Positions 1-64,000 of a stretch of DNA of 64,000 nucleotides are shown here, piece by piece (positions within the stretch are counted from its first letter, which is position 1; the number at the start of each line of letters is the position of its first letter). The notes beneath the pieces were generated by a model, which saw only the letters and a program-made list of their open reading frames with translations, had not been told where the DNA came from and ran no database searches. The stretch is taken from positions 62,001 through 126,000 of the forward strand of contig JAHDHX010000001.1 of NCBI GenBank assembly GCA_020631075.1. Direction: 5' to 3'. The position numbers were made by a program, and so were the translations under genes. This DNA comes from Candidatus Altimarinota bacterium. GTDB taxonomy: Bacteria > Patescibacteriota > Gracilibacteria > UBA4473.

Positions 1-221
1 CTAATGGGGAAGCGGGTCAGGGCGCAGTGAAGGCTGAAGCCAGCAAGCCAGCGAAAAAGAAGGCGGCCCCGAAAGTGAAAGCTGAAGCGGCGGAGAAAAC
101 CAAGACTGCAGCGGTAGATAAGCAAGAAGCGTCAGCCGTGAAAAAATCAGCTCCGAAGAAGGCTATGGATAAGGCAGCAGAAAAGTCTGCGCCTGAGGCT
201 GAGAACCCGACTGAAGCATAA
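1..221 (+). CDS. rpsE: C-terminal tail of a ribosomal protein, probably S5 (5'-partial)
   Basis: The frame is already open at the window edge (codon phase starts at base 3) and ends at TAA 219-221, so this is the 3' end of a longer gene. What is visible is about 72 residues of low-complexity Lys/Ala/Glu sequence with no globular motif. The identity is inferred from position. rplO follows after 14 bp. In the spc operon the gene before rplO is rpmD or, in lineages lacking uL30 as reported for CPR bacteria, rpsE. A long charged tail is unlike L30, which favours S5 with a C-terminal extension. The internal GTG at 27 is not a start, because the frame continues upstream of it. Confidence 0.55.
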   Translation, partial: NGEAGQGAVKAEASKPAKKKAAPKVKAEAAEKTKTAAVDKQEASAVKKSAPKKAMDKAAEKSAPEAENPTEA

Positions 222-235
222 CCCACAACCCAACC

Positions 236-673
236 ATGAAACTGAACCAACTGCGTCCGAATATAAAAAAGCCTGCGCGTAAGCGCCGTGGGCAAGGAAA
301 TGGCACTGGAAATGGTACCTTTGCGGGGCGGGGGTGCAACGGCCAAAACGCCCGAGCGGGGGGTGGAGTGCGGCCTGGATTTGAGGGGGGGCAATCAGGG
401 TTGCTGATGCGGATGCCGAAGCAACGAGGGTTCCGAAATCCGAACCGAGTGGTAGCCGACATCGTGCAAACGGCGCAGCTGGAAGCAGCGTATGCCGCGG
501 GTGAGATTGTCAGCGTAGCGACGCTGCTGGAAAAGAAGCTGATCAGCGGGAAGAACGCGAAGGTCAAGATCCTCAATGACGGGGAAGTGACCAAGAGTCT
601 GACCGTTGAAGGGGTGCTGGTGTCTGGGGCGGCCAAGACAGCGATAGAAAAAGCGGGGGGGATAGTGAAGTAG
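236..673 (+). CDS. rplO: 50S ribosomal protein L15
   Basis: Encodes uL15, a late-assembling protein of the large ribosomal subunit that contacts 23S rRNA. The 145-residue product has the usual length. It shows the Gly/Arg-rich N-terminal extension (RRGQGNGTGNGT, then AGGGVRPGFEGGQ) and the globular C-terminal part with VEGVLVSGAAKTAIEKAGG. It starts at ATG 236, 14 bp after the preceding ribosomal gene, so the two are probably cotranscribed. In most bacteria secY follows directly. Here the next 353 bases hold only a short zinc-ribbon fragment, and secY lies at 34636, so the operon is broken after this gene. Confidence 0.95.
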   Translation: MKLNQLRPNIKKPARKRRGQGNGTGNGTFAGRGCNGQNARAGGGVRPGFEGGQSGLLMRMPKQRGFRNPNRVVADIVQTAQLEAAYAAGEIVSVATLLEKKLISGKNAKVKILNDGEVTKSLTVEGVLVSGAAKTAIEKAGGIVK

Positions 674-780
674 AGGGGGTGTCTCTGTCACGGGGGGTGG
701 CTTGATTGAAGATTTCGGTATGTGAAAAGCACTGCTTGGATGACAAGGGGTGTTTTTTGGTTTTGGTTGGTTAGAGGGGT

Positions 781-960
781 TTGCTGGTGCCGACCAAATG
801 CCCTGACCAACGACACGCTGAACAAATGGCGCTGCGCAATCCACGAAAGCTGTACGAACGGCCGTGCGGCGAGTGTGGGGAGATGATGCAGACAACGTAC
901 GCACCCGATAGGCCAGAGCGAGTGCTGTGTGAGGGATGCTATCTGGCGGTGGTGCGGTGA
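781..960 (+). pseudogene. Zinc-ribbon fragment related to the Cys-rich CPR protein at 10354-12015
   Basis: This is the only feature I see in the 353-base gap between rplO and the next gene. The frame (stop at 772, TTG 781, TGA 958-960) encodes 59 residues including CPDQRHAEQMALRNPRKLYE, then CGECG, YAPDRPERV and CEGCY. Its RHA-x3-ALR-x-PR pattern, the Cys pair and Y-x-PDRPE-x-V line up with the C-terminal domain of the 553-residue protein (RHADRLALRLPRELHDRPC, YHPDRPEQIV). The fragment keeps four ribbon cysteines (CxxC and CxxC), while the large protein's C-terminal copy has lost some. No ATG or Shine-Dalgarno is evident. I take it as a remnant of a longer gene, but a small expressed zinc-ribbon protein cannot be excluded. 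Confidence 0.6.
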
Positions 961-1026
961 GGGGTTTTCTCTGTTTTTATATCTAGAATGTTTTACTTAT
1001 TTTTCTAAATAATATATTAATGAGTT

Positions 1027-1998
1027 ATGGAAAATATATCGGATCGGTTGCGTCAGGTGGGATTTTCGAAAGACAAGTCACAAGATAGAGATCTGAAAAC
1101 TCTGGGAAAAATAGTAGAGAATATTAAGGCCACGGACATAACCTGTAAGGACATAGAGCTGGTGAGGGCGAGAAATTCGGAATTAGTTGATGGACTGATA
1201 ACTCAGTCTGGAAAAGATCAGTATTACTATTTTGGTATGATTGATCGGATACTGCGGTATACTGGGCAACCGTCTTTGATGGATTGGCTGAGAACGTCAG
1301 AGTATAAAAAATTGCGGAAACTGAATACCCCTTTGGCTGAATTTTTTGAGGAGCGTTTTGGTCAGGCTGTTGAAAACATTTTAGGTGAAAAGATTGAATC
1401 AATGGAAGATGCAGACGAGCTTGAAATTTTGCGCTTGATGCAGATTGAAGCGTTTGATCGGTTGGGGGAAAACACAGTTGAGCCGAGTGAGACGGTACTG
1501 GGGTATATATTAGAACGGCTGGAACTAGGAGACACGAAGGTGAACTGGCAGAAATTTATTGAGTATCGGATCACAAAAAGTAATAGCATTACACCAGCGG
1601 TGGTGAACTTCATAGCGCAGGCGTCGCCAGTGGGAGTGGGTGACGCGCTGGCTAATAAAATAACAGATACTTTTTTACCATATTTTGCTCAACAAGCTTT
1701 AGAAGAGGGGAAGTTTAATAGTCGTTCAAACTTTGTGTTGTACGTTGTGCCAAAGACAACTGCGAGTCTTGCTCTATTAAACAAGGCGCCAGTCATACGG
1801 GATATGATTGAGGGTGGATACAGTTTTGCTGCGACGAATCTGTTTGATGAATCTGATTTTAATACGGAAATGAGTGAAAAACAAAAAAATAGATTTGTAA
1901 AAACTCTTAAGAAATCTAGGAAATTTGAACAGATGTTGAATGATAAGACGGTGCTAGCGAGTGCGATCAAAAAATTCTGTGCCTTGAGTCGTTCTTAG
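1027..1998 (+). CDS. Hypothetical protein, 323 aa, AT-rich gene
   Basis: I do not recognise this protein. It is soluble-looking with no signal peptide or obvious membrane segment, rich in charged and helix-forming residues (many E/K/L/R). It contains no nucleotide-binding or metal-binding motif I can name. The gene is visibly richer in A and T than its neighbours: codons such as AAA, ATA and TTT replace the GGG/GTG/CTG style of the rest of the + strand. It is preceded by a very AT-rich stretch (about 975-1026) that could hold a promoter. It ends 2 bp before the convergent ATPase gene. Composition and isolation suggest a transferred or fast-evolving gene. ATG 1027 is the first start in the frame. 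Confidence 0.75.
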   Translation: MENISDRLRQVGFSKDKSQDRDLKTLGKIVENIKATDITCKDIELVRARNSELVDGLITQSGKDQYYYFGMIDRILRYTGQPSLMDWLRTSEYKKLRKLNTPLAEFFEERFGQAVENILGEKIESMEDADELEILRLMQIEAFDRLGENTVEPSETVLGYILERLELGDTKVNWQKFIEYRITKSNSITPAVVNFIAQASPVGVGDALANKITDTFLPYFAQQALEEGKFNSRSNFVLYVVPKTTASLALLNKAPVIRDMIEGGYSFAATNLFDESDFNTEMSEKQKNRFVKTLKKSRKFEQMLNDKTVLASAIKKFCALSRS

Positions 1999-1999
1999 T

Positions 2000-4231
2000 T
2001 TAGACAATCGGTTCGTCGAACTCGTCGTTGGTGAGGTGGGGGCCGGTGGTGGTGTCTGAGGTACTTGAATCTGGGTCGTATTTGCCTTCCTCCCACTGGG
2101 TGAGGATGTGGGTGACTTCGGACACGGGGCGGGCGTAGTGCTGGCGGGAGTAGTCGATGGCGGCCTGGGCGTGGTGGTCTTTCGGAAGGTACATGTCCAT
2201 GGTGCGGCCGCTGAAGGCTTCGCAGAGTTCGCCGTCGATGGACATCTTGGTATAAAAATTTCGTACGCCGAGGTTGATGATGTCGCGCTCGCTGAAGCGG
2301 GGGTTGTATTCTTCTGAAAGAATGGTGGCGTCTTCGCCGCCGACGCGGAAGCTGATCATTGACCCGACATTGCCAAACACGGTTGTGCGGATGCGGTCGG
2401 TCAGTTGCCCGAGGAACTGGTGGGCGATGGTGAGACAGAGGCGGTACTTCCGAGCTTCGGAGAGGATCTCGTCAAAGGTGTCGGTGGCGAAGTTTTGGAA
2501 TTCGTCGACGTAGAGGTAGTAGTCGACGCGGTCTTCCTCCGACGTGTCAGCGCGGGACATGGCGGCTTGGTATAACTTGGTGATGACGATAGCGCCCAGC
2601 AAGGCGGCATTTTCTTCGCCTAAGATTCCTTTGCTGACCTTCATGAGGAAGATTTTTTGGTTGTCCATGATGTCGCGGAAGTCGATGCGGTTTTCGGGTT
2701 GGCCGACGATGTTGCGGATCATGTTGGTGGAGACGAACTGGCCGACCTTGTTGAGGAGGGGGGTGATGGCTTCATTGTCGAATTTCTCAGACCAGCCAGC
2801 GAACTCGTTGACCCAGAAGTTTTTGACGACGTTATCTTGGATATTGCGCACTATGGTCTGGCGGTAGTTTTTGTCGGTGAGCATCTTCAAAATACTCAAG
2901 ATGGTGGTGCCGGGGGTGTCGAGCAGGGCGAGGGTGGTGTAGCGTAGGACGTGTTCGAGCCGGGGGGACCAGTTGGCGCCGAAGAGCTTTTTGAAAATTT
3001 CAATAAAGCCGATGGTGACGCGGATCTTGAGTTCGGGGGGGACTTGTTCGATGGGGTTAAACGAGATGGGGAAGTCGAGGTCGGAGGGGTCGAAGATGAC
3101 GACGTCTTTGAGTCGCTCGGGGGGGATCATCTTGAGCACGTTGTCGACGAGGTCGCCGTGGGGGTCGAGCACGCCGACGCCTTTGCCGGCTTTGATGTCA
3201 TTTTGGATGAGGAGTTCGAGGAGTTTGGATTTGCCTGAGCCTGACTTCCCCACGGAGTAGAGGTGGCGGCGGCGGTCGCCTCGCTTGATGCCGAAGGGGA
3301 TCTGCTGGCCGTGGAAGTTGGTGGTGCCGAAAAAGGAGATGTTGTCGTCGTTGCGGTCGGTGGGGAGGGCGGCGGGGGGTTCGGCCTTCTTAAACAAGAC
3401 GTGGATGATGTTGGGGACTTCGTGTTCGTTGGGCAGATGGTAGATGGTGGTGAGCTCGTCGGCTGAGAGCATAAAACTGTTGCTGAGGCGGCGCTTCTGG
3501 AAGTCTTTGAGTGCGCCGAAGCCTTTGCGGATGGAGCCGACTTTGATCTGGTTGAAGTCCAGCGTGTTGTAGTTGGACAAGGCGCCGAAGATGGCGCGGA
3601 GTTTTTGCTCGGGGACGGATTTGGAGTGGCTGGAGTAGGTGGCGATGCGGATGGTGGTTTCGAACTGGCGCTGGGCGATCTTGGCGTCTATGGCGGCGGA
3701 AAATGACTGGGCGACGTCACGTTTGAACCAATATTTCACCCGAAAGGCTTGGCGAATGCGGTCGAGCCGTTTGCGCCAGCCGAGCTTAAAGTGGTGGAGG
3801 CCCGTGTCGGACACGGGTTGGGTGACGATCTGCAGCCAGATGCCTTCGCCTGGTTTGGATTTCGACAAGACGCTCAGCAACCCTGAAATAGAGTCGCCGT
3901 CGAACTGGTCGTATGTCTTGAGCGGGAAGATGCTGCTGCGCACGAGGGTGACTTCGCTGGAGGCGAAGTGGGTGTTTTGGCTGAGCTTCCGCGTGAAGTC
4001 GGGGATGGGGATGATGTCGGCGGTGGGGGCCATGGCGTAGATCTGCCCTTCGACCACGGCGAGGGTGGCTTCATCAGCCGTGAAGCAAAAGCCGATATTT
4101 TGCCCCATGGCAACGATCTCCCACGCGACCTTGGCGCCGCGGCTAGTTTCGTGCAGCTGGACGAGCACCTCCCGAAAAGCGGCGGCTTTTTTTTGGTTGT
4201 CTTGCGGGATGCGGATCAAGCGGGTGGGCAT
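2000..4231 (-). CDS. VirD4/TraD-HerA-like conjugation-type ATPase
   Basis: A 743-residue P-loop ATPase of the TraG/TraD/VirD4-HerA superfamily, motors that pump DNA or protein through a membrane channel. The Walker A motif is VGKSGSGKSKLLE, near residues 334-346. It is followed by GVLDPHGDLVDNVL, which is typical of this superfamily. Walker B is YLYVDEFQNF near residue 580, and AHQFLGQL lies further on. The roughly 300-residue N-terminal domain has no motif I recognise, and no transmembrane helices are evident, unlike classical VirD4. No relaxase or other type IV secretion gene is in the window, so a conjugative role is not shown; a role in DNA uptake or pilus function is equally possible. 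The nearest competence-type genes here (dprA, prepilin peptidase) are 33-39 kb away. Confidence 0.85.
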   Translation of the reverse strand: MPTRLIRIPQDNQKKAAAFREVLVQLHETSRGAKVAWEIVAMGQNIGFCFTADEATLAVVEGQIYAMAPTADIIPIPDFTRKLSQNTHFASSEVTLVRSSIFPLKTYDQFDGDSISGLLSVLSKSKPGEGIWLQIVTQPVSDTGLHHFKLGWRKRLDRIRQAFRVKYWFKRDVAQSFSAAIDAKIAQRQFETTIRIATYSSHSKSVPEQKLRAIFGALSNYNTLDFNQIKVGSIRKGFGALKDFQKRRLSNSFMLSADELTTIYHLPNEHEVPNIIHVLFKKAEPPAALPTDRNDDNISFFGTTNFHGQQIPFGIKRGDRRRHLYSVGKSGSGKSKLLELLIQNDIKAGKGVGVLDPHGDLVDNVLKMIPPERLKDVVIFDPSDLDFPISFNPIEQVPPELKIRVTIGFIEIFKKLFGANWSPRLEHVLRYTTLALLDTPGTTILSILKMLTDKNYRQTIVRNIQDNVVKNFWVNEFAGWSEKFDNEAITPLLNKVGQFVSTNMIRNIVGQPENRIDFRDIMDNQKIFLMKVSKGILGEENAALLGAIVITKLYQAAMSRADTSEEDRVDYYLYVDEFQNFATDTFDEILSEARKYRLCLTIAHQFLGQLTDRIRTTVFGNVGSMISFRVGGEDATILSEEYNPRFSERDIINLGVRNFYTKMSIDGELCEAFSGRTMDMYLPKDHHAQAAIDYSRQHYARPVSEVTHILTQWEEGKYDPDSSTSDTTTGPHLTNDEFDEPIV

Positions 4232-4338
4232 GGGGAGATTTTCCTCCTTATGATAGCAGAAAATGGCTTGCTGGGCACGGAGAGATAGGCGAGAATGCGG
4301 CTGGAAAAAATTACTTGCTTCACAAAAAAACAGACCCC

Positions 4339-4902
4339 ATGACGGAAAATGTAGAAACGGTGGCGGGACGGAACCTGGAACAAGATGGGGCGCTGATAGA
4401 ACAGATGATGGCGGAAGAGGCGCTGCGAGAGGAGATCCGTGAGGAGCTGAAAAATGTGCTGGGGGCGCGGGCGCGGGTGGAACTGTTTGCGGAGATGATG
4501 GACAAATATGGACTGGACGCGGTGCTGGGAATGGTGCCTTTGCCCGTGGCGCCAGAGGCGGCGACGGCCGTGGCGCAGAGTGTGTACCTCCTTGCGGAGG
4601 CGGGCAATGCGGGGCTGTCGAAGATGGATATGTTGAAAATAGTGGGGCTGGAGACGGCAGATTTCTTTGTGGGGGTGGCGGGGATGAAAACGGGGGTATT
4701 GGATTACCTCTTTAAGGCGAATAAGCAGGCGGCGAAGTACTTTGCCCGGCAAGAAGAAGCGGTGGTGGCCCGAGCCAAAGAACTGGGGCTGACCGAAGAG
4801 CAGATAGCGGAAATCCGCCAAGAGGCGTCGATCTTCCCGCGGATAGGGAAAAAGGTATTGTCGCTTGACTCATTGGGCAAAAGCAAAGAAAAGAGTGTTT
4901 AA
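4339..4902 (+). CDS. DUF4112-like protein
   Basis: A 187-residue protein of unknown function. The segment from about residue 50 to 145 resembles DUF4112: a YGLDAVLGMVPLPVAPEA block followed by a second hydrophobic stretch ending in DYLFKANKQAAKYF. In the family this corresponds to a DPLLGLVPG segment and a terminal D-x-x-FKANRRN motif. Two hydrophobic segments suggest membrane association. ATG 4339 (MTENVETV) is preferred over the upstream TTG at 4315. It is divergent from the ATPase gene with about 100 bp between them, and 75 bp upstream of the SLH-protein gene on the same strand. Confidence 0.7.
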   Translation: MTENVETVAGRNLEQDGALIEQMMAEEALREEIREELKNVLGARARVELFAEMMDKYGLDAVLGMVPLPVAPEAATAVAQSVYLLAEAGNAGLSKMDMLKIVGLETADFFVGVAGMKTGVLDYLFKANKQAAKYFARQEEAVVARAKELGLTEEQIAEIRQEASIFPRIGKKVLSLDSLGKSKEKSV

Positions 4903-4976
4903 GTGGGGGGAAGTGTTACTTTTTGCTGCGGGGAACGATAGCGCAAGTGAGTGGGGGGGAATTTCAACCAAAGTGT

Positions 4977-6923
4977 ATGATGACAAACATAGGTAAACGG
5001 GGACGGAACTGGCTGCTGGGGGGACTGCTGTGGGCGTGCCTGTGTGGGGGGGCGGTCGTGCAAGCGCAGGCCGAAGCTGGTACCGACAATGAAACTGTGC
5101 AGACGGAAACTGCGCCAGTGGAAACGGCCGCGGAAGCAGAGCGAGTAGAAAAAGAAGAAGCCACAGACCCACCAGCGGGGGTGATGAACGCGGCCACGCG
5201 GGTGGAATTTGCCGAGGGGGAGTATGCGGTGGGGGACCAAGCGCAGCTGCAAATGGAGGTGCAAACGGGGGGGGGAGCCGAAGCGCTGACCGGGGTGGCG
5301 GTGCAGCTGTCGCTGCCAGAGTCGCTGCAGTATGTGGGGGACACGGGGGCGGCGCTGGTGGGGGAGGGGTACTATAACGCGACGACCAACACCTGGACGG
5401 TGCCGACCCTGGGCCCAGACGAGCAGGCGGAACTGACGGTAGACCTGTCGGTGGTGGGGGGAGAAGAGACGGCCGTCGGGTACACCTGGACGGTGGCTGA
5501 CCCCGAGCAGGTGAACTGGGCGGTGGCAGACGACCTGCAGGGGGAGGTGGAGTTTACTCCGCAGGTGACGACGGTGCGGACGGTGATGGGGTTCACGCAG
5601 TCGGAAATGATGCCGGGGGAAACGGTTAAGCTGCAAATAGAGGCGGGGAGTGCGGAAACGCTGGTGGGGGAGTATTTTTATCAAATAGGGGCGGAAGAGG
5701 CGTCGGTGCTGGTGTACACGAACCATACGGGTGATGGGAGCTATGACCCGTTGACTGGAAAATGGACGGTGGACTATGAAGCGCTGGACGAAGGGACGGC
5801 GGTGCTGGAAATAGAAATGATGTTGCCGCAGGACACCAGCAGTGCGGGGACTGACCGCTGGACTGTCAGCTGGGCGGATGAAACGACGGTGAAAGGAGCG
5901 GCGCTGGTGGGGGAGGGGGCGCTGGTGGGGTATGGGCCGCGGATGCTGGGGCTGGATGGGATGTCGGTGGGGCTGGAGACCCAGCCAGAGACGGCCCAGC
6001 CCGGGGAGTATGTGCAGTATCTGCTGACGCTCGACAACCAGCAACGCACGGCCGTGGAGGGGGTGCGGGTGGTGAATCTGGTAAATAGTCCTGAACTGCT
6101 GTATGTGTATGACTCAGTCGCGGTGGCGGGGGTAGCGCAAACCGACCGCGTGGACCGTGACCAGGTGGCGCTCGACCATAAACAGGGGGTGGCGCTGGAA
6201 ATAGACACAATCGCTGAAGGGGAGCGGGTGGTGGTGGAGTTTTTCACGCAGGTGCGGCCAGACACAGACGCGGAGGTGGTGCTGAACCAATTTGCGGTGA
6301 CGGACGGGGAGGGGCAGCAGGTGCTGGTGGAGCATGCGCTCCCGCTGGTGCAACAAGCAGCGATGGCGTGTGAAATGATGGCACTGGAGCCTGAACTGGG
6401 GCTGGATGTGGGGCTGATAGACACGCCGAAAAGCTCGCCGTGGCGGGCGGGAGTGGAAGCGCTGTATGCCCGTGGGGTGATGACCGGGCAGGGGGAAGTG
6501 GGGCGGATGGCGATAGACCAGAAGGTGAACCGTGCGGAGATGGCCAAGATGCTGCTGCTGGCGGTGGGGGAGCCGCTGAAGGTGGGGTGTCTGACGGGAG
6601 AGTTTGATGATGTGGCGGCGGGGGCGTGGTATGAGCCGTATGTGTTGAACCTTGTGGATCGGGGTGTGGTGCGGGGGTATGACAATGGGGACTTCGGCCC
6701 TGCGGATGACGTGCGACTGGGGGAAGCGGCCAAGATGGTGGCGTTGAGCTTTGGGCTGGAGGTAGACACCAAAAAAGGGGTGCTGGGCCACTGGGCGGGG
6801 CCGTATGTGACGGCGCTGCAAGAAGCGGGCTGGCTGGGGGAAATGGTGCTGGGGGATGGGAACTTGGAACGACAGCTGACCCGTGGGGAAGTGGCGGCGC
6901 TGCTGGGGGCGGCGGTGCAGTAG
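4977..6923 (+). CDS. Secreted SLH-domain surface protein
   Basis: A 648-residue exported protein. The N-terminus has a basic start, a hydrophobic core (WLLGGLLWACLCGGAVV) and a QAQA cleavage region, a classical signal peptide. The middle consists of beta-rich repeats with a PGEYVQYLLTLDN pattern, as in DUF11/CARDB-like adhesive modules. The C-terminal 165 residues form three S-layer homology (SLH) repeats, recognisable by VNRAEMAKMLLLA, FDDV-x-AGAWYEPYV and RLGEAAKMVALSFG. SLH domains bind secondary cell-wall polymers, so the protein is probably part of, or anchored like, an S-layer. The tandem ATGs at 4977/4980 are preferred to an upstream TTG at 4923 because they place the signal peptide correctly. 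Confidence 0.85.
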   Translation: MMTNIGKRGRNWLLGGLLWACLCGGAVVQAQAEAGTDNETVQTETAPVETAAEAERVEKEEATDPPAGVMNAATRVEFAEGEYAVGDQAQLQMEVQTGGGAEALTGVAVQLSLPESLQYVGDTGAALVGEGYYNATTNTWTVPTLGPDEQAELTVDLSVVGGEETAVGYTWTVADPEQVNWAVADDLQGEVEFTPQVTTVRTVMGFTQSEMMPGETVKLQIEAGSAETLVGEYFYQIGAEEASVLVYTNHTGDGSYDPLTGKWTVDYEALDEGTAVLEIEMMLPQDTSSAGTDRWTVSWADETTVKGAALVGEGALVGYGPRMLGLDGMSVGLETQPETAQPGEYVQYLLTLDNQQRTAVEGVRVVNLVNSPELLYVYDSVAVAGVAQTDRVDRDQVALDHKQGVALEIDTIAEGERVVVEFFTQVRPDTDAEVVLNQFAVTDGEGQQVLVEHALPLVQQAAMACEMMALEPELGLDVGLIDTPKSSPWRAGVEALYARGVMTGQGEVGRMAIDQKVNRAEMAKMLLLAVGEPLKVGCLTGEFDDVAAGAWYEPYVLNLVDRGVVRGYDNGDFGPADDVRLGEAAKMVALSFGLEVDTKKGVLGHWAGPYVTALQEAGWLGEMVLGDGNLERQLTRGEVAALLGAAVQ

Positions 6924-6945
6924 GGGGGTGGGTTCCGTTTTTAAT

Positions 6946-7857
6946 CTAAGGTTGTTTTGGTTGGGGGGATTGCTGAAGCTGGCGGCAGTGCTGCGCTATG
7001 TGGGCGTAGGTTTTTTGGGCTTGCTGGAACAGTGACTGGCGCACAGACACCAAATGTAATGAAGACTGAGGCCCGAAGTGAGCGGTGGGTGGGTGCTGAC
7101 GGATGAGCTGCTGCACCAGACAGGTGGGGGAGTCCGGCTGGGGGGAGTGGCACTGTGACAAGAGGTCCTGCAGATGCTGGGGGTCGATGAAGCTGTGGAT
7201 GGCGGAGACGAGGAGGGACTTCTGGCTAATGAAGTGGTGGAACTGGCTGAGCTGAGATTCGGTGTGGTGGAGTTGCTGGGTGAGGGATTCGAGCTGGGGC
7301 CAGTCAGTGGTGGGACTGAGCTGGGTGAGCTGTCGGTGCAGCTGGGTGAAGCGGAGGTGGAGCTGACTGGCTGGCTGAGTACCGAGCAAGTGCTGCCGAT
7401 AGGGCTGCAGAAAGGGGGCGAGGATGCGGCGGGTGAGCTGGAGCGAAAGAGTGGCCCAGAAGAGCTCGCTGAAGGGCTGACCCGTGGCCCGAGCGTGCAG
7501 GGCTATGGCCTGCGGAAAGAGGAGGGTGGTGGTGCTGTGCGGCACGAAGGCGCCGAGTAGTAGCTGGGTGGAGGAGGCGGGGAGGGCCCGTGGGGCGACA
7601 TAAAATGAGACGCTGTGGGCGCGCACTTGCAGGCCAAGTTGGCGGAAATGAGTGATGAGCCGTGGCGGGATGGGGAGGCGGAAGCGACGGAGGCTGAGGG
7701 TGCGGATGAGGGGGCGCTTGGACGGGGACTGGGCGAGGCGGTCAAGCAGGAGGTCAAGCGCGCAGTGGTGGGCACCGTGGAGGGAGTATTTTGAAAAATC
7801 TGGCTTGGGGGCCAGCGTGGACTCAATGGTGAGGTCGGTGAGGGAGAGGTGCTGCAT
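6946..7857 (-). CDS. Hypothetical protein, 303 aa
   Basis: No family recognised. The product is Leu/Gln/His/Ser/Pro-rich, which is what the C-rich coding strand of a minus-strand gene would force in this genome. The central part (about residues 165-225) looks helical and could form a coiled coil. There is no signal peptide. It ends 22 bp after the stop of the convergent SLH-protein gene. An AT-rich 58-bp gap separates its start (ATG at 7857) from the amidotransferase gene upstream on the same strand, so it may have its own promoter there. It is judged coding because the whole 912 bases stay open with a sensible globular sequence. Confidence 0.65.
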   Translation of the reverse strand: MQHLSLTDLTIESTLAPKPDFSKYSLHGAHHCALDLLLDRLAQSPSKRPLIRTLSLRRFRLPIPPRLITHFRQLGLQVRAHSVSFYVAPRALPASSTQLLLGAFVPHSTTTLLFPQAIALHARATGQPFSELFWATLSLQLTRRILAPFLQPYRQHLLGTQPASQLHLRFTQLHRQLTQLSPTTDWPQLESLTQQLHHTESQLSQFHHFISQKSLLVSAIHSFIDPQHLQDLLSQCHSPQPDSPTCLVQQLIRQHPPTAHFGPQSSLHLVSVRQSLFQQAQKTYAHIAQHCRQLQQSPQPKQP

Positions 7858-7915
7858 CGGCCGTAGGGATACGGCAGATGGTTTTATTTGTCAATTTTAT
7901 ATTGTATTTTATTAT

Positions 7916-8668
7916 CTATTTTTCAGATGAAGAGAGTTGGGTGAATTTGGCTAAAAATGTCTCGACGCAGGGGGAGACGTCGTGCTCGTCAGACAGGGAC
8001 TGGGTGTCGTAGGTGTCGTAGAGGCGGAGGCGGTAGAGGAGCTCGGCGAGGTTGAGCTCTGGGTGGAACTGGAACCCCCAGACGCGCGGGGCGTAGCGAC
8101 AGGCCGTGATGGGGCAGCGGTCGGAGGCGCTGAGAACAGTGGCGGAGTCGGGGACGGAAATGACGGAGCCCTGATGCCCGACGACGGCTAGAAATTCGTC
8201 GGGGAAGTGGCCGATGAGGGGGTCGGTGCTGGCGGCGGGGGTGAGGTATTGCGGGAGGACGCCGCACTCGCCGTAGGCGGGGTCGGCGGTGACTTGGCCG
8301 CCGTAGAGGTCGGCCAAGAGCTGGTGCCCGAAGCAGCTGCCGAGCACGAAGACACCGCGGTCGATGGCGCTGGTGATCAGTGGTTTGACCTTTGCGATGG
8401 TGTCGTCGACCCACTGACGGACTGGGCCCTGGGACTCGTACCCTGCCTCACCCCAGCCACCGATGATGAGGTGGGTGGCTTTGGCGAAAAAGGGAGCGAG
8501 GTCTGACTGGGTGACTGCGGGGTGAGCGCAGTTGAGCGCGATGATCTGGCCAAACGGAATGGCGGCGAGGCGCTGCATGCACGCGAGCTCATGCGGGCCA
8601 GAGACGTCGGTGCGAAATTGCAGGATGACCACGAAGCGTTCAAAGGTGGGGAGGGTGCTGGTGGCCAT
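7916..8668 (-). CDS. Class I glutamine amidotransferase-like protein (GuaA-like GATase domain)
   Basis: A stand-alone 250-residue class I glutamine amidotransferase domain. The nucleophile elbow is GSCFGHQLL (Cys near residue 112) and the His-Glu pair lies in QFHPELN near residue 202, completing a Cys-His-Glu triad for releasing ammonia from glutamine. The region between resembles GMP-synthase-type amidotransferases that occur as free proteins in many bacteria. No synthetase partner is adjacent, so the acceptor is unknown; some family members are gamma-glutamyl peptidases instead. It starts at ATG 8668, divergent from the ferredoxin gene across a 115-bp gap that contains an inverted repeat. 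Confidence 0.85.
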   Translation of the reverse strand: MATSTLPTFERFVVILQFRTDVSGPHELACMQRLAAIPFGQIIALNCAHPAVTQSDLAPFFAKATHLIIGGWGEAGYESQGPVRQWVDDTIAKVKPLITSAIDRGVFVLGSCFGHQLLADLYGGQVTADPAYGECGVLPQYLTPAASTDPLIGHFPDEFLAVVGHQGSVISVPDSATVLSASDRCPITACRYAPRVWGFQFHPELNLAELLYRLRLYDTYDTQSLSDEHDVSPCVETFLAKFTQLSSSEK

Positions 8669-8739
8669 AAAAAAAAGGTGATGGTGTTGGGGTTCGACCT
8701 ATTATAACAGGCAATTGCTTGGCGAGGGGGGAAAAAATC

Positions 8740-8770
8740 TTACATTGGGGGTGAAATCCTTACAATGTAA
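8740..8770. promoter_or_regulatory. Inverted repeat upstream of the ferredoxin gene
   Basis: A perfect 8-bp inverted repeat, TTACATTG at 8740-8747 and CAATGTAA at 8763-8770, with 15 bp between the arms. It ends 13 bp before the ferredoxin ATG. A TACAAT hexamer at 8761-8766 inside the right arm could be a -10 element. The arrangement resembles a dimeric repressor operator, but no regulator can be assigned. A weak RNA hairpin is the alternative. Confidence 0.4.
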
Positions 8771-8783
8771 TAGTTTGCACACG

Positions 8784-9086
8784 ATGGCACAGGTGAAAGT
8801 GACGGATCACGCGGGGGAGATGGCGGGGGAGTTTGCGTCGAACGCGGAGGAGTCGGTGGGGGTACAGGCGCAAGATGCGGGGGTGCCGGTGATGTTTGGC
8901 TGTGGGTCGGGGGCGTGTGGGACCTGTCGCGCGACGGTGACGAAGGGGATGGAGCACCTGGACGCCGAGGCGATCGATGAAGCGCAGATAGAAACGGCAG
9001 AAAACGAGGTGCTGACGTGCCTGTGCGCGGTGAAGCCAGAGGCGCCTGCAGACGCGGAGATAGAACTGGCGCTGGAAAATCTGTAG
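8784..9086 (+). CDS. [2Fe-2S] plant-type ferredoxin
   Basis: A 100-residue electron carrier. The cluster-binding loop MFGCGSGACGTCRATV provides Cys-x4-Cys-x2-Cys, and the fourth ligand is in VLTCLCAV, about 37 residues downstream of the third. This is the signature of [2Fe-2S] ferredoxins of the beta-grasp fold. No reductase or oxidoreductase partner is adjacent. ATG 8784 is chosen because it begins directly with the first beta-strand (MAQVKVTDHAG); an upstream in-frame TTG/ATG region would add non-homologous residues and cover the inverted repeat. tsaD follows 33 bp downstream and may be cotranscribed. Confidence 0.9.
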   Translation: MAQVKVTDHAGEMAGEFASNAEESVGVQAQDAGVPVMFGCGSGACGTCRATVTKGMEHLDAEAIDEAQIETAENEVLTCLCAVKPEAPADAEIELALENL

Positions 9087-9119
9087 GGTGGTTGGCATTG
9101 CCTGTAAAACTGTGTGCGT

Positions 9120-10166
9120 ATGACTGGGCCAGAACTGGTGCTGGGGATAGAAACGTCGTGTGATGACACGGCGGCGGCCGTGGTGCGCGGGGGGACGGAG
9201 GTGCTGAGCCAAGTGAAGCACAGCCAGGGCCAGCACGCGACCTATGGCGGGGTGGTGCCAGAGCTGGCGGCGCGGTTGCACGCGGAGATGCTGCCCCGAG
9301 TGGTAGACCGTGCCCTGGCGGAAGCGGGGGTGACGTGGGGGGAAATAGACGCGGTGGCGGTGACGCAGGGGCCTGGGTTGCAGCCGTGCTTGCTGGTGGG
9401 AACGACCTATGGGAGTGTGATGGCGCAGCTGAAGGGAATACCGCTGGTGCCGGTGCATCACATCCATGGGCATATAGCTAGTGTGCGGCTCAACCAGCGG
9501 GGTGACTGGCCGTTGCCCGCGCTGTGCCTGACGGTGGCGGGGGGGCACACGCAGTTGCACCTCGTGCGGAGGTGGCTGGACGTGGTGCGACTGGGGCAGT
9601 CGCGGGATGATGCGCTGGGGGAGGTGTATGATAAGACGGCGAAGTACCTCGGGCTGGGGTACCCTGGGGGGCCTATCATCAGCCAGTTGGCTGACCAAGG
9701 TGATGGGGGGCGGTTTGCGTTGCCGCGGCCGTACCTTGGGAAGGGATCGTTGGAGTTTTCGTTTTCGGGCCTGAAGGCGGCGGTCAAGCGGCACTGTGAG
9801 CAGGCGGAGGTGATAGACGATGCGTTTCGTCGTGACATGGCGGCGTCGTTTCAGCGGACGGTGGAGGCGGTGCTGATAAAAAAGCTGGGCTGGGCACTGG
9901 CGGCGCACCCTGCGGTGCGGTCGATGTTTTTTGCGGGGGGGGTGTCGGCCAATCGGCAGCTGCGCGCACTGCTGGGGGGGTGGGCGGCGGAGCGGGGACT
10001 GGAACTGGGGGTGCCGAGTGAGATAGCGCTGAGCACAGACAATGCGGCCATGATAGCGGCGTCGGGGTGGCTGTGGGCGGTGGAGCGGGGACTGGCGCGG
10101 GCCCCGCGCCATGTGGAACCCAAGGGGCGGTGGGAGATGGGGGAGTGGCTGGGGGGAAATAGCTAG
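9120..10166 (+). CDS. tsaD: tRNA N6-adenosine threonylcarbamoyltransferase TsaD
   Basis: TsaD (Gcp/Kae1) transfers the threonylcarbamoyl group to A37 of ANN-decoding tRNAs, with TsaB and TsaE, which are not in this window. The 348 residues show the ASKHA-fold phosphate loop LGIETSCDDTAAAVV at the N-terminus, GGVVPELAARLHAEML, HHIHGHIASV with metal-ligand histidines, TVAGGHTQL and FAGGVSANRQLR, all diagnostic for the family. ATG 9120 is preferred over GTG 9114, which adds only two residues. The substrate is represented nearby by the tRNA-Thr gene at 50.3 kb. A structured repeat element begins about 18 bp after the stop codon. Confidence 0.95.
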   Translation: MTGPELVLGIETSCDDTAAAVVRGGTEVLSQVKHSQGQHATYGGVVPELAARLHAEMLPRVVDRALAEAGVTWGEIDAVAVTQGPGLQPCLLVGTTYGSVMAQLKGIPLVPVHHIHGHIASVRLNQRGDWPLPALCLTVAGGHTQLHLVRRWLDVVRLGQSRDDALGEVYDKTAKYLGLGYPGGPIISQLADQGDGGRFALPRPYLGKGSLEFSFSGLKAAVKRHCEQAEVIDDAFRRDMAASFQRTVEAVLIKKLGWALAAHPAVRSMFFAGGVSANRQLRALLGGWAAERGLELGVPSEIALSTDNAAMIAASGWLWAVERGLARAPRHVEPKGRWEMGEWLGGNS

Positions 10167-10183
10167 GCAGTCTTGATATAACG

Positions 10184-10345
10184 GTGTTAGAAAAGTGATA
10201 GATTGAAAGAAGAAATCTCGAACAAAAATGAATCTTTTTCGCGAGGGTACGCTTGAGAACTGCAAAAGGTACGAAGGTACCTTTTGCAAACCTCGCACTC
10301 CCCTCACATGAAATCTCCTATTTTTGTTTCGAGACCGTTTATGTC
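10184..10345. repeat. Structured repeat element, copy A (nested hairpins)
   Basis: This stretch between the convergent tsaD and Cys-rich protein genes folds as three nested stems. The outer arms are TCTCGAACAAAAAT (10216-10229) and its complement at 10320-10334, with one bulge. The middle stem is GCGAGG (10241-10246) with CCTCGC (10291-10296). The apical hairpin is GCAAAAGGTAC/GTACCTTTTGC (10262-10272/10277-10287) with a GAAG loop. The motifs AAATCTC, TTTTTGT and CGAGAC recur in the same order in the element at 38.2 kb. It may act as a bidirectional terminator, a mobile miniature element or an RNA; the sequence alone does not decide. Confidence 0.5.
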
Positions 10346-10353
10346 GACACTAC

Positions 10354-12015
10354 CTAGTCTACCACTTCGTTGTTGTAGACGTCTTCGGAGACGATTTGCT
10401 CGGGGCGGTCGGGGTGGTAGGGGGTGCGAAGGGGGACGCCTGAAACGGAGCAGGGGCGGTCGTGTAACTCCCGCGGGAGACGAAGAGCGAGACGGTCAGC
10501 GTGGCGGGCCCAGAAGGATTTGCGGGGGAGGGGGAGGGCCATGTCGCGGTAGAACTTGAGTTCTGATTTTTGCAGTTTGAAGTTGCGGCCCGTGTCGGGG
10601 CACTGGAGCATTTGCTGGGTGATGTCGGCGGGGATGTCGCTGGCGCTGTCAGGGAGGGCGATGGTCTGGGGGATGGTTTCTTTGGGGTTGGTGTCTTGCC
10701 ATTTGTAGCCTCGGGCGAGCGCCTGGCTGCGGGTGAGGGGGAGATAGTCTTGGGCGTGGGAGTGGTTGTAGTAGAAGGGGGAATCTTTAATCGGGAAAAA
10801 TTCGCCCCACTCACCCGTGGAGCGCATATGCTCGATGATTTTTTTGGTCAGGTCTTGGTATTCGGCTTCGGAGTATTGCTGGTTGAGGATGCGGAATTTG
10901 GCTTTATTGACCCCGACGCACCCGAAGAGGTGCTCGGAGGACTGGCAGTAGAAGCAGTAGCGGAGGAATTTGTTGTTGTTGAGGCAGTGGGTGATGGCGA
11001 TGTTGTCATAACAAACGTAGCCGCTGGTGGCGCACTCGTAGAGGAGTTCGGCGCCGTCGCCGACTTCGGTGCAGTCGATGCAGGTTTTGGCGTCGTCAAA
11101 GGCTTGGGTGACGTAGGCACAACCCCACAGGCGTGAGGAGTCGAAGCATTCGTGGGAGTCTTTGGAATGGGTGAGGTAGTTGCCGGTGACGTTTTCGTTT
11201 TGGATGCCTTCCATAAACCGATGGGGGAAGCGCTGCACAAACTGCTGAAAGTGGGCCCGCAGGGGCGACAGGCCAGAGTAGGTGTCGAGCCGAAGGGCGG
11301 CGAGCTTGGCTTGGTACTCCTCTTTGGTGCATTTTTCGTTCATGAAGTAGTACTGCTTGTTGCGGAGATTAACGCAGCCGAAGCAGTCGTGGCAGCCGAT
11401 GCAGTTTTTAAGGAAGGCGGAAGAGGAGCAGTTGTGGCAGTTTTGTAGAAATTTGCTGTCGTAGCAGCTGACGCAGTCGATGCACTCGTAGCAGAGCTCG
11501 CACGAGCGGAGGCGGAAGCAGTCGCAGCAGTTTTGGCAGGAATTAATGGAATAGCTGTAGTAGCAGTCCCAGTTTTTGTCGGAGTCGAAGACGAAGTAGC
11601 AATTTTTATTCTTCCCAGCGTAGTTGGTGTAGTCGCTGTTTTCGTCGTATTGCGGGGTGCGTTGCAGGTTGGGCCGAGGGGCGACTTGTAGGAGGTCGTG
11701 GAACTGGTCGAAGAAGGGGCGGTGGAAGTCGTAGTCACGGCCAGTGGCGAGCTGGTCCCATTGGTCGGTATTCCAGAGGTGGATGTCCATCACGGGGTGG
11801 GCGAACTCGGGTGGGTAGTGGCTGAGGATGGGTTTACCCGAGTGGCAGCAGGTGGTGCGATAGAACTCTAACTGGTTTGACCAGGCCATGCGCCGACGGG
11901 CGCGTTCGTCGGGGTGGAGGGTGGGGGTGGGGACGTCGAATTTTTGGTAAAATTCTAGATCGGCTTCGCGGACAGTGAAGGAGCGGCCAGAGACGGGGCA
12001 GGTTTTGGTTTGCAT
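10354..12015 (-). CDS. Cys-rich zinc-ribbon repeat protein (CPR-type, function unknown)
   Basis: A 553-residue protein with about 40 cysteines and no recognised enzymatic motif. The N-terminal ribbon starts CPVSGRSFTV and continues through WSNQLEFYRTTCCHSGKP. The centre (about residues 130-370) repeats short units of the type YxxCxxCxxC and CxGCxxLxNKQYYFMNE, apparently a solenoid of Cys-paired turns. A second ribbon module (CPDTGRNFKLQK, PDRPEQIV) closes the protein. Related proteins are, to my knowledge, widespread in CPR genomes and often carry the wrong label CaiB/BaiF. Metal or disulfide-stabilised scaffolding is plausible but unproven. A homologous fragment is at 781-960. The start ATG at 12015 lies next to an AT-rich 116-bp divergent promoter region shared with the TrmB gene. 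Confidence 0.8.
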   Translation of the reverse strand: MQTKTCPVSGRSFTVREADLEFYQKFDVPTPTLHPDERARRRMAWSNQLEFYRTTCCHSGKPILSHYPPEFAHPVMDIHLWNTDQWDQLATGRDYDFHRPFFDQFHDLLQVAPRPNLQRTPQYDENSDYTNYAGKNKNCYFVFDSDKNWDCYYSYSINSCQNCCDCFRLRSCELCYECIDCVSCYDSKFLQNCHNCSSSAFLKNCIGCHDCFGCVNLRNKQYYFMNEKCTKEEYQAKLAALRLDTYSGLSPLRAHFQQFVQRFPHRFMEGIQNENVTGNYLTHSKDSHECFDSSRLWGCAYVTQAFDDAKTCIDCTEVGDGAELLYECATSGYVCYDNIAITHCLNNNKFLRYCFYCQSSEHLFGCVGVNKAKFRILNQQYSEAEYQDLTKKIIEHMRSTGEWGEFFPIKDSPFYYNHSHAQDYLPLTRSQALARGYKWQDTNPKETIPQTIALPDSASDIPADITQQMLQCPDTGRNFKLQKSELKFYRDMALPLPRKSFWARHADRLALRLPRELHDRPCSVSGVPLRTPYHPDRPEQIVSEDVYNNEVVD

Positions 12016-12131
12016 GGTTTTAGTATTTGTATTTCTATTTATTTTATCAAGAGGAGGGTGTGGTTGGCAAGTGGATTGCGAGAGGGGGCTGTGTGTGGGT
12101 ATACTGGAGGTGTGTTGGGAAAAATTAACAG

Positions 12132-12956
12132 ATGGAAATGGAGCAGGTGTTGCGAAAAATCGGCCTGAGTGACAAGGAAGTGCAGATATATCTGACGGCG
12201 TTGCAGCTGGGGCGAGCGCCAGCGAGCACGATTGCGGCGGGGGCGGGGCTAAACCGTTCGACGGGGTACTTGCTGATGAAAGAGCTGGTGAAGCGGGGGT
12301 TTTTGACCCGTACGACGCGGGGGGCGGTGCAGCACTTTGCCGCGGTGGAGCCAGCGCGAATAGTGCCGGTGCTCGAAGCGCAGGTGGACGCGTGGGGGCG
12401 ACGGGTGGCGGAATATGAAGCGGTGGTGCCTGAGCTGGAAGCGTTGAGACCAGCGGGGTTGTCGGCGCCGAAGTTGCGGTATTACCACGGGCATGAAAAT
12501 GTGGCGCGGTTGTATAAAGAAATCCAGCGGGAACCAGTGTGGTGCGGGTTTTTTGATCCGTTGTACATACAGGAACAGTTTCCGCCTGAGTTGCACTTTG
12601 AGGTGATAGCGGGGGCGATGCAAAAACGGGCCACCAATGTGCGAGACCTGATGGTCGATAGCCCGTATGTGCGGGAGATGGCGGAGAAGTACACGACGCC
12701 TGGGTATGAGTACCGTGTGTTGCCGGTGGGGACGGTGGTGCGGTCGGATACGATTATCTTGCCTGATCGGTACTATCAAGTGTCTTTTGCGGCGGATGAC
12801 TGCCATATGATCGAGATCGTGGAGCCCAACCTGACGGCGGCGCAGCAGCTGATGTTTGACGGGCTGTGGGCACAGGCGGAGCCGCTGCACAAGCGGGAGG
12901 TTGGGGCTGGTGAGGGGGGTTTGAATAACGAACTGAGTAGAGCAAAGAGCCTCTAG
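12132..12956 (+). CDS. TrmB-family transcriptional regulator
   Basis: A 274-residue DNA-binding protein. The first 75 residues form a winged helix-turn-helix of the TrmB type (LSDKEVQIYLTALQLG, then NRSTGYLLMKELVKRGFL). A short helical linker follows (about 80-120), then a C-terminal sensor-like domain of about 150 residues with a LRYYHGHENVARLYKEI motif, typical of bacterial TrmB proteins. In characterised archaeal members the C-terminal domain binds sugars; the ligand here is unknown. The gene is divergent from the Cys-rich protein gene and overlaps the convergent ftsE stop by 4 bp. ATG 12132 gives MEMEQVLRKIGLS, the usual N-terminal helix. Confidence 0.85.
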   Translation: MEMEQVLRKIGLSDKEVQIYLTALQLGRAPASTIAAGAGLNRSTGYLLMKELVKRGFLTRTTRGAVQHFAAVEPARIVPVLEAQVDAWGRRVAEYEAVVPELEALRPAGLSAPKLRYYHGHENVARLYKEIQREPVWCGFFDPLYIQEQFPPELHFEVIAGAMQKRATNVRDLMVDSPYVREMAEKYTTPGYEYRVLPVGTVVRSDTIILPDRYYQVSFAADDCHMIEIVEPNLTAAQQLMFDGLWAQAEPLHKREVGAGEGGLNNELSRAKSL

Positions 12957-13648
12957 AGTAAGCCCTGAAACGCGGTGGTGGGGTCGCAGTCGGGGCGGTC
13001 AAACACGATGCGGCCAGACTCTAGCCGAATGACGCGTGGGCGGAGCTGCCGAACGAGCAATGGGTCGTGGGTGGAAAAGATGGTGGTGAGGCCTTGTTGG
13101 GAATTTAGCCTGTGGAAAAGGTCGCCGACGATGCGAGAGGAGCGGGGGTCGAGGTTGCCGGTGGGTTCGTCGGCGATGAGGATGCGGGGCTGGTGCACGA
13201 GGGCGCGGGCGATGGCGGTGCGTTGCTTTTCGCCGCCAGAGAGCGTCGGGGGAAAGGCGTCGCGCCGTGGGTAGAGGCCCGTGAAGCGCAGGGCGGACTC
13301 GACCCGAGTGTCAACGTCGCGGTAGTCAGCGCAGACCTCTAGGGCGAAGGCGACGTTTTCGGCGACGGTTTTGTGGTTGAGGAGTTTGAAGTCTTGAAAC
13401 ACGACGCCGATCTGTCGGCGGTAGGCCTGCAATGAGCGGGGGGTGAGGCGGCCGAGGTCGAACTTATCAACCGTGAGCTGCCCGACCGTCGGGCGGCGCT
13501 GGCCCGTGAGGAGGCGGAAGATGGAGGATTTGCCAGCGCCAGAAGCGCCGATGATGGCGACGAGCTCGCCGGGGGAGACGGTGAAGGAGACGTCGGTGAG
13601 GATGTCGGTGCTGCCGAGGGCGAGAGAGACGCTCTGGAACTGGAGCAT
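12953..13648 (-). CDS. ftsE: Cell-division ABC transporter ATPase FtsE
   Basis: A 231-residue ABC ATPase. It has Walker A GASGAGKSS, the Q-loop region IGVVFQDFKLL (an FtsE hallmark), the signature LSGGEKQR, Walker B ILIADEPTGNLDP and the H-loop STHD. FtsE with membrane partner FtsX links division to peptidoglycan hydrolase activation, and ftsX normally lies directly downstream. Here the downstream side is the convergent TrmB gene, overlapping by 4 bp, so ftsX must be elsewhere or lost. A LolD/MacB-type ATPase is the main alternative, but VFQDFKLL favours FtsE. The start at 13648 (MLQFQSVSL) is preferred to upstream ATGs that add a Pro/Ser-rich stretch. Confidence 0.8.
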   Translation of the reverse strand: MLQFQSVSLALGSTDILTDVSFTVSPGELVAIIGASGAGKSSIFRLLTGQRRPTVGQLTVDKFDLGRLTPRSLQAYRRQIGVVFQDFKLLNHKTVAENVAFALEVCADYRDVDTRVESALRFTGLYPRRDAFPPTLSGGEKQRTAIARALVHQPRILIADEPTGNLDPRSSRIVGDLFHRLNSQQGLTTIFSTHDPLLVRQLRPRVIRLESGRIVFDRPDCDPTTAFQGLL

Positions 13649-13765
13649 GGGGAAGGGTGGCGAGCTGCGGGTCGGGGGCATCATGACAAAAAATGAAACG
13701 TGTGGGTAGCCTGTGCGACAGAAATGGCCTTGCGTAAACTGGGCGAGTGGCTGAGAATAGGCGCG

Positions 13766-14320
13766 ATGAAAAAATTAACATATCTGGCGGCGGCGTTGGG
13801 GGTGATGGTCTGGGGTGGGGGGGTGATGGCGCAAGCCGAAACAGAAGAGACGGGGGTGACTGGGGAAACGGTGGTGCTGGAGATGTATCACGGAGATGGG
13901 TGTCCGCACTGTGCGGCCCAGCTGGCGTGGTTGCCGAACCTTGAGGAGGCCTACCCCGAACTGGAAATAGTGAAGTATGAAGTGTGGAAAGACGAAGAAA
14001 ATCGCCAAAAATGGGTGAACCGTATGGCCGAGCTGCAGTATGACGGGCGACAGGGCGTGCCCTTCAATGTGATCGGGGGGGAGGTGGTCAATGGGTTTAA
14101 TGCGGAGGCGTTGCTGGACATACTCAAACCCTTGCTGGGGGAACCTGCGGTGGCGAAGGCGCAACTGCTGGAAGCGCAACAAGCGGCTCGCGCGCAAGAG
14201 GTGGGGGAAGCGGCGGCCGCCAAGCCGCTGGAAGGCACCAACCAGTGGGTGATATGGGGGGTGCTGGGGTTGGTGGTGCTGGGGTTGATATTTTTCTTGA
14301 TGCCGAAGCAGGAGCGCTAG
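13766..14320 (+). CDS. Secreted, membrane-anchored thioredoxin-like protein
   Basis: A 184-residue exported protein: signal peptide (MKKLTYLAAALGVMVWGGG, cleavage near AQA), a thioredoxin-fold domain with the redox motif CPHC in YHGDGCPHCAAQ, a cis-Pro candidate in GVPFNVIGG, and a C-terminal transmembrane helix (about residues 158-178) ending in a short basic tail. It probably exchanges disulfides outside the cell, for instance for the Cys-bearing surface proteins encoded nearby. No DsbB or VKOR partner is adjacent. ATG 13766 gives the clean signal peptide; in-frame upstream starts would only add residues before it. An intrinsic terminator follows 55 bp downstream. Confidence 0.8.
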   Translation: MKKLTYLAAALGVMVWGGGVMAQAETEETGVTGETVVLEMYHGDGCPHCAAQLAWLPNLEEAYPELEIVKYEVWKDEENRQKWVNRMAELQYDGRQGVPFNVIGGEVVNGFNAEALLDILKPLLGEPAVAKAQLLEAQQAARAQEVGEAAAAKPLEGTNQWVIWGVLGLVVLGLIFFLMPKQER

Positions 14321-14374
14321 GGAGTGCGCATAAATTGGAAAAGTAGAAAGAAGGGGACAAGACCGTGAGAGTAC

Positions 14375-14401
14375 AAAGCCCCTTGGAGAGGGGCTTTTGT
14401 G
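14375..14401 (+). terminator. Rho-independent terminator
   Basis: AAAGCCCCT (14375-14383) pairs with AGGGGCTTT (14389-14397) around a five-base loop, followed by a short T-rich run. It lies downstream of the thioredoxin-like gene and 26 bp before the stop of the convergent surface-protein gene. The A-rich left arm would let it work in both directions. Confidence 0.8.
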
Positions 14402-14426
14402 GTGGTGTTTGGGGTTGGTGGCTGGA

Positions 14427-16694
14427 TTATTCGCGGATGATGGGGGCCACGGCACGGAACCCTGGGGGAGGGTATTGGGTGGCTTGGCCCGTGAGGCGGA
14501 TGATGAAGGCGTTGGGGTTGCCAGCGTGGTCTGGGTGAGGGGTGGGAGAACCGCTGGGGTGGGAAGGGTTATAGTACTGCGAGATGAAGTGGAGGTCGTA
14601 GCAGGTGGCTTCGGCTTTGTCGGTGGTGGGGCCCCAGGGGGTGACGTAGTCGCCGCCAGCGGCGATCATTGAGCCGCCGATGGTGTTGCGGCTAAACAAG
14701 TTGCCGCGGAGGAGTGTCTGGACGGTGGGGGAGGTGGCGATGCCCTGTGTGCAGCCAGTGGTGCTGTGGCTGGAGCTGCGCATGAGCGAGCCGTCGGCGA
14801 AGAAAACGCCGTCGAGGGTGTGGACGGTGTCGGCGAGGAAAATGTTGCCTGTGTCGGTGCCTGTGCTGGTGGGAGGGGTGTCAGACAGGAGGATGATGCC
14901 GAGGGTGTCGGTGGAGTTGGTTGCGGTAAGCCCCGTGCCGCCGATGCGGAGGTTGCCGTTGTGGATGATGAGCGTGCGCTGGCCCCCCGGGATGGGCGTG
15001 CCTGCGACTGGGGTGAGGGTGATGTCACCACTGGCGACCACCACAGTGCTGGAGCTGAGGGCGGACATGACGGCGTTCCAGTTGTTTCCGCCGCTGGCGG
15101 AAAGTGATGTGCGGCCACGGATGAGCTGATAGGCGTTTTCGCGGATGGTGCGGGTGACGTCGGTGGTGGTGAAGTCGCCGAGGAGCTGGGCTTGGTAGTC
15201 GGCCCGACTGAGGAGGCCGAGCTTGGCGGGGTCGCCGACGACTTGGCCTTCGATGTCGGCGCCGATGGTGTCGACGGGGGTGTTTTGGTCGGAGTAGCCT
15301 ATCAGGGTGCTGATGTAGTCGGGGTGTGCGGGGTCGGTGAGGGTGTCTTGGGTGGCTTGGTCGGGGAGGGTGAGGGGCTGGGTGTTGGGTGAGGCGAGGG
15401 CGGAGTCAAACTGGCCTGCGGCGCCACCGATGTAGGTGATGGGCTGGGGGGTGCCGTCGGGGAGAGTGACAGTGTAGGTGACGAGGTTGACCCAGTCGAG
15501 TGGTTGGGCGAGGAGGTCGGCGAACAGGAGGTCGGTGATGATGCTGCCGGTGGAGAGGTCGAGGCCGGTGGAGTAGACCTCGGGGCTGGTGCCAGTGAGA
15601 TAGAGGGGGGTGCTCTGCGGGAAAGTGCTGAGGGTGGTGAAGTCGCCGGAAATGCTGTCGACGGTGGCGTTGGTCAGGCCAGTGGGGAAGCCAAAGCCAG
15701 AGTAGTCAACGGTGGTGTGCGGGAAAAACGTAGGAGCGGTGGCGAGGGTGGTGTCGCCGTGGGTGGTGACGGTGTTGGGGATGGGGTTGCTGCCGCCGAA
15801 GATAAACGGGTCGGTCAGAGCGGGGGTGACGGCGTAGAGCGGGTGGATCGTGACAGGGATGTCGGGGATGGTGGCGGTGGTGCCGGTGGTGGTGTCTGTG
15901 ACGGTGAGGTCGACCAAAAAGGTGTCGACAAACTGCAGCGGGAGGGTGGTGGTGCCGCTGGCGTCGGGGACGGAGGTGATGGTGGGGATGAGGCCCGAGA
16001 CCGTCAGGGGGGAGCCAGAGCCGTCGGAGGTCCAGGTGTCGGTGGCGGGGTCGAAGGTGGAGTTGGTCAGTGTGAGGCCGTCGAGGAAAGACGTGACGCC
16101 GCTGGCGGGGGCTGACAGGAGGTCGCCGAAGGCGCTGGTGCTGGGGTCAGAGAAGGTCACCGTCACGTCCGTCGCGGTGGTGGCGGTGGGGTTGCCGTAG
16201 GGGTCCGCCAAAGAGAGGTCGATGGTGAAGAGGTCGCTGCCAGTGCCCACGGGGGTGCCTGCGGATGTGGTGGAGGTGATGGTGGGGATGATGGTGCCAG
16301 GGGTGGCGGTGTCGGGGTTGACGGTGAAGTGGTAGTGATGGGTGCTGGTGTTGGTGGCGGTGTCGGTGAGGTCGAAGGTGAGGACGTAGTCGCCAGCGCT
16401 GCTGAAGCAGGAAGTAAGATCGCTGGTGATGAAGTCACTGTAGGTGGTGGAGACTGACTGGGGCGAGGAGACGGTGGCGGGGAATGCGTACCACGCGGGG
16501 CAGGCCCCTGCGACGCTGCTGTGCTGGCCCGGGCCCGGGACACCCGCCGCCACGGGGGTGAACTGAACCGTGACGGTGGACGCTGCGCCGTCGAGGCCGC
16601 TGGCGGCGGACTGGGCGGCGGCTTCGCCGAAGGGGAGCCCTGCAAAAAATAGGGCACAACCACAGGCGAAGAGGGAGCGGCGGATGAGATTCAT
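14427..16694 (-). CDS. Large secreted surface protein with Ig-like repeats
   Basis: A 755-residue exported protein rich in Thr, Ser, Asp and Pro. The signal peptide is MNLIRRSLFACGCALFFAG with an AAAQS cleavage region. The body has beta-sandwich-like repeats with DLTDT and DVTVTFSDPS patterns, each around 90-110 residues. The C-terminal third contains a beta-helix-like stretch (SSSTVVVASGDITL, LRIGGTGL, GVFFADGSLM) and three or four cysteines. The Thr-rich composition fits an extracellular, possibly glycosylated adhesin or stalk, but also reflects the C-rich coding strand. The start at 16694 is chosen for the signal peptide; the frame stays open upstream to 17066 but lies antisense to the sugar-isomerase gene. 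Confidence 0.75.
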   Translation of the reverse strand: MNLIRRSLFACGCALFFAGLPFGEAAAQSAASGLDGAASTVTVQFTPVAAGVPGPGQHSSVAGACPAWYAFPATVSSPQSVSTTYSDFITSDLTSCFSSAGDYVLTFDLTDTATNTSTHHYHFTVNPDTATPGTIIPTITSTTSAGTPVGTGSDLFTIDLSLADPYGNPTATTATDVTVTFSDPSTSAFGDLLSAPASGVTSFLDGLTLTNSTFDPATDTWTSDGSGSPLTVSGLIPTITSVPDASGTTTLPLQFVDTFLVDLTVTDTTTGTTATIPDIPVTIHPLYAVTPALTDPFIFGGSNPIPNTVTTHGDTTLATAPTFFPHTTVDYSGFGFPTGLTNATVDSISGDFTTLSTFPQSTPLYLTGTSPEVYSTGLDLSTGSIITDLLFADLLAQPLDWVNLVTYTVTLPDGTPQPITYIGGAAGQFDSALASPNTQPLTLPDQATQDTLTDPAHPDYISTLIGYSDQNTPVDTIGADIEGQVVGDPAKLGLLSRADYQAQLLGDFTTTDVTRTIRENAYQLIRGRTSLSASGGNNWNAVMSALSSSTVVVASGDITLTPVAGTPIPGGQRTLIIHNGNLRIGGTGLTATNSTDTLGIILLSDTPPTSTGTDTGNIFLADTVHTLDGVFFADGSLMRSSSHSTTGCTQGIATSPTVQTLLRGNLFSRNTIGGSMIAAGGDYVTPWGPTTDKAEATCYDLHFISQYYNPSHPSGSPTPHPDHAGNPNAFIIRLTGQATQYPPPGFRAVAPIIRE

Positions 16695-16755
16695 CGAAGT
16701 ATTATCGCATAAGACGGGGGAAATGGCTAGGGTGGGGTTGTTTAATTTAGTAGCT

Positions 16756-17175
16756 ATGGCTGAGTGTGAACGGTATCGGTGGTTGGAGTTTCCGCACTTT
16801 GACCAGCCCATCGGGGAAACGGTGCCGATGGAGTTTGATGACCAATTTCCTTTTGTGGTCAAGCGGGCGTATACCATCACGGGGTACCCTGGGGTGCGGC
16901 GGGGGGGGCACGCGCACCAGATAGAGGAGGAGGTTTTTGTCTGTGTGGCGGGGACGGTGACGGCGGTGCTGGACCAAGGGGCAGGCGAAGAGCGGGTGCG
17001 GCTGGATAGTCGTGCGCGGGGGCTGTGGGTGGGGCAGCTCTGCTGGCATGAGTTCCATGATTTCACGCCTGAGACGGTGGTGTTGTGTTTGTCTTCGACG
17101 CACTATCTGCCCGGGGAGACGAACTATCTGACCACGAAAGAGGCCCTGTATGAAGCGCTGGGGAAGGTGAGCTGA
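16756..17175 (+). CDS. FdtA/QdtA-like cupin (dTDP-4-keto-6-deoxyglucose 3,4-ketoisomerase family)
   Basis: A 139-residue single-domain cupin of the WxcM/FdtA/QdtA family. The catalytic-site strand is VRRGGHAHQIEEEVFVCVAG, with the paired His typical of these sugar isomerases, and LWVGQLCWHEFHDFTPETVV follows with the C-terminal conserved His and Asp. These enzymes shift the keto group of dTDP-4-keto-6-deoxyglucose from C4 to C3 on the way to aminodeoxy sugars such as Fuc3NAc or Qui3NAc. The substrate-forming enzyme RfbB is encoded at 51.9 kb. ATG 16756 matches the usual family start; an in-frame ATG at 16723 is possible. It is divergent from the surface-protein gene, so a role in surface glycosylation is an attractive inference. 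Confidence 0.8.
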   Translation: MAECERYRWLEFPHFDQPIGETVPMEFDDQFPFVVKRAYTITGYPGVRRGGHAHQIEEEVFVCVAGTVTAVLDQGAGEERVRLDSRARGLWVGQLCWHEFHDFTPETVVLCLSSTHYLPGETNYLTTKEALYEALGKVS

Positions 17176-17213
17176 GGGTGTGCTCCTTCTGTGCCAACTG
17201 CTTTGCATGAAGA

Positions 17214-18275
17214 TTACTTCCCGCGGAGGCGGTCACGGAGCCATTTGGCGGAGGTGTAGGCGCGGTAGAGCAGTGGCCGAAAGACGGTGGTCTGGGCAGG
17301 GGCGTAGGTGACGCGGTGGCCGCCGAATTTCCATTTGAACTGGGAAATGCCTGCGTAGGGGTGGTGGGGCTGGCCGTCGGGGGCGATGCCGAGGAAGTCG
17401 TAGCTCTGGGCGTGGTGGGACTTAGCCCATTGGATCATGTGCCACTGGAGCGCGTAGGGGGCCATGAGCGGGCGATAGGAGGAGTCCGACGTGGAGGCGC
17501 CGAAGTAGTAGATGGCTTTGCCGCAGGCGACGGTGGAAATTGCGCTGGCGATGGGGGTGCCGTCGGGGGCGTGGGCAAAAAACAGGGCGGCGTGCGGGGC
17601 GAGGGAGTCCAGAAACCAGCGGTAGTAGGCCTGTGGAGAGCCAGCGAAGCCGTCACGGTCGGTGGTGGCGGTCATGAGCTGGAAGAAGGTGCTGAGCTGG
17701 GTGTCGGTGACTTCGCTGGCGGGGATGGTCTGGCAGGTGACGCCTTTTTTGTGGGCGAGTTTGATGTTGTACCGTCCTTTGCGCTTCATGCCCTTGAGCA
17801 GGTCGGGGTCTGACTGGGTGAGGTCGAGGTGGAGGCTGTCGGTGGGTTGGTATTGCTGGATGGCGGGCTGCCAAGAGGCACTGGTGCTGAACTGGGCCCA
17901 GTCGGACGCTGACCAGTAGGGGTCGATGCGCCAGTGGGCGGCCCCGCTGGGGCGGAGCTGCTGGGCGATGAGGTCGAGGAAGACGCTGGTGGCTTCGGGA
18001 TGAAGGTGGGGGGTGATGACTGGGCCACGGGGGGAGTACCACCAGAAGCTCTGGCCGACGCCAGTGGACATCCGCACGCACCATGTGACGCCGATGATCT
18101 GCTGGGTGTCGGACTGGCGCAAGAGAAAGCCACGGACAACTTGCCGACCTGGGATCTGGGCCTGCAGGGTGCGCCACGCGGTGAGCTGGTGCACGGACCC
18201 CTGCGTGTGCTGGGTGACGAAGTCGTCCCACTGGGGGGCGAGGTCAGGGGTGAACTCTGAAAGGTGCCAGCGCAT
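17214..18275 (-). CDS. FemA/FemB-family peptidyltransferase (GNAT fold)
   Basis: A 353-residue protein with two GNAT-type halves as in FemABX enzymes, which add amino acids from aminoacyl-tRNA to the peptidoglycan stem peptide of lipid II. Visible family motifs are SVHQLTAWRTLQA near residue 28, FWWYSPRGPV near 78, the KGRYNIKLAHKKGV block near 165, ATTDRDGF near 205 and YDFLGIAPD with FKWKFGG near the C-terminus. It supports a cell wall with cross-bridges. tRNA-Thr and the SLH proteins in the window fit that picture, but the transferred amino acid is unknown. The start ATG at 18275 abuts an inverted-repeat-bounded gap separating it from the FecR gene upstream. Confidence 0.85.
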   Translation of the reverse strand: MRWHLSEFTPDLAPQWDDFVTQHTQGSVHQLTAWRTLQAQIPGRQVVRGFLLRQSDTQQIIGVTWCVRMSTGVGQSFWWYSPRGPVITPHLHPEATSVFLDLIAQQLRPSGAAHWRIDPYWSASDWAQFSTSASWQPAIQQYQPTDSLHLDLTQSDPDLLKGMKRKGRYNIKLAHKKGVTCQTIPASEVTDTQLSTFFQLMTATTDRDGFAGSPQAYYRWFLDSLAPHAALFFAHAPDGTPIASAISTVACGKAIYYFGASTSDSSYRPLMAPYALQWHMIQWAKSHHAQSYDFLGIAPDGQPHHPYAGISQFKWKFGGHRVTYAPAQTTVFRPLLYRAYTSAKWLRDRLRGK

Positions 18276-18390
18276 TTAGGGAGTGTGAACAAATTTTTGC
18301 CTTGATCCATCAAGGCGGCAAATACGTGTCCATTTTTCGCTCAAAAATCTCTTTTTTTTCATCTCAAATCAATGTGTTACACTCCCTTAA
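18275..18390. repeat. Inverted-repeat-bounded intergenic element, possible copy C
   Basis: TTTAGGGAGTGT (18275-18286) and ACACTCCCTTAA (18379-18390) are complementary at 11 of 12 positions and bracket the gap between the FecR-protein stop and the FemAB start. Inside is a near-palindrome, GCCTTGATCCATCAAGGC (18299-18316), and AAAAATCTCTTTTTTTT, which resembles a motif in the elements at 10.2 and 38.2 kb. The right arm contains the FecR-gene stop codon. Relation to the other two is weak; it could simply be a 5' UTR structure of the FemAB gene. Confidence 0.3.
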
Positions 18391-20132
18391 CCTTCGGTGT
18401 CTGAGGTGGGAGCGGTGTCTGCGCCTTCGCTGGGAGGGGCTGGGTCGGTGGCTGGAGTGTCTGTGGCGGGGGCGAGGGCGGTTTCGCCAGCCGTTTCTGT
18501 GTCTGCGGGAGTGGGAGGGGTGTCAGTGGGAGGCGTGGTGTCGGTGGGGGTATCGTTGGCATTGCTGGTGCTGTCGGGAGCTGCGGCACTGGAGGTGTCT
18601 GTGGCTGGGGCAGCTGGCTGAGGTGGGTTGGCGGGAGTGGGGGCGGGGGGCTCAAAGAAGATCTGGAAGCGGGTGAGGTTTTGGGCGCCTTGGGCGTTAT
18701 AGACATAAATGAGGTAGGTGTTTATGCCTGGTTTGAGGTTGCCGATCTCGCTGGAGGCGAAGAACTGGAACTCGCCTGAACCAGCTTCGAACTTCTCAAG
18801 CGTGAAGTCGTTGACCACGATGCGAGTGGTGTCGGGAGAAACTTTCCCCGCGATGCGGATAAGGTCTTGGCTGGTGCGGTAGGGTTCCTCCAGCGTGGTG
18901 ATGGTGGGGGACGTTATAGTGGCGGGGGTGATCTTTAAATCTGTGCCGCCCGTGATGGCGGGGGTCGATGTAGGTGTGATGACGGACTCGGCGGAGCCAT
19001 AATTAAACGTGACACTGGTGGGTTTGGATTTTTTGCCGTCGGCGTCGACTGCGTAGACGGTGAAGACGTTTTTGCCTGCCTTGAGCGTGCCGTGCTGCAT
19101 GGAGGCGAAGTACTTCCAGGTGCTGTCGCCGCTGCGATACTTGGTGAGGGGGTACTCGTTAACGACCATCTGGGCGGCTTCCTTGGGGGCGGTGCCTTTG
19201 ATAGTGATGACGTTGTCGGGGTTGGCCGCGACGAGCTGGTCACCTGTGGGGTAGGTGATGGTGGGGCTGGGGAGTGACGCCGAGAGCTCTAAATCGTTGG
19301 CGGACTCGGGGGCTTGGGTGGGGGCGTCGATTTCGATCTCGCGGCGGATCTCGGCCACTTTGGTGGGGTTGAACCGTTCGAGGTTTTCGAGGTGCCATTC
19401 GGAGCGTTCCCAGTCGTTGTCGAGGGCTTCGATGAGGTCGGCGCCTGAGCTGAGGAGCTCGATCTTGTCGGGGGAGACTTCGAGCTGCTGGCCTGTGCCG
19501 AGGGCGACGGTTTTGCTGTTTTCTTTGGTTTCGTCGAGCCAGACGGTGATGTCAGAGGTGCCTTCGGGCATCCTGACGGTGTCAACGAGGCCTTCGGCGA
19601 CTTCAAAGATGGTGCCAGTGACGTCGACCTGCAGCTGGTCGGTGTTGACGCGGAAGTAGGAGTCCTCGGACTCAGACATGAGGTCCTGACTCACGCGGGC
19701 CCAGAGGCGGCCTGACTTAAGGTTGACGGCGATTTCCTTTGACCCGTCGCCGCGCCGCTGCAGGGTTTCGATCTGGACTTCGGTGTTTTCGTCGAGGATG
19801 ATGACATTGGCGCCGAGCACTTCGAGGCTGGCTTTGGAATTGGGCTGGGTGCGGATGGTGTCACCCGCGATGAATTTTTGGTCAGAGTAGGCGGGGGCGA
19901 ACTCTGTCTGGTCGGCGAAGGCGAACTCGGCGCTGCGTTTGAGGATTTGCAGCTCTGCTTCCACGGCTTCGGTGCTGACGTTTGACATCAGCCCGCTGAC
20001 GAGGCGGAACCCCAGCCAGCCGAGCAAGGCGAGCAGCAGGCCGATGATGATGTAGGGGATGAGCTGCCCCACGGAGCTGCCCGATGACCGACGAGCGGAA
20101 GAGTAGCGGCTGCGACGACGAGACGAACGCAT
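18387..20132 (-). CDS. Membrane-anchored FecR-domain protein with Ig-like repeats
   Basis: A 581-residue protein: a basic Ser/Arg N-terminus, one transmembrane helix (about residues 25-48), then a FecR domain (about 80-220) recognisable by GDTIRTQPNSKASLEVLG, LKSGRLWARVS and VDVTGTIFEVA. Two beta-sandwich modules follow, each with a VVNEYPLTKYRSGDSTWKYF- or VVNDFTLEKFEAGSGEFQFF-like strand. The last 110 residues are Pro/Thr/Ala/Asp low complexity. FecR domains sense outside signals or bind the cell wall; two ECF sigma factors are in the window but not adjacent. The start at 20132 is set by the MRSSRRRSR cytoplasmic end and the helix after it; the frame upstream is antisense to the next gene. 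Confidence 0.75.
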   Translation of the reverse strand: MRSSRRRSRYSSARRSSGSSVGQLIPYIIIGLLLALLGWLGFRLVSGLMSNVSTEAVEAELQILKRSAEFAFADQTEFAPAYSDQKFIAGDTIRTQPNSKASLEVLGANVIILDENTEVQIETLQRRGDGSKEIAVNLKSGRLWARVSQDLMSESEDSYFRVNTDQLQVDVTGTIFEVAEGLVDTVRMPEGTSDITVWLDETKENSKTVALGTGQQLEVSPDKIELLSSGADLIEALDNDWERSEWHLENLERFNPTKVAEIRREIEIDAPTQAPESANDLELSASLPSPTITYPTGDQLVAANPDNVITIKGTAPKEAAQMVVNEYPLTKYRSGDSTWKYFASMQHGTLKAGKNVFTVYAVDADGKKSKPTSVTFNYGSAESVITPTSTPAITGGTDLKITPATITSPTITTLEEPYRTSQDLIRIAGKVSPDTTRIVVNDFTLEKFEAGSGEFQFFASSEIGNLKPGINTYLIYVYNAQGAQNLTRFQIFFEPPAPTPANPPQPAAPATDTSSAAAPDSTSNANDTPTDTTPPTDTPPTPADTETAGETALAPATDTPATDPAPPSEGADTAPTSDTEG

Positions 20133-20210
20133 GGTGAGAGGAGAAGAGGGGATCGGGGGTGATGATAGCGAGTTTGCTCTGGGGGAGTCAATCGTGTCAC
20201 AATATGGGTG

Positions 20211-21101
20211 ATGAAAAAAGTGAACTGGCTGGTAGCGCTGGGCGTGGGACTGCTGGGGTTGCTGGGGGCGGTGACACCCGTGGGGGCGCAAACGCGGGTG
20301 GAGATGACCGCCGAGGAGCTGGCGGCGCTGCGCGCGAAGGCCCAAACCGCCCACGTGGTGAAACGGTTGACGGTGACGTGGGGGGCACTGACGCACCCGA
20401 CGGTGAAGGGGAAGGCCTTCACGCGGGGGGGGAATGCGGTGGAGGCCGTTGCCAGTGAGGTGCAGTACACCATCGTGGCTGCGGATGGGGCGACGGTGCA
20501 AGAAGTCAACCAGCCGTGGGAATATGCCAATGAGCTAGCGGATGACGTGGTGTGGGGGTTTGCGCTGGATGTGCCCGAGGTTGTGGTGGGGGAAGAGCAT
20601 TTGCTGATCGTCGAAGTGGTGGACGCGAAGGGTAAGGTGCTGTACCGCGGGCAGGGGGAATTTGCCCTGCGGGAGGGAGTAGTGGTGCCGCCAGAGGATT
20701 ACCGCGAGGAACTGGCAGAGGAGCGAGAAACGTTGCAGGAGGCACAAGGGGAGACCTCTGTGTCTGAAAATGAAAAAGAGGAAGCCAATGGGCCGCGTCC
20801 GTCGGGGACGGTGGCCTCGAGTGAGAATGAAGTGGTGTCAGACAATAATCCTGAAGAGGGGGAAACTGAAAATGAGGGGGAAGGTGAGGCTGGGGAAGTG
20901 GAGACAGGGCGAGAATCTGAAAACATACCCGTAGAGGGGGGACAAGCAGCTGCTGAAAAAACGTTGCCCGAGAAAATGATCGAGATGGGGGTGTGGTTGC
21001 TGGGTGGGGGGCTGGCGGGGGGTGTCGTGGGGTGGGTGCTGCTGCGGCGCAAGCGCGCACGACGGAGAAATGTCCGCACCCCTCGCCCGCCGCAGGCATG
21101 A
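20211..21101 (+). CDS. Secreted protein with C-terminal membrane anchor
   Basis: A 296-residue exported protein of no recognised family. It begins with a signal peptide (MKKVNWLVALGVGLLGLLGAV, cleavage after VGAQ). A beta-rich domain with a LTVTWGALTHPTVKGKAF strand spans about residues 30-165. A highly acidic Glu/Asn/Ser linker follows (about 175-250). It ends with a hydrophobic helix (WLLGGGLAGGVVGWVLL) and a cluster of Arg/Lys as a stop-transfer signal. The layout suggests an extracellular domain on a flexible stalk. Its stop overlaps the next start as ATGA (21098-21101), so the two genes are translationally coupled and the products may work together. Confidence 0.75.
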   Translation: MKKVNWLVALGVGLLGLLGAVTPVGAQTRVEMTAEELAALRAKAQTAHVVKRLTVTWGALTHPTVKGKAFTRGGNAVEAVASEVQYTIVAADGATVQEVNQPWEYANELADDVVWGFALDVPEVVVGEEHLLIVEVVDAKGKVLYRGQGEFALREGVVVPPEDYREELAEERETLQEAQGETSVSENEKEEANGPRPSGTVASSENEVVSDNNPEEGETENEGEGEAGEVETGRESENIPVEGGQAAAEKTLPEKMIEMGVWLLGGGLAGGVVGWVLLRRKRARRRNVRTPRPPQA

Positions 21102-22519
21102 AAAAATTAGTATGGCTGTTGCTGGGGATGCTGCCGCTGCTGAGTGCGGGGGAGGTGCATGGGCAGACCCTGTATAGCCCTGATGGGTCGCTGGTGTATA
21201 GCACGGTGGCGGATGCGTCGCTGGGGTTTGGGGAGGTGCTGGTGGAGGGGGAGCTGCCTAGTATTGATTTTGATACAATGCCGTGGGTGTTGCGGTTTAC
21301 GCTTACAGATGATGTAAATGTTCATAGCATTGCTTTTACGCATATTTCACCTGGATATGGTACCTATAATGGGAGCTCCTTCTCAGTGCCGATTACGCTT
21401 GATAATTCATTTTGGTCGGTGGCATTACCGACTGGAGGAGGGGTGTTTACTTATGATTTGATAGTGGAAGAAATTTCTACGGAGATGACGCCAGCGATTT
21501 TTATGGATGTATTTACCCTAGACCATGAGGCGCCGACGCTAACGGGGCCGACTTATGTGCCAGACAACGGTGGGGGGGGAGACTACACGAATGGGCCAGT
21601 GATGGTGACGTGGGAGTGCGAAGATGGCGCGGGCGGGGGGTGCGTGTGTGAGCCACTGGAGCCCGGGCATGACTGTGGGGGGGCGCAGGTGAAGTATAAC
21701 CAACAGGTGCGGGGGAACCTGACGGATGGGTTTGCGGTGTGTGATGTGGTGGGGAACTGTGTGTCGTCGGGGGTAAACATAAACTGGTATGACCCGTTGC
21801 CGCCTGAACTCGACACGGGGAAGATGATGAACAATCTGTTGCCTGAAACCGTGGTGCTGTCGGTGGGCCCTGCGGGGAGTGATGGGGCGCTGACGGCCAG
21901 TGATGACGTAGACCTGACGGACAGTGCGGATGGGGCAAATTTCGGGTATGAGGTGACGTATGTGGCGGACTCTTCGCTGGGGGGGGCGGCGGATTTGTTT
22001 GATGATTATGCGTGTTATTATGATGATGGGGCGGGGCGGGTAAGTGGGGCGGAGGATGATGCGTTTTTTTACCATGATGGGGCGAATGGCTGGGATGGAT
22101 TTGGCGGGAGTGGACAGTGCGAAATGTCGCTGAAAATATGTGCGGTGGGGCCCGCGGAGAGGGGGTACTATGGTCAGAGTCTGGAGCGGGCGGTGGGCGA
22201 CTGTAACCACTATTGCCCGCCAGGGGAGACGGCGCACCCGTACCTGACCCAGACGTGTATGCCCGAGTGCCCCGACGAAACGCAGGTCAATGATGTGATG
22301 GACGTGCTGGAGGGAGGGTTTGCGTGTGTGGCGGACCCGCGGGTGCTGGGGGGAATGCTGGGGGCGGAAGTGGCGCTGGGGGGGTACAACAGTGGGTTTG
22401 TGACGTCGGGGGTGCTGGACGCGCAGACGTCGCTGGCGTGTGGGGTGGCGGCGCAGACGGGAAATGCGGCGGTGCAGGACGCGTGTGACTGCCTGCTGAC
22501 GGGGGTGAATTGTCCGTAG
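21098..22519 (+). CDS. Secreted Cys-containing surface protein
   Basis: A 473-residue exported protein with signal peptide MKKLVWLLLGMLPLLSAG and a cleavage region near VHGQT. About 20 cysteines appear after residue 175 in Gly/Asp-rich loops (CECEDGAGGGCVCEPLEPGHDC, paraphrased by position 178-200; CAVGPAERG; CNHYCPPGE), suggesting disulfide-bonded extracellular modules. The first 145 residues are more AT-rich at DNA level (about 21250-21540) than the rest, hinting at a chimeric gene. No catalytic motif is seen. Disulfide formation could involve the thioredoxin-like protein at 13.8 kb. The start at 21098 overlaps the upstream stop and gives the signal peptide. A strong bidirectional terminator follows at 22590. 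Confidence 0.7.
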   Translation: MKKLVWLLLGMLPLLSAGEVHGQTLYSPDGSLVYSTVADASLGFGEVLVEGELPSIDFDTMPWVLRFTLTDDVNVHSIAFTHISPGYGTYNGSSFSVPITLDNSFWSVALPTGGGVFTYDLIVEEISTEMTPAIFMDVFTLDHEAPTLTGPTYVPDNGGGGDYTNGPVMVTWECEDGAGGGCVCEPLEPGHDCGGAQVKYNQQVRGNLTDGFAVCDVVGNCVSSGVNINWYDPLPPELDTGKMMNNLLPETVVLSVGPAGSDGALTASDDVDLTDSADGANFGYEVTYVADSSLGGAADLFDDYACYYDDGAGRVSGAEDDAFFYHDGANGWDGFGGSGQCEMSLKICAVGPAERGYYGQSLERAVGDCNHYCPPGETAHPYLTQTCMPECPDETQVNDVMDVLEGGFACVADPRVLGGMLGAEVALGGYNSGFVTSGVLDAQTSLACGVAAQTGNAAVQDACDCLLTGVNCP

Positions 22520-22583
22520 TGTGCTGGGGTGTGCGAGTGTGCGGATAGTTTGGTTGGCTGGGGCGAAACTGGAAAATGATATG

Positions 22584-22617
22584 AAAAAACACCGCGCTGG
22601 GGGGCGCGGTGCTTTTT
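22584..22617. terminator. Bidirectional Rho-independent terminator
   Basis: CACCGCGC (22590-22597) pairs with GCGCGGTG (22604-22611), flanked by A6 on the left and T5 on the right. It lies between the convergent surface-protein gene and aspS and can end transcription on both strands. Confidence 0.9.
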
Positions 22618-22640
22618 GGTTTGAGGGCGAAAAGTGTGCC

Positions 22641-24428
22641 TTAGAGGTCGTCGGCGGGGATGACTTGGATGTTTTGCTCGGCGAGCTCCGGGGCGGGCAT
22701 GGGGGCGGGGGAGCCGAGCATGAGGTCTTGGGCGGATTGGTTCTTGGGGAAGGCGATGACTTCACGGATGTTGGGTTCGTCGGCGAAGAGCATGACCACG
22801 CGGTCAAGCCCCATGGCGCAGCCACCGTGGGGGGGGCAGCCGTACTTAAACGCGTTGATGAGGTGGCCGAATTTTTGTTCGATTTCTTCGTCGCCCATGC
22901 CGAGGAGTGTAAAGATGCGCTGCTGGAGCACGGGGTCGTGGATCCTTAGGGAGCCGCCGCCGAGCTCGACGCCATTGAGCACGACGTCGTAGGCGTGGGC
23001 ACGGACGCGCAGGAGGTCAGAGTCGAGGTAGGGGAGGTCTTCCTCTAGTGGGCGGGTGAAGGGGTGGTGGGCGGCTTGGAGTGTGCCGTCGGCCTTTTTT
23101 TCGTAGAGGGGGAACTGGGTCACCCAGAGGTAGGCAAACTGGTTGGGGTCCTTGAGACCGAAATGGTCGCCCAGGGCGGAACGCACTGCGCCGAGGGACT
23201 CGCAGGCGGTGATGAATTCGTCGGCGCCGAAGAAGATGGCGTCACCTGACTGGGCACCTGTGCGCTGGATGATGGCGCTGGTTTCTTCTTCGCTCATAAA
23301 CTTGACGATGGGGGAGCGTAGGGAGCCGTCGGCCTCGACGATGATGTAGGCGAGGCCTTTGGCGCCGTGCTTTTTGGCGGTGTCGGTGAGTTGGTCGATT
23401 TCTTTGCGTGAGAGCTGGCCACCCGCGGGGCAGCGCAGGGCACGGACGGTGCCGCCAGATTTGAGAGCGTTGGCGAACACAGAAAAACCGCTGTCGGTCA
23501 CGATGTCGCTGACGTCGGTGAGGGGCATGTCGAACCGCAGGTCGGGTTTGTCGGAACCGTAGGTTTCCATGCATTGCTGCCACGTGAGGCGGCGGAAGCG
23601 GCCGTCGACGAGGTATGATTCCCAGTCTTTGTGTGGGGCGCAGGCGCGGGTGAGGGCGTGGAAACAGTCTTCGATGACGGTGAGGACATCTTCCTCGTCG
23701 ACGAAGCTCATTTCGATCTCGAACTGGGTGAACTCTGGCTGGCGGTCGCCGCGGAGGTCTTCGTCGCGGAAGCAGCGGGCGATCTGGAAATAGCGGTCGA
23801 TGCCGCCGACCATCAGAAGTTGTTTGAGCTGCTGGGGGGATTGGGGCAAGACGTAGAAGCAGCCGTGGTGGAGGCGGCTGGGGACGAGGTACTCCCGCGA
23901 GCCTTCGGGGGTGCCTTTGACCATGATGGGGGTTTCGATTTCGAGGAATTGGTGCTGGTCAAAGTAGTCACGGATGACGCGGGTCATGTCGTGCCGTAGT
24001 TTAAGGTTTTTTTGCAGGCGGGCTTTGCGGAGGTCGAGGTAGCGGTATTTGAGCCGTAGGTCTTCGCGGATGTCGGTGTCGGTGTCGAGCTCGAACGGGG
24101 GGGTGATGGCTTGGTTGAGCACGGTGAGGTCAGCGACCATGAGTTCGATGGCGCCTGTGGCCATGTCGGCGTTTTCCATGCCTTGTTTGCGGGCGACAAC
24201 CTGCCCTGTGACCTGCAAGACCCACTCTGAGCGGACGCGCTCGGCCGCGGAGTGGGCGGCGGCGTTGACGGCGGGGTCAAGGACGATCTGGGTCAGGCCC
24301 CAGCGGTCGCGCAGGTCAATGAAAATTAAACCACCGTGGTCACGCCGACGGTGCACCCAGCCGCTGAGGGTGACGGTTTGGTCGATGTCGGTGGGGCGGA
24401 GCTGGCCGCAGGTGTGGGTTCGGAGCAT
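22641..24428 (-). CDS. aspS: Aspartyl-tRNA synthetase
   Basis: A class II aminoacyl-tRNA synthetase of 595 residues, the usual bacterial length. It has an N-terminal OB-fold anticodon-binding domain (LSGWVHRRRDHGGLIFIDLRD), motif 2 (FRDEDLRGDRQPEFTQFE), a GAD insertion domain in the middle and motif 3 (GCAMGLDRVVMLF) near residue 545. Whether it discriminates tRNA-Asp from tRNA-Asn cannot be settled from this window, since neither gatCAB nor asnS is present. The start at 24428 gives the expected MLRTHTCGQL. The gene lies alone on the minus strand, with a 111-bp AT-rich divergent gap upstream and a shared terminator downstream. Confidence 0.97.
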   Translation of the reverse strand: MLRTHTCGQLRPTDIDQTVTLSGWVHRRRDHGGLIFIDLRDRWGLTQIVLDPAVNAAAHSAAERVRSEWVLQVTGQVVARKQGMENADMATGAIELMVADLTVLNQAITPPFELDTDTDIREDLRLKYRYLDLRKARLQKNLKLRHDMTRVIRDYFDQHQFLEIETPIMVKGTPEGSREYLVPSRLHHGCFYVLPQSPQQLKQLLMVGGIDRYFQIARCFRDEDLRGDRQPEFTQFEIEMSFVDEEDVLTVIEDCFHALTRACAPHKDWESYLVDGRFRRLTWQQCMETYGSDKPDLRFDMPLTDVSDIVTDSGFSVFANALKSGGTVRALRCPAGGQLSRKEIDQLTDTAKKHGAKGLAYIIVEADGSLRSPIVKFMSEEETSAIIQRTGAQSGDAIFFGADEFITACESLGAVRSALGDHFGLKDPNQFAYLWVTQFPLYEKKADGTLQAAHHPFTRPLEEDLPYLDSDLLRVRAHAYDVVLNGVELGGGSLRIHDPVLQQRIFTLLGMGDEEIEQKFGHLINAFKYGCPPHGGCAMGLDRVVMLFADEPNIREVIAFPKNQSAQDLMLGSPAPMPAPELAEQNIQVIPADDL

Positions 24429-24539
24429 GGGGGATTGGGTTGTGATTATTTTTCAGAGTGTACTGTGCTGAAAATCGGGGCAGGTGTCGAGGGGGGTTTT
24501 GTTTGATTTATTCTAATTCAATAATATATGTAATTTGAA

Positions 24540-25235
24540 ATGGGAATATTTACTTTGTCGCCGAGATACGAAAAGGCGAATAATGCAGTTGCGGAAAAGT
24601 ATGACGTGCCGTGTGAAATGGGGGGAGTGCTGGGATGGATGGATTACCCAACGAAGGTGTTGCAGGTGCTGGAGCCAACGGCAGAAAACTGGCAGGGGAA
24701 GCGGGTGCTGGATCTGGGCTGTGGGTGCACAGATTATATGCTGCAGGAGCATTATTTGGAGTCGCAGCACGATGGGTATGCCAAAAATTTAACCGAGACA
24801 TATGAGCATATTTGGGTAGAAATGAAGCGGTTGTTTGAGCCGTGGATGTCACGACTCTTGCATGAACTGGAAGTGGACGTGATGGGGGTGGATCTGGCCG
24901 ATAATTCGGGGGAGGAGTTTGTGTCTGTGCAGCTGGATGTGCTGGAGAAACCTTCACTGGTGCAGTCGGTGGGGGAGGGGTTTTCGGTGGTGATAATGAA
25001 TAATTTTTTCCCGTTACGCGAAACCCGAGATAAGGCTATTGCCTCGGGGGGGATGGCCCCTTCGGTGGCCAAGAGAATTCACAGTGAGGAGCTGTATGTG
25101 CAATTTTCTGACTGGCTGCGTGCAGAGCTTGCCTCTGTTTTGGCAGAGTCTGGGGTTTTGTTTGCTGATCAAAGACTCTGGAGGAAAACGAATGGTGCTC
25201 TGCAGCGGGAGTCACTGCGAACGGAAGCGGAATAG
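24540..25235 (+). CDS. Putative SAM-dependent methyltransferase
   Basis: A 231-residue protein with one recognisable motif, RVLDLGCGCTDYML near residue 60, matching the glycine-rich SAM-binding loop (motif I) of class I methyltransferases. A plausible motif II acidic residue is in DVMGVDLADNSG near 120, and SVVIMNNFF could be the motif IV strand. The substrate is unknown. The gene is somewhat AT-richer than its neighbours and starts right after an AT-rich leader, so it may be an acquired gene. It ends 6 bp before the convergent SLH-CAP gene. The first start is ATG 24540 (MGIFTLSPRYEK). Confidence 0.6.
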   Translation: MGIFTLSPRYEKANNAVAEKYDVPCEMGGVLGWMDYPTKVLQVLEPTAENWQGKRVLDLGCGCTDYMLQEHYLESQHDGYAKNLTETYEHIWVEMKRLFEPWMSRLLHELEVDVMGVDLADNSGEEFVSVQLDVLEKPSLVQSVGEGFSVVIMNNFFPLRETRDKAIASGGMAPSVAKRIHSEELYVQFSDWLRAELASVLAESGVLFADQRLWRKTNGALQRESLRTEAE

Positions 25236-25241
25236 TGAGAT

Positions 25242-26273
25242 TTATTGCTTCGGGCTGGCGTAGACCATGACCCAGTAGTAGCCCTGAGCGTAGAGCGGTT
25301 TGCTGGCGGGGACACGGACGTAGCCGAGGCCAGTCTGCTGCATGTCGGGGGAGAGGTATATCTGACGATGGGGGGGGGAGGCTTGCCAGTTTTCATAGAT
25401 CTCGCGGGCGGACGCGGCCCCGATGCCGATATTTTCACCGTAGTAGGTGTAGGCGTAGCCAGCGGCGTCAAGCCTATCGGTGATGGTGCGGCCCTGGGGG
25501 TCGGTGTGGTCAAAGAAGTCTTCGGTTTTCATCTGCTGGGCGTAGGACTGGGCGACGGTGTCGAGAATGGGTGAGGGCTGTAGTGGGGGGAGGTTGGCGG
25601 TTTTTCGTTCGGCGTTGATGGCTTGCAGGACGTCGCGTTTGAGCGTGTCGTCGTAGGTGGCGGACTGGCCAGCGAGCTGGTCGAAGGTTTTGGAGGGTTT
25701 GTCGAAGGTGCCTGATTTGATTCTGAAGATCATTTCGGCCATCTCGCCGCGGGTGAGTTTATGGTTGAAACTGGCGACGGAGGGGGGGATGGCGTTGATC
25801 TCGGCGAGCTTCTCGACGAAGGGCTGGAACCAGGGGTCGCCTGCGGAAACGGCATAGCCCATGGTGTTGGCGATGATCTTGGCGGCTTCGACGAAATTAA
25901 TGGTGTTGGCGGGTTGGAACGTGCCGTCGGGGTAGCCGCTGAGGATGCGCTGCTGGCGGGCGACACAGATGTATTGCGTGTACCAGACATTACTGGGGAC
26001 GTCGGGGAATTGGTGGTCGGCGTAGAGGCAGTCTTTGACCAGGTCGGGGTCGATCTGGGTTTCGACGAGGATCTTGGTGAATTCGGCGCGGATGATGGGC
26101 TGGTTGGGCTTAAAGGTTTTGTCCGCGTAGCCCTCGACGATCCCTTTTTCTTTGATGAACTGGATGGCTTGGGCGTGGGGGTGGGTGTCGGGGACGTCCG
26201 AAAACTGGGCGCTGGCGGCCAGTGGCAGTGCGAGGGCGAGGAGCGACAGGAATGGAGCGAGCAGTAAACGCAT
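25242..26273 (-). CDS. Secreted SLH-CAP (SCP/PR-1) domain protein
   Basis: A 343-residue exported protein. After the signal peptide (MRLLLAPFLSLLALALPLAA, cleavage near SAQ) come SLH repeats (residues 25-200), seen as FSDVPDTHPHAQAI, GYADKTFKPNQPIIRAEFTK and GYPDGTFQPANTINFVEAAK. The C-terminal 130 residues are a CAP domain with LQAINAERKTANLPPL, FDHTDPQGRTITDRLDAAGY, YGENIG and NWQASPPHRQIYL. The His and Glu residues of those motifs form the CAP cavity. SLH anchors the protein to cell-wall polymer while CAP faces outward; the function of bacterial CAP domains is not settled. It is the second SLH protein in the window, after 4977-6923. Confidence 0.88.
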   Translation of the reverse strand: MRLLLAPFLSLLALALPLAASAQFSDVPDTHPHAQAIQFIKEKGIVEGYADKTFKPNQPIIRAEFTKILVETQIDPDLVKDCLYADHQFPDVPSNVWYTQYICVARQQRILSGYPDGTFQPANTINFVEAAKIIANTMGYAVSAGDPWFQPFVEKLAEINAIPPSVASFNHKLTRGEMAEMIFRIKSGTFDKPSKTFDQLAGQSATYDDTLKRDVLQAINAERKTANLPPLQPSPILDTVAQSYAQQMKTEDFFDHTDPQGRTITDRLDAAGYAYTYYGENIGIGAASAREIYENWQASPPHRQIYLSPDMQQTGLGYVRVPASKPLYAQGYYWVMVYASPKQ

Positions 26274-26452
26274 GGCGGGAGAGGGGAAAAGTCGGAGGAA
26301 AATGTGACCAGTGGCCTGAGTGGGCCGTCACTTGTGTGATATTGCCCAGAATGGGGGGGGATTTCAAGTTTGGGTTGGCGGGACGGCGGGGGAGCGTGTA
26401 GGCTGCGGTGGACGTGGGTGGGACATCTTTTTTTAGCTTTTGGTCAGACACA

Positions 26453-29400
26453 ATGATGGAGAAGGCGTATGAACACGGACGGTTTGAAGATGGGTTGTAT
26501 GCTCGCTGGGAGGCGAGTGGGAAAATGCGGGCGAATGCGCAGAGCGAGAAGCCGCCGTTTGTGATCCCTCTGCCGCCACCCAACGTGACGGGGCAGCTGC
26601 ACCTGGGCCATGCGGCGATGCTGGCGATAGAGGACATCTTGATACGGTTTAAGGCGATGACGGGCCACGAGGTGCTGTGGTTGCCCGGGACTGACCATGC
26701 CGCCATAGCCACGGAAAACGTGGTGCGAAAAAAGCTGGGTCTGCAGAAGCGGGACGAGATGCCGAAAGAGGAATTTATGCGGGAGGCGCGGAAGTTTGCC
26801 GCGGGGAGCCACGACACGATCGTCAACCAGATGAAAAAGATGGGGGCGTGGCTGGACTGGTCGCGGGAGTCGTACACGTTTGATGCGGATCGGAACTTTG
26901 CGGTGAATGCGGTGTTTCGCCAGCTGTATGATGATGGGCTAATAGAGCGGGGGTACCGTATGATCAACTGGTCGGTGGATGCGCAGTCGGTGATAGCGGA
27001 TGATGAAGTGGAGTGGGAGGAACGGACGGAGACGTTGTATCACATCCAATGTGGGGAGTTTGTGATCTCGACCGTGCGGCCAGAGACCAAATGTGCGGAC
27101 TCGGCCATGGTGGTCAACCCCGAAGACCCGCGGTATAAACACTTGATCGGGCAAAAATTTACGGCGATGACCTATGCGGGGGAGCGGGAATTTCACGTGA
27201 TCGGGGATGAGCACATTGACCCTGAGTTTGGGTCGGGGGCGATGACGATCTCGACCGCGCATGATGCCAATGACTACGCGATCGCGAAGCGGCATGATTT
27301 GCCGTTTGTGACGAAAATCGGGTTCGATGGGCGGATGACCGACGTGGCGGGGCCCTGCGCGGGGATGACCGTGATGGCGGCGCGAGAGAAGTCAGTCGCG
27401 GTGATGCGGGAGATGGGGTTGATCGTGAAAGAAGAGACGTATCCTCATAATGTGCCGTTGTGCTATCGCACGGGGTGTGTGATAGAGCCGATGTTGTCAG
27501 ATCAATGGTTTGTGGTGGTGGAAAAACCATTCACTGACCGACACACGGGTGAAACGACCACGCTGAAGCAACTGACGGCGGATGCGGTACGGGGGGGGGA
27601 GGTGCGAATCATCCCTGAGCGGTTTGAGAAGACGTATTTCTCGTGGATTGATAACCTGCTGGACTGGTGCATAAGCCGACAGATCTGGTGGGGGCACTCT
27701 ATACCGATCTGGTATGACGCACAGGGCGGGGTGCACCATGGGGTGGCGAAAGAAATCTGTCTGGTGCGACACGGTGAGAGCGAAGACAATGCGGCCAACC
27801 GCGTGCAGCGGGACGACACACCCTTGACCGCTGCGGGTCGAGCCCAGGCTGAAGCACTGGCGGAGGAGCTGGCGCAGAAAAATATAACCAAGCTAGTAAC
27901 GAGCCCGCTGCGCCGTGCGGTGGAGACGGCTGAGATCGTCAGTGCGAAGCTGGGGCTGGAGTACACGGTGGTGGACGATTGGGCGACCATTGACCTGGGG
28001 GGGCTGAAAGGGGAGGCGCGGACGGAAGACTTGTCGGCGCTGTTTTACGCTGAGGAGCGCACGGAGGGGGAGACGGTGGAGTCGTTTCGCCAGCGGATAG
28101 CGGGGGCGTATGCGGTGCTAAAACAGACGGCCACGGCGGGGAACATAGCGGTGATCGCGCATCGATCAGTGGCGACTATGGTGCAGTTGATCCGCCGTGA
28201 TAGGCCCAACAGTGACATGAAAGCGGTGGCGCGTGACCATGGATTTGGGGCGTATGGTGATGTGCTGGAGCTGGGGGTGATCCAGTCGCCGCAGCTGTAC
28301 ACCGAGGAGCCGCTGCGGGCGGAGGAAGATACGCTGGATACTTGGTTTAGCTCCGCCCTGTGGCCCGTGAGTCCGCTGGGGTGGCCGCAGGGGGGGGAGG
28401 ATTTTGCGAAATTTTACCCAGCGGATGTGCTGGAAACGGGGCATGATATTTTGTTTTTTTGGGTGGCGCGGATGATCATGTTTGGGCGGTACCTGACGGG
28501 GGAGTACCCCTTTCACACGGTGTATCTGCACGGACTGGTGTGTGACGCGAAGGGCAAAAAAATGTCGAAGTCGAAAGGCAACGGGATCGATCCATTAGAA
28601 ATGATAGCGCAGTATGGGGCGGACGCGGTGCGCCTGTCACTGGTGGTGGGGTCGACCCCAGGGAATAATATTCCCATTGGGCCAGAGAAAATTGGTGGGT
28701 ACCGAAACTTTGTCAATAAGCTCTGGAATGCGGTGCGGTTTGTGCAGATGAAAACCGAGGGAGTAGCGATGACGGCGGCGACGCTGCAGCCAGAGAGCCT
28801 GGCGGAGCGGTGGGTGGGGAGCCGCTTCACGGTGGCGCAGGAGCGCGTGCGGACGGCGTTGCAGGGGTATGAGATCTCACGCGCGGGGGATACGATTTAT
28901 CACTTTGTGTGGGACGAATATTGTGCGTGGTTTCTGGAGTCGGCGAAGGCGGGGGTGCGGCCTGTGTATCTGCTGGGGCTGATGGGGGAGGTGCTGAAGC
29001 TGGTGCACCCATTGTGTCCGTTCATAACCGAAACGTGCTGGGGGGAACTGTACGGCGAGGCGTGTTTGCTGGAGATGGATTTCCCGAAATTGACGTTGAA
29101 GGATGAAGTGGCGGAGGCGGAATTTGCGCTGGTGCAAGGACTGGTGACTGCGGTGCGGCAGGTGCGGGCTAACCTTGGGGTGGGGCCACGGGAGAAACTG
29201 GAGACGTATCTGTCTGGTGTAAACTGCAGTGGGGAGATGGCTACGCTGGCGGAGGTGCTGGGGGGGCTGGGGCAGCTGACGGTGGTGGAGACACTGCCAG
29301 AGCTGGACCACGGGGTGCGGGTGGAACTCGACCACGGGGGGACGCTGCTGATAGATGTGCCGTATGACGCGGACGCGGAGCGGGAGCGACTGGACAAAGA

Positions 29401-29566
29401 GCTGGCCCAGCTGGACAAGCAGCGTGGGGGGCTGGAAGGGCGGCTGGCCAACCCGAAGTACACGGAAAAGGCTCCGCCAGCGCTGGTCCAGCAAACCCGT
29501 GACCAGCTGACGGCGGTGAATGAAAAAATCACAAAAGTGCGGGCGCAGCGAGCGGAACTGGGGTGA
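26453..29566 (+). CDS. valS: Valyl-tRNA synthetase with internal histidine-phosphatase domain
   Basis: Charges tRNA-Val. Class I motifs are present: PNVTGQLHLGHA (HIGH), KKMSKSKGNGIDPLEM (KMSKS), the editing domain, and a C-terminal coiled-coil arm. Of 1037 residues, about 187 (roughly 434-620) are foreign. Between WCISRQIWWGHSIPIWYDAQ and EDTLDTWFSSALWP, where other ValRS have a short linker or zinc knuckle, lies a phosphoglycerate-mutase-like domain. It shows LVRHGESEDN (Arg439, His440), DTPLTAAGRAQAEALA, SPLRRAVETAE (Arg488) and VIAHRSV (His570). The usual catalytic Glu of the E-x-x-FG-x-WEG motif aligns with Thr512 (ATIDLGGLKG), so activity may be altered. The frame is continuous, so this is not two adjacent genes. 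ATG 26453/26456 fits the family start better than GTG 26408. Confidence 0.93.
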   Translation: MMEKAYEHGRFEDGLYARWEASGKMRANAQSEKPPFVIPLPPPNVTGQLHLGHAAMLAIEDILIRFKAMTGHEVLWLPGTDHAAIATENVVRKKLGLQKRDEMPKEEFMREARKFAAGSHDTIVNQMKKMGAWLDWSRESYTFDADRNFAVNAVFRQLYDDGLIERGYRMINWSVDAQSVIADDEVEWEERTETLYHIQCGEFVISTVRPETKCADSAMVVNPEDPRYKHLIGQKFTAMTYAGEREFHVIGDEHIDPEFGSGAMTISTAHDANDYAIAKRHDLPFVTKIGFDGRMTDVAGPCAGMTVMAAREKSVAVMREMGLIVKEETYPHNVPLCYRTGCVIEPMLSDQWFVVVEKPFTDRHTGETTTLKQLTADAVRGGEVRIIPERFEKTYFSWIDNLLDWCISRQIWWGHSIPIWYDAQGGVHHGVAKEICLVRHGESEDNAANRVQRDDTPLTAAGRAQAEALAEELAQKNITKLVTSPLRRAVETAEIVSAKLGLEYTVVDDWATIDLGGLKGEARTEDLSALFYAEERTEGETVESFRQRIAGAYAVLKQTATAGNIAVIAHRSVATMVQLIRRDRPNSDMKAVARDHGFGAYGDVLELGVIQSPQLYTEEPLRAEEDTLDTWFSSALWPVSPLGWPQGGEDFAKFYPADVLETGHDILFFWVARMIMFGRYLTGEYPFHTVYLHGLVCDAKGKKMSKSKGNGIDPLEMIAQYGADAVRLSLVVGSTPGNNIPIGPEKIGGYRNFVNKLWNAVRFVQMKTEGVAMTAATLQPESLAERWVGSRFTVAQERVRTALQGYEISRAGDTIYHFVWDEYCAWFLESAKAGVRPVYLLGLMGEVLKLVHPLCPFITETCWGELYGEACLLEMDFPKLTLKDEVAEAEFALVQGLVTAVRQVRANLGVGPREKLETYLSGVNCSGEMATLAEVLGGLGQLTVVETLPELDHGVRVELDHGGTLLIDVPYDADAERERLDKELAQLDKQRGGLEGRLANPKYTEKAPPALVQQTRDQLTAVNEKITKVRAQRAELG

Positions 29567-29635
29567 GAAGAGTTGCGCAGCAGGGAGTGGGTGGGTAGTG
29601 TGATCTGAATTATTTATTTACTCCCTCGCCTGCCC

Positions 29636-29803
29636 ATGACCTTTGACCTGACGCTGCCACCGTTGACTGCTGCCAACAACACCGACCAAGTGGGGGTGCA
29701 CCGTGTGCGGTTTGCCGTCGGGCTGCAGGCAGGAGCGAAGCGGTTTGGGCAGCAGGGGGAGGGACTGAAAATAGTGTGCTGTATGGCCCATGAGCGGGTG
29801 TAA
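29636..29803 (+). CDS. Small ORF, 55 aa, unknown
   Basis: In the 360-base gap between valS and uvrA a frame from ATG 29636 to TAA 29801-29803 encodes 55 residues (MTFDLTLPPLTAANN at the start, CCMAHERV at the end). No family is recognised. It follows an AT-rich patch (29600-29625) that could be a promoter, and a terminator hairpin starts 26 bp after the stop, which gives it the layout of a transcription unit. It shares the string TTTGGGCAGCAGGGGG with the terminator loop and arm, so the two may derive from a local duplication. Chance openness cannot be excluded. Confidence 0.35.
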   Translation: MTFDLTLPPLTAANNTDQVGVHRVRFAVGLQAGAKRFGQQGEGLKIVCCMAHERV

Positions 29804-29828
29804 GGGGGAAAGTTTACGTGAATAACAG

Positions 29829-29865
29829 AAAACCCCCTGTGGCGCTTTGGGCAGCAGGGGGTTTT
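29829..29865. terminator. Rho-independent terminator between valS and uvrA
   Basis: AAAACCCCCTG (29829-29839) and CAGGGGGTTTT (29855-29865) form a perfect 11-bp stem with a 15-base loop. The symmetric A- and T-ended arms suit both directions, so it can end transcripts from the valS side and from uvrA, whose stop is at 29927. Confidence 0.85.
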
Positions 29866-29926
29866 GGGTGAATTTTTTTAGAAACCTCAAGAAAAAATGT
29901 GTTGGCTGGATAGTGACCGACAGGGT

Positions 29927-32900
29927 TTACACTTTCATGAGCTTTTTGAGGAAGCGACCCGTGTGGGAGGTTTTGATGTCGGCTATCTCTTCGGGGGTGC
30001 CTTCGGCCACGACCAGCCCCCCGCCTGAGCCGCCCTCGGGGCCCATGTCTATAACGTGGTCACAGCATTTGACGACGTCAAGATTATGCTCGATGACGAT
30101 GACGGAGTTGCCTTTGTCGACGAGCTTTTGCAGGACGGAGAGGAGCTTTTTGACGTCGGAGAAATGCAGGCCGGTGGTGGGCTCGTCGAGGACGTAGATG
30201 GTGGAGCCAGTGGACTTACGCATGAGCTCGGTGGCGAGCTTGACACGTTGGGCTTCACCGCCCGAGAGGGTGGTGGCGCTCTGCCCCAGCTGGACGTAGC
30301 CCAAGCCGACCTGACTGACGGCGGAGAGTTTGTGGTGGATGGTGGGGAGGTTTTCAAAGAATTCGCAGGCTTCGTCGATGGTCATGTCGAGGACTTCGGC
30401 GATGTTGCGCCCGCGGTAGGTGATCTCCAGCGTTTCGGCGTTGTAGCGTTGGCCTTTACAGACTTCACACGGGACGAATACGTCGGGGAGGAAGTGCATT
30501 TCGATTTTCTTAATCCCGTCGCCGTTGCAGGCCTCGCACCGACCACCTTTGACATTAAAGCTGAAGCGGCCGCTCTTATACCCACGGAGGCGGGCTTCGG
30601 GGGTGGTGGCGAAGACATCACGAATGTCTGTGAAGACGCCTGTGTAGGTGGCGGGGTTTGACCGTGGGGTGCGCCCGATGGGGGACTGGTTGATGGAGAT
30701 GAGTTTGTCGAGCTGGTCGATGCCAGTGATGTCGTCGTGCTGGCCAGCGGGCTTTTTGGCTCGGTTGAGCAGCTGGGCGAGTCGGGGGACGAGGATGCGG
30801 TTGATGAGAGAAGATTTGCCTGAGCCACTGACCCCCGTGACCCCGACAAAGATGCCGAGGGGGATGTCGACGGTGAGGTCTTGCAGGTTGTTTTCGCGCG
30901 CGCCGCTGACCGTCAGCTTGCCGATGGGTTTGCGGCGGATGCGGGGGGTTTCGATCGACTGGCGGCCGAACAGGAAGTCGGCGGTCTCACTTTCGAGGTC
31001 GCGCATTTCCTCCAGTGTGCCTGAAAAAACCAGCTCGCCGCCGTGTCGCCCTGAGCGGGGGCCGATCTCGACGATGTGGTCGGCGGACATCATGGTGTCT
31101 TCGTCGTGCTCGACGACGAGGACGGTGTTGCCGAGGTCGCGGAGGTCCTTCAAGGTGGCGATGAGGCGGTCGTTGTCACGCTGGTGGAGGCCGATGCTGG
31201 GTTCGTCGAGGACGTAGAGCACGCCCTGCAGGTGGGAGCCTATCTGGGTGGCGAGGCGGATGCGTTGGGCTTCACCGCCAGAGAGAGTGTTGGCCGAGCG
31301 GCTGAGGGTGAGGTAAGAGAGGCCGACGTTTTCGAGGAAGCCGAGGCGGTCTTGGAGTTCTTTCTGGATGGGTTTGACGATGTTGGCGTTTTCGTCGGTG
31401 ATCTCGAGCCGTGAGGCCCACTCTCGCGCTTCGGGGATGGAAAGGTGGCAGATGTCGGCGATGGTTTTGTTGCCGATGAAGACATTGCGGCCGTAGAGGC
31501 TGAGCCGTGCGCCCTGACACGTCTGGCAGGTGGACTCGATCATGTACTCGCGGAGTTTTTTGCGGATGAAGTCGGATTCGGTTTCGTTGAAGCGTTTCTC
31601 GGTCTGGGCGGCGATGCCGATAAATTTAGAGTCGGTGGTTTTGCCCCGAAAGGCGCCGCGGAGTTTGACTTTGAAGCTCTCCTCACCGAAGCCAAAGAAG
31701 ATTTTTTCAATAATGTCGGGGGCGATATGGCCCATGGGCTCGTGAATGGTGAAGCCGTAGACGTCGCCGATGGCTTCGAGGAGTGAGAGATACCATTTAT
31801 TAGCATTGGCACCCATCGACGCCCAGGGGAGAATGGCGCCTTCCTGTATGGACAGTTTGGGGTTGATGGCGGTGGCGCGGTTGACCTCAAGGCGGTAGCC
31901 CAGCCCCTGGCAGGCTTCACAGGCGCCGTGGGGGGAATTAAAAGAAAAGAGGCGGGGTTCGAGGGGGGGGAAGGAAAAGCCTGTCTCGGGGTCGGAGAGG
32001 TGTTCGGAAAACATATGGTCAGACTCGTCGGACAGTCGGTGGACGATCATGATCCCTTCGCCGTGTTTGAGGGCGGTTTCTATGGAGTCGATGACGCGGA
32101 GGCGGTCGTCATTTTTTGACTCGAGGACGGTGCCGTCGGAGAGCTTGGCGACTTCGCGGGAGTAGTCTTTTTTGGCGAGACGGTCGACGACGATCTCGAT
32201 GCTGTGCTTTTTCTTGGGGTTGAGGTCAACCTCTTCGTCGATGGTCATGACTTGGCCGTCGACGCGCATCCGCACGAAGCCAGCGCGTTTGATTTTCTCG
32301 AGGGTGCCTTTGTGTTCGCCTTTTTTGTCGCGGATGATGGGGGCGAGGATGAGGTACTTCTCACCTTCGGCCCAGTCGTTGAGCGCGTCGACTATCTGCC
32401 CTGGAGACTGCGAGACGAGCTTGCGGCCTGTGTGAGGGTTGATGGGGGTGCCGACCTTGGCGAAGAGGAGCCGTAGGTAGTCGTACATCTCGGTCACGGT
32501 GCCGACGGTTGACCGTGGGTTGCGGGAGGTGGACTTTTGGTCGATGGAAATGGCGGGGCTGAGCCCGTCGATGGTGTCGACTTCGGGTTTTTCTTGCAGC
32601 TGGAGGAACTGGCGGGCGTAGGTGGAGAGGGACTCGACGTAGCGGCGTTGGCCCTCGGCGTAGATGGTGTCGAAGGCGAGGGAGGACTTGCCCGAGCCAC
32701 TGACCCCAGTGACGACGGTCAGCTGGTCACGCGGGATGGACACATCAATGTTTTTGAGGTTGTGCATCCGTGCGCCGCGCACGACTATCTGCCGCGTGTC
32801 GGGGCGGGTGGGTTTGGCGGGCGCGAGACTGGGTTTGGTTGATTTTTTTTCGGTCTTGAGTTTTGCAGGTTTTTTGGTGGTTTTCTTGGCGGAGCTTGAC

Positions 32901-32929
32901 TTGGCGGTGGTGGATTTCTTCGGGGGCAT
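29927..32929 (-). CDS. uvrA: Excinuclease ABC subunit A
   Basis: UvrA is the damage-sensing ABC ATPase of nucleotide excision repair. The 1000 residues contain two ABC modules: Walker [12 protein letters not shown] at about 79 and again at about 670, signatures [17 protein letters not shown] and [15 protein letters not shown]. The C-terminal zinc finger is intact (CEACNGDG with CEVCKGQRY). The first zinc module is not: where most UvrA have CPxCG before EPRLFSFN, this one reads SDPETG, and only the CEAC pair of that module remains. An extra N-terminal tail of about 45 residues is Lys/Ser/Thr/Pro-rich, histone H1-like, and may add DNA affinity. A terminator separates uvrA from the gene upstream. 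Confidence 0.96.
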
Positions 32930-32961
32930 GGGCGAGCGAGAATTACCGCTCGACGCTAGGG

Positions 32962-32998
32962 AAAACCCCGAGAGTGGTCAATCCTCTCGGGGTTTTTT
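32962..32998. terminator. Rho-independent terminator upstream of uvrA
   Basis: AAAACCCCGAGAG (32962-32974) pairs with CTCTCGGGGTTTT (32984-32996) around a nine-base loop, with T-runs on both outgoing sides. On the minus strand it ends the transcript of the membrane-protein gene at 33055-34428 before uvrA begins. Confidence 0.9.
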
Positions 32999-33054
32999 GT
33001 GTCATTTGTATCAAAGCGTGTCGGTGTTTGTTTGGTTTGGAGGTGTGATGTGGG

Positions 33055-34428
33055 CTAGTTGCCGATGGGGGTGGTGTTTTGGCCTTCGGGGTCGGTGATG
33101 GTATTTGGGTCTTGGCCGAGTTCGGTCATGGTATTGCGATAGAGTTCGGCTTTCCAGGTTTCGTAGTCGACGCCGTTGATCTGGAACTTGTAGCCAGCCT
33201 CCTGCGCGATGTTGGCGAGTTTGCTGTCGATGAACTGGATGAGGGATTCGGTGCCGACCTTGACGAGGTTGCTGGCGTCTAGGTTTTGGTCGTACATGGT
33301 GGTGAGTTGGACTTTGGCTTCGGCGAGGTCGCCTGCGTCGACATTGCCAAAGAGACCTTTATCGTCGATCATTGATTCTTCCTCGATGATTTCTATCGGC
33401 TGGTGGACGAGCTGAAACTGGGGCGCTTCGGTGAGGTTGACGATGCGGTTGGCTTCGTCGATCTCGACATTGGTCTGTTGCAGGTCGATGCGGAGCTCGG
33501 AAATGCGACGAGAAGACAGATGCAACTCTGAATCAGCCATGACGAAGTCTTCGGCTTTTTGCATGGTTTCACTGCCGATGTACTCTTTTTCTTTTTTCTT
33601 GATCCAGTCCCAGGCTTTGGCGGCTTTATCGACGGGGTTGAGGGGGAGGTTTTTGTTGTACTCAATAGTGTAGCGGGTTTTGATGTTGTCCACTGACTGA
33701 GCGGTGTCGACGGCGGTGATGAGTTCTTGCTTGTTTTGCATGAAGCTCTCGAATGACTCGGGGGAGAGGGTGGTTTCTTGGCCGACGCCGAACTCATTAA
33801 AGTAGACGTAGGCCATGAAGGCGACGATGACGATGGCGAGGGCGACCCAGGCTATGTTGGCTTCTTGGGTGTCTTCATTGGGGGCAAAGAGGTCATGGTC
33901 TTGGCTGCCTGGCATGATCTCGTTGTATTTTTCGTTCATGAGGGCTTTGGCGGCTTCCTTGGTGATGCCGTAGCGTTCGCTGGCTTCGTTGACGAAGTTG
34001 GTCATGTACTCGACGACACCGTTGCCTTGGGCGGCGGTTTTAATCTCGTTGTAGTAGTGCGAGAAGGAGGCTTCTTGGGTCTCGGGCGAGACGACGGCGA
34101 CCGGGGTGGGGGCGGCGCCTGCCTCGATGGGTTGGTTGCCGCTGACGGCGTCAAACTCGGGGAAGGACATTTTTTCGTCGCCGTCCTGCTGACCGACGGG
34201 TGCGTTGAGGTTCCCCGCTTGGGTGGTTTGGGAAATTTGGCCGTTTTGACGGGCGGCTTGTTCTTCTACTTCGGACGCGAGGGCGGACTCTTCGGCCTTG
34301 AAAGCGGCTTTGTTGACGGTGGACTCGACCACGCCCAAGGTGTCGCCACGGCTGGGGGCGACGTCGGGGCTCTTGTCGACGCCTTCTGCGTCGTAACCGT
34401 TGTGCGATGCCATGCGACCAGTAGTCAT
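33055..34428 (-). CDS. Single-pass membrane protein, unknown
   Basis: A 457-residue protein of no recognised family. The first 190 residues are polar, with Glu/Gln/Ala-rich low complexity. One strong transmembrane helix ([21 protein letters not shown]) sits near residue 205. The remaining 240 residues are charged and largely helical, with possible coiled coil around 285-345 ([20 protein letters not shown]). The short cytoplasm-like N-terminus and lack of a signal peptide suggest an N-in/C-out orientation, which is an inference. The start at 34428 (MTTGRMASH) is used because the frame upstream is antisense to secY. It is divergent from secY across about 200 bp. Confidence 0.65.
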
Positions 34429-34635
34429 TCTAGAGTGGTATAAAAAAATAGAATGGTTTATCTGGCACTCTATCAGAGATCCTGCCAAAGTCAAGCAATT
34501 GGGGTGAGTTTTGGCGGGGGTGAAGCAGCCAAAAAACCAATCGAAAGGGCGAGTGGGGAAACTCTGCTGGACAAAAAATGCGTGCAGACTACCGTGGGCG
34601 GTGATGTACCTGTTTTTCTCTACCACTGTGCTGTC

Positions 34636-35931
34636 ATGAACCGTATGATGACCGTCTTCCGGCAGATCTGGGCCACGCCTGACCTGCGACAAAAAATTCT
34701 GTATACGTTGGGGTTGTTGTTGATCTTCCGTGTGGCGGCGCACATCACTGTGCCGGGGGCGAATATGCAGCAAGTGAAATTTATCATGGAGAACTCTGGG
34801 CAGACGGGGGCGCTGAGTGTGTTTTCACTCCTGACGGGGGGGGCGATGGAGCGGTTTAGCATTGTCCTGATGGGGCTGACGCCTTACATCAACGCCTCGA
34901 TCATTATGCAGCTGATGGCGGTGGTGATGCCGAGCATTGAAAACCTGAAAAAGGAAGGGGAAGCGGGGCAGAAGAAAATTAACCAGTACACGCGGTTGCT
35001 GACGGTGCCGTTGGCCTTCCTGCAGAGCTATGGGATGATGTTTTTGGTTAACAGCTTTAGTCCTGTGCCGATCATCGACGTGACGGACCCGATGGTGATC
35101 GTGCCGGCGATGTTGATCGTCACGGCGGGGTCGGTCTTCCTCATGTGGTTGGGGGAGCTGATCACGGAGCGGGGGATCGGGAACGGGATTTCGTTGATCA
35201 TCTTTGCGGGGATAGTCGCGACGGTGCCGACGCAGATAGGCGGGGCGCTGCAGGCGACCACGCCAGCGGTGTTTGCGGGGTTGACGATTGGGTTGATCTT
35301 GCTGACGGTATTTATCGTTTATGTTTCAGAAGCAGAGCGACGCGTGCCGATTATCTATGCTAATAAGAAATCTGGGTTGCAGCAGAAGTCATTTCTGCCG
35401 ATGAAGATCAACATGGCGGGGATGATCCCGATTATCTTTGCGGTGTCGTTGCTGAGTATGCCGTCGATTGCGGGGCAGTTTATGGTCGGGTCAAGTAATG
35501 AGATGATCGCGAACCTCGGGACGTGGTTTCAGCAGTACGTCAACCCTGCGTCACCCAGTGTGTGGTATAACATTGTGTACGCGGTGCTGATCTATGCGTT
35601 TACGTTCTTCTACGTTCAGCTGGTGTATGAACCCGCGAAGGTGGCGGACAACATTCAAAAGCGTGGGGGGTTCATTCCTGGGTATCGGCCTGGGTCGGAG
35701 ACGGTCAATTTGCTGGGGGGGATCTCCGAACGGTTGACCTTCTGGGGGGCGCTCTTCTTGGCCTTTGTGGCGGTGGCGCCGTTGCCGTTTGAGCGGATGA
35801 TGAGTGGGGGTACGGGGGCGGTGACGCTGTTTATCTCGGGGGCGGGGTTGATCATCGTGGTGTCGGTGGTGCTGGACTTGATCCGCCGCATCAACGCCCG
35901 ACTGGTCATGCAAGATTACGACAAAATTTAG
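34636..35931 (+). CDS. secY: Protein translocase subunit SecY
   Basis: The channel-forming subunit of the Sec translocon; it must serve the many signal-peptide proteins of this window. The 431 residues show ten hydrophobic segments and family motifs: AHITVPGAN after helix 1, SIVLMGLTPYINASIIMQL in helix 2 (plug region following), GERGIGNGISL-like TERGIGNGISLIIFAGI in loop 4-5, and the cytosolic SEAERRVPIIYANK. ATG 34636 (MNRMMTVFRQIWATPDLR) is the family-type start. It normally follows rplO; here rplO is 34 kb upstream in the same orientation. The M24 peptidase follows after 6 bp, replacing the adk/map neighbours found elsewhere. Confidence 0.96.
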   Translation: MNRMMTVFRQIWATPDLRQKILYTLGLLLIFRVAAHITVPGANMQQVKFIMENSGQTGALSVFSLLTGGAMERFSIVLMGLTPYINASIIMQLMAVVMPSIENLKKEGEAGQKKINQYTRLLTVPLAFLQSYGMMFLVNSFSPVPIIDVTDPMVIVPAMLIVTAGSVFLMWLGELITERGIGNGISLIIFAGIVATVPTQIGGALQATTPAVFAGLTIGLILLTVFIVYVSEAERRVPIIYANKKSGLQQKSFLPMKINMAGMIPIIFAVSLLSMPSIAGQFMVGSSNEMIANLGTWFQQYVNPASPSVWYNIVYAVLIYAFTFFYVQLVYEPAKVADNIQKRGGFIPGYRPGSETVNLLGGISERLTFWGALFLAFVAVAPLPFERMMSGGTGAVTLFISGAGLIIVVSVVLDLIRRINARLVMQDYDKI

Positions 35932-35937
35932 ACCACT

Positions 35938-37062
35938 ATGGGTGAAACATCGAAACGGGTAGCAGGCGCTGGGGGGGCGTCTGTTTTGTCATTTGGGGCG
36001 CAAGAGCGACTGGCAGACTGGCTGCGAGATGCGGACTGTGCGGGGTGGCTGGTGTGGGAGGAGGACAACCGTGGCTGGGTGACGGGGCTGGAAAGTAGCT
36101 GGGGGATGTGGCTGCAGTGGCAGGATGGCCGCAAGACACTGGTGCTGGACGGGCGGTATGCAGAGCGGGGGCGCGCCCTGCTGGAGGGGACGCCTGTGGA
36201 GCTAGTGGTGCGGGGGACGGACGAACACGACGCGTGGACGAAGACGGTGCGGGGGCGACTGGGGGTGAGTAGTGGGTTGCGCCAGCGGGAAATAGCGTGG
36301 CTGGGGAAAGTGCTGCCGCGGGCCGAAATAGTGCCGATGGCTGACCCGCTGGTGGAGCTGCGCCGAGAAAAAACGGTCGCCGAGTGCCAGCAGGTGCACG
36401 CAGCGCAAAAGAGAGTGGATGACCGACTGATGCCCCTGCTGGAGCAAGAACTGCGCACAGGGGTGACAGAGCAGCAGCTGGCCTGGCGGATAGAGCAAGC
36501 GCTGCGGGAACCTGGGGATGCGGAGTTGAGCTTTCCCGTGATAGTGGCTTTTGCGGAGCACACGGCGCGCCCCCATCACGCGCCGACGAACCGTGCGCTA
36601 CGGGTGAATGAACCTGTGCTGGTGGATTGCGGGGTGCGGCTGGGGGGGCTGTGCAGTGACATGACGCGGTGCTGGTGGTATGGGCCTGACATCGACCCTG
36701 AATATGCGGCGATATATGCGGCGGTGGAGCGGGCGGTGGCAGCGGGGCTGGAAGAGTATCGGGTAGGGGGAGACGTGGCGCTGGCCGATGAGGCTGCGCG
36801 AGGGGCACTGGGGGAGTGGGAGACGCATTTCTGCCATAGTCTGGGCCATGGGGTGGGACGAGTGGTGCATGAAGCGCCGTCGATCAGTGGGAAAAGTACG
36901 GCGAAATTTACCGCAAATGAGATAGTGACGGTGGAACCCGGGGTGTATGTGCCTGAGCGATGGGGAGTGCGGCTCGAAGAGCTGGTGCAGATTACCCCAG
37001 CGGGGCCAAAGGTGCTGAGCCAGATGCCGATGGCGTTGCGGGCGTGGCCAGTGAAAAGTTGA
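35938..37062 (+). CDS. M24-family Xaa-Pro aminopeptidase/prolidase
   Basis: A 374-residue metallopeptidase with two parts: a creatinase-type N-terminal domain (about 1-145) and a pita-bread M24 catalytic domain. Metal ligands are visible as VDCGVRLGGLCSDMTR (two Asp), CHSLGHGVGR (His), VTVEPGVYVPE (Glu) and VRLEELV (Glu), and HTARPHHAPTN carries the substrate-binding His. Family members remove an N-terminal residue preceding proline or split X-Pro dipeptides. It sits 6 bp downstream of secY, the place of methionine aminopeptidase (map) in many genomes, but the creatinase-like N-domain argues for PepP/PepQ rather than Map. Confidence 0.9.
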   Translation: MGETSKRVAGAGGASVLSFGAQERLADWLRDADCAGWLVWEEDNRGWVTGLESSWGMWLQWQDGRKTLVLDGRYAERGRALLEGTPVELVVRGTDEHDAWTKTVRGRLGVSSGLRQREIAWLGKVLPRAEIVPMADPLVELRREKTVAECQQVHAAQKRVDDRLMPLLEQELRTGVTEQQLAWRIEQALREPGDAELSFPVIVAFAEHTARPHHAPTNRALRVNEPVLVDCGVRLGGLCSDMTRCWWYGPDIDPEYAAIYAAVERAVAAGLEEYRVGGDVALADEAARGALGEWETHFCHSLGHGVGRVVHEAPSISGKSTAKFTANEIVTVEPGVYVPERWGVRLEELVQITPAGPKVLSQMPMALRAWPVKS

Positions 37063-37092
37063 AAGAATTTCTAAATTTTACAGTGAGTAATC

Positions 37093-38220
37093 ATGACGCA
37101 GCGTGATATGGCACAGGTGGCGGCGATCTTGGGCTGGCATTTTGCTTTGGGGTTGACGTATCGTCGGTACCGTGCGGTGGAAGACTACTTTGCGGGGGAC
37201 TGGGTGCGAGCGTGGGGGGCTTCGGGGTTGGAGCTGCGGCTGACGAAACTGACAAACAGAGACATCGACCGACTGGACGCTCGCCGTAGCCAGACCAACC
37301 CAGAGCGGATAGCAGAGCAGGTGGCTGCGGTGGGGGCGACGGTGGTGCTGCATGATGATGAGGTGTATCCAGCGCCGTTGCGGGAGATAGCCCAGCCGCC
37401 AGCGATCTTGCTGGTGCGGGGGGAGTTTTCGCCAGAGGATTGGCCAGCGATCGCGGTGGTGGGCACCCGCAAGATGAGTAGCTACGGCAAGCGGGTGGTG
37501 GAGCGACTGATCCCGCCTTTGGCGCGGCGGGGGGTGACGGTGGTGTCGGGGCTGGCGCTGGGGGTGGACCTGGCCGCGCACCAAGCCGCCACCCAGGCGG
37601 GTGGACGGACGATAGCGGTGATGGGGTGTGGGATTGATCAGGTGTATCCGCTGCGGCACGAAAAGTATGCGCAGGAGATCTTGGCGTCTGGGCAGGGGGT
37701 GATCGTATCGGAGTATTTGCCCGGAGTAGTGCCTGACCCGAAGAACTTCCCCGTGCGGAACCGAATAGTGGCGGGGATGACCCAAGGGGTGCTGGTGGTG
37801 GAGGCGGCGCGGCGGTCGGGGAGCTTAATAACCGCAAGGCTGGCGAATGAAAGCAACCGCGAGGTGTTTGCGGTGCCCGGAGAGATCTTTAGCGAGGTGA
37901 GTGAGGGCACCCATGACCTGCTGCGGGCGGGGGCGACGCCTGTGACGGACGTCGAAGACATCTATGCGGGGCTGGGGTGGGGGGAGGTGCCTGCGGGGGA
38001 CGGTGAGTCAGCACCTACGGTGGAGCGCCCCGCGCCTGAGACCCTCGAAGGGCAAGTGCTGGCCCTGTGGGCGCATGACCGCAAGTGCCACATAGACGAG
38101 CTGGTGCGGCGGGCGGCTGGCAAGCTGCCGCAGCCAGTGGTGACGTCGCATTTAATGATCCTCGAAGTGCGGGGGGTGGTGAGCCATGAGGGGGGGCAGG
38201 TGTATGTGCGGCATTGTTAA
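37093..38220 (+). CDS. dprA: DNA-processing protein DprA
   Basis: DprA (Smf) protects incoming single-stranded DNA during natural transformation and loads RecA. The 375 residues include an N-terminal helical domain, the Rossmann-like core with VVGTRKMSSYGKRVVERL, VSGLALGVDLAAHQAA, GCGIDQVYP and RNRIVAGMTQGVLVVEA, and a C-terminal winged-helix domain (about 315-375). With the prepilin peptidase, a TfoX-C-like protein and recF in the window, this points to DNA uptake by type IV pili, a plausible lifestyle for a CPR cell with limited nucleotide synthesis. The stop codon TAA (38218-38220) lies inside the left arm of a 16-bp inverted repeat that bounds the next intergenic element. Confidence 0.95.
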   Translation: MTQRDMAQVAAILGWHFALGLTYRRYRAVEDYFAGDWVRAWGASGLELRLTKLTNRDIDRLDARRSQTNPERIAEQVAAVGATVVLHDDEVYPAPLREIAQPPAILLVRGEFSPEDWPAIAVVGTRKMSSYGKRVVERLIPPLARRGVTVVSGLALGVDLAAHQAATQAGGRTIAVMGCGIDQVYPLRHEKYAQEILASGQGVIVSEYLPGVVPDPKNFPVRNRIVAGMTQGVLVVEAARRSGSLITARLANESNREVFAVPGEIFSEVSEGTHDLLRAGATPVTDVEDIYAGLGWGEVPAGDGESAPTVERPAPETLEGQVLALWAHDRKCHIDELVRRAAGKLPQPVVTSHLMILEVRGVVSHEGGQVYVRHC

Positions 38221-38410
38221 GGAAACACTGATAAATTCAAAATGACGTGAAAACAATTGAGAAAGAGTCGCCATCAAAAAAGGATCTTTGAGGCGCTTTT
38301 TCACTCCAGAACCGTCACGGGGTCGAGAGACCCCGTGAGAACCTGTCGCAAAAAATCATCCCCAAATCTCTCTTTTTGTGATTGGCGAGACTTCATCAGT
38401 GTTTCCTTAA
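38217..38410. repeat. Structured repeat element, copy B, with 16-bp terminal inverted repeats
   Basis: A 194-bp unit between dprA and der. TTAAGGAAACACTGAT (38217-38232) is perfectly inverted at 38395-38410. Nested inside are a second stem (about 38266-38282 with 38372-38392) and an apical hairpin TCACGGGGTC/GACCCCGTGA (38315-38324/38329-38338) capped by GAGA, a GNRA-type loop. The motifs AAATCTC, CTTTTTGT and GCGAGAC, and GATCTTT on the other arm, match copy A at 10.2 kb in order and position, while the hairpin bases differ but stay paired. It may be a MITE or a structured RNA; the left repeat supplies the dprA stop codon. Confidence 0.6.
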
Positions 38411-38509
38411 GGAGCACTTTTTGTGGGGGTGGGCCTTGTGCGGGAGGCGGGGGACTGCTATACAGCGGGGGTGTGGCTGTAGGGGGGTGTTTAATCTGAC
38501 CCGTGAAAA

Positions 38510-40024
38510 ATGAGTTTGCCGACGGTGTGTATCATTGGGCGACCGAATACGGGGAAGTCGACACTCTTTAACGCGATGATCGGCCAACGGAAGGCGATTG
38601 TCTCGGACATTGCGGGGACGACCCGTGACCGAGTGGTCAGCAAAGTGGAGGGGAATGATCGTGACTATTGGCTGGTGGACACGGCGGGGCTGACGAGTGC
38701 GGCGGGTGAAGAACTGGAGCAGGAGATGCAGCTGCAGACAGACATAGCGCTGGAGGAGGCGGATGTGGTGCTGTGTGTATTTGACGCGAAGCGGAACCTG
38801 ACGGCGGATGACCACAACGTGGTGGCGAAGCTGCGTCGAGCGAAGCAACCAGTGGTGGTCGTCGCCAATAAACTCGACGATGGCAACCCTGCGGCGGCGC
38901 TGGAGCTGTCGGGTGTGGGGCTGGGGATGCCCGTGGTGGTGTCGGCGAAGAATAACTTTGGGTTGTGGGAGCTGTATGAAGCGATAGAGGCGGTGCTGCC
39001 GCCAATGCCAGCGGGTATGGAAGCTGAGCAGGAAGAGACAGAGTCTGAAAATGAGGATGTGTATGCGTGGGATGAAGAAGAGGTGTCAGCGGAAGAGCAC
39101 CCCGAGCACGAAGCGGAAGAAACCGAAGAGGCGGAGGTGCGGGCCCTGAAACTGGCCGTCGTGGGGCGGCCAAACGTGGGGAAGAGTACGCTGTGTAATG
39201 CTTTTTTGCAGGAGAATCGGTCGACGGTGAGTGACATCCCCGGGACGACCCGTGACACGATTGACAGTGTGTATGTGTCGCCTGAGGGGGTGGAGTATAC
39301 GCTCCTCGACACGGCGGGGCTGCGCCGCAAGGGGAAGCTGGGGCGGAAAATAGAGTACTGGAGTGCGGTGCGGACGGCACAGGCGATCGAGCGGTCGGAC
39401 GTGTGTGCGCTGTTGCTCGACTCGCTGGAGGGGGTGACGCACCAAGACATGACGATCATTAACCAAGTGATAGAGGCGGGGAAGGGGCTGGTGATCGTGG
39501 TGAATAAGTTTGATCTGGTGCATGACAAAGCACGTGAAAATGAAACGGATGAGCGAGAGATAGATGAAATTAAGATGTGGGGGGAAGATCTGGATAAGAT
39601 TCGGAAAGATTACTGGTACTACTTGTCGCAGCGGTTGCCGTTTGCGTCGTGGGCACCGGTGCTGTTTGTGTCAGCGAAGACGGGGAAGGCGATTGGGAAG
39701 ATCCTTGAGGCGGCGGTGCACATCGAACGTGAGCGGCGGCGGCGGATCAGCACGGCGGCACTGAACCGCTGGTTGCCTGAGATCGTATATGGGCATGTGA
39801 TGCCGAGCAAGGGGTCGCGGATCGGTAAAATTAAGTATATATCACAGGTGGACACGTGCCCGCCCAAAATCGGGGTGTGGGTGAATAATGCGGAGGCGTT
39901 TCACTTCAGCTATCGGCGGTATCTGGAAAATCGGTTGCGGGAAAAATTTGGCTGGTATGGAACCCCGGTGGTGATTTCGTTTCGTGATGCGATGGGGGAC
40001 AGGCGGAAAAAGCGGCGGAAGTAG
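38510..40024 (+). CDS. der: Ribosome-assembly GTPase Der (EngA)
   Basis: Der has two tandem GTPase domains and a KH-like C-terminal domain, and helps to mature the 50S subunit. In this 504-residue protein G1 motifs are GRPNTGKST (near residue 10) and GRPNVGKST (near 217); G3 motifs are DTAG twice; G4 motifs are NKLDD and NKFDL. The KH-like part starts around residue 410. The linker between the two GTPase domains (about 165-208) is unusually long and very acidic (Glu-rich with a YAWDEEE core). ATG 38510 directly precedes the first G-domain strand. Element B lies upstream, so any promoter must be near or within it. Confidence 0.96.
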   Translation: MSLPTVCIIGRPNTGKSTLFNAMIGQRKAIVSDIAGTTRDRVVSKVEGNDRDYWLVDTAGLTSAAGEELEQEMQLQTDIALEEADVVLCVFDAKRNLTADDHNVVAKLRRAKQPVVVVANKLDDGNPAAALELSGVGLGMPVVVSAKNNFGLWELYEAIEAVLPPMPAGMEAEQEETESENEDVYAWDEEEVSAEEHPEHEAEETEEAEVRALKLAVVGRPNVGKSTLCNAFLQENRSTVSDIPGTTRDTIDSVYVSPEGVEYTLLDTAGLRRKGKLGRKIEYWSAVRTAQAIERSDVCALLLDSLEGVTHQDMTIINQVIEAGKGLVIVVNKFDLVHDKARENETDEREIDEIKMWGEDLDKIRKDYWYYLSQRLPFASWAPVLFVSAKTGKAIGKILEAAVHIERERRRRISTAALNRWLPEIVYGHVMPSKGSRIGKIKYISQVDTCPPKIGVWVNNAEAFHFSYRRYLENRLREKFGWYGTPVVISFRDAMGDRRKKRRK

Positions 40025-40038
40025 GAGGAATAATAATT

Positions 40039-40578
40039 TTGAGAATAATGTGGAAAGTATTTGCTCTGGGACTGGGGATGCTGTGGGCGGGGACGGTGTC
40101 GGCGTATGACTGCCATGAAGACCCGTATGGGCAGCGGATGAAGTCAAAGTATGTAGTGCGGGGGGTCGTGCAGGAAGTGCTGGAAGAAACAGAGGCGGTG
40201 AATAAGTACCGCGTGCATAGGCAAGAGGTTGTCTCAGGGGAGGGTGTGCCGGAGGAGTTTGAGGTTCATATGCTGCGGGGGAAGTATATTTTTTACAGTG
40301 AGGATTTTTATGTGCAGCAATTGACTGCGGGGGGAACGTATTATTTCACAAGTTATTCTTTTGATGGAGATGCACCGATGCAATATCGGTCAGCGGACGA
40401 ATGTGGGGGAAGCGTCTTTGCGGTGGGGGCGCAGGCGATATGGCAGATCCCGCAAAGTGAGGTGAAAACCGAAGATTCAAGCATGATCTGGAAGTCTGCT
40501 GACTGGCTGGGGTGGGTGCTGCTTTTCTTGGTTTTGGGGGGTGTTTGGGGGTGGCAAATTAAGCGGAGAGGGGAGTGA
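40039..40578 (+). CDS. Secreted protein with C-terminal transmembrane helix
   Basis: A 179-residue exported protein of unknown family. The signal peptide core is FALGLGMLWAGTVSA. The mature part has a YDCHEDP start and a second Cys in ADECGGS, so one disulfide is possible. It ends with a membrane helix (WVLLFLVLGGVWGW) and basic tail. The layout resembles bacterial proteins with a cobalamin- or metal-unrelated beta domain of about 120 residues, but no motif settles it. GGAGGAA at 40024-40030 lies eight bases before TTG 40039, so this TTG is preferred to the ATG at 40048. The 3' end overlaps convergent recF by 20 bp. Confidence 0.65.
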   Translation: MRIMWKVFALGLGMLWAGTVSAYDCHEDPYGQRMKSKYVVRGVVQEVLEETEAVNKYRVHRQEVVSGEGVPEEFEVHMLRGKYIFYSEDFYVQQLTAGGTYYFTSYSFDGDAPMQYRSADECGGSVFAVGAQAIWQIPQSEVKTEDSSMIWKSADWLGWVLLFLVLGGVWGWQIKRRGE

Positions 40579-41623
40579 TGTCGATGATCTGAGGACTGGT
40601 GGCAAACCCCGCGCAATGACTGGCGTGGGTGGTGGTGAAAAATGTCTGTGTGCCGTGGCAGAGCTGCTGCAGCTGGGCTTGGCGGTGGGTGTCGAGCTCA
40701 GAAAAAACGTCGTCGAGCAGGAGCACGGGGGGGTGGCTGAGGTGCTGGGTGAGGGTGGCCCGTAGGGCGGTGAGGAGTGAGAGGAAAAATGTGCGGAGCT
40801 CGCCGCGCGAGGCCGTGGCGTGCAGGGGGTGGTCACGCAGGTGGGCGAGCCACTGGTCGCGGTGGGGGCCCGTGAGGGTGCGGCGGGCGGCGATGTCACG
40901 CGGGGCGTGCGTCTGCAGGTGGGTGAGGAGGGCGGTGGAGTCAGTGAGGACGGCTGGGGGGAGGTCGTTGCTGATGCTGACGCTGGCGGGCGTGGCGGTG
41001 CCAGCGCACTGGGCGTAGGCGGTGGCGAGCAGGGGGGTGAGGGACGTGGCCAGTGACTGGCGGGCGAGATGCAGCGTGGGACCGTGCTGTGACAGCAGGG
41101 TGCACCATGGGTGGAGGTCAGCGGGGGTGGGGGGGATGTCGGCCCGCAGGAGGGCATTGCGGTGGCGGAGCGCGCGTTGGAATTGCGTCAGGGCGGTGGC
41201 GTAGAGGGGAGAGGTCTGCACCAAGATGCGGTCGAAGTAGCGCTGGCGGGTGGTGGTGTCGGCCCGAAAGAGATGCAGAAACTCCGGTGCAAACACCAAG
41301 GTGGGCAGCTGGCCGAGGTGCTGGCGCCAGGGACGGGCTTTGCCGTGGCGGGTGAGGCGACGCGTGCGCGGGGTGAGCGTGAGGCCGTAGGTGTCGCCGA
41401 CCTGTGTGCTGAGGGTGAGCTGGGCGGACTCGGCCTGGTGCGCGATGAGCTGCCGTGTGGTGGTGGTACGCCAAGATTTCCCTACGGAGAAGAGCTCGAG
41501 GGCTTCGAGGAGATTGGTTTTGCCTTGGCCGTTGGGGCCGATGATGACGGTGGCGGGGCCAGTGAAGGTGAACGTGCGGTCGTGGTATGACCGAAAGTCA
41601 CGCAGGGTGAGCTGGTGGATCAT
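40559..41623 (-). CDS. recF: DNA replication and repair protein RecF
   Basis: RecF binds gapped DNA and, with RecO and RecR, loads RecA. The 354-residue SMC-like ATPase shows Walker A IIGPNGQGKTNLLEAL near residue 30, the coiled-coil lobe in the middle, the signature region ASRGELRTFFLSL near 275 and Walker B PVLLLDDVFSELD near 310. Its ATG (41621-41623) overlaps the stop of the upstream MBL-fold gene as ATGA, so the two are translationally coupled. In many bacteria recF sits in a dnaA-dnaN-recF-gyrB cluster at the origin. Here it does not, and no dnaA boxes were noticed. Confidence 0.95.
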   Translation of the reverse strand: MIHQLTLRDFRSYHDRTFTFTGPATVIIGPNGQGKTNLLEALELFSVGKSWRTTTTRQLIAHQAESAQLTLSTQVGDTYGLTLTPRTRRLTRHGKARPWRQHLGQLPTLVFAPEFLHLFRADTTTRQRYFDRILVQTSPLYATALTQFQRALRHRNALLRADIPPTPADLHPWCTLLSQHGPTLHLARQSLATSLTPLLATAYAQCAGTATPASVSISNDLPPAVLTDSTALLTHLQTHAPRDIAARRTLTGPHRDQWLAHLRDHPLHATASRGELRTFFLSLLTALRATLTQHLSHPPVLLLDDVFSELDTHRQAQLQQLCHGTQTFFTTTHASHCAGFATSPQIIDITPLSA

Positions 41624-42159
41624 CCCCACAGGAGGGTGGTGGTGGCGTCAAGGGGGAGCTCGGTGGCTTTGACGGTGTAGGTGGGTTCGGTGTGGTGCTG
41701 GAGGGGCATCATGTCCGCGAGGCCGCTGGTGTGAGTGGACTCACCGACGACGAGGGCGAGCTTTGGGGAGATGGTTTCGATGATTTTTTTCAGGAGCTTG
41801 GCGGTGATGCTCGCGTTGGCGGGGAGGAGGATGACGTCGAAGTTTTCGCCGAGCTCCGACAAGACAGCGGGGGTAGGCACGGCGCTGAGCTGACCACAGA
41901 GCAGGACGCTGAGGCCACCCAGAGTGCAGCGGTAGAGGGTGTTGGTGCGGTCGGTGGACTCAAAGGTGCCTTTGACGAGGATTTCGTTGACTTCGTACTC
42001 ACCGGGGAGGGTGATGACTTTTTGCGCGCTGGGGGCGGAGCCGTCACCCGCGGTGAAAAGGGCGATGTCGGTCGACTGGTCGGCGGTGAGGTCGACGGTG
42101 AGGGTTTGCTTTTGGTGCTGGAGGGTGAAGCCGTGGGGAGCGGAGTAGGTGATCTTCAT
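41620..42159 (-). CDS. Metallo-beta-lactamase-fold protein lacking the metal-binding motif
   Basis: A 179-residue relative of the short MBL-fold proteins (UlaG/L-ascorbate-6-phosphate lactonase-like) that are common in CPR genomes. Matching segments are QTLTVDLTAD, ITLPGEYEVNEILVKG, RCTLGGLSVLLCGQLS, LSELGENFDVILLPAN and SPKLALVVGES. Where active homologues have the HxHxDH zinc motif after DIVLVSH, this protein reads DIALFTAGDGSAPS, with no His. The C-terminal PMHY-like His is also absent. It is therefore probably catalytically dead, or structural. Translational coupling to recF (ATGA overlap) suggests a partner or regulatory role. The start at 42159 (MKITYSAPHGF) corresponds to the family's first strand. 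Confidence 0.7.
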   Translation of the reverse strand: MKITYSAPHGFTLQHQKQTLTVDLTADQSTDIALFTAGDGSAPSAQKVITLPGEYEVNEILVKGTFESTDRTNTLYRCTLGGLSVLLCGQLSAVPTPAVLSELGENFDVILLPANASITAKLLKKIIETISPKLALVVGESTHTSGLADMMPLQHHTEPTYTVKATELPLDATTTLLWG

Positions 42160-42282
42160 AGCAAAGGGGCAATGACAGGGGCAGGAGAGGGAAAAATCAG
42201 GCGCAGTGTAGAGACGGGCGGAAAAAATGCACGGCAAAAGTGGTGTGCGCGGGGCGGAGGGGGTAGGGTGGGGGTGAGACTT

Positions 42283-43263
42283 ATGAAGCACGTTTTACTG
42301 TTTACTGGTGAGGATACGTTTCGGATCCGTCAGCGGGTGCGGGCGCTGGAGCGGGTATTTGCCCAGAAGTACCCCGAGGGGGCGGTGGAGCGACTCGACA
42401 GTCGGTCGACGCTCAGCGACCTGACGGCGGCGGCGTTGACGGGGAGCCTCTTCGGTGGGAAGCGGCTGGTGATAGCGGAGGGGTTCTGGGACAAGGACAA
42501 ATATGCGCAAACGGAAAAAACTGACTGGTGGGGGCAGCTGGCGAAGTGTGCGGAGACGGCGTCGGTGTTTTTCATTGAGCCAGTGCTGGACAAGCGGCTG
42601 AAGTGGGCCAAGTATCTGCTCAAAACCTTTACGGGGCAGGCGCCCTTTGACCCCTTGCAGGGGAGTGCGCTGACGCGCTGGGTGGCGGACTATGCCACGC
42701 AGCAAGGCGGAAAAATGGACACGCAGACAGCGAAAAAATTGACCGAGCACTGTGGACATGACCTGTGGCGACTGAGCCGAGAAACGGAGAAACTGGTAGC
42801 GTATGCGGGGGGAGAAGCGGTGACGTCAGCGATGGTCGAAACCCTGTGTGAGCGGACAACGGAGACGGTGGTGTGGGATTTTTTACGGTTGTTGAGTGGG
42901 CGGAAGCGGGGGGAGGCGATGCGGCTGTTTCGGCAGATGATGCAAGAGGGGCAGTCGCCGCACCAGCTGCTGGCGCTGCTGCTGCGGGAGGTGCGGGTGC
43001 ACATCCTGCTGAAAGGTGGGCTGGCGGAGGGGCTGCGCGGGGGGGAGCTGGCCAAGGCGACGGGCCTCAACCCCTTTGTGGTCAAAAAGACGTTGCCGTT
43101 GTCGCAGAAATTTAATCTGCGGGAGCTGGCGGAGCTGCACGAGCAGCTGTGTGAGACGGATCTGGCCCTGAAGTCAGGCGGAGTGAGTGTGTCGGCGGAT
43201 GATGCGGGGGAGCTGGAGCTGCGGCTCGAGCAGGTGATCATTGCGATGACTGGGAGCATATAA
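42283..43263 (+). CDS. holA: DNA polymerase III subunit delta
   Basis: HolA is the wrench subunit of the clamp loader that opens the beta sliding clamp. The 326 residues fit the delta family: the N-terminal AAA-like fold starts with HVLLFTGEDTFRIRQRVRAL, followed by LTGSLFGGKRLVIAEGF, a middle domain (LTRWVADYATQQG), the short LTEHCGHDLWRLSRETEKL block and a C-terminal collar with SPHQLLALLLREVRVHI. ATG 42283 is chosen because the frame upstream is antisense to the MBL gene. The divergent 123-bp gap may hold promoters for both directions. The prepilin peptidase gene follows after 20 bp. Confidence 0.9.
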   Translation: MKHVLLFTGEDTFRIRQRVRALERVFAQKYPEGAVERLDSRSTLSDLTAAALTGSLFGGKRLVIAEGFWDKDKYAQTEKTDWWGQLAKCAETASVFFIEPVLDKRLKWAKYLLKTFTGQAPFDPLQGSALTRWVADYATQQGGKMDTQTAKKLTEHCGHDLWRLSRETEKLVAYAGGEAVTSAMVETLCERTTETVVWDFLRLLSGRKRGEAMRLFRQMMQEGQSPHQLLALLLREVRVHILLKGGLAEGLRGGELAKATGLNPFVVKKTLPLSQKFNLRELAELHEQLCETDLALKSGGVSVSADDAGELELRLEQVIIAMTGSI

Positions 43264-43283
43264 TAAGTAAATTAGATTAGAAA

Positions 43284-44138
43284 ATGAACTGGATGATGAC
43301 TGATTACCAATGGTTGGCGTGCGGGTTTTATGCGTTGCTGGGGGTGGGGGGGCTGCTGGTGGGGAGCCTGACCACGGCGCTGGTGCCACGGATGATGCAC
43401 GACACGGTGGGGACAATGCTGACGGGGCGGTCGCGCTGTGAGGCGTGTGGGGTGACGCTGCGCTGGTGGCAGCTGGTACCTGTGCTGAGCTGGGTGCTGC
43501 AGCGGGGGAAGTGCAACCACTGTGGGGCGGTGGTGAGTGCCTGGTACCCCTTGACGGAGCTGCTGATGATGGGGAGCTGGGTGCTGGTGGGAAAACGCTG
43601 GAGTAACTGGGGGGTGGAGATGGATGATGTTTTGGTGGGGGATGTGTACGTAGAAATGGTGAGCTGGGGGCCACTGGTGCTGGCTCTGCTGGGGGTGACG
43701 TTGGCGGTGATGTGCTGTGTGTATGACGGGCGGTACCAGACGGTTGATCGACGGTTGACGTTGCCTTTTTTACTGGTGGCGGGGCTGTGGGCGGGGGCGT
43801 ACTCCCCACTGGGGTGGGGGCAACATGCGCTGGGGGTGCTGGTGGGTGGGGGATTTTTTGCGGTGCAATATCTGGCTTCGCGGGGGCGATGGCTGGGGCA
43901 GGGTGACATTGACCTCGGGCTCGTGATGGGGCTGTGGGTGGGGTGGCCAGCGGTGCTGGGGGCGGTGTGGGGGGGGTACTTGCTGGGGATGCTCTGGGTG
44001 CTGCCGCTCTGGGCGATGGGGCGACTGCAGGGAGGGGCGAAGATTGCCTTGGGGAGTTTCCTCATGCTGTCACTGGTGGGCCACATGGGGGCGAAAATGG
44101 GGTTGTGGGGGTGGTATCTCTCGACGGTGGGGCTATAG
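43284..44138 (+). CDS. pilD: Prepilin peptidase (A24 family)
   Basis: A membrane-embedded aspartyl protease that cleaves and methylates type IV pilin precursors. The 284 residues hold about seven to eight hydrophobic segments. After the first comes the cytosolic loop with two Cys pairs, SRCEACGVTLRWWQLVP and KCNHCGAVVS, typical of methylating PilD enzymes. The two catalytic Asp residues are most likely in CCVYDGRYQTVDRRLTLP and in LGQGDIDLGLVMGLWVG. No pilin or other pil genes lie next to it, although dprA in the window also fits pilus-mediated DNA uptake. ATG 43284 gives a short N-terminus before helix 1. Confidence 0.9.
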   Translation: MNWMMTDYQWLACGFYALLGVGGLLVGSLTTALVPRMMHDTVGTMLTGRSRCEACGVTLRWWQLVPVLSWVLQRGKCNHCGAVVSAWYPLTELLMMGSWVLVGKRWSNWGVEMDDVLVGDVYVEMVSWGPLVLALLGVTLAVMCCVYDGRYQTVDRRLTLPFLLVAGLWAGAYSPLGWGQHALGVLVGGGFFAVQYLASRGRWLGQGDIDLGLVMGLWVGWPAVLGAVWGGYLLGMLWVLPLWAMGRLQGGAKIALGSFLMLSLVGHMGAKMGLWGWYLSTVGL

Positions 44139-44201
44139 TCTGAAAGTGAGCTGGCGGGGAATGGCTCACAATATGGGGAGATCTCTCATACACCTACACC
44201 A

Positions 44202-44597
44202 ATGAATAAACACTTACTGTTGACGGCGATTACCTTGGGGCTGAGTAGTGCGATTGTCTGGACGGTTTTGACGCAGATAGACCCCTATGGGGCGTATGGC
44301 GGACTGGCGCGGGGGTTGCTGGTTTTTGGGGTGCTGTGTGGGGTAGGGGCGTTTATGACGATGATATTTTTCTTTGCGGGGGAGCTGGTCGTGGGGCGGC
44401 AGCTGGGGCTGCGGGGGTACATAGTGAGTGTGCGGCGGGGGCTGCTGGTGGGGGTGCTGGCGGCGGCGGTGGTGGGGCTGCGGTTGGCGAACTTGATGGG
44501 GGTGTTTGAGGGGGTGCTGTTGGGGTTGTTTTTGTTGTCGATTGAGCTGCTTTTTGTGTCTTCGTCACTGTCACGCGAACGGCGGCGGGTGGGGTAG
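44202..44597 (+). CDS. Small integral membrane protein, unknown
   Basis: A 131-residue protein of about four hydrophobic segments (near residues 6-25, 34-62, 82-100 and 103-122) with short loops, the largest containing RQLGLRGYIVSVRRG. No family motif is recognised and there are no conserved charged residues inside the helices to suggest transport. It begins at ATG 44202, 63 bp after the prepilin peptidase gene, and pyk follows 57 bp later, so it could belong to either unit. Confidence 0.65.
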   Translation: MNKHLLLTAITLGLSSAIVWTVLTQIDPYGAYGGLARGLLVFGVLCGVGAFMTMIFFFAGELVVGRQLGLRGYIVSVRRGLLVGVLAAAVVGLRLANLMGVFEGVLLGLFLLSIELLFVSSSLSRERRRVG

Positions 44598-44653
44598 CGG
44601 CTGGGGGGTCTAGCGTGGTATACTGCAGTGAATATTTTCCACGTCCCACGCCT

Positions 44654-46099
44654 ATGCACTCACACACACCAAACTCCAAAATACCTCGCCAGACTCGTGT
44701 CGTGGCGACCATTGGCCCCGCGACGTGCAGCCAGGCGCAACTGCGAGCGCTGTGTGAGCGGGGGGTGAATGTGCTGCGGTTAAACTTCAGCCACGGGACG
44801 CATGAATGGCACCGTGGGGTGATAGAGAGGATCAAGGAACTGCGGGCGACGGGGGAGTTTTGCCCGGCGATTATGCTCGACACGAAGGGGCCAGAAATCC
44901 GCACGGGGGACGTGGCCGAAGCGTGGGGAATCGCGCCAGAAGAGATGCTGACGCTGACGATCGAGCCTGGGCATGAGCCCGCGGTGACAGGCAAGCTGAG
45001 CGTGAACTATGACGGACTGGTGCGTGATGCTCGCTTGGGGGAGATGATCATGATGGATAGTGGGCTGGTGCGATTGCAGGTGGAAGCCAAGACAGACAGT
45101 GACGTGCTGTGTCGGGTGCTGGACGAGGGCAAGGTGACTTCGCGGCGGCACTTAAACCTGCCCGGGGTGCGGGTGTCACTGCCGTCGGTGACGGAGCAAG
45201 ACTGGGAAGATTTAGCGTTTGGGGCGGAGATGGGGGTGGATTTATATGCGTTGTCGTTCATCCGTTCGGCGGAGGACGTGAGTGCGATACGGGAGTTCCT
45301 CCGTGCGAGGGGAGCGGTGGCGGCGCACCTAATAGCCAAGATAGAAACGCCGCAGGCAGTGGACGACTTGGCGGATATAGTTTCTGTAGCAGATGGGGTG
45401 ATGGTGGCGCGTGGTGACCTCGGGGTGGAGACGGCGATGAGTGCGGTGCCGATCTTGCAACGGCGGATAGTCAAGCAAGCGAGAGCGCACAACAAGCCCG
45501 TGATAGTGGCGACCCATATGCTGGAATCAATGATAGAGTCGCCCGTGCCGACGCGGGCGGAGGTGTCGGACGTGTTTGCGGCGGTGCTGCAGTCGGTCGA
45601 TGGGGTGATGCTGAGCGGGGAGACGGCCAGTGGAGAGTACCCACTGCGGGCGGTGGAGCAGATGGTGGGGATTATCACCGAGGGGGAGGCGTATGTGCGA
45701 GCCCAGGCCCCAGCGTGTGCGCTGGAGGCGGACGGTGTGCGGTGCGAGCTGGCCCGAGTGGCGGTGCGGATGGCGGCCGACCTCTGCCATGTGCAGGGGA
45801 TAGTGGTGATGAGCCGCACGGGGTACATGGCGCGGCTAGTGGCGGGGCTGCGGCCGAGCAAGATGGTGTATGTGTTTACGGACCGTGAGACGACGTATTA
45901 CCCTGGGCAGTTGCTGCGAGGGGTGGAATGGTCGATGGTGGAGTTTGATGCGGCGCACCCAGAGGCGACTGTCCAACGGGCGGCGCAGAAGCTCTCGGCG
46001 ATGACGCTCAATGATGAACCGCGGCAGTACATAGTGATTTCAGATTCACTCATAGACGGAAAAATGATTCCGATGATTCAAGTGCGCACGCTCGGATAA
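44654..46099 (+). CDS. pyk: Pyruvate kinase
   Basis: Converts phosphoenolpyruvate and ADP to pyruvate and ATP, the last glycolytic step; probably the main ATP-forming step in a fermentative CPR cell. The 481 residues cover the TIM-barrel A domain (TRVVATIGPATCSQAQLRAL, MLDTKGPEIRTGD, ALSFIRSAEDV, IAKIETPQAVDDL with the catalytic Lys, MVARGDLGVE, ATHMLESMIESPVPTRAEVSDV), the inserted B domain and a full C domain. The PEP-utiliser extension of some bacterial enzymes is absent. ATG 44654 (MHSHTPNSKIPRQTR) is chosen because the family begins about 20 residues before VATIGPA. Confidence 0.96.
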   Translation: MHSHTPNSKIPRQTRVVATIGPATCSQAQLRALCERGVNVLRLNFSHGTHEWHRGVIERIKELRATGEFCPAIMLDTKGPEIRTGDVAEAWGIAPEEMLTLTIEPGHEPAVTGKLSVNYDGLVRDARLGEMIMMDSGLVRLQVEAKTDSDVLCRVLDEGKVTSRRHLNLPGVRVSLPSVTEQDWEDLAFGAEMGVDLYALSFIRSAEDVSAIREFLRARGAVAAHLIAKIETPQAVDDLADIVSVADGVMVARGDLGVETAMSAVPILQRRIVKQARAHNKPVIVATHMLESMIESPVPTRAEVSDVFAAVLQSVDGVMLSGETASGEYPLRAVEQMVGIITEGEAYVRAQAPACALEADGVRCELARVAVRMAADLCHVQGIVVMSRTGYMARLVAGLRPSKMVYVFTDRETTYYPGQLLRGVEWSMVEFDAAHPEATVQRAAQKLSAMTLNDEPRQYIVISDSLIDGKMIPMIQVRTLG

Positions 46100-46194
46100 T
46101 TCTATTGTTTAAAAATATAAATATCATGCTGCATGGTGCTTTTGTAACGTTTTGCTGGCGGGGTGGTCAAAGATACCAGACAATCACAGCGTAA

Positions 46195-46809
46195 ATGCTT
46201 CTCTTTGACGTTTCGGACTACGAAGAATTTTCTGACGAGGAACTGCGCGAGCATTTCATTCGAACGGGTGACAAGCGTTACTTTCGGGCGTTGTATCGTC
46301 GGTTGGAGCCTTTGCTCTTCGGGAAGATACGCAGTTTTACCACGGACGCGCAGATGCAGGAAGACCTGTTTCAGGACGTGATGATAAAGGTGTACTTTGC
46401 GCTGCCGCGCTTCACAGGGCAGTCGAAAGTGCGCACATGGGCGTATCGGATAACGGTGAATCACTGTATTGACTACTATCACCGTAAGAAAAAGCAGGCG
46501 CAGATACCGATTGACCTGCTGGCAGAGACCTTGCCCGATGAGTCGGCGGAGGTGACGAGCCAAGTGGATCAGCGGTATCAAGCCCAGATGGTGCAAGAAG
46601 CGATGGAACTGTTGCCAGCGGATGATAGAGCGTTGCTGCTGTCGCGATATTTCCAGCACGAATCGATCAAGTCGCTTTGTGACTTGTATGATATATCAGA
46701 AAGTGCGTGTAAGATGCGCCTGATGCGGGCGCGAGACAATTTTAAGCTGGTGTACAGTGATATGATTCAACTAGTGCAATGGCTTGTGCTTACCTTCTTG
46801 TGGTCTTAG
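46195..46809 (+). CDS. ECF-type RNA polymerase sigma factor
   Basis: A 204-residue sigma-70 family protein with regions 2 and 4 only. Region 2 runs from about residue 25 to 95: ALYRRLEPLLFGKIRSF, EDLFQDVMIKVYFALPRF and VRTWAYRITVNHCIDYYHR, the usual core- and -10-binding helices. Region 4 spans about 135-190 (MELLPADDRALLLSRYF, LCDLYDISESACKMRLMRARDN). No anti-sigma gene is directly downstream; the next genes are a 47-residue ORF and an MscS-type channel. A GTAACG at 46145-46150 followed about 17 bases later by GGTC resembles an ECF -35/-10 pair and could reflect self-activation. Confidence 0.88.
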   Translation: MLLFDVSDYEEFSDEELREHFIRTGDKRYFRALYRRLEPLLFGKIRSFTTDAQMQEDLFQDVMIKVYFALPRFTGQSKVRTWAYRITVNHCIDYYHRKKKQAQIPIDLLAETLPDESAEVTSQVDQRYQAQMVQEAMELLPADDRALLLSRYFQHESIKSLCDLYDISESACKMRLMRARDNFKLVYSDMIQLVQWLVLTFLWS

Positions 46810-46830
46810 ACTCTTTATAATTTACACTTC

Positions 46831-46974
46831 ATGACCCCACCCCCTGCGGCTGTCGTGCGCGAAAAAAAACTCTTAGAGAAAATTAAACTCTATGAGGTGC
46901 TGCTGACGACGGGGCAGGTGCTGCTGTGGGATAGTCCAGTGGCGTTTCTCAAAACGCTCTCTGGAGCTGAATAA
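46831..46974 (+). CDS. Small ORF, 47 aa, unknown
   Basis: ATG 46831 to TAA 46972-46974 encodes a 47-residue basic peptide (MTPPPAAVVREKKLLEKIKL at the start, then YEVLLTTGQVLLWDSP). It has a helix-forming Lys/Leu-rich segment and no cysteines or signal peptide. It lies 21 bp after the ECF sigma factor and 35 bp before the channel gene, all in one direction, so it is likely cotranscribed. Its size would suit a small sigma-factor modulator, but nothing in the sequence shows that. Confidence 0.45.
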   Translation: MTPPPAAVVREKKLLEKIKLYEVLLTTGQVLLWDSPVAFLKTLSGAE

Positions 46975-47009
46975 TATTTGTTTTTTATTTCCTCTTTTCT
47001 CTTATTTTT

Positions 47010-47984
47010 ATGGATTTCTTTTTCTCAACTGCGCAAGCGCAAGGCAACACGGTCACCCGAACTGTGGAAGCGGTCGGTGACGGGGCGGTGGACATTGCCT
47101 CAGGAACCGTCAACGCGGTGGGCAACGTAGCGGGGGAGGCGGTCGACATGGCTGGTGACGTGGCGGGGGGCACCCTCAACGTAGCGACGGAAGGGGTGAA
47201 TGTTTTCACTGGTGTGCTGATGGACGCCTTTGGAGGCTTCACCACGCAGATCGCTGAGACAGCTCCGACGATCCTCTACGCTTTCTTGACCTTGCTGGCT
47301 GGTTGGCTGGCGGCGGTGGTGCTGTCATGGGCGATTAAAAAGATCTTGCGTTTTGTGAAACTTGACCACTACGTCGAGCGATACATGCCACGTGATATGC
47401 TTAAAATCGATTTTTCTGTGACAAAGTTGATCGGGAAGATCGTGTACTACCTCGTGTTCTTGGGGGCTTTGATGGGGTCGATGGACATGATCGGTCTGAC
47501 GATGGTGTCGGACGCGATTAAGCAAATCATGGGATTCTTGCCGAATGTATTGTCTGCGGCGGTGATCCTGCTGGTGGGGCTGTTCATTGCTAACCTGGTT
47601 GGGAAATTCATCGTCAATGCAGCGGAAAGCACTGGGTCAAGCTACGGCGGAATGGCTGCTAAAGCGGCCAAAACCGTGATCGGAATCTTTGTCTCACTGA
47701 TTGCTTTCCGTCAGCTCAACATCGACACGAGCATCATCGACAACAACATTGAAACGATCTTCATGGCGCTGGCGGGGATCGCTGTGGTGGGGATTGGTTG
47801 GGGGGCGCGAAATATGTTTGGTAACGCGGTGGCGGGGGCTTACGTCAAGGACTTGGTGGCGACCGGTGACAAGGTGACCATTAACGGTGTGACTGGAACC
47901 GTCAAAAGCGTGACCAACATGGCGGTAGTGCTGGACACGGCTGACGGCAAAGTCATCGTGCCGACGAACCAATTTATGAGCTAA
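47010..47984 (+). CDS. MscS-like mechanosensitive ion channel
   Basis: A 324-residue membrane protein. The first 70 residues are Ala/Val/Gly/Asp-rich and carry an AQAQG signal-like site. Two conserved-helix repeats of the CmpX type follow (LLAGWLAAVVLSWAIKKIL near 95; ILLVGLFIANLVGKFIVNAA near 190). The pore helix TM3 and upper beta domain of the MscS fold are at the end: GIGWGARNMFGNAVAGAYVKDL, GDKVTINGVTGTVKSV and DGKVIVPTNQFM. The cytoplasmic alpha-beta domain of MscS is missing, so the protein ends just after the beta domain, a short CPR-style version. Role: osmotic pressure release. A strong terminator follows. Confidence 0.85.
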   Translation: MDFFFSTAQAQGNTVTRTVEAVGDGAVDIASGTVNAVGNVAGEAVDMAGDVAGGTLNVATEGVNVFTGVLMDAFGGFTTQIAETAPTILYAFLTLLAGWLAAVVLSWAIKKILRFVKLDHYVERYMPRDMLKIDFSVTKLIGKIVYYLVFLGALMGSMDMIGLTMVSDAIKQIMGFLPNVLSAAVILLVGLFIANLVGKFIVNAAESTGSSYGGMAAKAAKTVIGIFVSLIAFRQLNIDTSIIDNNIETIFMALAGIAVVGIGWGARNMFGNAVAGAYVKDLVATGDKVTINGVTGTVKSVTNMAVVLDTADGKVIVPTNQFMS

Positions 47985-48033
47985 GACTAAGAGCTTGTGC
48001 CTTGGTATGAGTAGGAAATGCCTCCTCTCAAAG

Positions 48034-48078
48034 AAATCCCCCGTATCATCTCACTTTTGAGAATGATGCGGGGTTTTT
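48034..48078 (+). terminator. Rho-independent terminator
   Basis: CCCCGTATCAT (48039-48049) pairs with ATGATGCGGGG (48063-48073), one G-T pair included, around a short loop closed by CTC/GAG, followed by TTTTT. It lies 50 bp after the MscS-type channel gene and separates it from pdxS. Confidence 0.88.
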
Positions 48079-48161
48079 AGTCGAAATGTACTCGCTCAAT
48101 GGTGAAAAAATCGTAGTATTTTTTCACTTATCCTTTTTCTGTTTTCCTCCCCACAAAGGCC

Positions 48162-49058
48162 ATGAATGTGACGTCTGACACCGCCGAAAAAAATACATAC
48201 GAACTGAAAGCGGGCCTGGCCCAGATGCTCAAGGGGGGGGTGATCATGGACGTGATGAACCCCGAACAAGCCGCCACGGCCGAAGCCGCGGGGGCGGTGG
48301 CGGTGATGGCGCTGGAGCGGATACCCTCACGGATCCGCCAAGATGGCGGGGTGGCGCGTATGTCTGACCCTGTGATGATTAAAGAAATTAAAGCGGTGTC
48401 GAGCATCCCTGTGATGGCCAAAGCGCGAATCGGGCACTTTGTGGAGGCGCAAATCTTAGAGGCGTGTGATATAGACTTCATAGATGAGTCGGAGGTGCTG
48501 ACCCCTGCGGATGAGCTGTACCACATAGACAAGCACCCGTTTCGGTTGCCGTTTGTCTGTGGGGCGTGTGACCTGGGGCAGGCGCTGCGGCGCATCCACG
48601 AGGGGGCGGTGATGATCCGCACGAAAGGGGAAGCGGGGACGGGGAACATCGTGGAAGCGGTGCGCCACCACCGACGGATACACAGTCAAATCGCAGCCCT
48701 GAAAGGGATGGACAGTATGCACCTGGAAGCGGCGGCGGCGGAGTACCGCGTGCCGTTGGCGCTGGTGATAGAAACTCTGGACATGGGACGGTTGCCGGTG
48801 GTGACCTTCGCCGCGGGGGGGATAGCCACGCCTGCGGACGCGGCGTTGATGATGCAACTGGGGTGTGATGGGGTGTTTGTCGGTTCGGGGATATTTGACG
48901 CGGAGCATCCCGAAAAAATGGGGAAAGCAGTGGTCGAGGCGACGTTGAACTACGCTGACCCAGCGGTGCTGTGCCAAGTGTCAGAAAACTTGGGCCAGAC
49001 GATGAAGAGTCAGACGATCGAGTCGCTGGCGGTGCGCTATGCGGAGCGAGGGGATTAG
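48162..49058 (+). CDS. pdxS: Pyridoxal 5'-phosphate synthase subunit PdxS
   Basis: PdxS joins ribose 5-phosphate, glyceraldehyde 3-phosphate and ammonia into PLP; the ammonia comes from PdxT. The 298-residue (beta/alpha)8 barrel shows [40 protein letters not shown], the catalytic-lysine segment [49 protein letters not shown] and the phosphate-binding [16 protein letters not shown] with GVFVGSGIF. It is paired with pdxT 28 bp downstream. PLP made here would serve TrpB of the trp operon 13 kb away and other PLP enzymes. A terminator separates it from the channel gene, so its own promoter lies in the AT-rich 48080-48160. Confidence 0.97.
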
Positions 49059-49086
49059 GTCAGCGCGTGCGAACATAACAAAAACT

Positions 49087-49623
49087 ATGCAAGAAAAAAT
49101 AGTCGGGGTGCTGGCGGTGCAAGGGTCAGTGGTGGAGCATGAGCGCGTGCTGCGGCAGCTGGGGCACGCGCCGCGACTGGTGCGGACGGTGGATGACCTG
49201 CGCGGGGTGACGCACCTCGTGCTGCCGGGGGGGGAGTCAACCACGATGATGAAGCTGCTGCAGCGGTTTGGGTTGTGGGAAGTGTTGCAGGCGCGGTTTG
49301 CGGCGGATGACATTGCCCTGCTGGGGACGTGTGCGGGGGCGATCTTGCTGAGCTATCTGGGGCTGGGGCTGACGGTCGACCGCAATGGATATGGGGCGCA
49401 ACAGGCTTCTTTTAGTGCGGGGTTGCAGAGTGAGCAGTTCCCTGACCAGCGGGGGGTGTTTATTCGGGCGCCGATCTTCACGGAGGTGGGGGACTCGCTG
49501 CGGGTGCTGGCTACTTATGAAAATGTGCCCGTGCTGGTGCAGGGGGGGCGGCACGTGGCGTTGGCCTTTCACCCTGAGATCAGTGGTGACACGCGGGTGC
49601 ATGAGTATTGGCTTAACTTATGA
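49087..49623 (+). CDS. pdxT: Pyridoxal 5'-phosphate synthase glutaminase subunit PdxT
   Basis: The class I glutaminase that feeds ammonia to PdxS. The 178 residues include VGVLAVQGSVVEHERVLRQLG, LVLPGGESTTMMKLLQRFG, the nucleophile elbow LLGTCAGAILLS and FHPEISGD, giving the Cys-His-Glu triad. Length is slightly under the family's 185-200. ATG 49087 (MQEKIVGVLAVQG) is preferred over GTG 49039, which lies at the pdxS stop. The stop overlaps the next gene's start as ATGA (49620-49623). Confidence 0.96.
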   Translation: MQEKIVGVLAVQGSVVEHERVLRQLGHAPRLVRTVDDLRGVTHLVLPGGESTTMMKLLQRFGLWEVLQARFAADDIALLGTCAGAILLSYLGLGLTVDRNGYGAQQASFSAGLQSEQFPDQRGVFIRAPIFTEVGDSLRVLATYENVPVLVQGGRHVALAFHPEISGDTRVHEYWLNL

Positions 49624-50207
49624 TTACTCAAAAATATTGGCTGATAATCATGATCGGGCTGCTCGCCAATGGGTGTGCCCCGAGCCCACTCTTGCCCCAG
49701 CACACCATCGATGACCCAGCAACCCAGGCCTGGCAGCCCAAGCAAGAACAACCCGTGGCAGAAGACCGCCCCCATGACGGGCGCTGGGTGCGGGGGCACC
49801 ACCCTGCGGAATGTGACTGGGAGCGGGTGGAGTATGTGTCAGATGGTGACACGCTGGTGACGACGACGGGAGAGCGGGTGCGCTTTGTGGGGATAGACAC
49901 CCCAGAGACCAAGAAAAAGAACACGCCGATCCAACCTTTTGGTTTGGCGGCTTCGGCGTTTACGAAGCGACTTTTGCCCCAAGGGAGCAGAGTGTGCCTG
50001 ATCGCTGACCAGCTGACAGGAGGGGAAGATCATTATGGGCGACGGTTGGCGTATCCTTTCACCGAGGAGGGCAAAGACGTGACCGACCTGCTGGTGGGGG
50101 CGGGGTTGGCGAAGGTGTACCGTGGATTTGGGTTTGAGCGGCAGGACGCGCTGCTGGAACTGGAAAAATGGGCCAAAGGGAAAAAGCTGGGTCGCTGGGG
50201 GGAGTGA
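49620..50207 (+). CDS. Thermonuclease-like (SNase) lipoprotein
   Basis: A 195-residue exported nuclease-like protein. The N-terminus MITQKYWLIIMIGLLANGCA ends in a lipobox-like LANGC, suggesting a lipid-anchored protein. The OB-fold staphylococcal-nuclease domain spans about residues 65-190: VEYVSDGDTLVTTTGERVRFVGIDTPE (Asp ligands and the conserved Arg), QPFGLAASAFTKRLL, DHYGRRLAYPF and VTDLLVGAGLAKVYRGF. The Glu-Arg catalytic pair of SNase appears only partly kept, since the E-x4-YGR-x-L part reads GGEDHYGRRLAYPF. It could degrade external DNA or RNA for nucleotide scavenging. Translationally coupled to pdxT, although no functional link is evident. Confidence 0.85.
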   Translation: MITQKYWLIIMIGLLANGCAPSPLLPQHTIDDPATQAWQPKQEQPVAEDRPHDGRWVRGHHPAECDWERVEYVSDGDTLVTTTGERVRFVGIDTPETKKKNTPIQPFGLAASAFTKRLLPQGSRVCLIADQLTGGEDHYGRRLAYPFTEEGKDVTDLLVGAGLAKVYRGFGFERQDALLELEKWAKGKKLGRWGE

Positions 50208-50271
50208 GGCAGTCTGCGAATTCGTGAGGGGGGGGCTTGTGAGGAGCCAAGAAAAATCTGGTACCCCAAAG

Positions 50272-50346
50272 TGGAGCCACATTCGGGGATTGAACCCGAG
50301 ACCTCTCCCTTACCATGGGAACGCTCTACCACTGAGCTAATGTGGC
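50272..50346 (-). tRNA. tRNA-Thr (anticodon GGU)
   Basis: Reading the minus strand from 50346: acceptor GCCACAT, D-stem GCTC/GAGC, anticodon stem TTCCC/GGGAG (one U-G pair) with loop ATGGTAA, so anticodon GGT for ACC codons, T-stem TCGGG/CCCGA with loop TTCAATC, and acceptor ATGTGGC. Discriminator T and an encoded CCA complete the 75-nt gene. The A37 after the anticodon fits modification by TsaD. Confidence 0.95.
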
Positions 50347-50368
50347 GTGGTGGGGGCCAACGCGGGGT

Positions 50369-51208
50369 TTAATTTAGTGGCTGGGGGCTGGCTGGCAAGG
50401 TTTTTTTGGGTTTGCGGTGCGGGCGATGGGGAGTATTTGGTCGACGCGGAGGGAAGCGGCCCTCGATGCGGTGGCGGAGTCGCTGGTAGAGACGGTCGGA
50501 GAGCTGGTCGCGGGGGATGATGAGGCGTGGTTGGAAGTAATTTTCCCCCATGGTGCCGATGACGATCATGCTGTCGTCGGGGCTGGAGCGAAGTGTACTG
50601 GGAAGGGGTACGAGAAGTTGGTCAGGTTGTATGTCTATCGTCACGCTGGGGCCAGTGCCTGACTGCAGGCTGAAAACGGTGGGGTCGGGTGACTCGGTGA
50701 GGGTGCCTTCGAGGACCTGAACGTCGCGGTCACGACTCAGCTGGCGCAGTTGTCGGCTGACGGATTGGTATTGGCTGGAGGTGGCTTCGAGGCGGTCGTC
50801 TGCCCATTGGGCCACGCCCATGCCCCAGAGGGTAACCCCGAGCAGGCCACTGAGGGTGAGGTTTATCAATGTGAGCTGCCACCATGGGAAACGGTAGCCA
50901 CGCGGCGTGGTGTGTAGGCCCCACACTCCCAGCAAGGTCGATACTACCACCGCCCCGAGCCAGATGAGTGGAATAGACCGCAGCCAAAGCCCTGGGCGAA
51001 AGAAGGTGACCTCACGCAGGAGGCCAAACGGCCCGTCGCTGAGGTGGAAGATGAGCAGGCTGACGGCCTGTGCCCCGACCAGTAGGGCGAGGCCAAACAT
51101 GAGCCAGTAGGCAGCCCGCTTGACGGTGAAGTGCCAGCGGGGGATGGGGCTGACAGATTCCGACTCAATGCGGTGGAGGATCTGGTCACGGAGGGGAGAA
51201 GTGGTCAT
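50369..51208 (-). CDS. Multi-pass membrane protein, putative anti-sigma factor
   Basis: A 279-residue protein with a short cytoplasmic N-terminus (about 30 residues), three or four hydrophobic segments (near 32-52, 78-98, 112-130) and a C-terminal soluble half ending in an Arg/Pro/Lys-rich tail. No zinc anti-sigma (HxxxCxxC) motif or known domain is seen. The call rests on context: its start (51208) overlaps the stop of the ECF sigma gene upstream on the same strand by 4 bp, the usual arrangement of sigma/anti-sigma pairs. Its soluble segment (about 135-240, with TVFSLQSGTGPSVTI) might sense the outside. Confidence 0.6.
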   Translation of the reverse strand: MTTSPLRDQILHRIESESVSPIPRWHFTVKRAAYWLMFGLALLVGAQAVSLLIFHLSDGPFGLLREVTFFRPGLWLRSIPLIWLGAVVVSTLLGVWGLHTTPRGYRFPWWQLTLINLTLSGLLGVTLWGMGVAQWADDRLEATSSQYQSVSRQLRQLSRDRDVQVLEGTLTESPDPTVFSLQSGTGPSVTIDIQPDQLLVPLPSTLRSSPDDSMIVIGTMGENYFQPRLIIPRDQLSDRLYQRLRHRIEGRFPPRRPNTPHRPHRKPKKTLPASPQPLN

Positions 51209-51786
51209 GGGAGCTGCAGGTGAGTGAGCTGAGGGCGGAGGGTGGCTTTGGCGCGGTGGAGGAGGGTGGCGATGGTGCCCGGGGGGCGTTGCAAAATGTC
51301 GCTGATCTCGGAGTAGGAAAGGTTTTCGAAATAGTGTAGGACGAGGGCTTGGCGCTGAGCTGGGGGGAGTGTCTGCAGGGCCTGGCGGACGGTCTGGGCG
51401 CGGGCGGTGGTGTCAGTCTGGGAGGGGAGGTCGGTGCTGTCGGGGAGGTCAAACAAGGAAAGATCGGGCACGGAGACTGTCTGGTGCTGGCCGCGGGTCT
51501 GGGCCGCGCGGTGGGCGGAAATGATGACCTGACGGGTGAGGCGGTAGGCCCAGTTTTTGAAAGAGAGGGTGCCGTCAAACGCGTTGAGGTAGCGCCAGAT
51601 TTTGAGGAAGGATTCTTGCAGGAGGTCTTGGGCGGCTTCGAGGGTGACGTCGGTGCTGCGGAGGATGAAGTGGAGGAGGGGCTGCTCGTAGCGCTCAATG
51701 AGGGGGCCGAAGGCGGCTGCGTCGCGCAGGGCGGCGGCGACGAGCTGGTCGTCGGTGGGTTTGGGGCTCGCAGAAGGGGAAGACAC
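51205..51786 (-). CDS. ECF-type RNA polymerase sigma factor
   Basis: A 193-residue sigma factor with regions 2 and 4. Region 2 (about residues 10-95) includes DQLVAAALRDAAAFGPLIERY, QDLLQESFLKIWRYLNAF and FKNWAYRLTRQVIISAHR; region 4 (about 130-190) includes LQTLPPAQRQALVLHYFENL and YSEISDILQRPPGTIATLLHRA. The GTG at 51786 is preferred; the frame runs on to 51861 but would overlap the rfbB start. It is followed by the putative anti-sigma gene with a 4-bp overlap, and is divergent from rfbB, so the shared 66-bp gap may carry promoters for both. Confidence 0.9.
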   Translation of the reverse strand: MSSPSASPKPTDDQLVAAALRDAAAFGPLIERYEQPLLHFILRSTDVTLEAAQDLLQESFLKIWRYLNAFDGTLSFKNWAYRLTRQVIISAHRAAQTRGQHQTVSVPDLSLFDLPDSTDLPSQTDTTARAQTVRQALQTLPPAQRQALVLHYFENLSYSEISDILQRPPGTIATLLHRAKATLRPQLTHLQLP

Positions 51787-51852
51787 ATTAAAAATGTAGA
51801 AAATTTGGCCTAGGTAGACAACTGTGGGTGGGGGTATAAGGTGTGAGGGAAA

Positions 51853-52836
51853 ATGATGCAAAAATTGCTGGTGACGGGTGGGGCGGGGTTTATTGGGTCT
51901 AACCTCGTGCGGATGCTGATCGAGCAGACGGAGTACACGGTGGTGAATCTGGATAAATTAACCTATGCGGGGAACCACCACAATGTAGCGGATCTGGTGG
52001 ATCATCCGCGGTATAGCTTTGTGCAGGGGGACGTCGCAGATGGGAAATTTATAGATGAGCTTTTCGCGCGTGAGAAATTTGACGGGGTGCTGCACCTGGC
52101 GGCGGAAACGCACGTTGACCGATCGATCGCGGATTCGGGGCCATTCATCGACACCAACATCATTGGCACGCACGTCTTGTTGGAGGCAGCGCGCGCCCAC
52201 GGAGTGCGACGGTACCACCAAGTGTCGACCGACGAGGTGTATGGTGACCTCGGGGACACGACGGGGACGTACTTCACGGAGGCGACACCGCTTTCGCCGC
52301 ACTGCCCCTATGCTGCGGCCAAGGCCAGTGCGGACTTACTGGTGCAGACGTGGCACCATACTTATGGCCTCGACACGGTGATCACTCGTTGTTCGAATAA
52401 CTACGGCCCGTACCAGTATCCAGAAAAATTGATACCATTTTTTCTCTTTCGGGCGATGCGTAGTGAGCCGTTGCCGCTCTATGGAGACGGGCTCAACATC
52501 CGTGATTGGCTGTATGTGGCTGACCATTGTCAGGCGATCTTGACCGTGTTTGAGCGTTCACCTGCGGGTGAGGTGTGGAACATTGGGGGGAATAACGAAA
52601 AGACAAACAAGGAAGTGGCGGAGCTGATCGTGGCGAGTGTGCCCGGGACGACTTCTGAGATCACCTATGTGACAGACCGCGCAGCCCATGACCGACGGTA
52701 CGCCATCGACGCGACGAAACTCCGCACGGAGCTGGGGTGGGAGCCCGCCCATAAAGTGGAAGACGCATTGCCGAAAACGATTGAATGGTACTTGCAAAAC
52801 CCTGATTGGGTGGCTTTGAGCCTGCAACAACCGTGA
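51853..52836 (+). CDS. rfbB: dTDP-glucose 4,6-dehydratase
   Basis: RfbB (RmlB) turns dTDP-glucose into dTDP-4-keto-6-deoxyglucose, the branch point for rhamnose and aminodeoxy sugars. The 327-residue extended SDR protein has the NAD loop VTGGAGFIGSNLVRML, LHLAAETHVDRSI, VSTDEVYGDL with the active-site Asp-Glu, YAAAKASADLLV with the Tyr-Lys pair, and RCSNNYGPYQYPEKLIP. The product is the substrate of the FdtA-like cupin at 16.8 kb. No rmlA, rmlC or rmlD is in the window. Tandem ATGs at 51853/51856; a TfoX-C-like gene follows after 3 bp. Confidence 0.96.
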   Translation: MMQKLLVTGGAGFIGSNLVRMLIEQTEYTVVNLDKLTYAGNHHNVADLVDHPRYSFVQGDVADGKFIDELFAREKFDGVLHLAAETHVDRSIADSGPFIDTNIIGTHVLLEAARAHGVRRYHQVSTDEVYGDLGDTTGTYFTEATPLSPHCPYAAAKASADLLVQTWHHTYGLDTVITRCSNNYGPYQYPEKLIPFFLFRAMRSEPLPLYGDGLNIRDWLYVADHCQAILTVFERSPAGEVWNIGGNNEKTNKEVAELIVASVPGTTSEITYVTDRAAHDRRYAIDATKLRTELGWEPAHKVEDALPKTIEWYLQNPDWVALSLQQP

Positions 52837-52839
52837 GGC

Positions 52840-53133
52840 ATGACGGAGCATGATTTCACAAGTTGGCGAAACATTGGGCCAGTGGTCAGCGGGCAGCTGC
52901 AGAGGGCGGGGGTGACGCGGGCTGAGTTTGAATCTTTGACGCCTGAGGATTTGTTTTGGCGGGTGTGGGAGACGTATGAAGAGCCGTATGTGGCGCTGAA
53001 AAAACTGCAACCAGCGCTATGGTGTCGGGCCGTGTGGGGAGCACAACGAGATGTAGCGTGGTTGGCGGTGCCTGCGGAGGTCTGTGAGCGATTTCGAAAA
53101 TTTGGGAGAGCGGTCAAAAAGAGTTTGGGGTGA
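52840..53133 (+). CDS. TfoX C-terminal-domain-like protein
   Basis: A 97-residue protein whose first 70 residues match the pattern of the TfoX/Sxy C-terminal domain: SWRNIGPVVSGQLQRAGVT resembles the helix-hairpin-helix start (LPNIGPKLAEWLKEAGI-type), then a Leu/Tyr/Trp-rich helical stretch and YVALKKLQPALWCRAVWG. Many such stand-alone proteins have no known function; full TfoX is a competence regulator, and dprA and pilD are in the window, but that link is conjecture. It starts 3 bp after the rfbB stop and is likely cotranscribed. Confidence 0.65.
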   Translation: MTEHDFTSWRNIGPVVSGQLQRAGVTRAEFESLTPEDLFWRVWETYEEPYVALKKLQPALWCRAVWGAQRDVAWLAVPAEVCERFRKFGRAVKKSLG

Positions 53134-53171
53134 TGTTTTAATGTGAGAAGAACTGTGGTAAAATAGGGGGA

Positions 53172-54167
53172 ATGGGTGCAATGAATTCGGCAGCGATGTT
53201 TGACTATAGCCAGTGCCTGCGCACCAAGCCGCGCTGGGCGAAGGTGGTGTGTGGGGCGCTGTTGGCGACGGTGCTGGTGGAGGTGACACTGCCCCATGCG
53301 GTGGTGCTGGCGCAGGCGCAAGTGTCAGAGCAGATAGTGCTGGACATGGAGTCGATCTATGAGCAGGAATTCACTAACAGAGACGCGCAGATCGTGCAAC
53401 AGACGCTCAAGATAGTGCCGAAAGAGTATTTGTCGACGTTGGCGGATATTACCATCGGGGAGGAAGGTCATGACGTGCCGCGGGGTCGGGCCCATGCGAC
53501 CAAGATCATTATGAATAAAACCGACATCGCGGATGAGGCAGAATTTCGGGCGGTGCTGGTGCATGAGATGGCCCACACGATTGATTTGGGGCACTTCAAG
53601 GGCGAGAGCCCGATCGGGAGTCCGTTTATGAATGATGGTCGGCCGATCCCCATCGATGACCCGTCGGTGGATTTGTATCAGATAACGTTTCAAAACTCGG
53701 AAACGGTGCGCCCTGACGTGTATCGGGAAGATTTTATCTCTGACTACGCGACGGCGAGTGTCTTTGAGAATTTTGCCGAGAACTTTATTGCTTATGTGCT
53801 GCAAAATGACTTTTTTGCCCAGCGGGCCCAGCAGAGCCCGAAGCTGCAGGCGCAGTATGACTTTATGTTGCAGACGGTTTTTGACGGACGGAAGTTTACC
53901 CTCGACCCGACGGAGACCTACCCTGTGACGGTGTATGACACGACGGTGATGTCTTACAACATGGAGCAGTTTGTGGCGCTGCTGGAAGCGGAGCCCGAAA
54001 ATCGGGCGATGCCTGCGCCGTCGCTGCTGGCGGGGACTGGCACGGGGCCAATGCCCAGTGGCAGTGGTGGGGGAGGCAGTGGCAACAATAGTGGCCAGTC
54101 GCAGGCGGATGCCCTGCGGGCGGCGCTGCAGGCACGGTTGCAGGCCCAGGCGGGGAATAGTCTTTGA
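53172..54167 (+). CDS. Secreted zinc metalloprotease-like protein
   Basis: A 331-residue exported protein. The signal segment is VVCGALLATVLVEVTLPHAVVLAQ. The zinc motif is VLVHEMAHTIDLGH near residue 135, a HExxH with a third His five residues on, followed by ENFAENFIAYVL near 200, which could supply a Glu ligand as in lethal-factor-like (Peptidase M34-type) families. The C-terminal 60 residues are Gly/Ser/Gln/Ala low complexity (GSGGGGSGNNSGQ). The substrate is unknown. ATG 53172 follows a GGGGG purine run; ATG 53181 is also possible. The lipoprotein gene begins 18 bp downstream. Confidence 0.75.
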   Translation: MGAMNSAAMFDYSQCLRTKPRWAKVVCGALLATVLVEVTLPHAVVLAQAQVSEQIVLDMESIYEQEFTNRDAQIVQQTLKIVPKEYLSTLADITIGEEGHDVPRGRAHATKIIMNKTDIADEAEFRAVLVHEMAHTIDLGHFKGESPIGSPFMNDGRPIPIDDPSVDLYQITFQNSETVRPDVYREDFISDYATASVFENFAENFIAYVLQNDFFAQRAQQSPKLQAQYDFMLQTVFDGRKFTLDPTETYPVTVYDTTVMSYNMEQFVALLEAEPENRAMPAPSLLAGTGTGPMPSGSGGGGSGNNSGQSQADALRAALQARLQAQAGNSL

Positions 54168-54185
54168 GTTATATTTATCAAAAAA

Positions 54186-55418
54186 ATGCTGAGTCGGCGC
54201 ATGATCCTGACACTTCTGACTGGGCTGTGGCTCAGCGGGTGTGGTGTGGCTGGGTCTGACTTGCAAGGGCGGGTGGTGCGCGTGGGGGAAATGGCTGAAG
54301 TGCAAGAGGGGAGCTTTAAGGCGGCGGCACCGAAAAATTTGGGGGAGAAAGTAGACAGTGCGTTGCCTGAAATTAATGAGCTGGGGAGTGAAACGGCCAC
54401 AGCACAGCTGGAAGCTGCGCGGGTCAGCCGTCGACAGATAGCCACCGACACAGGGCGAGACGCCACGGTGGCGGTGCAGACCGACGTGCAGGCCGCGGTG
54501 GGGTGGGAGTATGTGATAGAGCCTGTGACGGAGCGGCAGCTGGGGGTGGGGGAGATTGAGTTTCGACTGGTGCTGAAAAACCAACTGCCTGGTCATGACT
54601 TGCAGGCGCTGGCGCTGGAGATGGAAACAACCCCGAACCTGACGTATGTGCCTGAAAATAGTGCTGAAACGGATGGGTGGGAGGCAACAAAGACGGGGTT
54701 TCGGCACTATGTGCCGTGGCTAGGGCGACAGCAGATAGTGGCGCGGGCGCTGACGCGGGACTTTGGCCGACGACTGGGGGCGGAGACGTTGACGTACATC
54801 CAGCCGACGCGGGCGGAGATGAAAGCATTTTTAGCGGAATTCCAGCACTTTGCGCCCCTGATGACAGAGTGGCACGTGGTGGACGAATCGGTGTATGAGA
54901 CGACCTTCCGCCTGCGGGCTGACCCCGCTAAGGCCCGAGAAGAGGCGTGCATTACGGTTACGCAAGATCTGGGGTACCGTCGGCAGGAGGTGCTGCGCCC
55001 TGAGCACGTCTGGGTGCCAGCGCGGGTGAGCCTGCAGGCGCTGGCGGACAGCTTGGGGAAGATCCCCGCGAATGTGGTGTATGAGTACCAACAGTGGGCG
55101 GAGTTGCCCGAGCGGCCCGACCTGACCCTGGAAATAGACTATGAAGCGGCGGCGGCGGTCGCCGAGCGGTTTGCGGTGCAGACGCAGAAGCTCAGCCAAA
55201 CGGCGGACCAGCTGCTGCCAGTGCGGGGGCGAGGTGAGGCGCGGTATTGCTTCGGGATAGGGACAGGGGTGGCGAGCCTGCAGCTGACACGGACGGATGA
55301 TGATGTGACGGCGGCTGACCTCGACGTAGACAGCTGGCTGTCGGTGCAAGAGCAAGTGTTGACGGAGCTGACGGGCTGGGGGAGGACACTGGGGGGGGGA
55401 GCACTGGCAACGGCGTGA
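54186..55418 (+). CDS. Surface lipoprotein, N-terminal part (frame broken at a G9 run)
   Basis: Encodes 410 residues starting with a lipoprotein signal, MILTLLTGLWLSGCG, where Cys would be lipidated. The mature part is Glu/Ala/Thr-rich with beta-type segments (VGEIEFRLVLKNQLPGHDL, WVPARVSLQALADSLGKIP). No known domain. The frame ends at TGA 55416, shortly after a run of nine G (55391-55399). Removing one G would carry the reading directly into the 55420-57063 frame (LGGEHWQRRDLTLQTDVPP), which has no start signal of its own. I therefore read both as one gene of about 958 codons, with either a sequencing error, a mutation or slippage at the G run. Confidence 0.65.
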   Translation: MLSRRMILTLLTGLWLSGCGVAGSDLQGRVVRVGEMAEVQEGSFKAAAPKNLGEKVDSALPEINELGSETATAQLEAARVSRRQIATDTGRDATVAVQTDVQAAVGWEYVIEPVTERQLGVGEIEFRLVLKNQLPGHDLQALALEMETTPNLTYVPENSAETDGWEATKTGFRHYVPWLGRQQIVARALTRDFGRRLGAETLTYIQPTRAEMKAFLAEFQHFAPLMTEWHVVDESVYETTFRLRADPAKAREEACITVTQDLGYRRQEVLRPEHVWVPARVSLQALADSLGKIPANVVYEYQQWAELPERPDLTLEIDYEAAAAVAERFAVQTQKLSQTADQLLPVRGRGEARYCFGIGTGVASLQLTRTDDDVTAADLDVDSWLSVQEQVLTELTGWGRTLGGGALATA

Positions 55419-55419
55419 C

Positions 55420-57063
55420 TTGACCCTGCAGACAGATGTGCCGCCACTGACTGTGGTGACTGGAGGCCGCGAAATAGACGTGACGCCCCAGCTGACAGGA
55501 GCAGAAACAGATGCAGTGGTGCAGTTGGTGCTTTCACCGTGGGTGGAGGCCGTGACGGTGACGGGGGGGCGGTATGACTCTGATTATCATTACGTAGTGC
55601 TGGACATGACCGCTGACCCGCAGGTGACCGTGCGGGTGCGGACAGGTGCCCCCGCGGGGGCGGACGTGTCGGTGCGGGGGGTGGTGCTGACGGCTGATGG
55701 CACGGTGCGAGACGAGATGACCTTGCGCTGGCGAGTGGCAGGGGTGGAGCGCGTCGCGGACGGCACCTGGCAAACCTATGACCGAGACGGTGCGTGCGTG
55801 CAGCTGCGCCCAGCGGTCAGTGACGGTGCGGCCTATGACTGGTATGGGGTGTGTCGGCAGAGTGACGCCGAGCCAGCAGACTGTCAGCAGCGGTGGGCGA
55901 ACCTGATGGGATACGGAAGCTGTGAGGATGAGACGCAGGCGCGGTTTGAGGTGGGGAAATGCGTGGAAGTAACCGTCGGGTCAGCCAGCGTTGCAATGTG
56001 GAGCCAAGGCGAGGGTTGGAGTGATGGGGGGGTGCTGCACCCAGCAGAGAGTCTCGTGCAGCGGGTGCGGGGCACGGTGACAATGGAGTCGCTGCCCACG
56101 GGGGTGCAACACGCCGAGGTGCGGGTGTATGGGGGGAGCCGTGGTGCAGGTGCGCTGCGGTTGTCGCGCCCAGAGGTGCTGTCGGGGGGCTGGGAGTGGA
56201 TCTGGACGGATGAGTACTGGCGCAAAGAGCTGTCAGTCGAGCAGCTGAGCGCGGAAAGGTTGACGTTTGAACTCTTGACCATGCAAGATTGGCTGGTGGG
56301 GGCGGACGCAGCCGGGAAGCTCGACCTAGAAAATAAAATCGGGTTGGTGCTGACCCTGACTGACGGCACCCAGCAGAGCTGGCCACTGGCCGTGCGAGGT
56401 GCCCAGACCAATGTGTGTGCAGACAGCCCAGTGGTGCAAACCCCAGTGACGCTGCGCGGGGCTGAAATAAGCGTGGCGGGGGCCGTCGTAGACACGGGGG
56501 CGGTCACGGATGAGCCGTTGCTGGAGGGATTGCTGACTGACGTCGAGCAGCTGCGTACGGGGCGAGGGACACAAACAGAGACAGTGATGGGGCTGACGGT
56601 GCGGCCTGTGCTGACGGCACCTGGTGTGTATTGGGCCACGGCGGATGAGCCACTGACTCTCGGGGGCGAGTACTTCTTGCCCGAGGGGGTGACACTGGTG
56701 CTGGAGGCTCCGCAGGTGTGGGTCGACTCTGACTTTACTCTGCGCGGTGCCCCTGCGGGGCTGGTCGTGCTGGGGGGACTGGTGGTGGATGAACACGTCA
56801 GCCAGCTGGAAGGGGTATGGGTGGTGGCAAACCCGCAGACAGGCGTGGCGGGCCCAGTGTATGGTAGTGGGCCGACGGGGCTGCCATTGACGGTGACGGG
56901 TGTGTTGCAGGGGGACAGCCGTGACTTGGTGGCCAGTCGACAGACAGTCGGCACCCGCAGCGCGGTGGTGCCGAGTGTGAACGTAGTGCCAGACGTGCGG
57001 TTGTATACGCAAGGGGTGCCGTTGCTGGAGCAGTTTACGGGAGGGAATCGTCGGGCGGAGTAG
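55420..57063 (+). pseudogene. C-terminal part of the same surface lipoprotein (frameshifted)
   Basis: An open frame of 547 residues that is +1 relative to the preceding lipoprotein gene and stays open back through the G9 run to 55372. It has no signal peptide, no ribosome-binding site and only a TTG at 55420, one base after the upstream stop, so it is unlikely to be a separate gene. The content is extracellular in style: Gly/Thr/Val-rich beta strands (LTVVTGGREIDVTPQLTG, GGRYDSDYHYVVLDM), six or more Cys in a central module around residues 120-190, and a beta-helix-like end (LPEGVTLVLEAPQVWVDSD, GLVVLGGLVVDEHVS). If the break is real, the protein is lost or made only by slippage. Confidence 0.6.
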
Positions 57064-57082
57064 GAATAAAGGGAAATTTTGT

Positions 57083-57131
57083 TTGACTCGCTGACGCTGG
57101 GTCGTATCTTTGTACTGGTTTATCGGTACAA
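57083..57131 (+). promoter_or_regulatory. trp promoter with TrpR operator
   Basis: A -35 hexamer TTGACT (57083-57088), 16-bp spacer and -10 TATCTT (57105-57110) precede trpR. Directly after the -10 lies GTACTGGTTTATCGGTAC (57112-57129), extended to a TTGTAC/GTACAA inverted repeat. The half sites GTACT and GGTAC and the 18-bp span match the E. coli trpR operator (GTACTCTTTAGCGAGTAC). Bound repressor would cover the start site, giving autoregulation of trpR and control of the whole operon. Confidence 0.75.
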
Positions 57132-57149
57132 TTTTTTAATGAACTGCCT

Positions 57150-57437
57150 ATGATCGAGCCTGCCCTTAAAGAGCTCTGCCAGCGGTTGTCTGGGGCTGAC
57201 GAAACGCAGCTGGCGCAATTTTTTTTAGCGTTTTTGACCCCAGACGAGCGACAGACACTGGGGACGCGGGGACAGGTGGTGCAGGCGCTGCTGTCAGGCA
57301 AGCCCCAACGGCAGATCGCCCAAGAGCTGGGGATAAGTATTTCGCAGATTTCTCGCGGGTCGGCGGAGCTGAAATATGGCACGGGGAAGGAGTTTTTTCA
57401 TACATTTTTTAGGGATATAAACAATGCAGCAGTGTGA
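57150..57437 (+). CDS. trpR: Trp operon repressor TrpR
   Basis: A 95-residue TrpR-family repressor that binds DNA when loaded with tryptophan. Helices A-C are followed by FLTPDERQTLGTRGQVVQALLSG (TrpR family core; E. coli has [22 protein letters not shown]) and the helix-turn-helix QRQIAQELGISISQISRGS, with the RGS end as in TrpR (TRGSNSL) rather than the RS/RVKR of YerC. It is the first gene of the operon, and its stop lies 14 bp inside trpE, so it is cotranscribed with the genes it should control. ATG 57150 gives the canonical N-terminal helix. TrpR is best known from Gammaproteobacteria and Chlamydiae, so its occurrence here may indicate transfer. Confidence 0.88.
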   Translation: MIEPALKELCQRLSGADETQLAQFFLAFLTPDERQTLGTRGQVVQALLSGKPQRQIAQELGISISQISRGSAELKYGTGKEFFHTFFRDINNAAV

Positions 57438-58779
57438 ATTTTTGTTTGACCAAGATGTCAGCCCGACGGCGCTCTTTACCGTGATGCGGGCCAAGCTGGG
57501 GGCGCCGTGTGGGTTGCTGGAGTCGGTGTCGTTTGACGAGCGAAACTTTGAGTCGTTGCTGGCATTTTGCCCGAGACAGACCGTGCGCACGACGGCGGAC
57601 ACACTGGTGACGCTGCGCCAGGCACTGGCTGACTGCCGACCAATAGACACGGGGGGGAAGTTTGCGGGGGGGTTGATCGGGCGGTGTGAGTTCGGGGTGT
57701 ATGGGGAGTGGGAAGCGGGCGTGTCGCCGTTGACTGACGGGGCGACGGGGCTGTTTCATGAGTACACGCTCTTGGTGGCTTTTGACCACCGTGCCCATAC
57801 GGTGCGGTTTCTCACCACTTTGGAGCGGCCTGATTTCACGGCTGAGTGTGAAGGGTACCTGGACGCGGCGCTGGGGGTGCGGCCGCAACGGTTTGACTTG
57901 GGGCAGCTGCGTGGAAGGACGGCGGACTTTGCCACGGTGGGGTGTGATGTGACGCAGGCGGATTTCTTTGCCAAGGTGCAGCAGGCCCAGCAGGCCATCG
58001 CGCGGGGGGAGGTGTTTCAGGTGATAGTGTCGGGGGAATTCTCTATCGAGATGGGGGCGGCAACGGCGTTAGACCTATACCGACTCCTGCGGACAATCGA
58101 GCCCTCGACGCATTTGTTTTACTTCGACCATGGTGATGACGGCGAAATCGTGGGGGCGAGCCCTGAGATATTGGGTCAAAAGATAGGTCGTGAGGTGCTG
58201 TATCGGCCGATTGCGGGCACTCGCCACCGCGGGCAAACCGTTGCAGAAGACCGAGCACTGTTGGCGGAAATGCGGGCTGACCCAAAAGAAAACGCCGAGC
58301 ATGATATGCTCCTCGACCTTGGGCGCAATGACCTCGGGCGGGTGTGCGGGCCCGGGACGGTGCGCGTGACGCGAGAAAAGTATGCCAAGCATTTTGCCAC
58401 GGTGATGCACATGGTCAGTGACCTGCGGGGGGAGCTGCGGCCAGAAGTAGATCAGTTTGAGTTTTACGCGGCGGTGATGCCCGCAGGGACGCTGACCGGT
58501 GCCCCGAAAGTGCGGGCGACGCAACTGCTGACCGAGCTGGAGGACGCCCCGCGGGGGGTGTATGGAGGGACGGTGGGGTACTGGAGTGTGAATGGTAACA
58601 TGGAGCACGCGATTGCCATCCGCACGATGGTGGTGAAAGATGGGGTGGCGCGGTACCGCTGTGGGGCGGGGGTGGTGGCGGACAGTGACCCGCGGCTGGA
58701 GTGGAAAGAAATACACAATAAAGCCCGCACACTGACAAAAGTCGTGCAGTATGTGCAGCGTAACTCAGCTCAAAAATAG
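57424..58779 (+). CDS. trpE: Anthranilate synthase component I
   Basis: With TrpG converts chorismate and glutamine to anthranilate. The 451-residue product is on the short side of the family (about 460-520). The chorismate-binding domain is complete: YEQLLRTIEP-like LYRLLRTIEPSTHLFYF, GASPEILGQK, PIAGTRHRGQT, LLDLGRNDLGRV, MPAGTLTGAPKVRA and YGGTVGYWSVNGNMEHAIAIRT. The N-terminal LLES motif (residues 31-34) that binds feedback tryptophan is present, so allosteric inhibition by tryptophan is likely. It overlaps trpR by 14 bp; trpG follows after 5 bp. Confidence 0.96.
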   Translation: MQQCEFLFDQDVSPTALFTVMRAKLGAPCGLLESVSFDERNFESLLAFCPRQTVRTTADTLVTLRQALADCRPIDTGGKFAGGLIGRCEFGVYGEWEAGVSPLTDGATGLFHEYTLLVAFDHRAHTVRFLTTLERPDFTAECEGYLDAALGVRPQRFDLGQLRGRTADFATVGCDVTQADFFAKVQQAQQAIARGEVFQVIVSGEFSIEMGAATALDLYRLLRTIEPSTHLFYFDHGDDGEIVGASPEILGQKIGREVLYRPIAGTRHRGQTVAEDRALLAEMRADPKENAEHDMLLDLGRNDLGRVCGPGTVRVTREKYAKHFATVMHMVSDLRGELRPEVDQFEFYAAVMPAGTLTGAPKVRATQLLTELEDAPRGVYGGTVGYWSVNGNMEHAIAIRTMVVKDGVARYRCGAGVVADSDPRLEWKEIHNKARTLTKVVQYVQRNSAQK

Positions 58780-58784
58780 ACCAC

Positions 58785-59369
58785 ATGAACATTACTGTGA
58801 TTGATAATTACGACTCGTTTACCTACAACCTGGTTCAATATCTGCAACAACTGGGGGCGGTGGTGACCGTGCACCGCAACGACGCCGTGACGGTGCAGGC
58901 CGTGCTGGCGGAGCAACCAAACGGAATAGTCGTCAGCCCTGGGCCAGGGACGGTGACGGTACCGAAGGATGTGGGGGTCTGCCCGCAGCTGGTGACGGCG
59001 GTGGCGGGGCAGGTGCCGCTGCTGGGGGTGTGCCTTGGGCACCAGTTGCTGGGGCATATGTATGGTGGGGAAATCGTGCAGGTGCCGCCGATGCACGGCA
59101 AGCGTGATTTGATAGAGGTGGAGACGGACTCGGTGCTGTTTCGGGGGCTGGAGTCATCGTTGGAGGTGATGCGGTACCATTCGCTGGCGGTGTCAGCCGA
59201 AAGCTGGCCAGACGCCCTGCGGGTGACGGCGCGCAGCCGTGACGGGGTGGTGATGGCGTGTGAAAACATTGACCAAAAGCAGTGGGGGGTGCAGTTTCAC
59301 CCTGAGTCTATCGGTACCCCGACGGGGATGACGATGCTTGAAAATTTCTTAGCCCAATGTGCAGCATGA
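58785..59369 (+). CDS. trpG: Anthranilate synthase component II (glutaminase)
   Basis: The 194-residue glutaminase partner of TrpE. It shows NITVIDNYDSFTYNLVQYLQQLG at the start, SPGPGTVTVPKDVGVCPQLV, the nucleophile elbow LLGVCLGHQLLGHMYGG (Cys near 84) and VQFHPESIGTPTGMTMLENFL with His and Glu of the triad. The same fold serves aminodeoxychorismate synthase (PabA), but the trp operon location argues for TrpG; dual use is possible because no pab genes are seen here. The stop overlaps trpD as ATGA. Confidence 0.95.
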   Translation: MNITVIDNYDSFTYNLVQYLQQLGAVVTVHRNDAVTVQAVLAEQPNGIVVSPGPGTVTVPKDVGVCPQLVTAVAGQVPLLGVCLGHQLLGHMYGGEIVQVPPMHGKRDLIEVETDSVLFRGLESSLEVMRYHSLAVSAESWPDALRVTARSRDGVVMACENIDQKQWGVQFHPESIGTPTGMTMLENFLAQCAA

Positions 59370-60241
59370 GTACGGCCAAGTATGTGATAGACCGTGCGGG
59401 GGACGAGCCCGAGGTGGTGGGGGATATCTTGCGCGAGCTGCACGAGCGAGGTGAAACGGCGGATGACCTGGTGGAATACCTGACGGCGCTGGAAGCGCGC
59501 ATGGTGCGGGTGGAGTGGAACGAGCACCAGCCGTTGTATGATGTCTGTGGCACGGGGGGGTCGGGCCAGCGGCGAGTGAACCTGTCGACGGCGCTGGCAG
59601 CGCGACTGGCGGGGGAAGGGTACCCCGTGGCCAAGCACGGCAATAAAGCCCAGTCGGGGCGGATTGGGAGCTTTGACGTGGTGGAGGCGCTGGGGGAGTG
59701 GGTCTGTAAGACGCCTTTTGATGTCAGAAAAGGGCTGGACGAACGGCAGCTGGCGTATGTGTATGCGCCTGCTTTTCACCCTGCGCTGCGCGACTTGGGG
59801 CCTGTCCGCCGAGGGCTGGGGCACCCGACGGTCTTTAATTATCTCGGGCCGTTACTCAACCCTTGTGCGCCGCTGACGGCGCAGCTGATCGGGGTGAGTG
59901 ACCCACGCGTGGGGCAACTGATGGCGGCCGCGTGCCGTGAAATGGCGATCAATGCGTTGCTGGTGCACGACACGGTGTGGGGGCTGGACGACGTGTCGCC
60001 CAGCGGGGTGACACTGGGGTGGCAGGTGCAAGGGGGAGAGATAGTCGAGCGGGAAATCCACCCGAGTGACTATGGGATGGAGGTGGTGTCTGACTTCGCG
60101 CAGATAGCGGGCGGGACGACCCTGGCCGAGGCAGTGACGCTGCACCAGAGCCTCTTGGCGGGGGATGCCCCTGCGCCGCAGCAGCAGTTTTTTGACCTCA
60201 ACTACTTGGTGGCGAAAGAATTTTTTGACGCTGTGGGATGA
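59366..60241 (+). CDS. trpD: Anthranilate phosphoribosyltransferase
   Basis: Transfers phosphoribose from PRPP to anthranilate. The 291 residues are shorter than the usual 330-345 because the N-terminal helical part is trimmed. Active-site motifs are recognisable but changed: VCGTGGSG in place of GTGGDG, KHGNKAQSG in place of KHGNR-x-SS, and LDDVSPSG in place of the Mg-binding LDE-x-S. LGPVRRGLGHPTVFNYLGPLLNP, close to the family's RTIFNLLGPLLNP, supports the assignment. ATG 59366 overlaps the trpG stop; an ATG at 59357 would overlap further. trpC follows with an ATGA overlap at 60238. Confidence 0.9.
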   Translation: MSTAKYVIDRAGDEPEVVGDILRELHERGETADDLVEYLTALEARMVRVEWNEHQPLYDVCGTGGSGQRRVNLSTALAARLAGEGYPVAKHGNKAQSGRIGSFDVVEALGEWVCKTPFDVRKGLDERQLAYVYAPAFHPALRDLGPVRRGLGHPTVFNYLGPLLNPCAPLTAQLIGVSDPRVGQLMAAACREMAINALLVHDTVWGLDDVSPSGVTLGWQVQGGEIVEREIHPSDYGMEVVSDFAQIAGGTTLAEAVTLHQSLLAGDAPAPQQQFFDLNYLVAKEFFDAVG

Positions 60242-61023
60242 TTATAGATGAAATAATCGCGCACAAGCGCACGGAAATAGCTGGGTTGGCTGAGCGAATT
60301 GCTGGGCGCACCCCTGCGCGGAGTCAGCGTGACTTTGCAGGGGCGCTGCAACGACAGGGGGCAGGCGTGCGGGTGATAGCCGAGCTGAAACGACGGTCAC
60401 CCAGTGAGGGGGACATAGCCAGTGCGGACGACCTGCTGGCGCGGGCGCGGGCATATGAAGAGGGAGGCGCAGCGGCGATTTCGGTTTTGACCGACGAGTT
60501 CTATTTCGGGGGGGATGGTGCGCTGTTGCAGGCCGTGGGGCAGGTGGTGGAGCTGCCGTTGCTGCGGAAGGATTTCATCATGACCCCAGCGCAGGTGGTG
60601 GAGTCGCGGCTGCTGGGGGCGGACGCGGTGCTGCTGATGGTGCGGGTGGTGCCCGAGGTGGCCGAGTTGCGGGCCTTGCGCGAGTTGGCCGAGCGCTATG
60701 GCATGGACGCGCTCGTCGAAGCGCATACAGCGCAGGAAGTCGCGATAGCGGTGGAATCAGGAGCGAAAATTGTGGGGGTGAATGCGCGAGATTTCACCGA
60801 TATGTCCGTGGATATTGCCCGTGTGCCGCCCTTGCTGGCGCAGCTGCCCACTGGGGTGACCTGCGTGGCGGAGTCAGGGCTGGGGACGCTGGCGGACGTC
60901 GGGCGGGTGGCACCGATGGCGGAGGCGATCTTGGTCGGAACGAGCCTCATGCGGCGCGACTTGCCCACGGTCAGGGCATTTTTGCAGGGGGCGACGGCGG
61001 GTGATTTTAATACATCAACATGA
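60238..61023 (+). CDS. trpC: Indole-3-glycerol phosphate synthase
   Basis: Closes the indole ring from CdRP. The 261-residue (beta/alpha)8 barrel shows IIDEIIAHKRTEIAGL, VIAELKRRSPSEGDIAS with the catalytic Lys, LTDEFYFGGD, LLRKDFIMTPAQVVESRLLGADAVLLM, VEAHTAQEVAIAVESGAKIVGVNARDFTDM (NARD where most have NNRDL) and CVAESGL. It is a single-function enzyme, unlike the E. coli TrpC-F fusion; trpF is a separate gene at the operon's end. ATGA overlaps exist on both sides, with trpD and with trpB (61020). Confidence 0.96.
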   Translation: MIIDEIIAHKRTEIAGLAERIAGRTPARSQRDFAGALQRQGAGVRVIAELKRRSPSEGDIASADDLLARARAYEEGGAAAISVLTDEFYFGGDGALLQAVGQVVELPLLRKDFIMTPAQVVESRLLGADAVLLMVRVVPEVAELRALRELAERYGMDALVEAHTAQEVAIAVESGAKIVGVNARDFTDMSVDIARVPPLLAQLPTGVTCVAESGLGTLADVGRVAPMAEAILVGTSLMRRDLPTVRAFLQGATAGDFNTST

Positions 61024-62276
61024 CACATTACAAAACAACGGTGCTGTCGGACACGGGGCGGTTTGGGCCTTATGGTGGGTGCTATGTGCCTGAAGTACTG
61101 TGGCCGACTATGCAAGAGCTGGCGGCGGGCTTTGCTGAGGCGATCACGGATGATGAGTTTTTGAGGGAGCTGGCCCACCACCGAACGCATTTCTGTGGTC
61201 GGCCAACGCCATTGACCTATTGCCAGCGTCTGACGGAAGACATTGGGGGGGCGAAGCTGTACATAAAACACGAGGGGCTCAACCACACGGGTGCGCACAA
61301 GATGAACCACTGCTTGGGGCAGATACTACTGGCGAAGCGGCTGGGCAAAAAACGAATCATCGCGGAGACAGGTGCGGGCCAGCACGGGTACGCCACGGCG
61401 ACGGTGGCGGCGAAATTTGGGCTGGCGTGCACGGTGTATATGGGGGCGAAGGACTATGCGCGGCAGCGGCCGAATGTGTACTGGATGGAGCGGCTGGGGG
61501 CGGAAGTGGTGCCCGTGCAGACGGGCGACCAGACCCTGCGTGACGCCGTCAACGCCGCTATGCAGGACCTCATCACCCACCCAGCTGACACGCACTATCT
61601 GCTGGGGACGGTCTGTGGCCCGCACCCTTACCCGCGGATGAATGCCTACTTTCAGAAGGTCATCGGGGAGGAAGTCCGCTGGCAGCTGGCTGAGTATGGT
61701 GAAGGGCTGCCGAATGTGCTGACGGCGTGCTGTGGGGGTGGGTCGAACGCTTTGGGGGTGATGTATGAGTTCCTCGATGAGCCAACGGTGGAGCTGGTAG
61801 CCGTGGAAGCGGGAGGGAGGGGTATCACCGAGACGGCGACGAAAGCCGACCATGCGGCGCGGTTTCAGACTGGTTCGGTGGGGGTAGTGGAAGGGTTTAA
61901 GTCGTACTTTTTGCAGTCACCCGACGGTCAGGTGAAGGGGAGTCATTCGATCTCGGCGGGGTTGGACTACAGCGGGGTGGGGCCGCAGGTGGCGTACCTC
62001 TATGACGAGCAACGCTTGCAGGCGGCCTACGCCACGGACGACGAAGTGCTGGTGGCGTATGAGCGACTGGCGCGTCTCGAGGGGATGATAGGCGCGATGG
62101 AGTCGTGCCACGGGCTGGTGGAGGCCGTCAAGCAATGTGCGGCGCGGCCAGCCCATGAAGTGGTGGTGTGCCACCTGTCGGGTCGGGGGGAGAAAGATCT
62201 CTTCATCACGGCGCGGCACTTTGACCGTGAGAATTTTCAAAAATTTGTCACTGACTGGAGCCATGACCAACAATAA
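61020..62276 (+). CDS. trpB: Tryptophan synthase beta chain
   Basis: The PLP-dependent half of tryptophan synthase, joining indole and serine. The 418-residue protein is of the TrpB1 type that pairs with TrpA. Visible are FGPYGGCYVPEVL, GRPTPLTYCQRLTEDIGGAKLY (by position 60-85), HEGLNHTGAHKMNHCLGQ with the PLP Lys, ETGAGQHGYATATVAA, CCGGGSNALGVMYEF for the phosphate, and SHSISAGLDYSGVGPQ. PdxST in this window would provide the cofactor. Its 3' end overlaps trpA by 14 bp. Confidence 0.97.
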   Translation: MTHYKTTVLSDTGRFGPYGGCYVPEVLWPTMQELAAGFAEAITDDEFLRELAHHRTHFCGRPTPLTYCQRLTEDIGGAKLYIKHEGLNHTGAHKMNHCLGQILLAKRLGKKRIIAETGAGQHGYATATVAAKFGLACTVYMGAKDYARQRPNVYWMERLGAEVVPVQTGDQTLRDAVNAAMQDLITHPADTHYLLGTVCGPHPYPRMNAYFQKVIGEEVRWQLAEYGEGLPNVLTACCGGGSNALGVMYEFLDEPTVELVAVEAGGRGITETATKADHAARFQTGSVGVVEGFKSYFLQSPDGQVKGSHSISAGLDYSGVGPQVAYLYDEQRLQAAYATDDEVLVAYERLARLEGMIGAMESCHGLVEAVKQCAARPAHEVVVCHLSGRGEKDLFITARHFDRENFQKFVTDWSHDQQ

Positions 62277-63036
62277 ACCTACGGAGGGAAAAAATAGTTT
62301 GATGACCCACTTGGTCGGGGGGTACCCTGACTGGGAGACTTGGCGACAGACACTGCAGCTGATGTCTGACCTCGGGGTGGAGTACACCGAGGTGCAGCTG
62401 CCCTTCAGTGACCCGATCGCGGACGGGCCGACGATCACGCAGGCAAACTACGCCGCGATAGCGGCAGGGGTAACGGTCGAGCAAGTTTTTGCCGAGCTGG
62501 CGGCGCTGCGAGGGCAATTGCAGCAAAAGGTGCTGATTATGACGTATTATAACCTAATCCATAAAATGGGGGTGGGGGAGTTTGTGCGGGCTTGCGAGGA
62601 CGCGGGCGTGTGGGGGGTAATCGTGCCGGATATGCCTTTAGATGAGGAGCCGCATGAGCAGTTTTGGGCGGGGTGTGCCCAAGGCCAGCTGGCGGTCGTG
62701 CCCGTGGTGAGCCCCATGACGACCAGCCAACGCTTGCAACAGGTGGCGGCGATGCGCCCAGCGCTGGTGTATGGGATGAGTCGGACGGGGATAACCGGGA
62801 GGGAGACGCAGTTTGGGGCGGCGTTTGGGCAATACATAGCGAGGGTGCGCGCCGCGCTGCCAGCCGCGCGGTTGGCGGTGGGGTTTGGGGTGCAGACCCC
62901 AGCCGATGTGCAAGCGGTGACGGCCGTGGCCGACACGGCGGTGGTGGGGTCAGCGGTGCTTAGGCGTTTGCAGGGGGGTGGGGTGGCTGCGGTGGAGGCG
63001 TATCTGACGGAACTCTTGACGGCGGGGAAACCATGA
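62263..63036 (+). CDS. trpA: Tryptophan synthase alpha chain
   Basis: Splits indole-3-glycerol phosphate and channels indole to TrpB. The 257-residue barrel contains LMTHLVGGYPDWETW, VEYTEVQLPFSDPIADGPTI (catalytic Glu and Asp of the alpha subunit), MTYYNLIHKMGVGEFVRACEDAG, GVIVPDMPLDEE, SRTGITG and AVGFGVQTPADVQAV. The Q-L of EVQLPFSDP replaces the usual EIGIPFSDP, a small deviation. ATG 62263 lies 14 bp inside trpB, giving tight coupling, as expected for subunits of one complex. trpF overlaps its stop. Confidence 0.95.
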   Translation: MTNNKPTEGKNSLMTHLVGGYPDWETWRQTLQLMSDLGVEYTEVQLPFSDPIADGPTITQANYAAIAAGVTVEQVFAELAALRGQLQQKVLIMTYYNLIHKMGVGEFVRACEDAGVWGVIVPDMPLDEEPHEQFWAGCAQGQLAVVPVVSPMTTSQRLQQVAAMRPALVYGMSRTGITGRETQFGAAFGQYIARVRAALPAARLAVGFGVQTPADVQAVTAVADTAVVGSAVLRRLQGGGVAAVEAYLTELLTAGKP

Positions 63037-63662
63037 AGGTGAAACTCTGTGGGGTGCGGACGCTGGCGGATTTTGAGCTGTGTGTGGCGCTCAACGTGGC
63101 GTATGTGGGGGTGAACCTAGTGCCAGGGGTGCGGCGACGCTGCCCAGAGGGCTTGCAGTCTGTCATGAGCACGACCCCACGAGGCACCACTCAGCTGGTG
63201 GGGGTGGTGCGTGACCAGCCACTGGGTGCGGTGCTGAGGCTGGTGGCGGACTGGGGGCTGGACGCTGTGCAACTGCACGGGCAAGAGCAGGCTGCGCAAT
63301 GGCAAGAGCCTTTGGCGCAGAAGCAGGTGATGACGATCAAGGCGGTGAGTGTGGGCCAAGCAGGTTGGGAGCAGCAACTGGCAGACTGGCTGGGGCGTTG
63401 TGGGGTGATGCTGCTGGATGGAGCGCAGCCTGGCCACGGGCAGCGCGCGCCAGCGAAGCTGCTGACAGAGGCGGTGGCACGCTGCGTAGCAGTGGGGCAG
63501 CGGTACGCCATAGCGGGGGGGCTGACCCCCGAAAACATAGGGCTGGTGCGGGCGCGGTGGCCGCGGGCGGAATTTTATGACACGGCCAGTGGCATAGAAA
63601 TGGCGGGGCAGTGGGCGGCGGAACGAGTGGAAAAATTTGTCAGTCGGGCCAGAGAAGCGTAG
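63033..63662 (+). CDS. trpF: Phosphoribosylanthranilate isomerase
   Basis: Isomerises PRA to CdRP, the step before TrpC. The 209-residue barrel has MKVKLCGVRTLADFELCVAL with the catalytic Cys, LDAVQLHGQE, MLLDGAQPGHGQRAPAKLL with the catalytic Asp, AIAGGLTPENIG and FYDTASGIE. It is out of the common order: trpF is placed last, after trpA, rather than between trpC and trpB. With it, the operon encodes all enzymes from chorismate to tryptophan. The leader peptide of the next unit begins 13 bp after its stop. Confidence 0.94.
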   Translation: MKVKLCGVRTLADFELCVALNVAYVGVNLVPGVRRRCPEGLQSVMSTTPRGTTQLVGVVRDQPLGAVLRLVADWGLDAVQLHGQEQAAQWQEPLAQKQVMTIKAVSVGQAGWEQQLADWLGRCGVMLLDGAQPGHGQRAPAKLLTEAVARCVAVGQRYAIAGGLTPENIGLVRARWPRAEFYDTASGIEMAGQWAAERVEKFVSRAREA

Positions 63663-63675
63663 AAGTAAAGACGCA

Positions 63676-63759
63676 ATGAAAACTCAAACGCTTTGTTACA
63701 CTCCTCAAACAGCTGCCCAGTGCGGTTGGTTTGCGTTTGCGTATTATTGGTTTGCCTGA
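63676..63759 (+). CDS. Aromatic leader peptide of an attenuator
   Basis: ATG 63676 to TGA 63757-63759 encodes 27 residues ending in GWFAFAYYWFA: two Trp, three Phe and two Tyr among the last ten. The rest (MKTQTLCYTPQTAAQC) is ordinary apart from one Tyr. Such clustering is the mark of leader peptides whose ribosome senses charged tRNA, as in trpL and pheL. It lies between trpF and a DAHP synthase gene, the entry enzyme of the shikimate pathway, so control by all three aromatic amino acids is chemically sensible. Purine-rich AAGTAAAG is upstream of the ATG but is not a strong Shine-Dalgarno. Confidence 0.8.
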   Translation: MKTQTLCYTPQTAAQCGWFAFAYYWFA

Positions 63760-63762
63760 AGA

Positions 63763-63855
63763 GGGCTGAGACACTGAAGTTAGCACTGACTTCTCTTACG
63801 CTCAGTCACTCTGCCCACTGACCTCCTCCTCGCGGGGGGTTCATTTTTGTTTTTA
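63763..63855 (+). promoter_or_regulatory. Putative transcription attenuator before the DAHP synthase gene
   Basis: After the leader peptide stop come alternative pairings: GAAGT/ACTTC (63776-63780/63789-63793), CTGAG/CTCAG (63766-63770/63801-63805), and a G/C-rich hairpin ACCTCC/GGGGGT (63821-63826/63835-63840, one T-G pair) followed by TCATTTTTGTTTTTA, terminator-like. A ribosome stalled at the Trp/Tyr/Phe codons would free upstream segments to pair differently and prevent the terminator. The exact antiterminator is not proven here. Confidence 0.6.
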
Positions 63856-63882
63856 CACCTTATTTTTTCACCCCCTTGCCCA

Positions 63883-64000
63883 ATGAGTTTCGAAATTATC
63901 CAGCGACTGCCTGACCTCCTCATGCTCAAAAAAGAAGTTCCACTGCCTGAGGAAGATTACTTGAAAGTGATGTCGAGTCGGATCCAGCTGCGGCGGATAT
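63883..64000 (+). CDS. 3-deoxy-7-phosphoheptulonate synthase, N-terminus (3'-partial)
   Basis: ATG 63883 opens a frame that runs off the window; 39 residues are visible: MSFEIIQRLPDLLMLKKEVP, then LPEEDYLKVMSSRIQLRRI by position 21-39. The LP-x-x-LK-x-E-x-PL ... SR-x-x-x-RRI layout matches the N-terminus of class I (AroFGH-type) DAHP synthases just before the GPCSIHD core, which lies outside the window. DAHP synthase condenses erythrose 4-phosphate and PEP. The position after the trp operon and the aromatic leader supports it, but the catalytic part is not visible, so this remains a moderate call. Confidence 0.6.
   Translation, partial: MSFEIIQRLPDLLMLKKEVPLPEEDYLKVMSSRIQLRRI

Follow-up and report, generated by a model that had tools for sequence, protein, structure and literature searches.

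The two structured elements located at 10.2 and 38.2 kb of the window (the whole stretch of 64,000 nucleotides that was analysed) belong to a set of about 51 copies in their own genome, some of them cut or interrupted, which were divided in three families (A, B and C). They are probably non-autonomous, MITE-like mobile elements, with a structure that works mainly at the DNA level and an orientation set by replication.

Elements and families

Both window elements show a fold well beyond that of their dinucleotide shuffles, with z scores of -5.1 for the element at 10.2 kb and -6.4 for the element at 38.2 kb (0 of 200 shuffles in each case). The initial annotation had described them as real structured elements which share ordered motifs, with 4-base apical loops (GAAG and GAGA) and apical stems unrelated in sequence but perfectly paired, and all of this was confirmed (Table 1). 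Its limits for the first element, 10184-10345, were nevertheless too short: the element extends to the ends given in Table 1, where it is flanked by TA.

Table 1. Positions of the elements and their parts in the window.
Feature	Position	Strand	Description
Family A element	10166..10354	+	between convergent tsaD (+) and a - strand gene
TA flanks of the A element	10164-10165 and 10355-10356		
Left terminal inverted repeat region, A element	10166..10186	+	GGCAGTCTTGATAT...
Conserved internal loop, left side, A element	10222..10239	+	CAAAAATGAATCTTTTT
Apical hairpin, A element	10261..10288	+	stem 12 bp, loop GAAG
Conserved internal loop, right side, A element	10311..10326	+	AAATCTCCTATTTTTG
Family B element	38221..38406	+	between dprA and der/engA; dprA stop TAA at left end
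4-bp TTAA flanks of the B element	38217-38220 and 38407-38410		
Left terminal inverted repeat, B element	38221..38238	+	GGAAACACTGATAAATTC; pairs with 38389-38406
Conserved internal loop, left side, B element	38275..38293	+	CAAAAAAGGATCTTTGAGG
Apical hairpin, B element	38315..38338	+	stem 10 bp, loop GAGA
Conserved internal loop, right side, B element	38362..38378	+	CCAAATCTCTCTTTTTG
Family C copy, left half internally deleted	18277..18390	+	apical hairpin retained at 18299-18316
Family C left-end fragment	14318..14352	+	at stop codon of gene 13766-14320

BLAST searches of the own genome (G000; 1,463,433 bases in 50 contigs, 95.9% complete) found 10 copies of family A, 85-100% identical to the 10.2 kb element once reverse-strand self matches were excluded, and 20 copies of family B, 88-100% identical to the 38.2 kb element. 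Among the latter, one is interrupted and two are cut by contig ends. Family C was found as the insert of the interrupted B copy (L045), and a search with this insert gave 21 full copies and additional fragments. The elements have a length of about 180-192 bp and no conserved gene: the longest closed open reading frame of each copy encodes 12-59 amino acids and differs in length between copies. All of the 49 copies examined are intergenic and none lies inside a called gene, according to gene calls made with a codon-usage script trained on the window. A tandem pair of B copies was observed at the end of contig C3 (L040, G000:C3:229484-230330) and a further B copy at the start of contig C40 (L044, G000:C40:1-687); the assembly is probably broken at these tandem copies.

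The three families show a common architecture, which consists, from the outside, of a terminal stem, a one-sided unpaired left bulge of about 30-40 nt, a middle stem, a conserved internal loop, an upper stem and an apical hairpin with a 4-base loop. The constant parts are the two sides of the internal loop, AAAAA..ATCTTT on the left and AAATCTCYYTTTTT on the right. The left bulge keeps its position while its sequence is variable, and the apical stem varies in sequence among A, B, C, J and the relatives, with a 4-base closure in the folds.

Ends, target duplications and movement

Within each family the copies terminate at the identical base, and terminal inverted repeats of about 13-18 bp are present. 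Families A and C begin with GGNAGTGTTNACA and finish with its complement, and family B begins with GGAAACACTGATAAA. Among copies with both ends, TA is found at both flanks in eight of nine A copies and in 14 of 21 C copies. The flanks of B copies are identical over 4 bp in eight of 17 cases (TTAA, TAAA, CTAG, TTTA, TTGA, TAAC and TATA were found) and over 3 bp in three more, and the other six show no clean duplication. In family B and relatives the duplications are AT-rich and measure 3-4 bp. Furthermore, the C copy of L045 interrupts its B copy at GTAAAAAATC with TA on both sides, while this site is intact in the other B copies. Family C has therefore moved, and the locus is a direct record of an insertion with a 2-bp duplication. 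The elements are short, multicopy and without a conserved gene, and show terminal inverted repeats and target site duplications, as bacterial MITEs do.

The position just after the stop codon of a + strand gene, also reported in the initial annotation, holds for both window elements (tsaD ends at 10166 and dprA at 38220) but is not a general rule, as 12 left and 10 right ends, 22 of the 98 ends of 49 copies, are located at stop codons. YTAR is a frequent target, and for this reason a stop codon that receives an insertion is restored as TAG; in the window A element, each end gives a TAG stop codon to its neighbouring gene.

Elements in other genomes

The covariance-model search of the genome and its relatives that the initial annotation had proposed was carried out with a model built from 47 own-genome copies. 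Matches (E 0.01) were found in eight of 99 genomes, G000 included, and strict filters retained full-length copies in G017, G014, G013 and G005, which belong to the same family as the own genome and to four different genera. In addition, a pattern scan of named genomes allowed nine copies to be read in JALVIB, a Gracilibacteria assembly. The model matches L111 and L112, in class-level relatives, were rejected together with L118, since they seem to be chance matches or hairpins of another kind. A Peregrinibacteria contig (L177, 965-1143) shows like ends around a different and GC-richer interior. The element pattern was found in none of the viral contigs.

Genome G014 shows 174 sites which resemble the B end (seven in the control), mostly single decayed ends in a 400 kb sample. 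Many single remnants TTAAGGAANNNCTGATAAATAAACT were also read there (L183-L202), often near gene ends by eye. Genome G083, a low-GC relative of another family, shows elements of about 160 bp which end in GGAAGGTCTGAAAAA and are flanked by TTAA (L110); these were excluded from the counts. Its transposase frames contain TGA codons, from which we infer that it reads TGA as sense. Because the ends of its elements are similar, the group may predate the family.

Orientation, strand and replication

GC skew of the window is 0.23-0.39 in each 4 kb block, although genes are found on both strands. The plus strand of the element is the G-rich strand in 40 of 49 copies, a count which leaves out the two copies cut by contig ends, and in 38 of the 42 with clear skew (p 6e-8), clear meaning an absolute flank skew of at least 0.1; the seven copies below 0.1 were set aside. 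Agreement was 8/10 in family A, 13/15 in B, 16/16 in C and 1/1 for the interrupted B copy, and a short-flank version of the count gave 43/50. The A, B and C elements themselves have a GC skew near zero, and the bias therefore does not come from a match in composition. In relation to genes, orientation is random: 27 of 48 upstream genes (27:21) and 20 of 47 downstream genes (20:27) have the direction of the element, the flanking genes being split 38:43 between strands. Therefore, orientation follows replication, whose direction is inferred from GC skew, and not transcription. The comparison between replication (38/42) and transcription (27:21) offers a simple test of whether selection on the structure acts at the level of DNA or of RNA.

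The two strands also differ in folding. With RNA parameters the minus strand has the better fold in 60 of 64 sequences, and DNA parameters give the same count (60 of 64). Its excess is above the mean obtained by dinucleotide shuffling of each sequence in 40 of 45 (RNA) and 41 of 45 (DNA); this control took nine sequences or fewer from each set (45 of 65). By the usual rule the G-rich strand is the lagging-strand template; on this basis, it is the strand with the weaker fold that is exposed.

If the elements are MITE-like, a transposase acting in trans would recognise the ends and move the element, and the interior structure would matter as DNA, either as a substrate or landmark of transposition or for stability at the replication fork. 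The fork could set orientation through loss of those copies whose strong-folding strand is in the lagging-strand template, or else through polar insertion, as PMC5371812 describes for Tn7 and IS200/IS605. The orientation data suit either of the two.

Bacterial MITEs are usually viewed as relics of deletion, with an interior that can decay freely. An interior conserved across genera would not be expected if the elements were plain deletion derivatives, and this argues against the MITE reading. It is conceivable, though we consider it doubtful, that the machinery recognises the folded minus strand and not a sequence, probably at the replication fork, with the shape kept across genera and insertions oriented along replication. 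Such 'structure-first' mobile DNA would mean that nearly all the stem sequence, and even much of the terminal repeats, is replaceable.

Because the minus strand folds better, a role of its RNA was kept as a rival. The element would then be a mobile repeat selected for the folded minus-strand RNA, transcribed by read-through or from its own promoter, as a functional or parasitic RNA or as a regulator of neighbouring mRNAs such as that proposed for Correia/NEMIS and ERIC. The strand difference with RNA parameters, the higher number of G-U pairs that the consensus folds of the minus strand show in A, B, J and the G14 set, and the conservation of the internal loop and of the 4-base apical loops would agree with this. 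However, the difference is also seen with DNA parameters, transcription of the minus strand would mostly run against the fork, orientation is random to flanking genes and not to replication, and no conserved promoter was seen by eye. Rfam 15 gave only a tRNA in the window at the gathering score, and no match for six loci at E up to 1. We therefore regard a selected RNA as unlikely. The initial annotation had proposed an undescribed repeat family or an RNA class: the repeat family stands, with three families in one genome and homologues in other genera, but an RNA class is not specifically supported, since the copies behave as transposed DNA.

Paired changes in the fold

Pairing was analysed on 42 shared pairs, taken from the family folds and an alignment of 47 of the 51 copies; the apical stem lies outside these pairs. 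The four copies omitted are L025, which has lost its left end, L044 and the second L040 copy, which are cut by contig ends, and the interrupted L045. RNAalifold on a MAFFT alignment of the three families predicted only 21 pairs because the apical stems are offset by a column or two, and the pairs common to the family folds were used instead. In the own-genome alignment (47 copies), 90.5% of the cells pair, in relation to 74.6% in shuffles and 41-58% with slid partners, and covariation was 0.39 versus 0.15. The number of pairs with changes on both sides (22 versus 20.2) and of further pair types (45 versus 49.1) was not convincing, and covariation in this genome rests on few independent changes because there are only three families.

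The cross-genus alignment (A5) contains 18 chosen sequences, six of them from the own genome. Here 91.7% of the cells pair (38-60% with slid partners), changes on both sides are found in 29 of the 42 pairs (20.3 in shuffles) and covariation was 0.48 versus 0.13, pair counts which lean towards the model structure since the alignment was fitted to it. Single-sequence folds made without A5 show the same architecture in most cases; in L114/L167 and L108 the plus-strand fold is partly different. Pairs that change on both sides, together with the homologues in other genera, support the selection on structure first suggested by the two apical stems. An interior fold kept across genera with many paired changes suggests that it is needed for mobility or survival.

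Paired changes could also arise from hairpin-templated correction, one arm being copied from the other in replication, and not from structural selection. The third position of the terminal inverted repeats is A-T, G-C, T-A or C-G, and the arms match at variable positions, as correction would also give. This process should nevertheless also tend to remove unpaired features, and yet the left bulge and the internal loop keep their place across the families and genera compared. Nor would it be expected to make the two strands fold differently, and this explanation is improbable.

Search for a mobilising transposase

The search of the assemblies gave no autonomous partner that shares these ends; the own assembly, with its 50 contigs, may miss multicopy insertion sequences. 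A scan of the own genome with the terminal repeat patterns (up to 1 mismatch) showed no element of greater length. A single long span with perfect ends, 2.27 kb in length, was seen in the G014 sample of 400 kb; it contains an NrdG-like gene and serS, both named from a reading of their translations.

TA duplication is the mode of IS630. For this family (PF13358), the own genome has one gene, which is free of internal stops and lies in an AT-rich island, and G017 has a multicopy element with nine partial matches, several at contig ends. The right ends of IS630 in both genomes finish in TAGCTA before the TA, unlike GGNAGTGTT or GGAAACACTGATAAA, and IS630 was rejected as mobiliser. In G017 (L212, L214-L216) the copies read were often at contig ends and showed ...TTGAATTAGCTA before the TA at the right end. 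An IS4/IS5 partner (PF01609, DDE_Tnp_1) was also rejected, with 0 matches in G000, G014, G017, G013 and G005 and two in G083.

The elements might instead be REPIN-like, with a Y1 (HUH/RAYT) transposase moving them through single-stranded DNA. Y1 enzymes are not known to act on terminal inverted repeats with duplication of the target, and GTAG is found near an end in only 14 of 47 copies (A 7/9, C 7/21, B 0/17). Genes of this type (PF01797) were initially associated with the elements, being present in all four same-family genomes with model-found copies, but the association was dropped after a control in which 15 of 20 same-family genomes, and 11 of the 15 relatives without model matches, were positive; furthermore, the search gave none in the own genome, where the copies are most numerous. 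A Y1 origin is accordingly very unlikely, even though it would account for a strand-biased orientation, a bias described for IS200/IS605 in PMC5371812.

Finally, two unrelated Rho-independent terminators similar by chance, which strong hairpins after stop codons might suggest and to which the initial annotation would have reduced the pair if further copies and covariation were lacking, are refuted, with practically no probability left, by the copies and covariation that were found, the homologues, the nested insertions and the low proportion of ends at stop codons.

Comparison with known systems

According to PMC2229807, bacterial MITEs show terminal inverted repeats, TA ends and long hairpins, and TA is duplicated by RUP and IS630-Spn1. 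The same source describes RUP (S. pneumoniae), Correia/NEMIS (Neisseria) and ERIC (enterobacteria), to which the present elements are similar in their size of less than 200 bp, terminal inverted repeats, TA ends, short target duplications and long stem-loop. They differ from these in that several families of one genome, with others in further genera, have one asymmetric fold with replaced stem sequences, and in that their orientation follows replication. In addition, the ends of RUP are common to an IS630 element, while those of the Gracilibacteria elements differ from IS630 ends.

The bcr1 repeat of the Bacillus cereus group is also short, mobile and intergenic, and its sequence can fold; it belongs to another phylum and the likeness, in these same properties, is by description only. 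REPINs are likewise short, mobile and palindromic, but unlike REPINs with their RAYT, the present elements carry terminal inverted repeats and duplicate their target, lack a constant GTAG tag and show no association with RAYT. An orientation correlated with the direction of replication is described in PMC5371812 for Tn7 (TnsE), IS200/IS605 and clamp-binding IS families, all of which encode their own transposition proteins, whereas the present elements do not.

Listings of the literature on Gracilibacteria, Peregrinibacteria and Patescibacteria gave no description of such elements. The present set adds a group of mobile elements to the Gracilibacteria, for which none was found described in the literature searched, and in relation to known MITEs it is unusual in its asymmetric fold, kept across genera with replaced stems, and in an orientation bound to replication.
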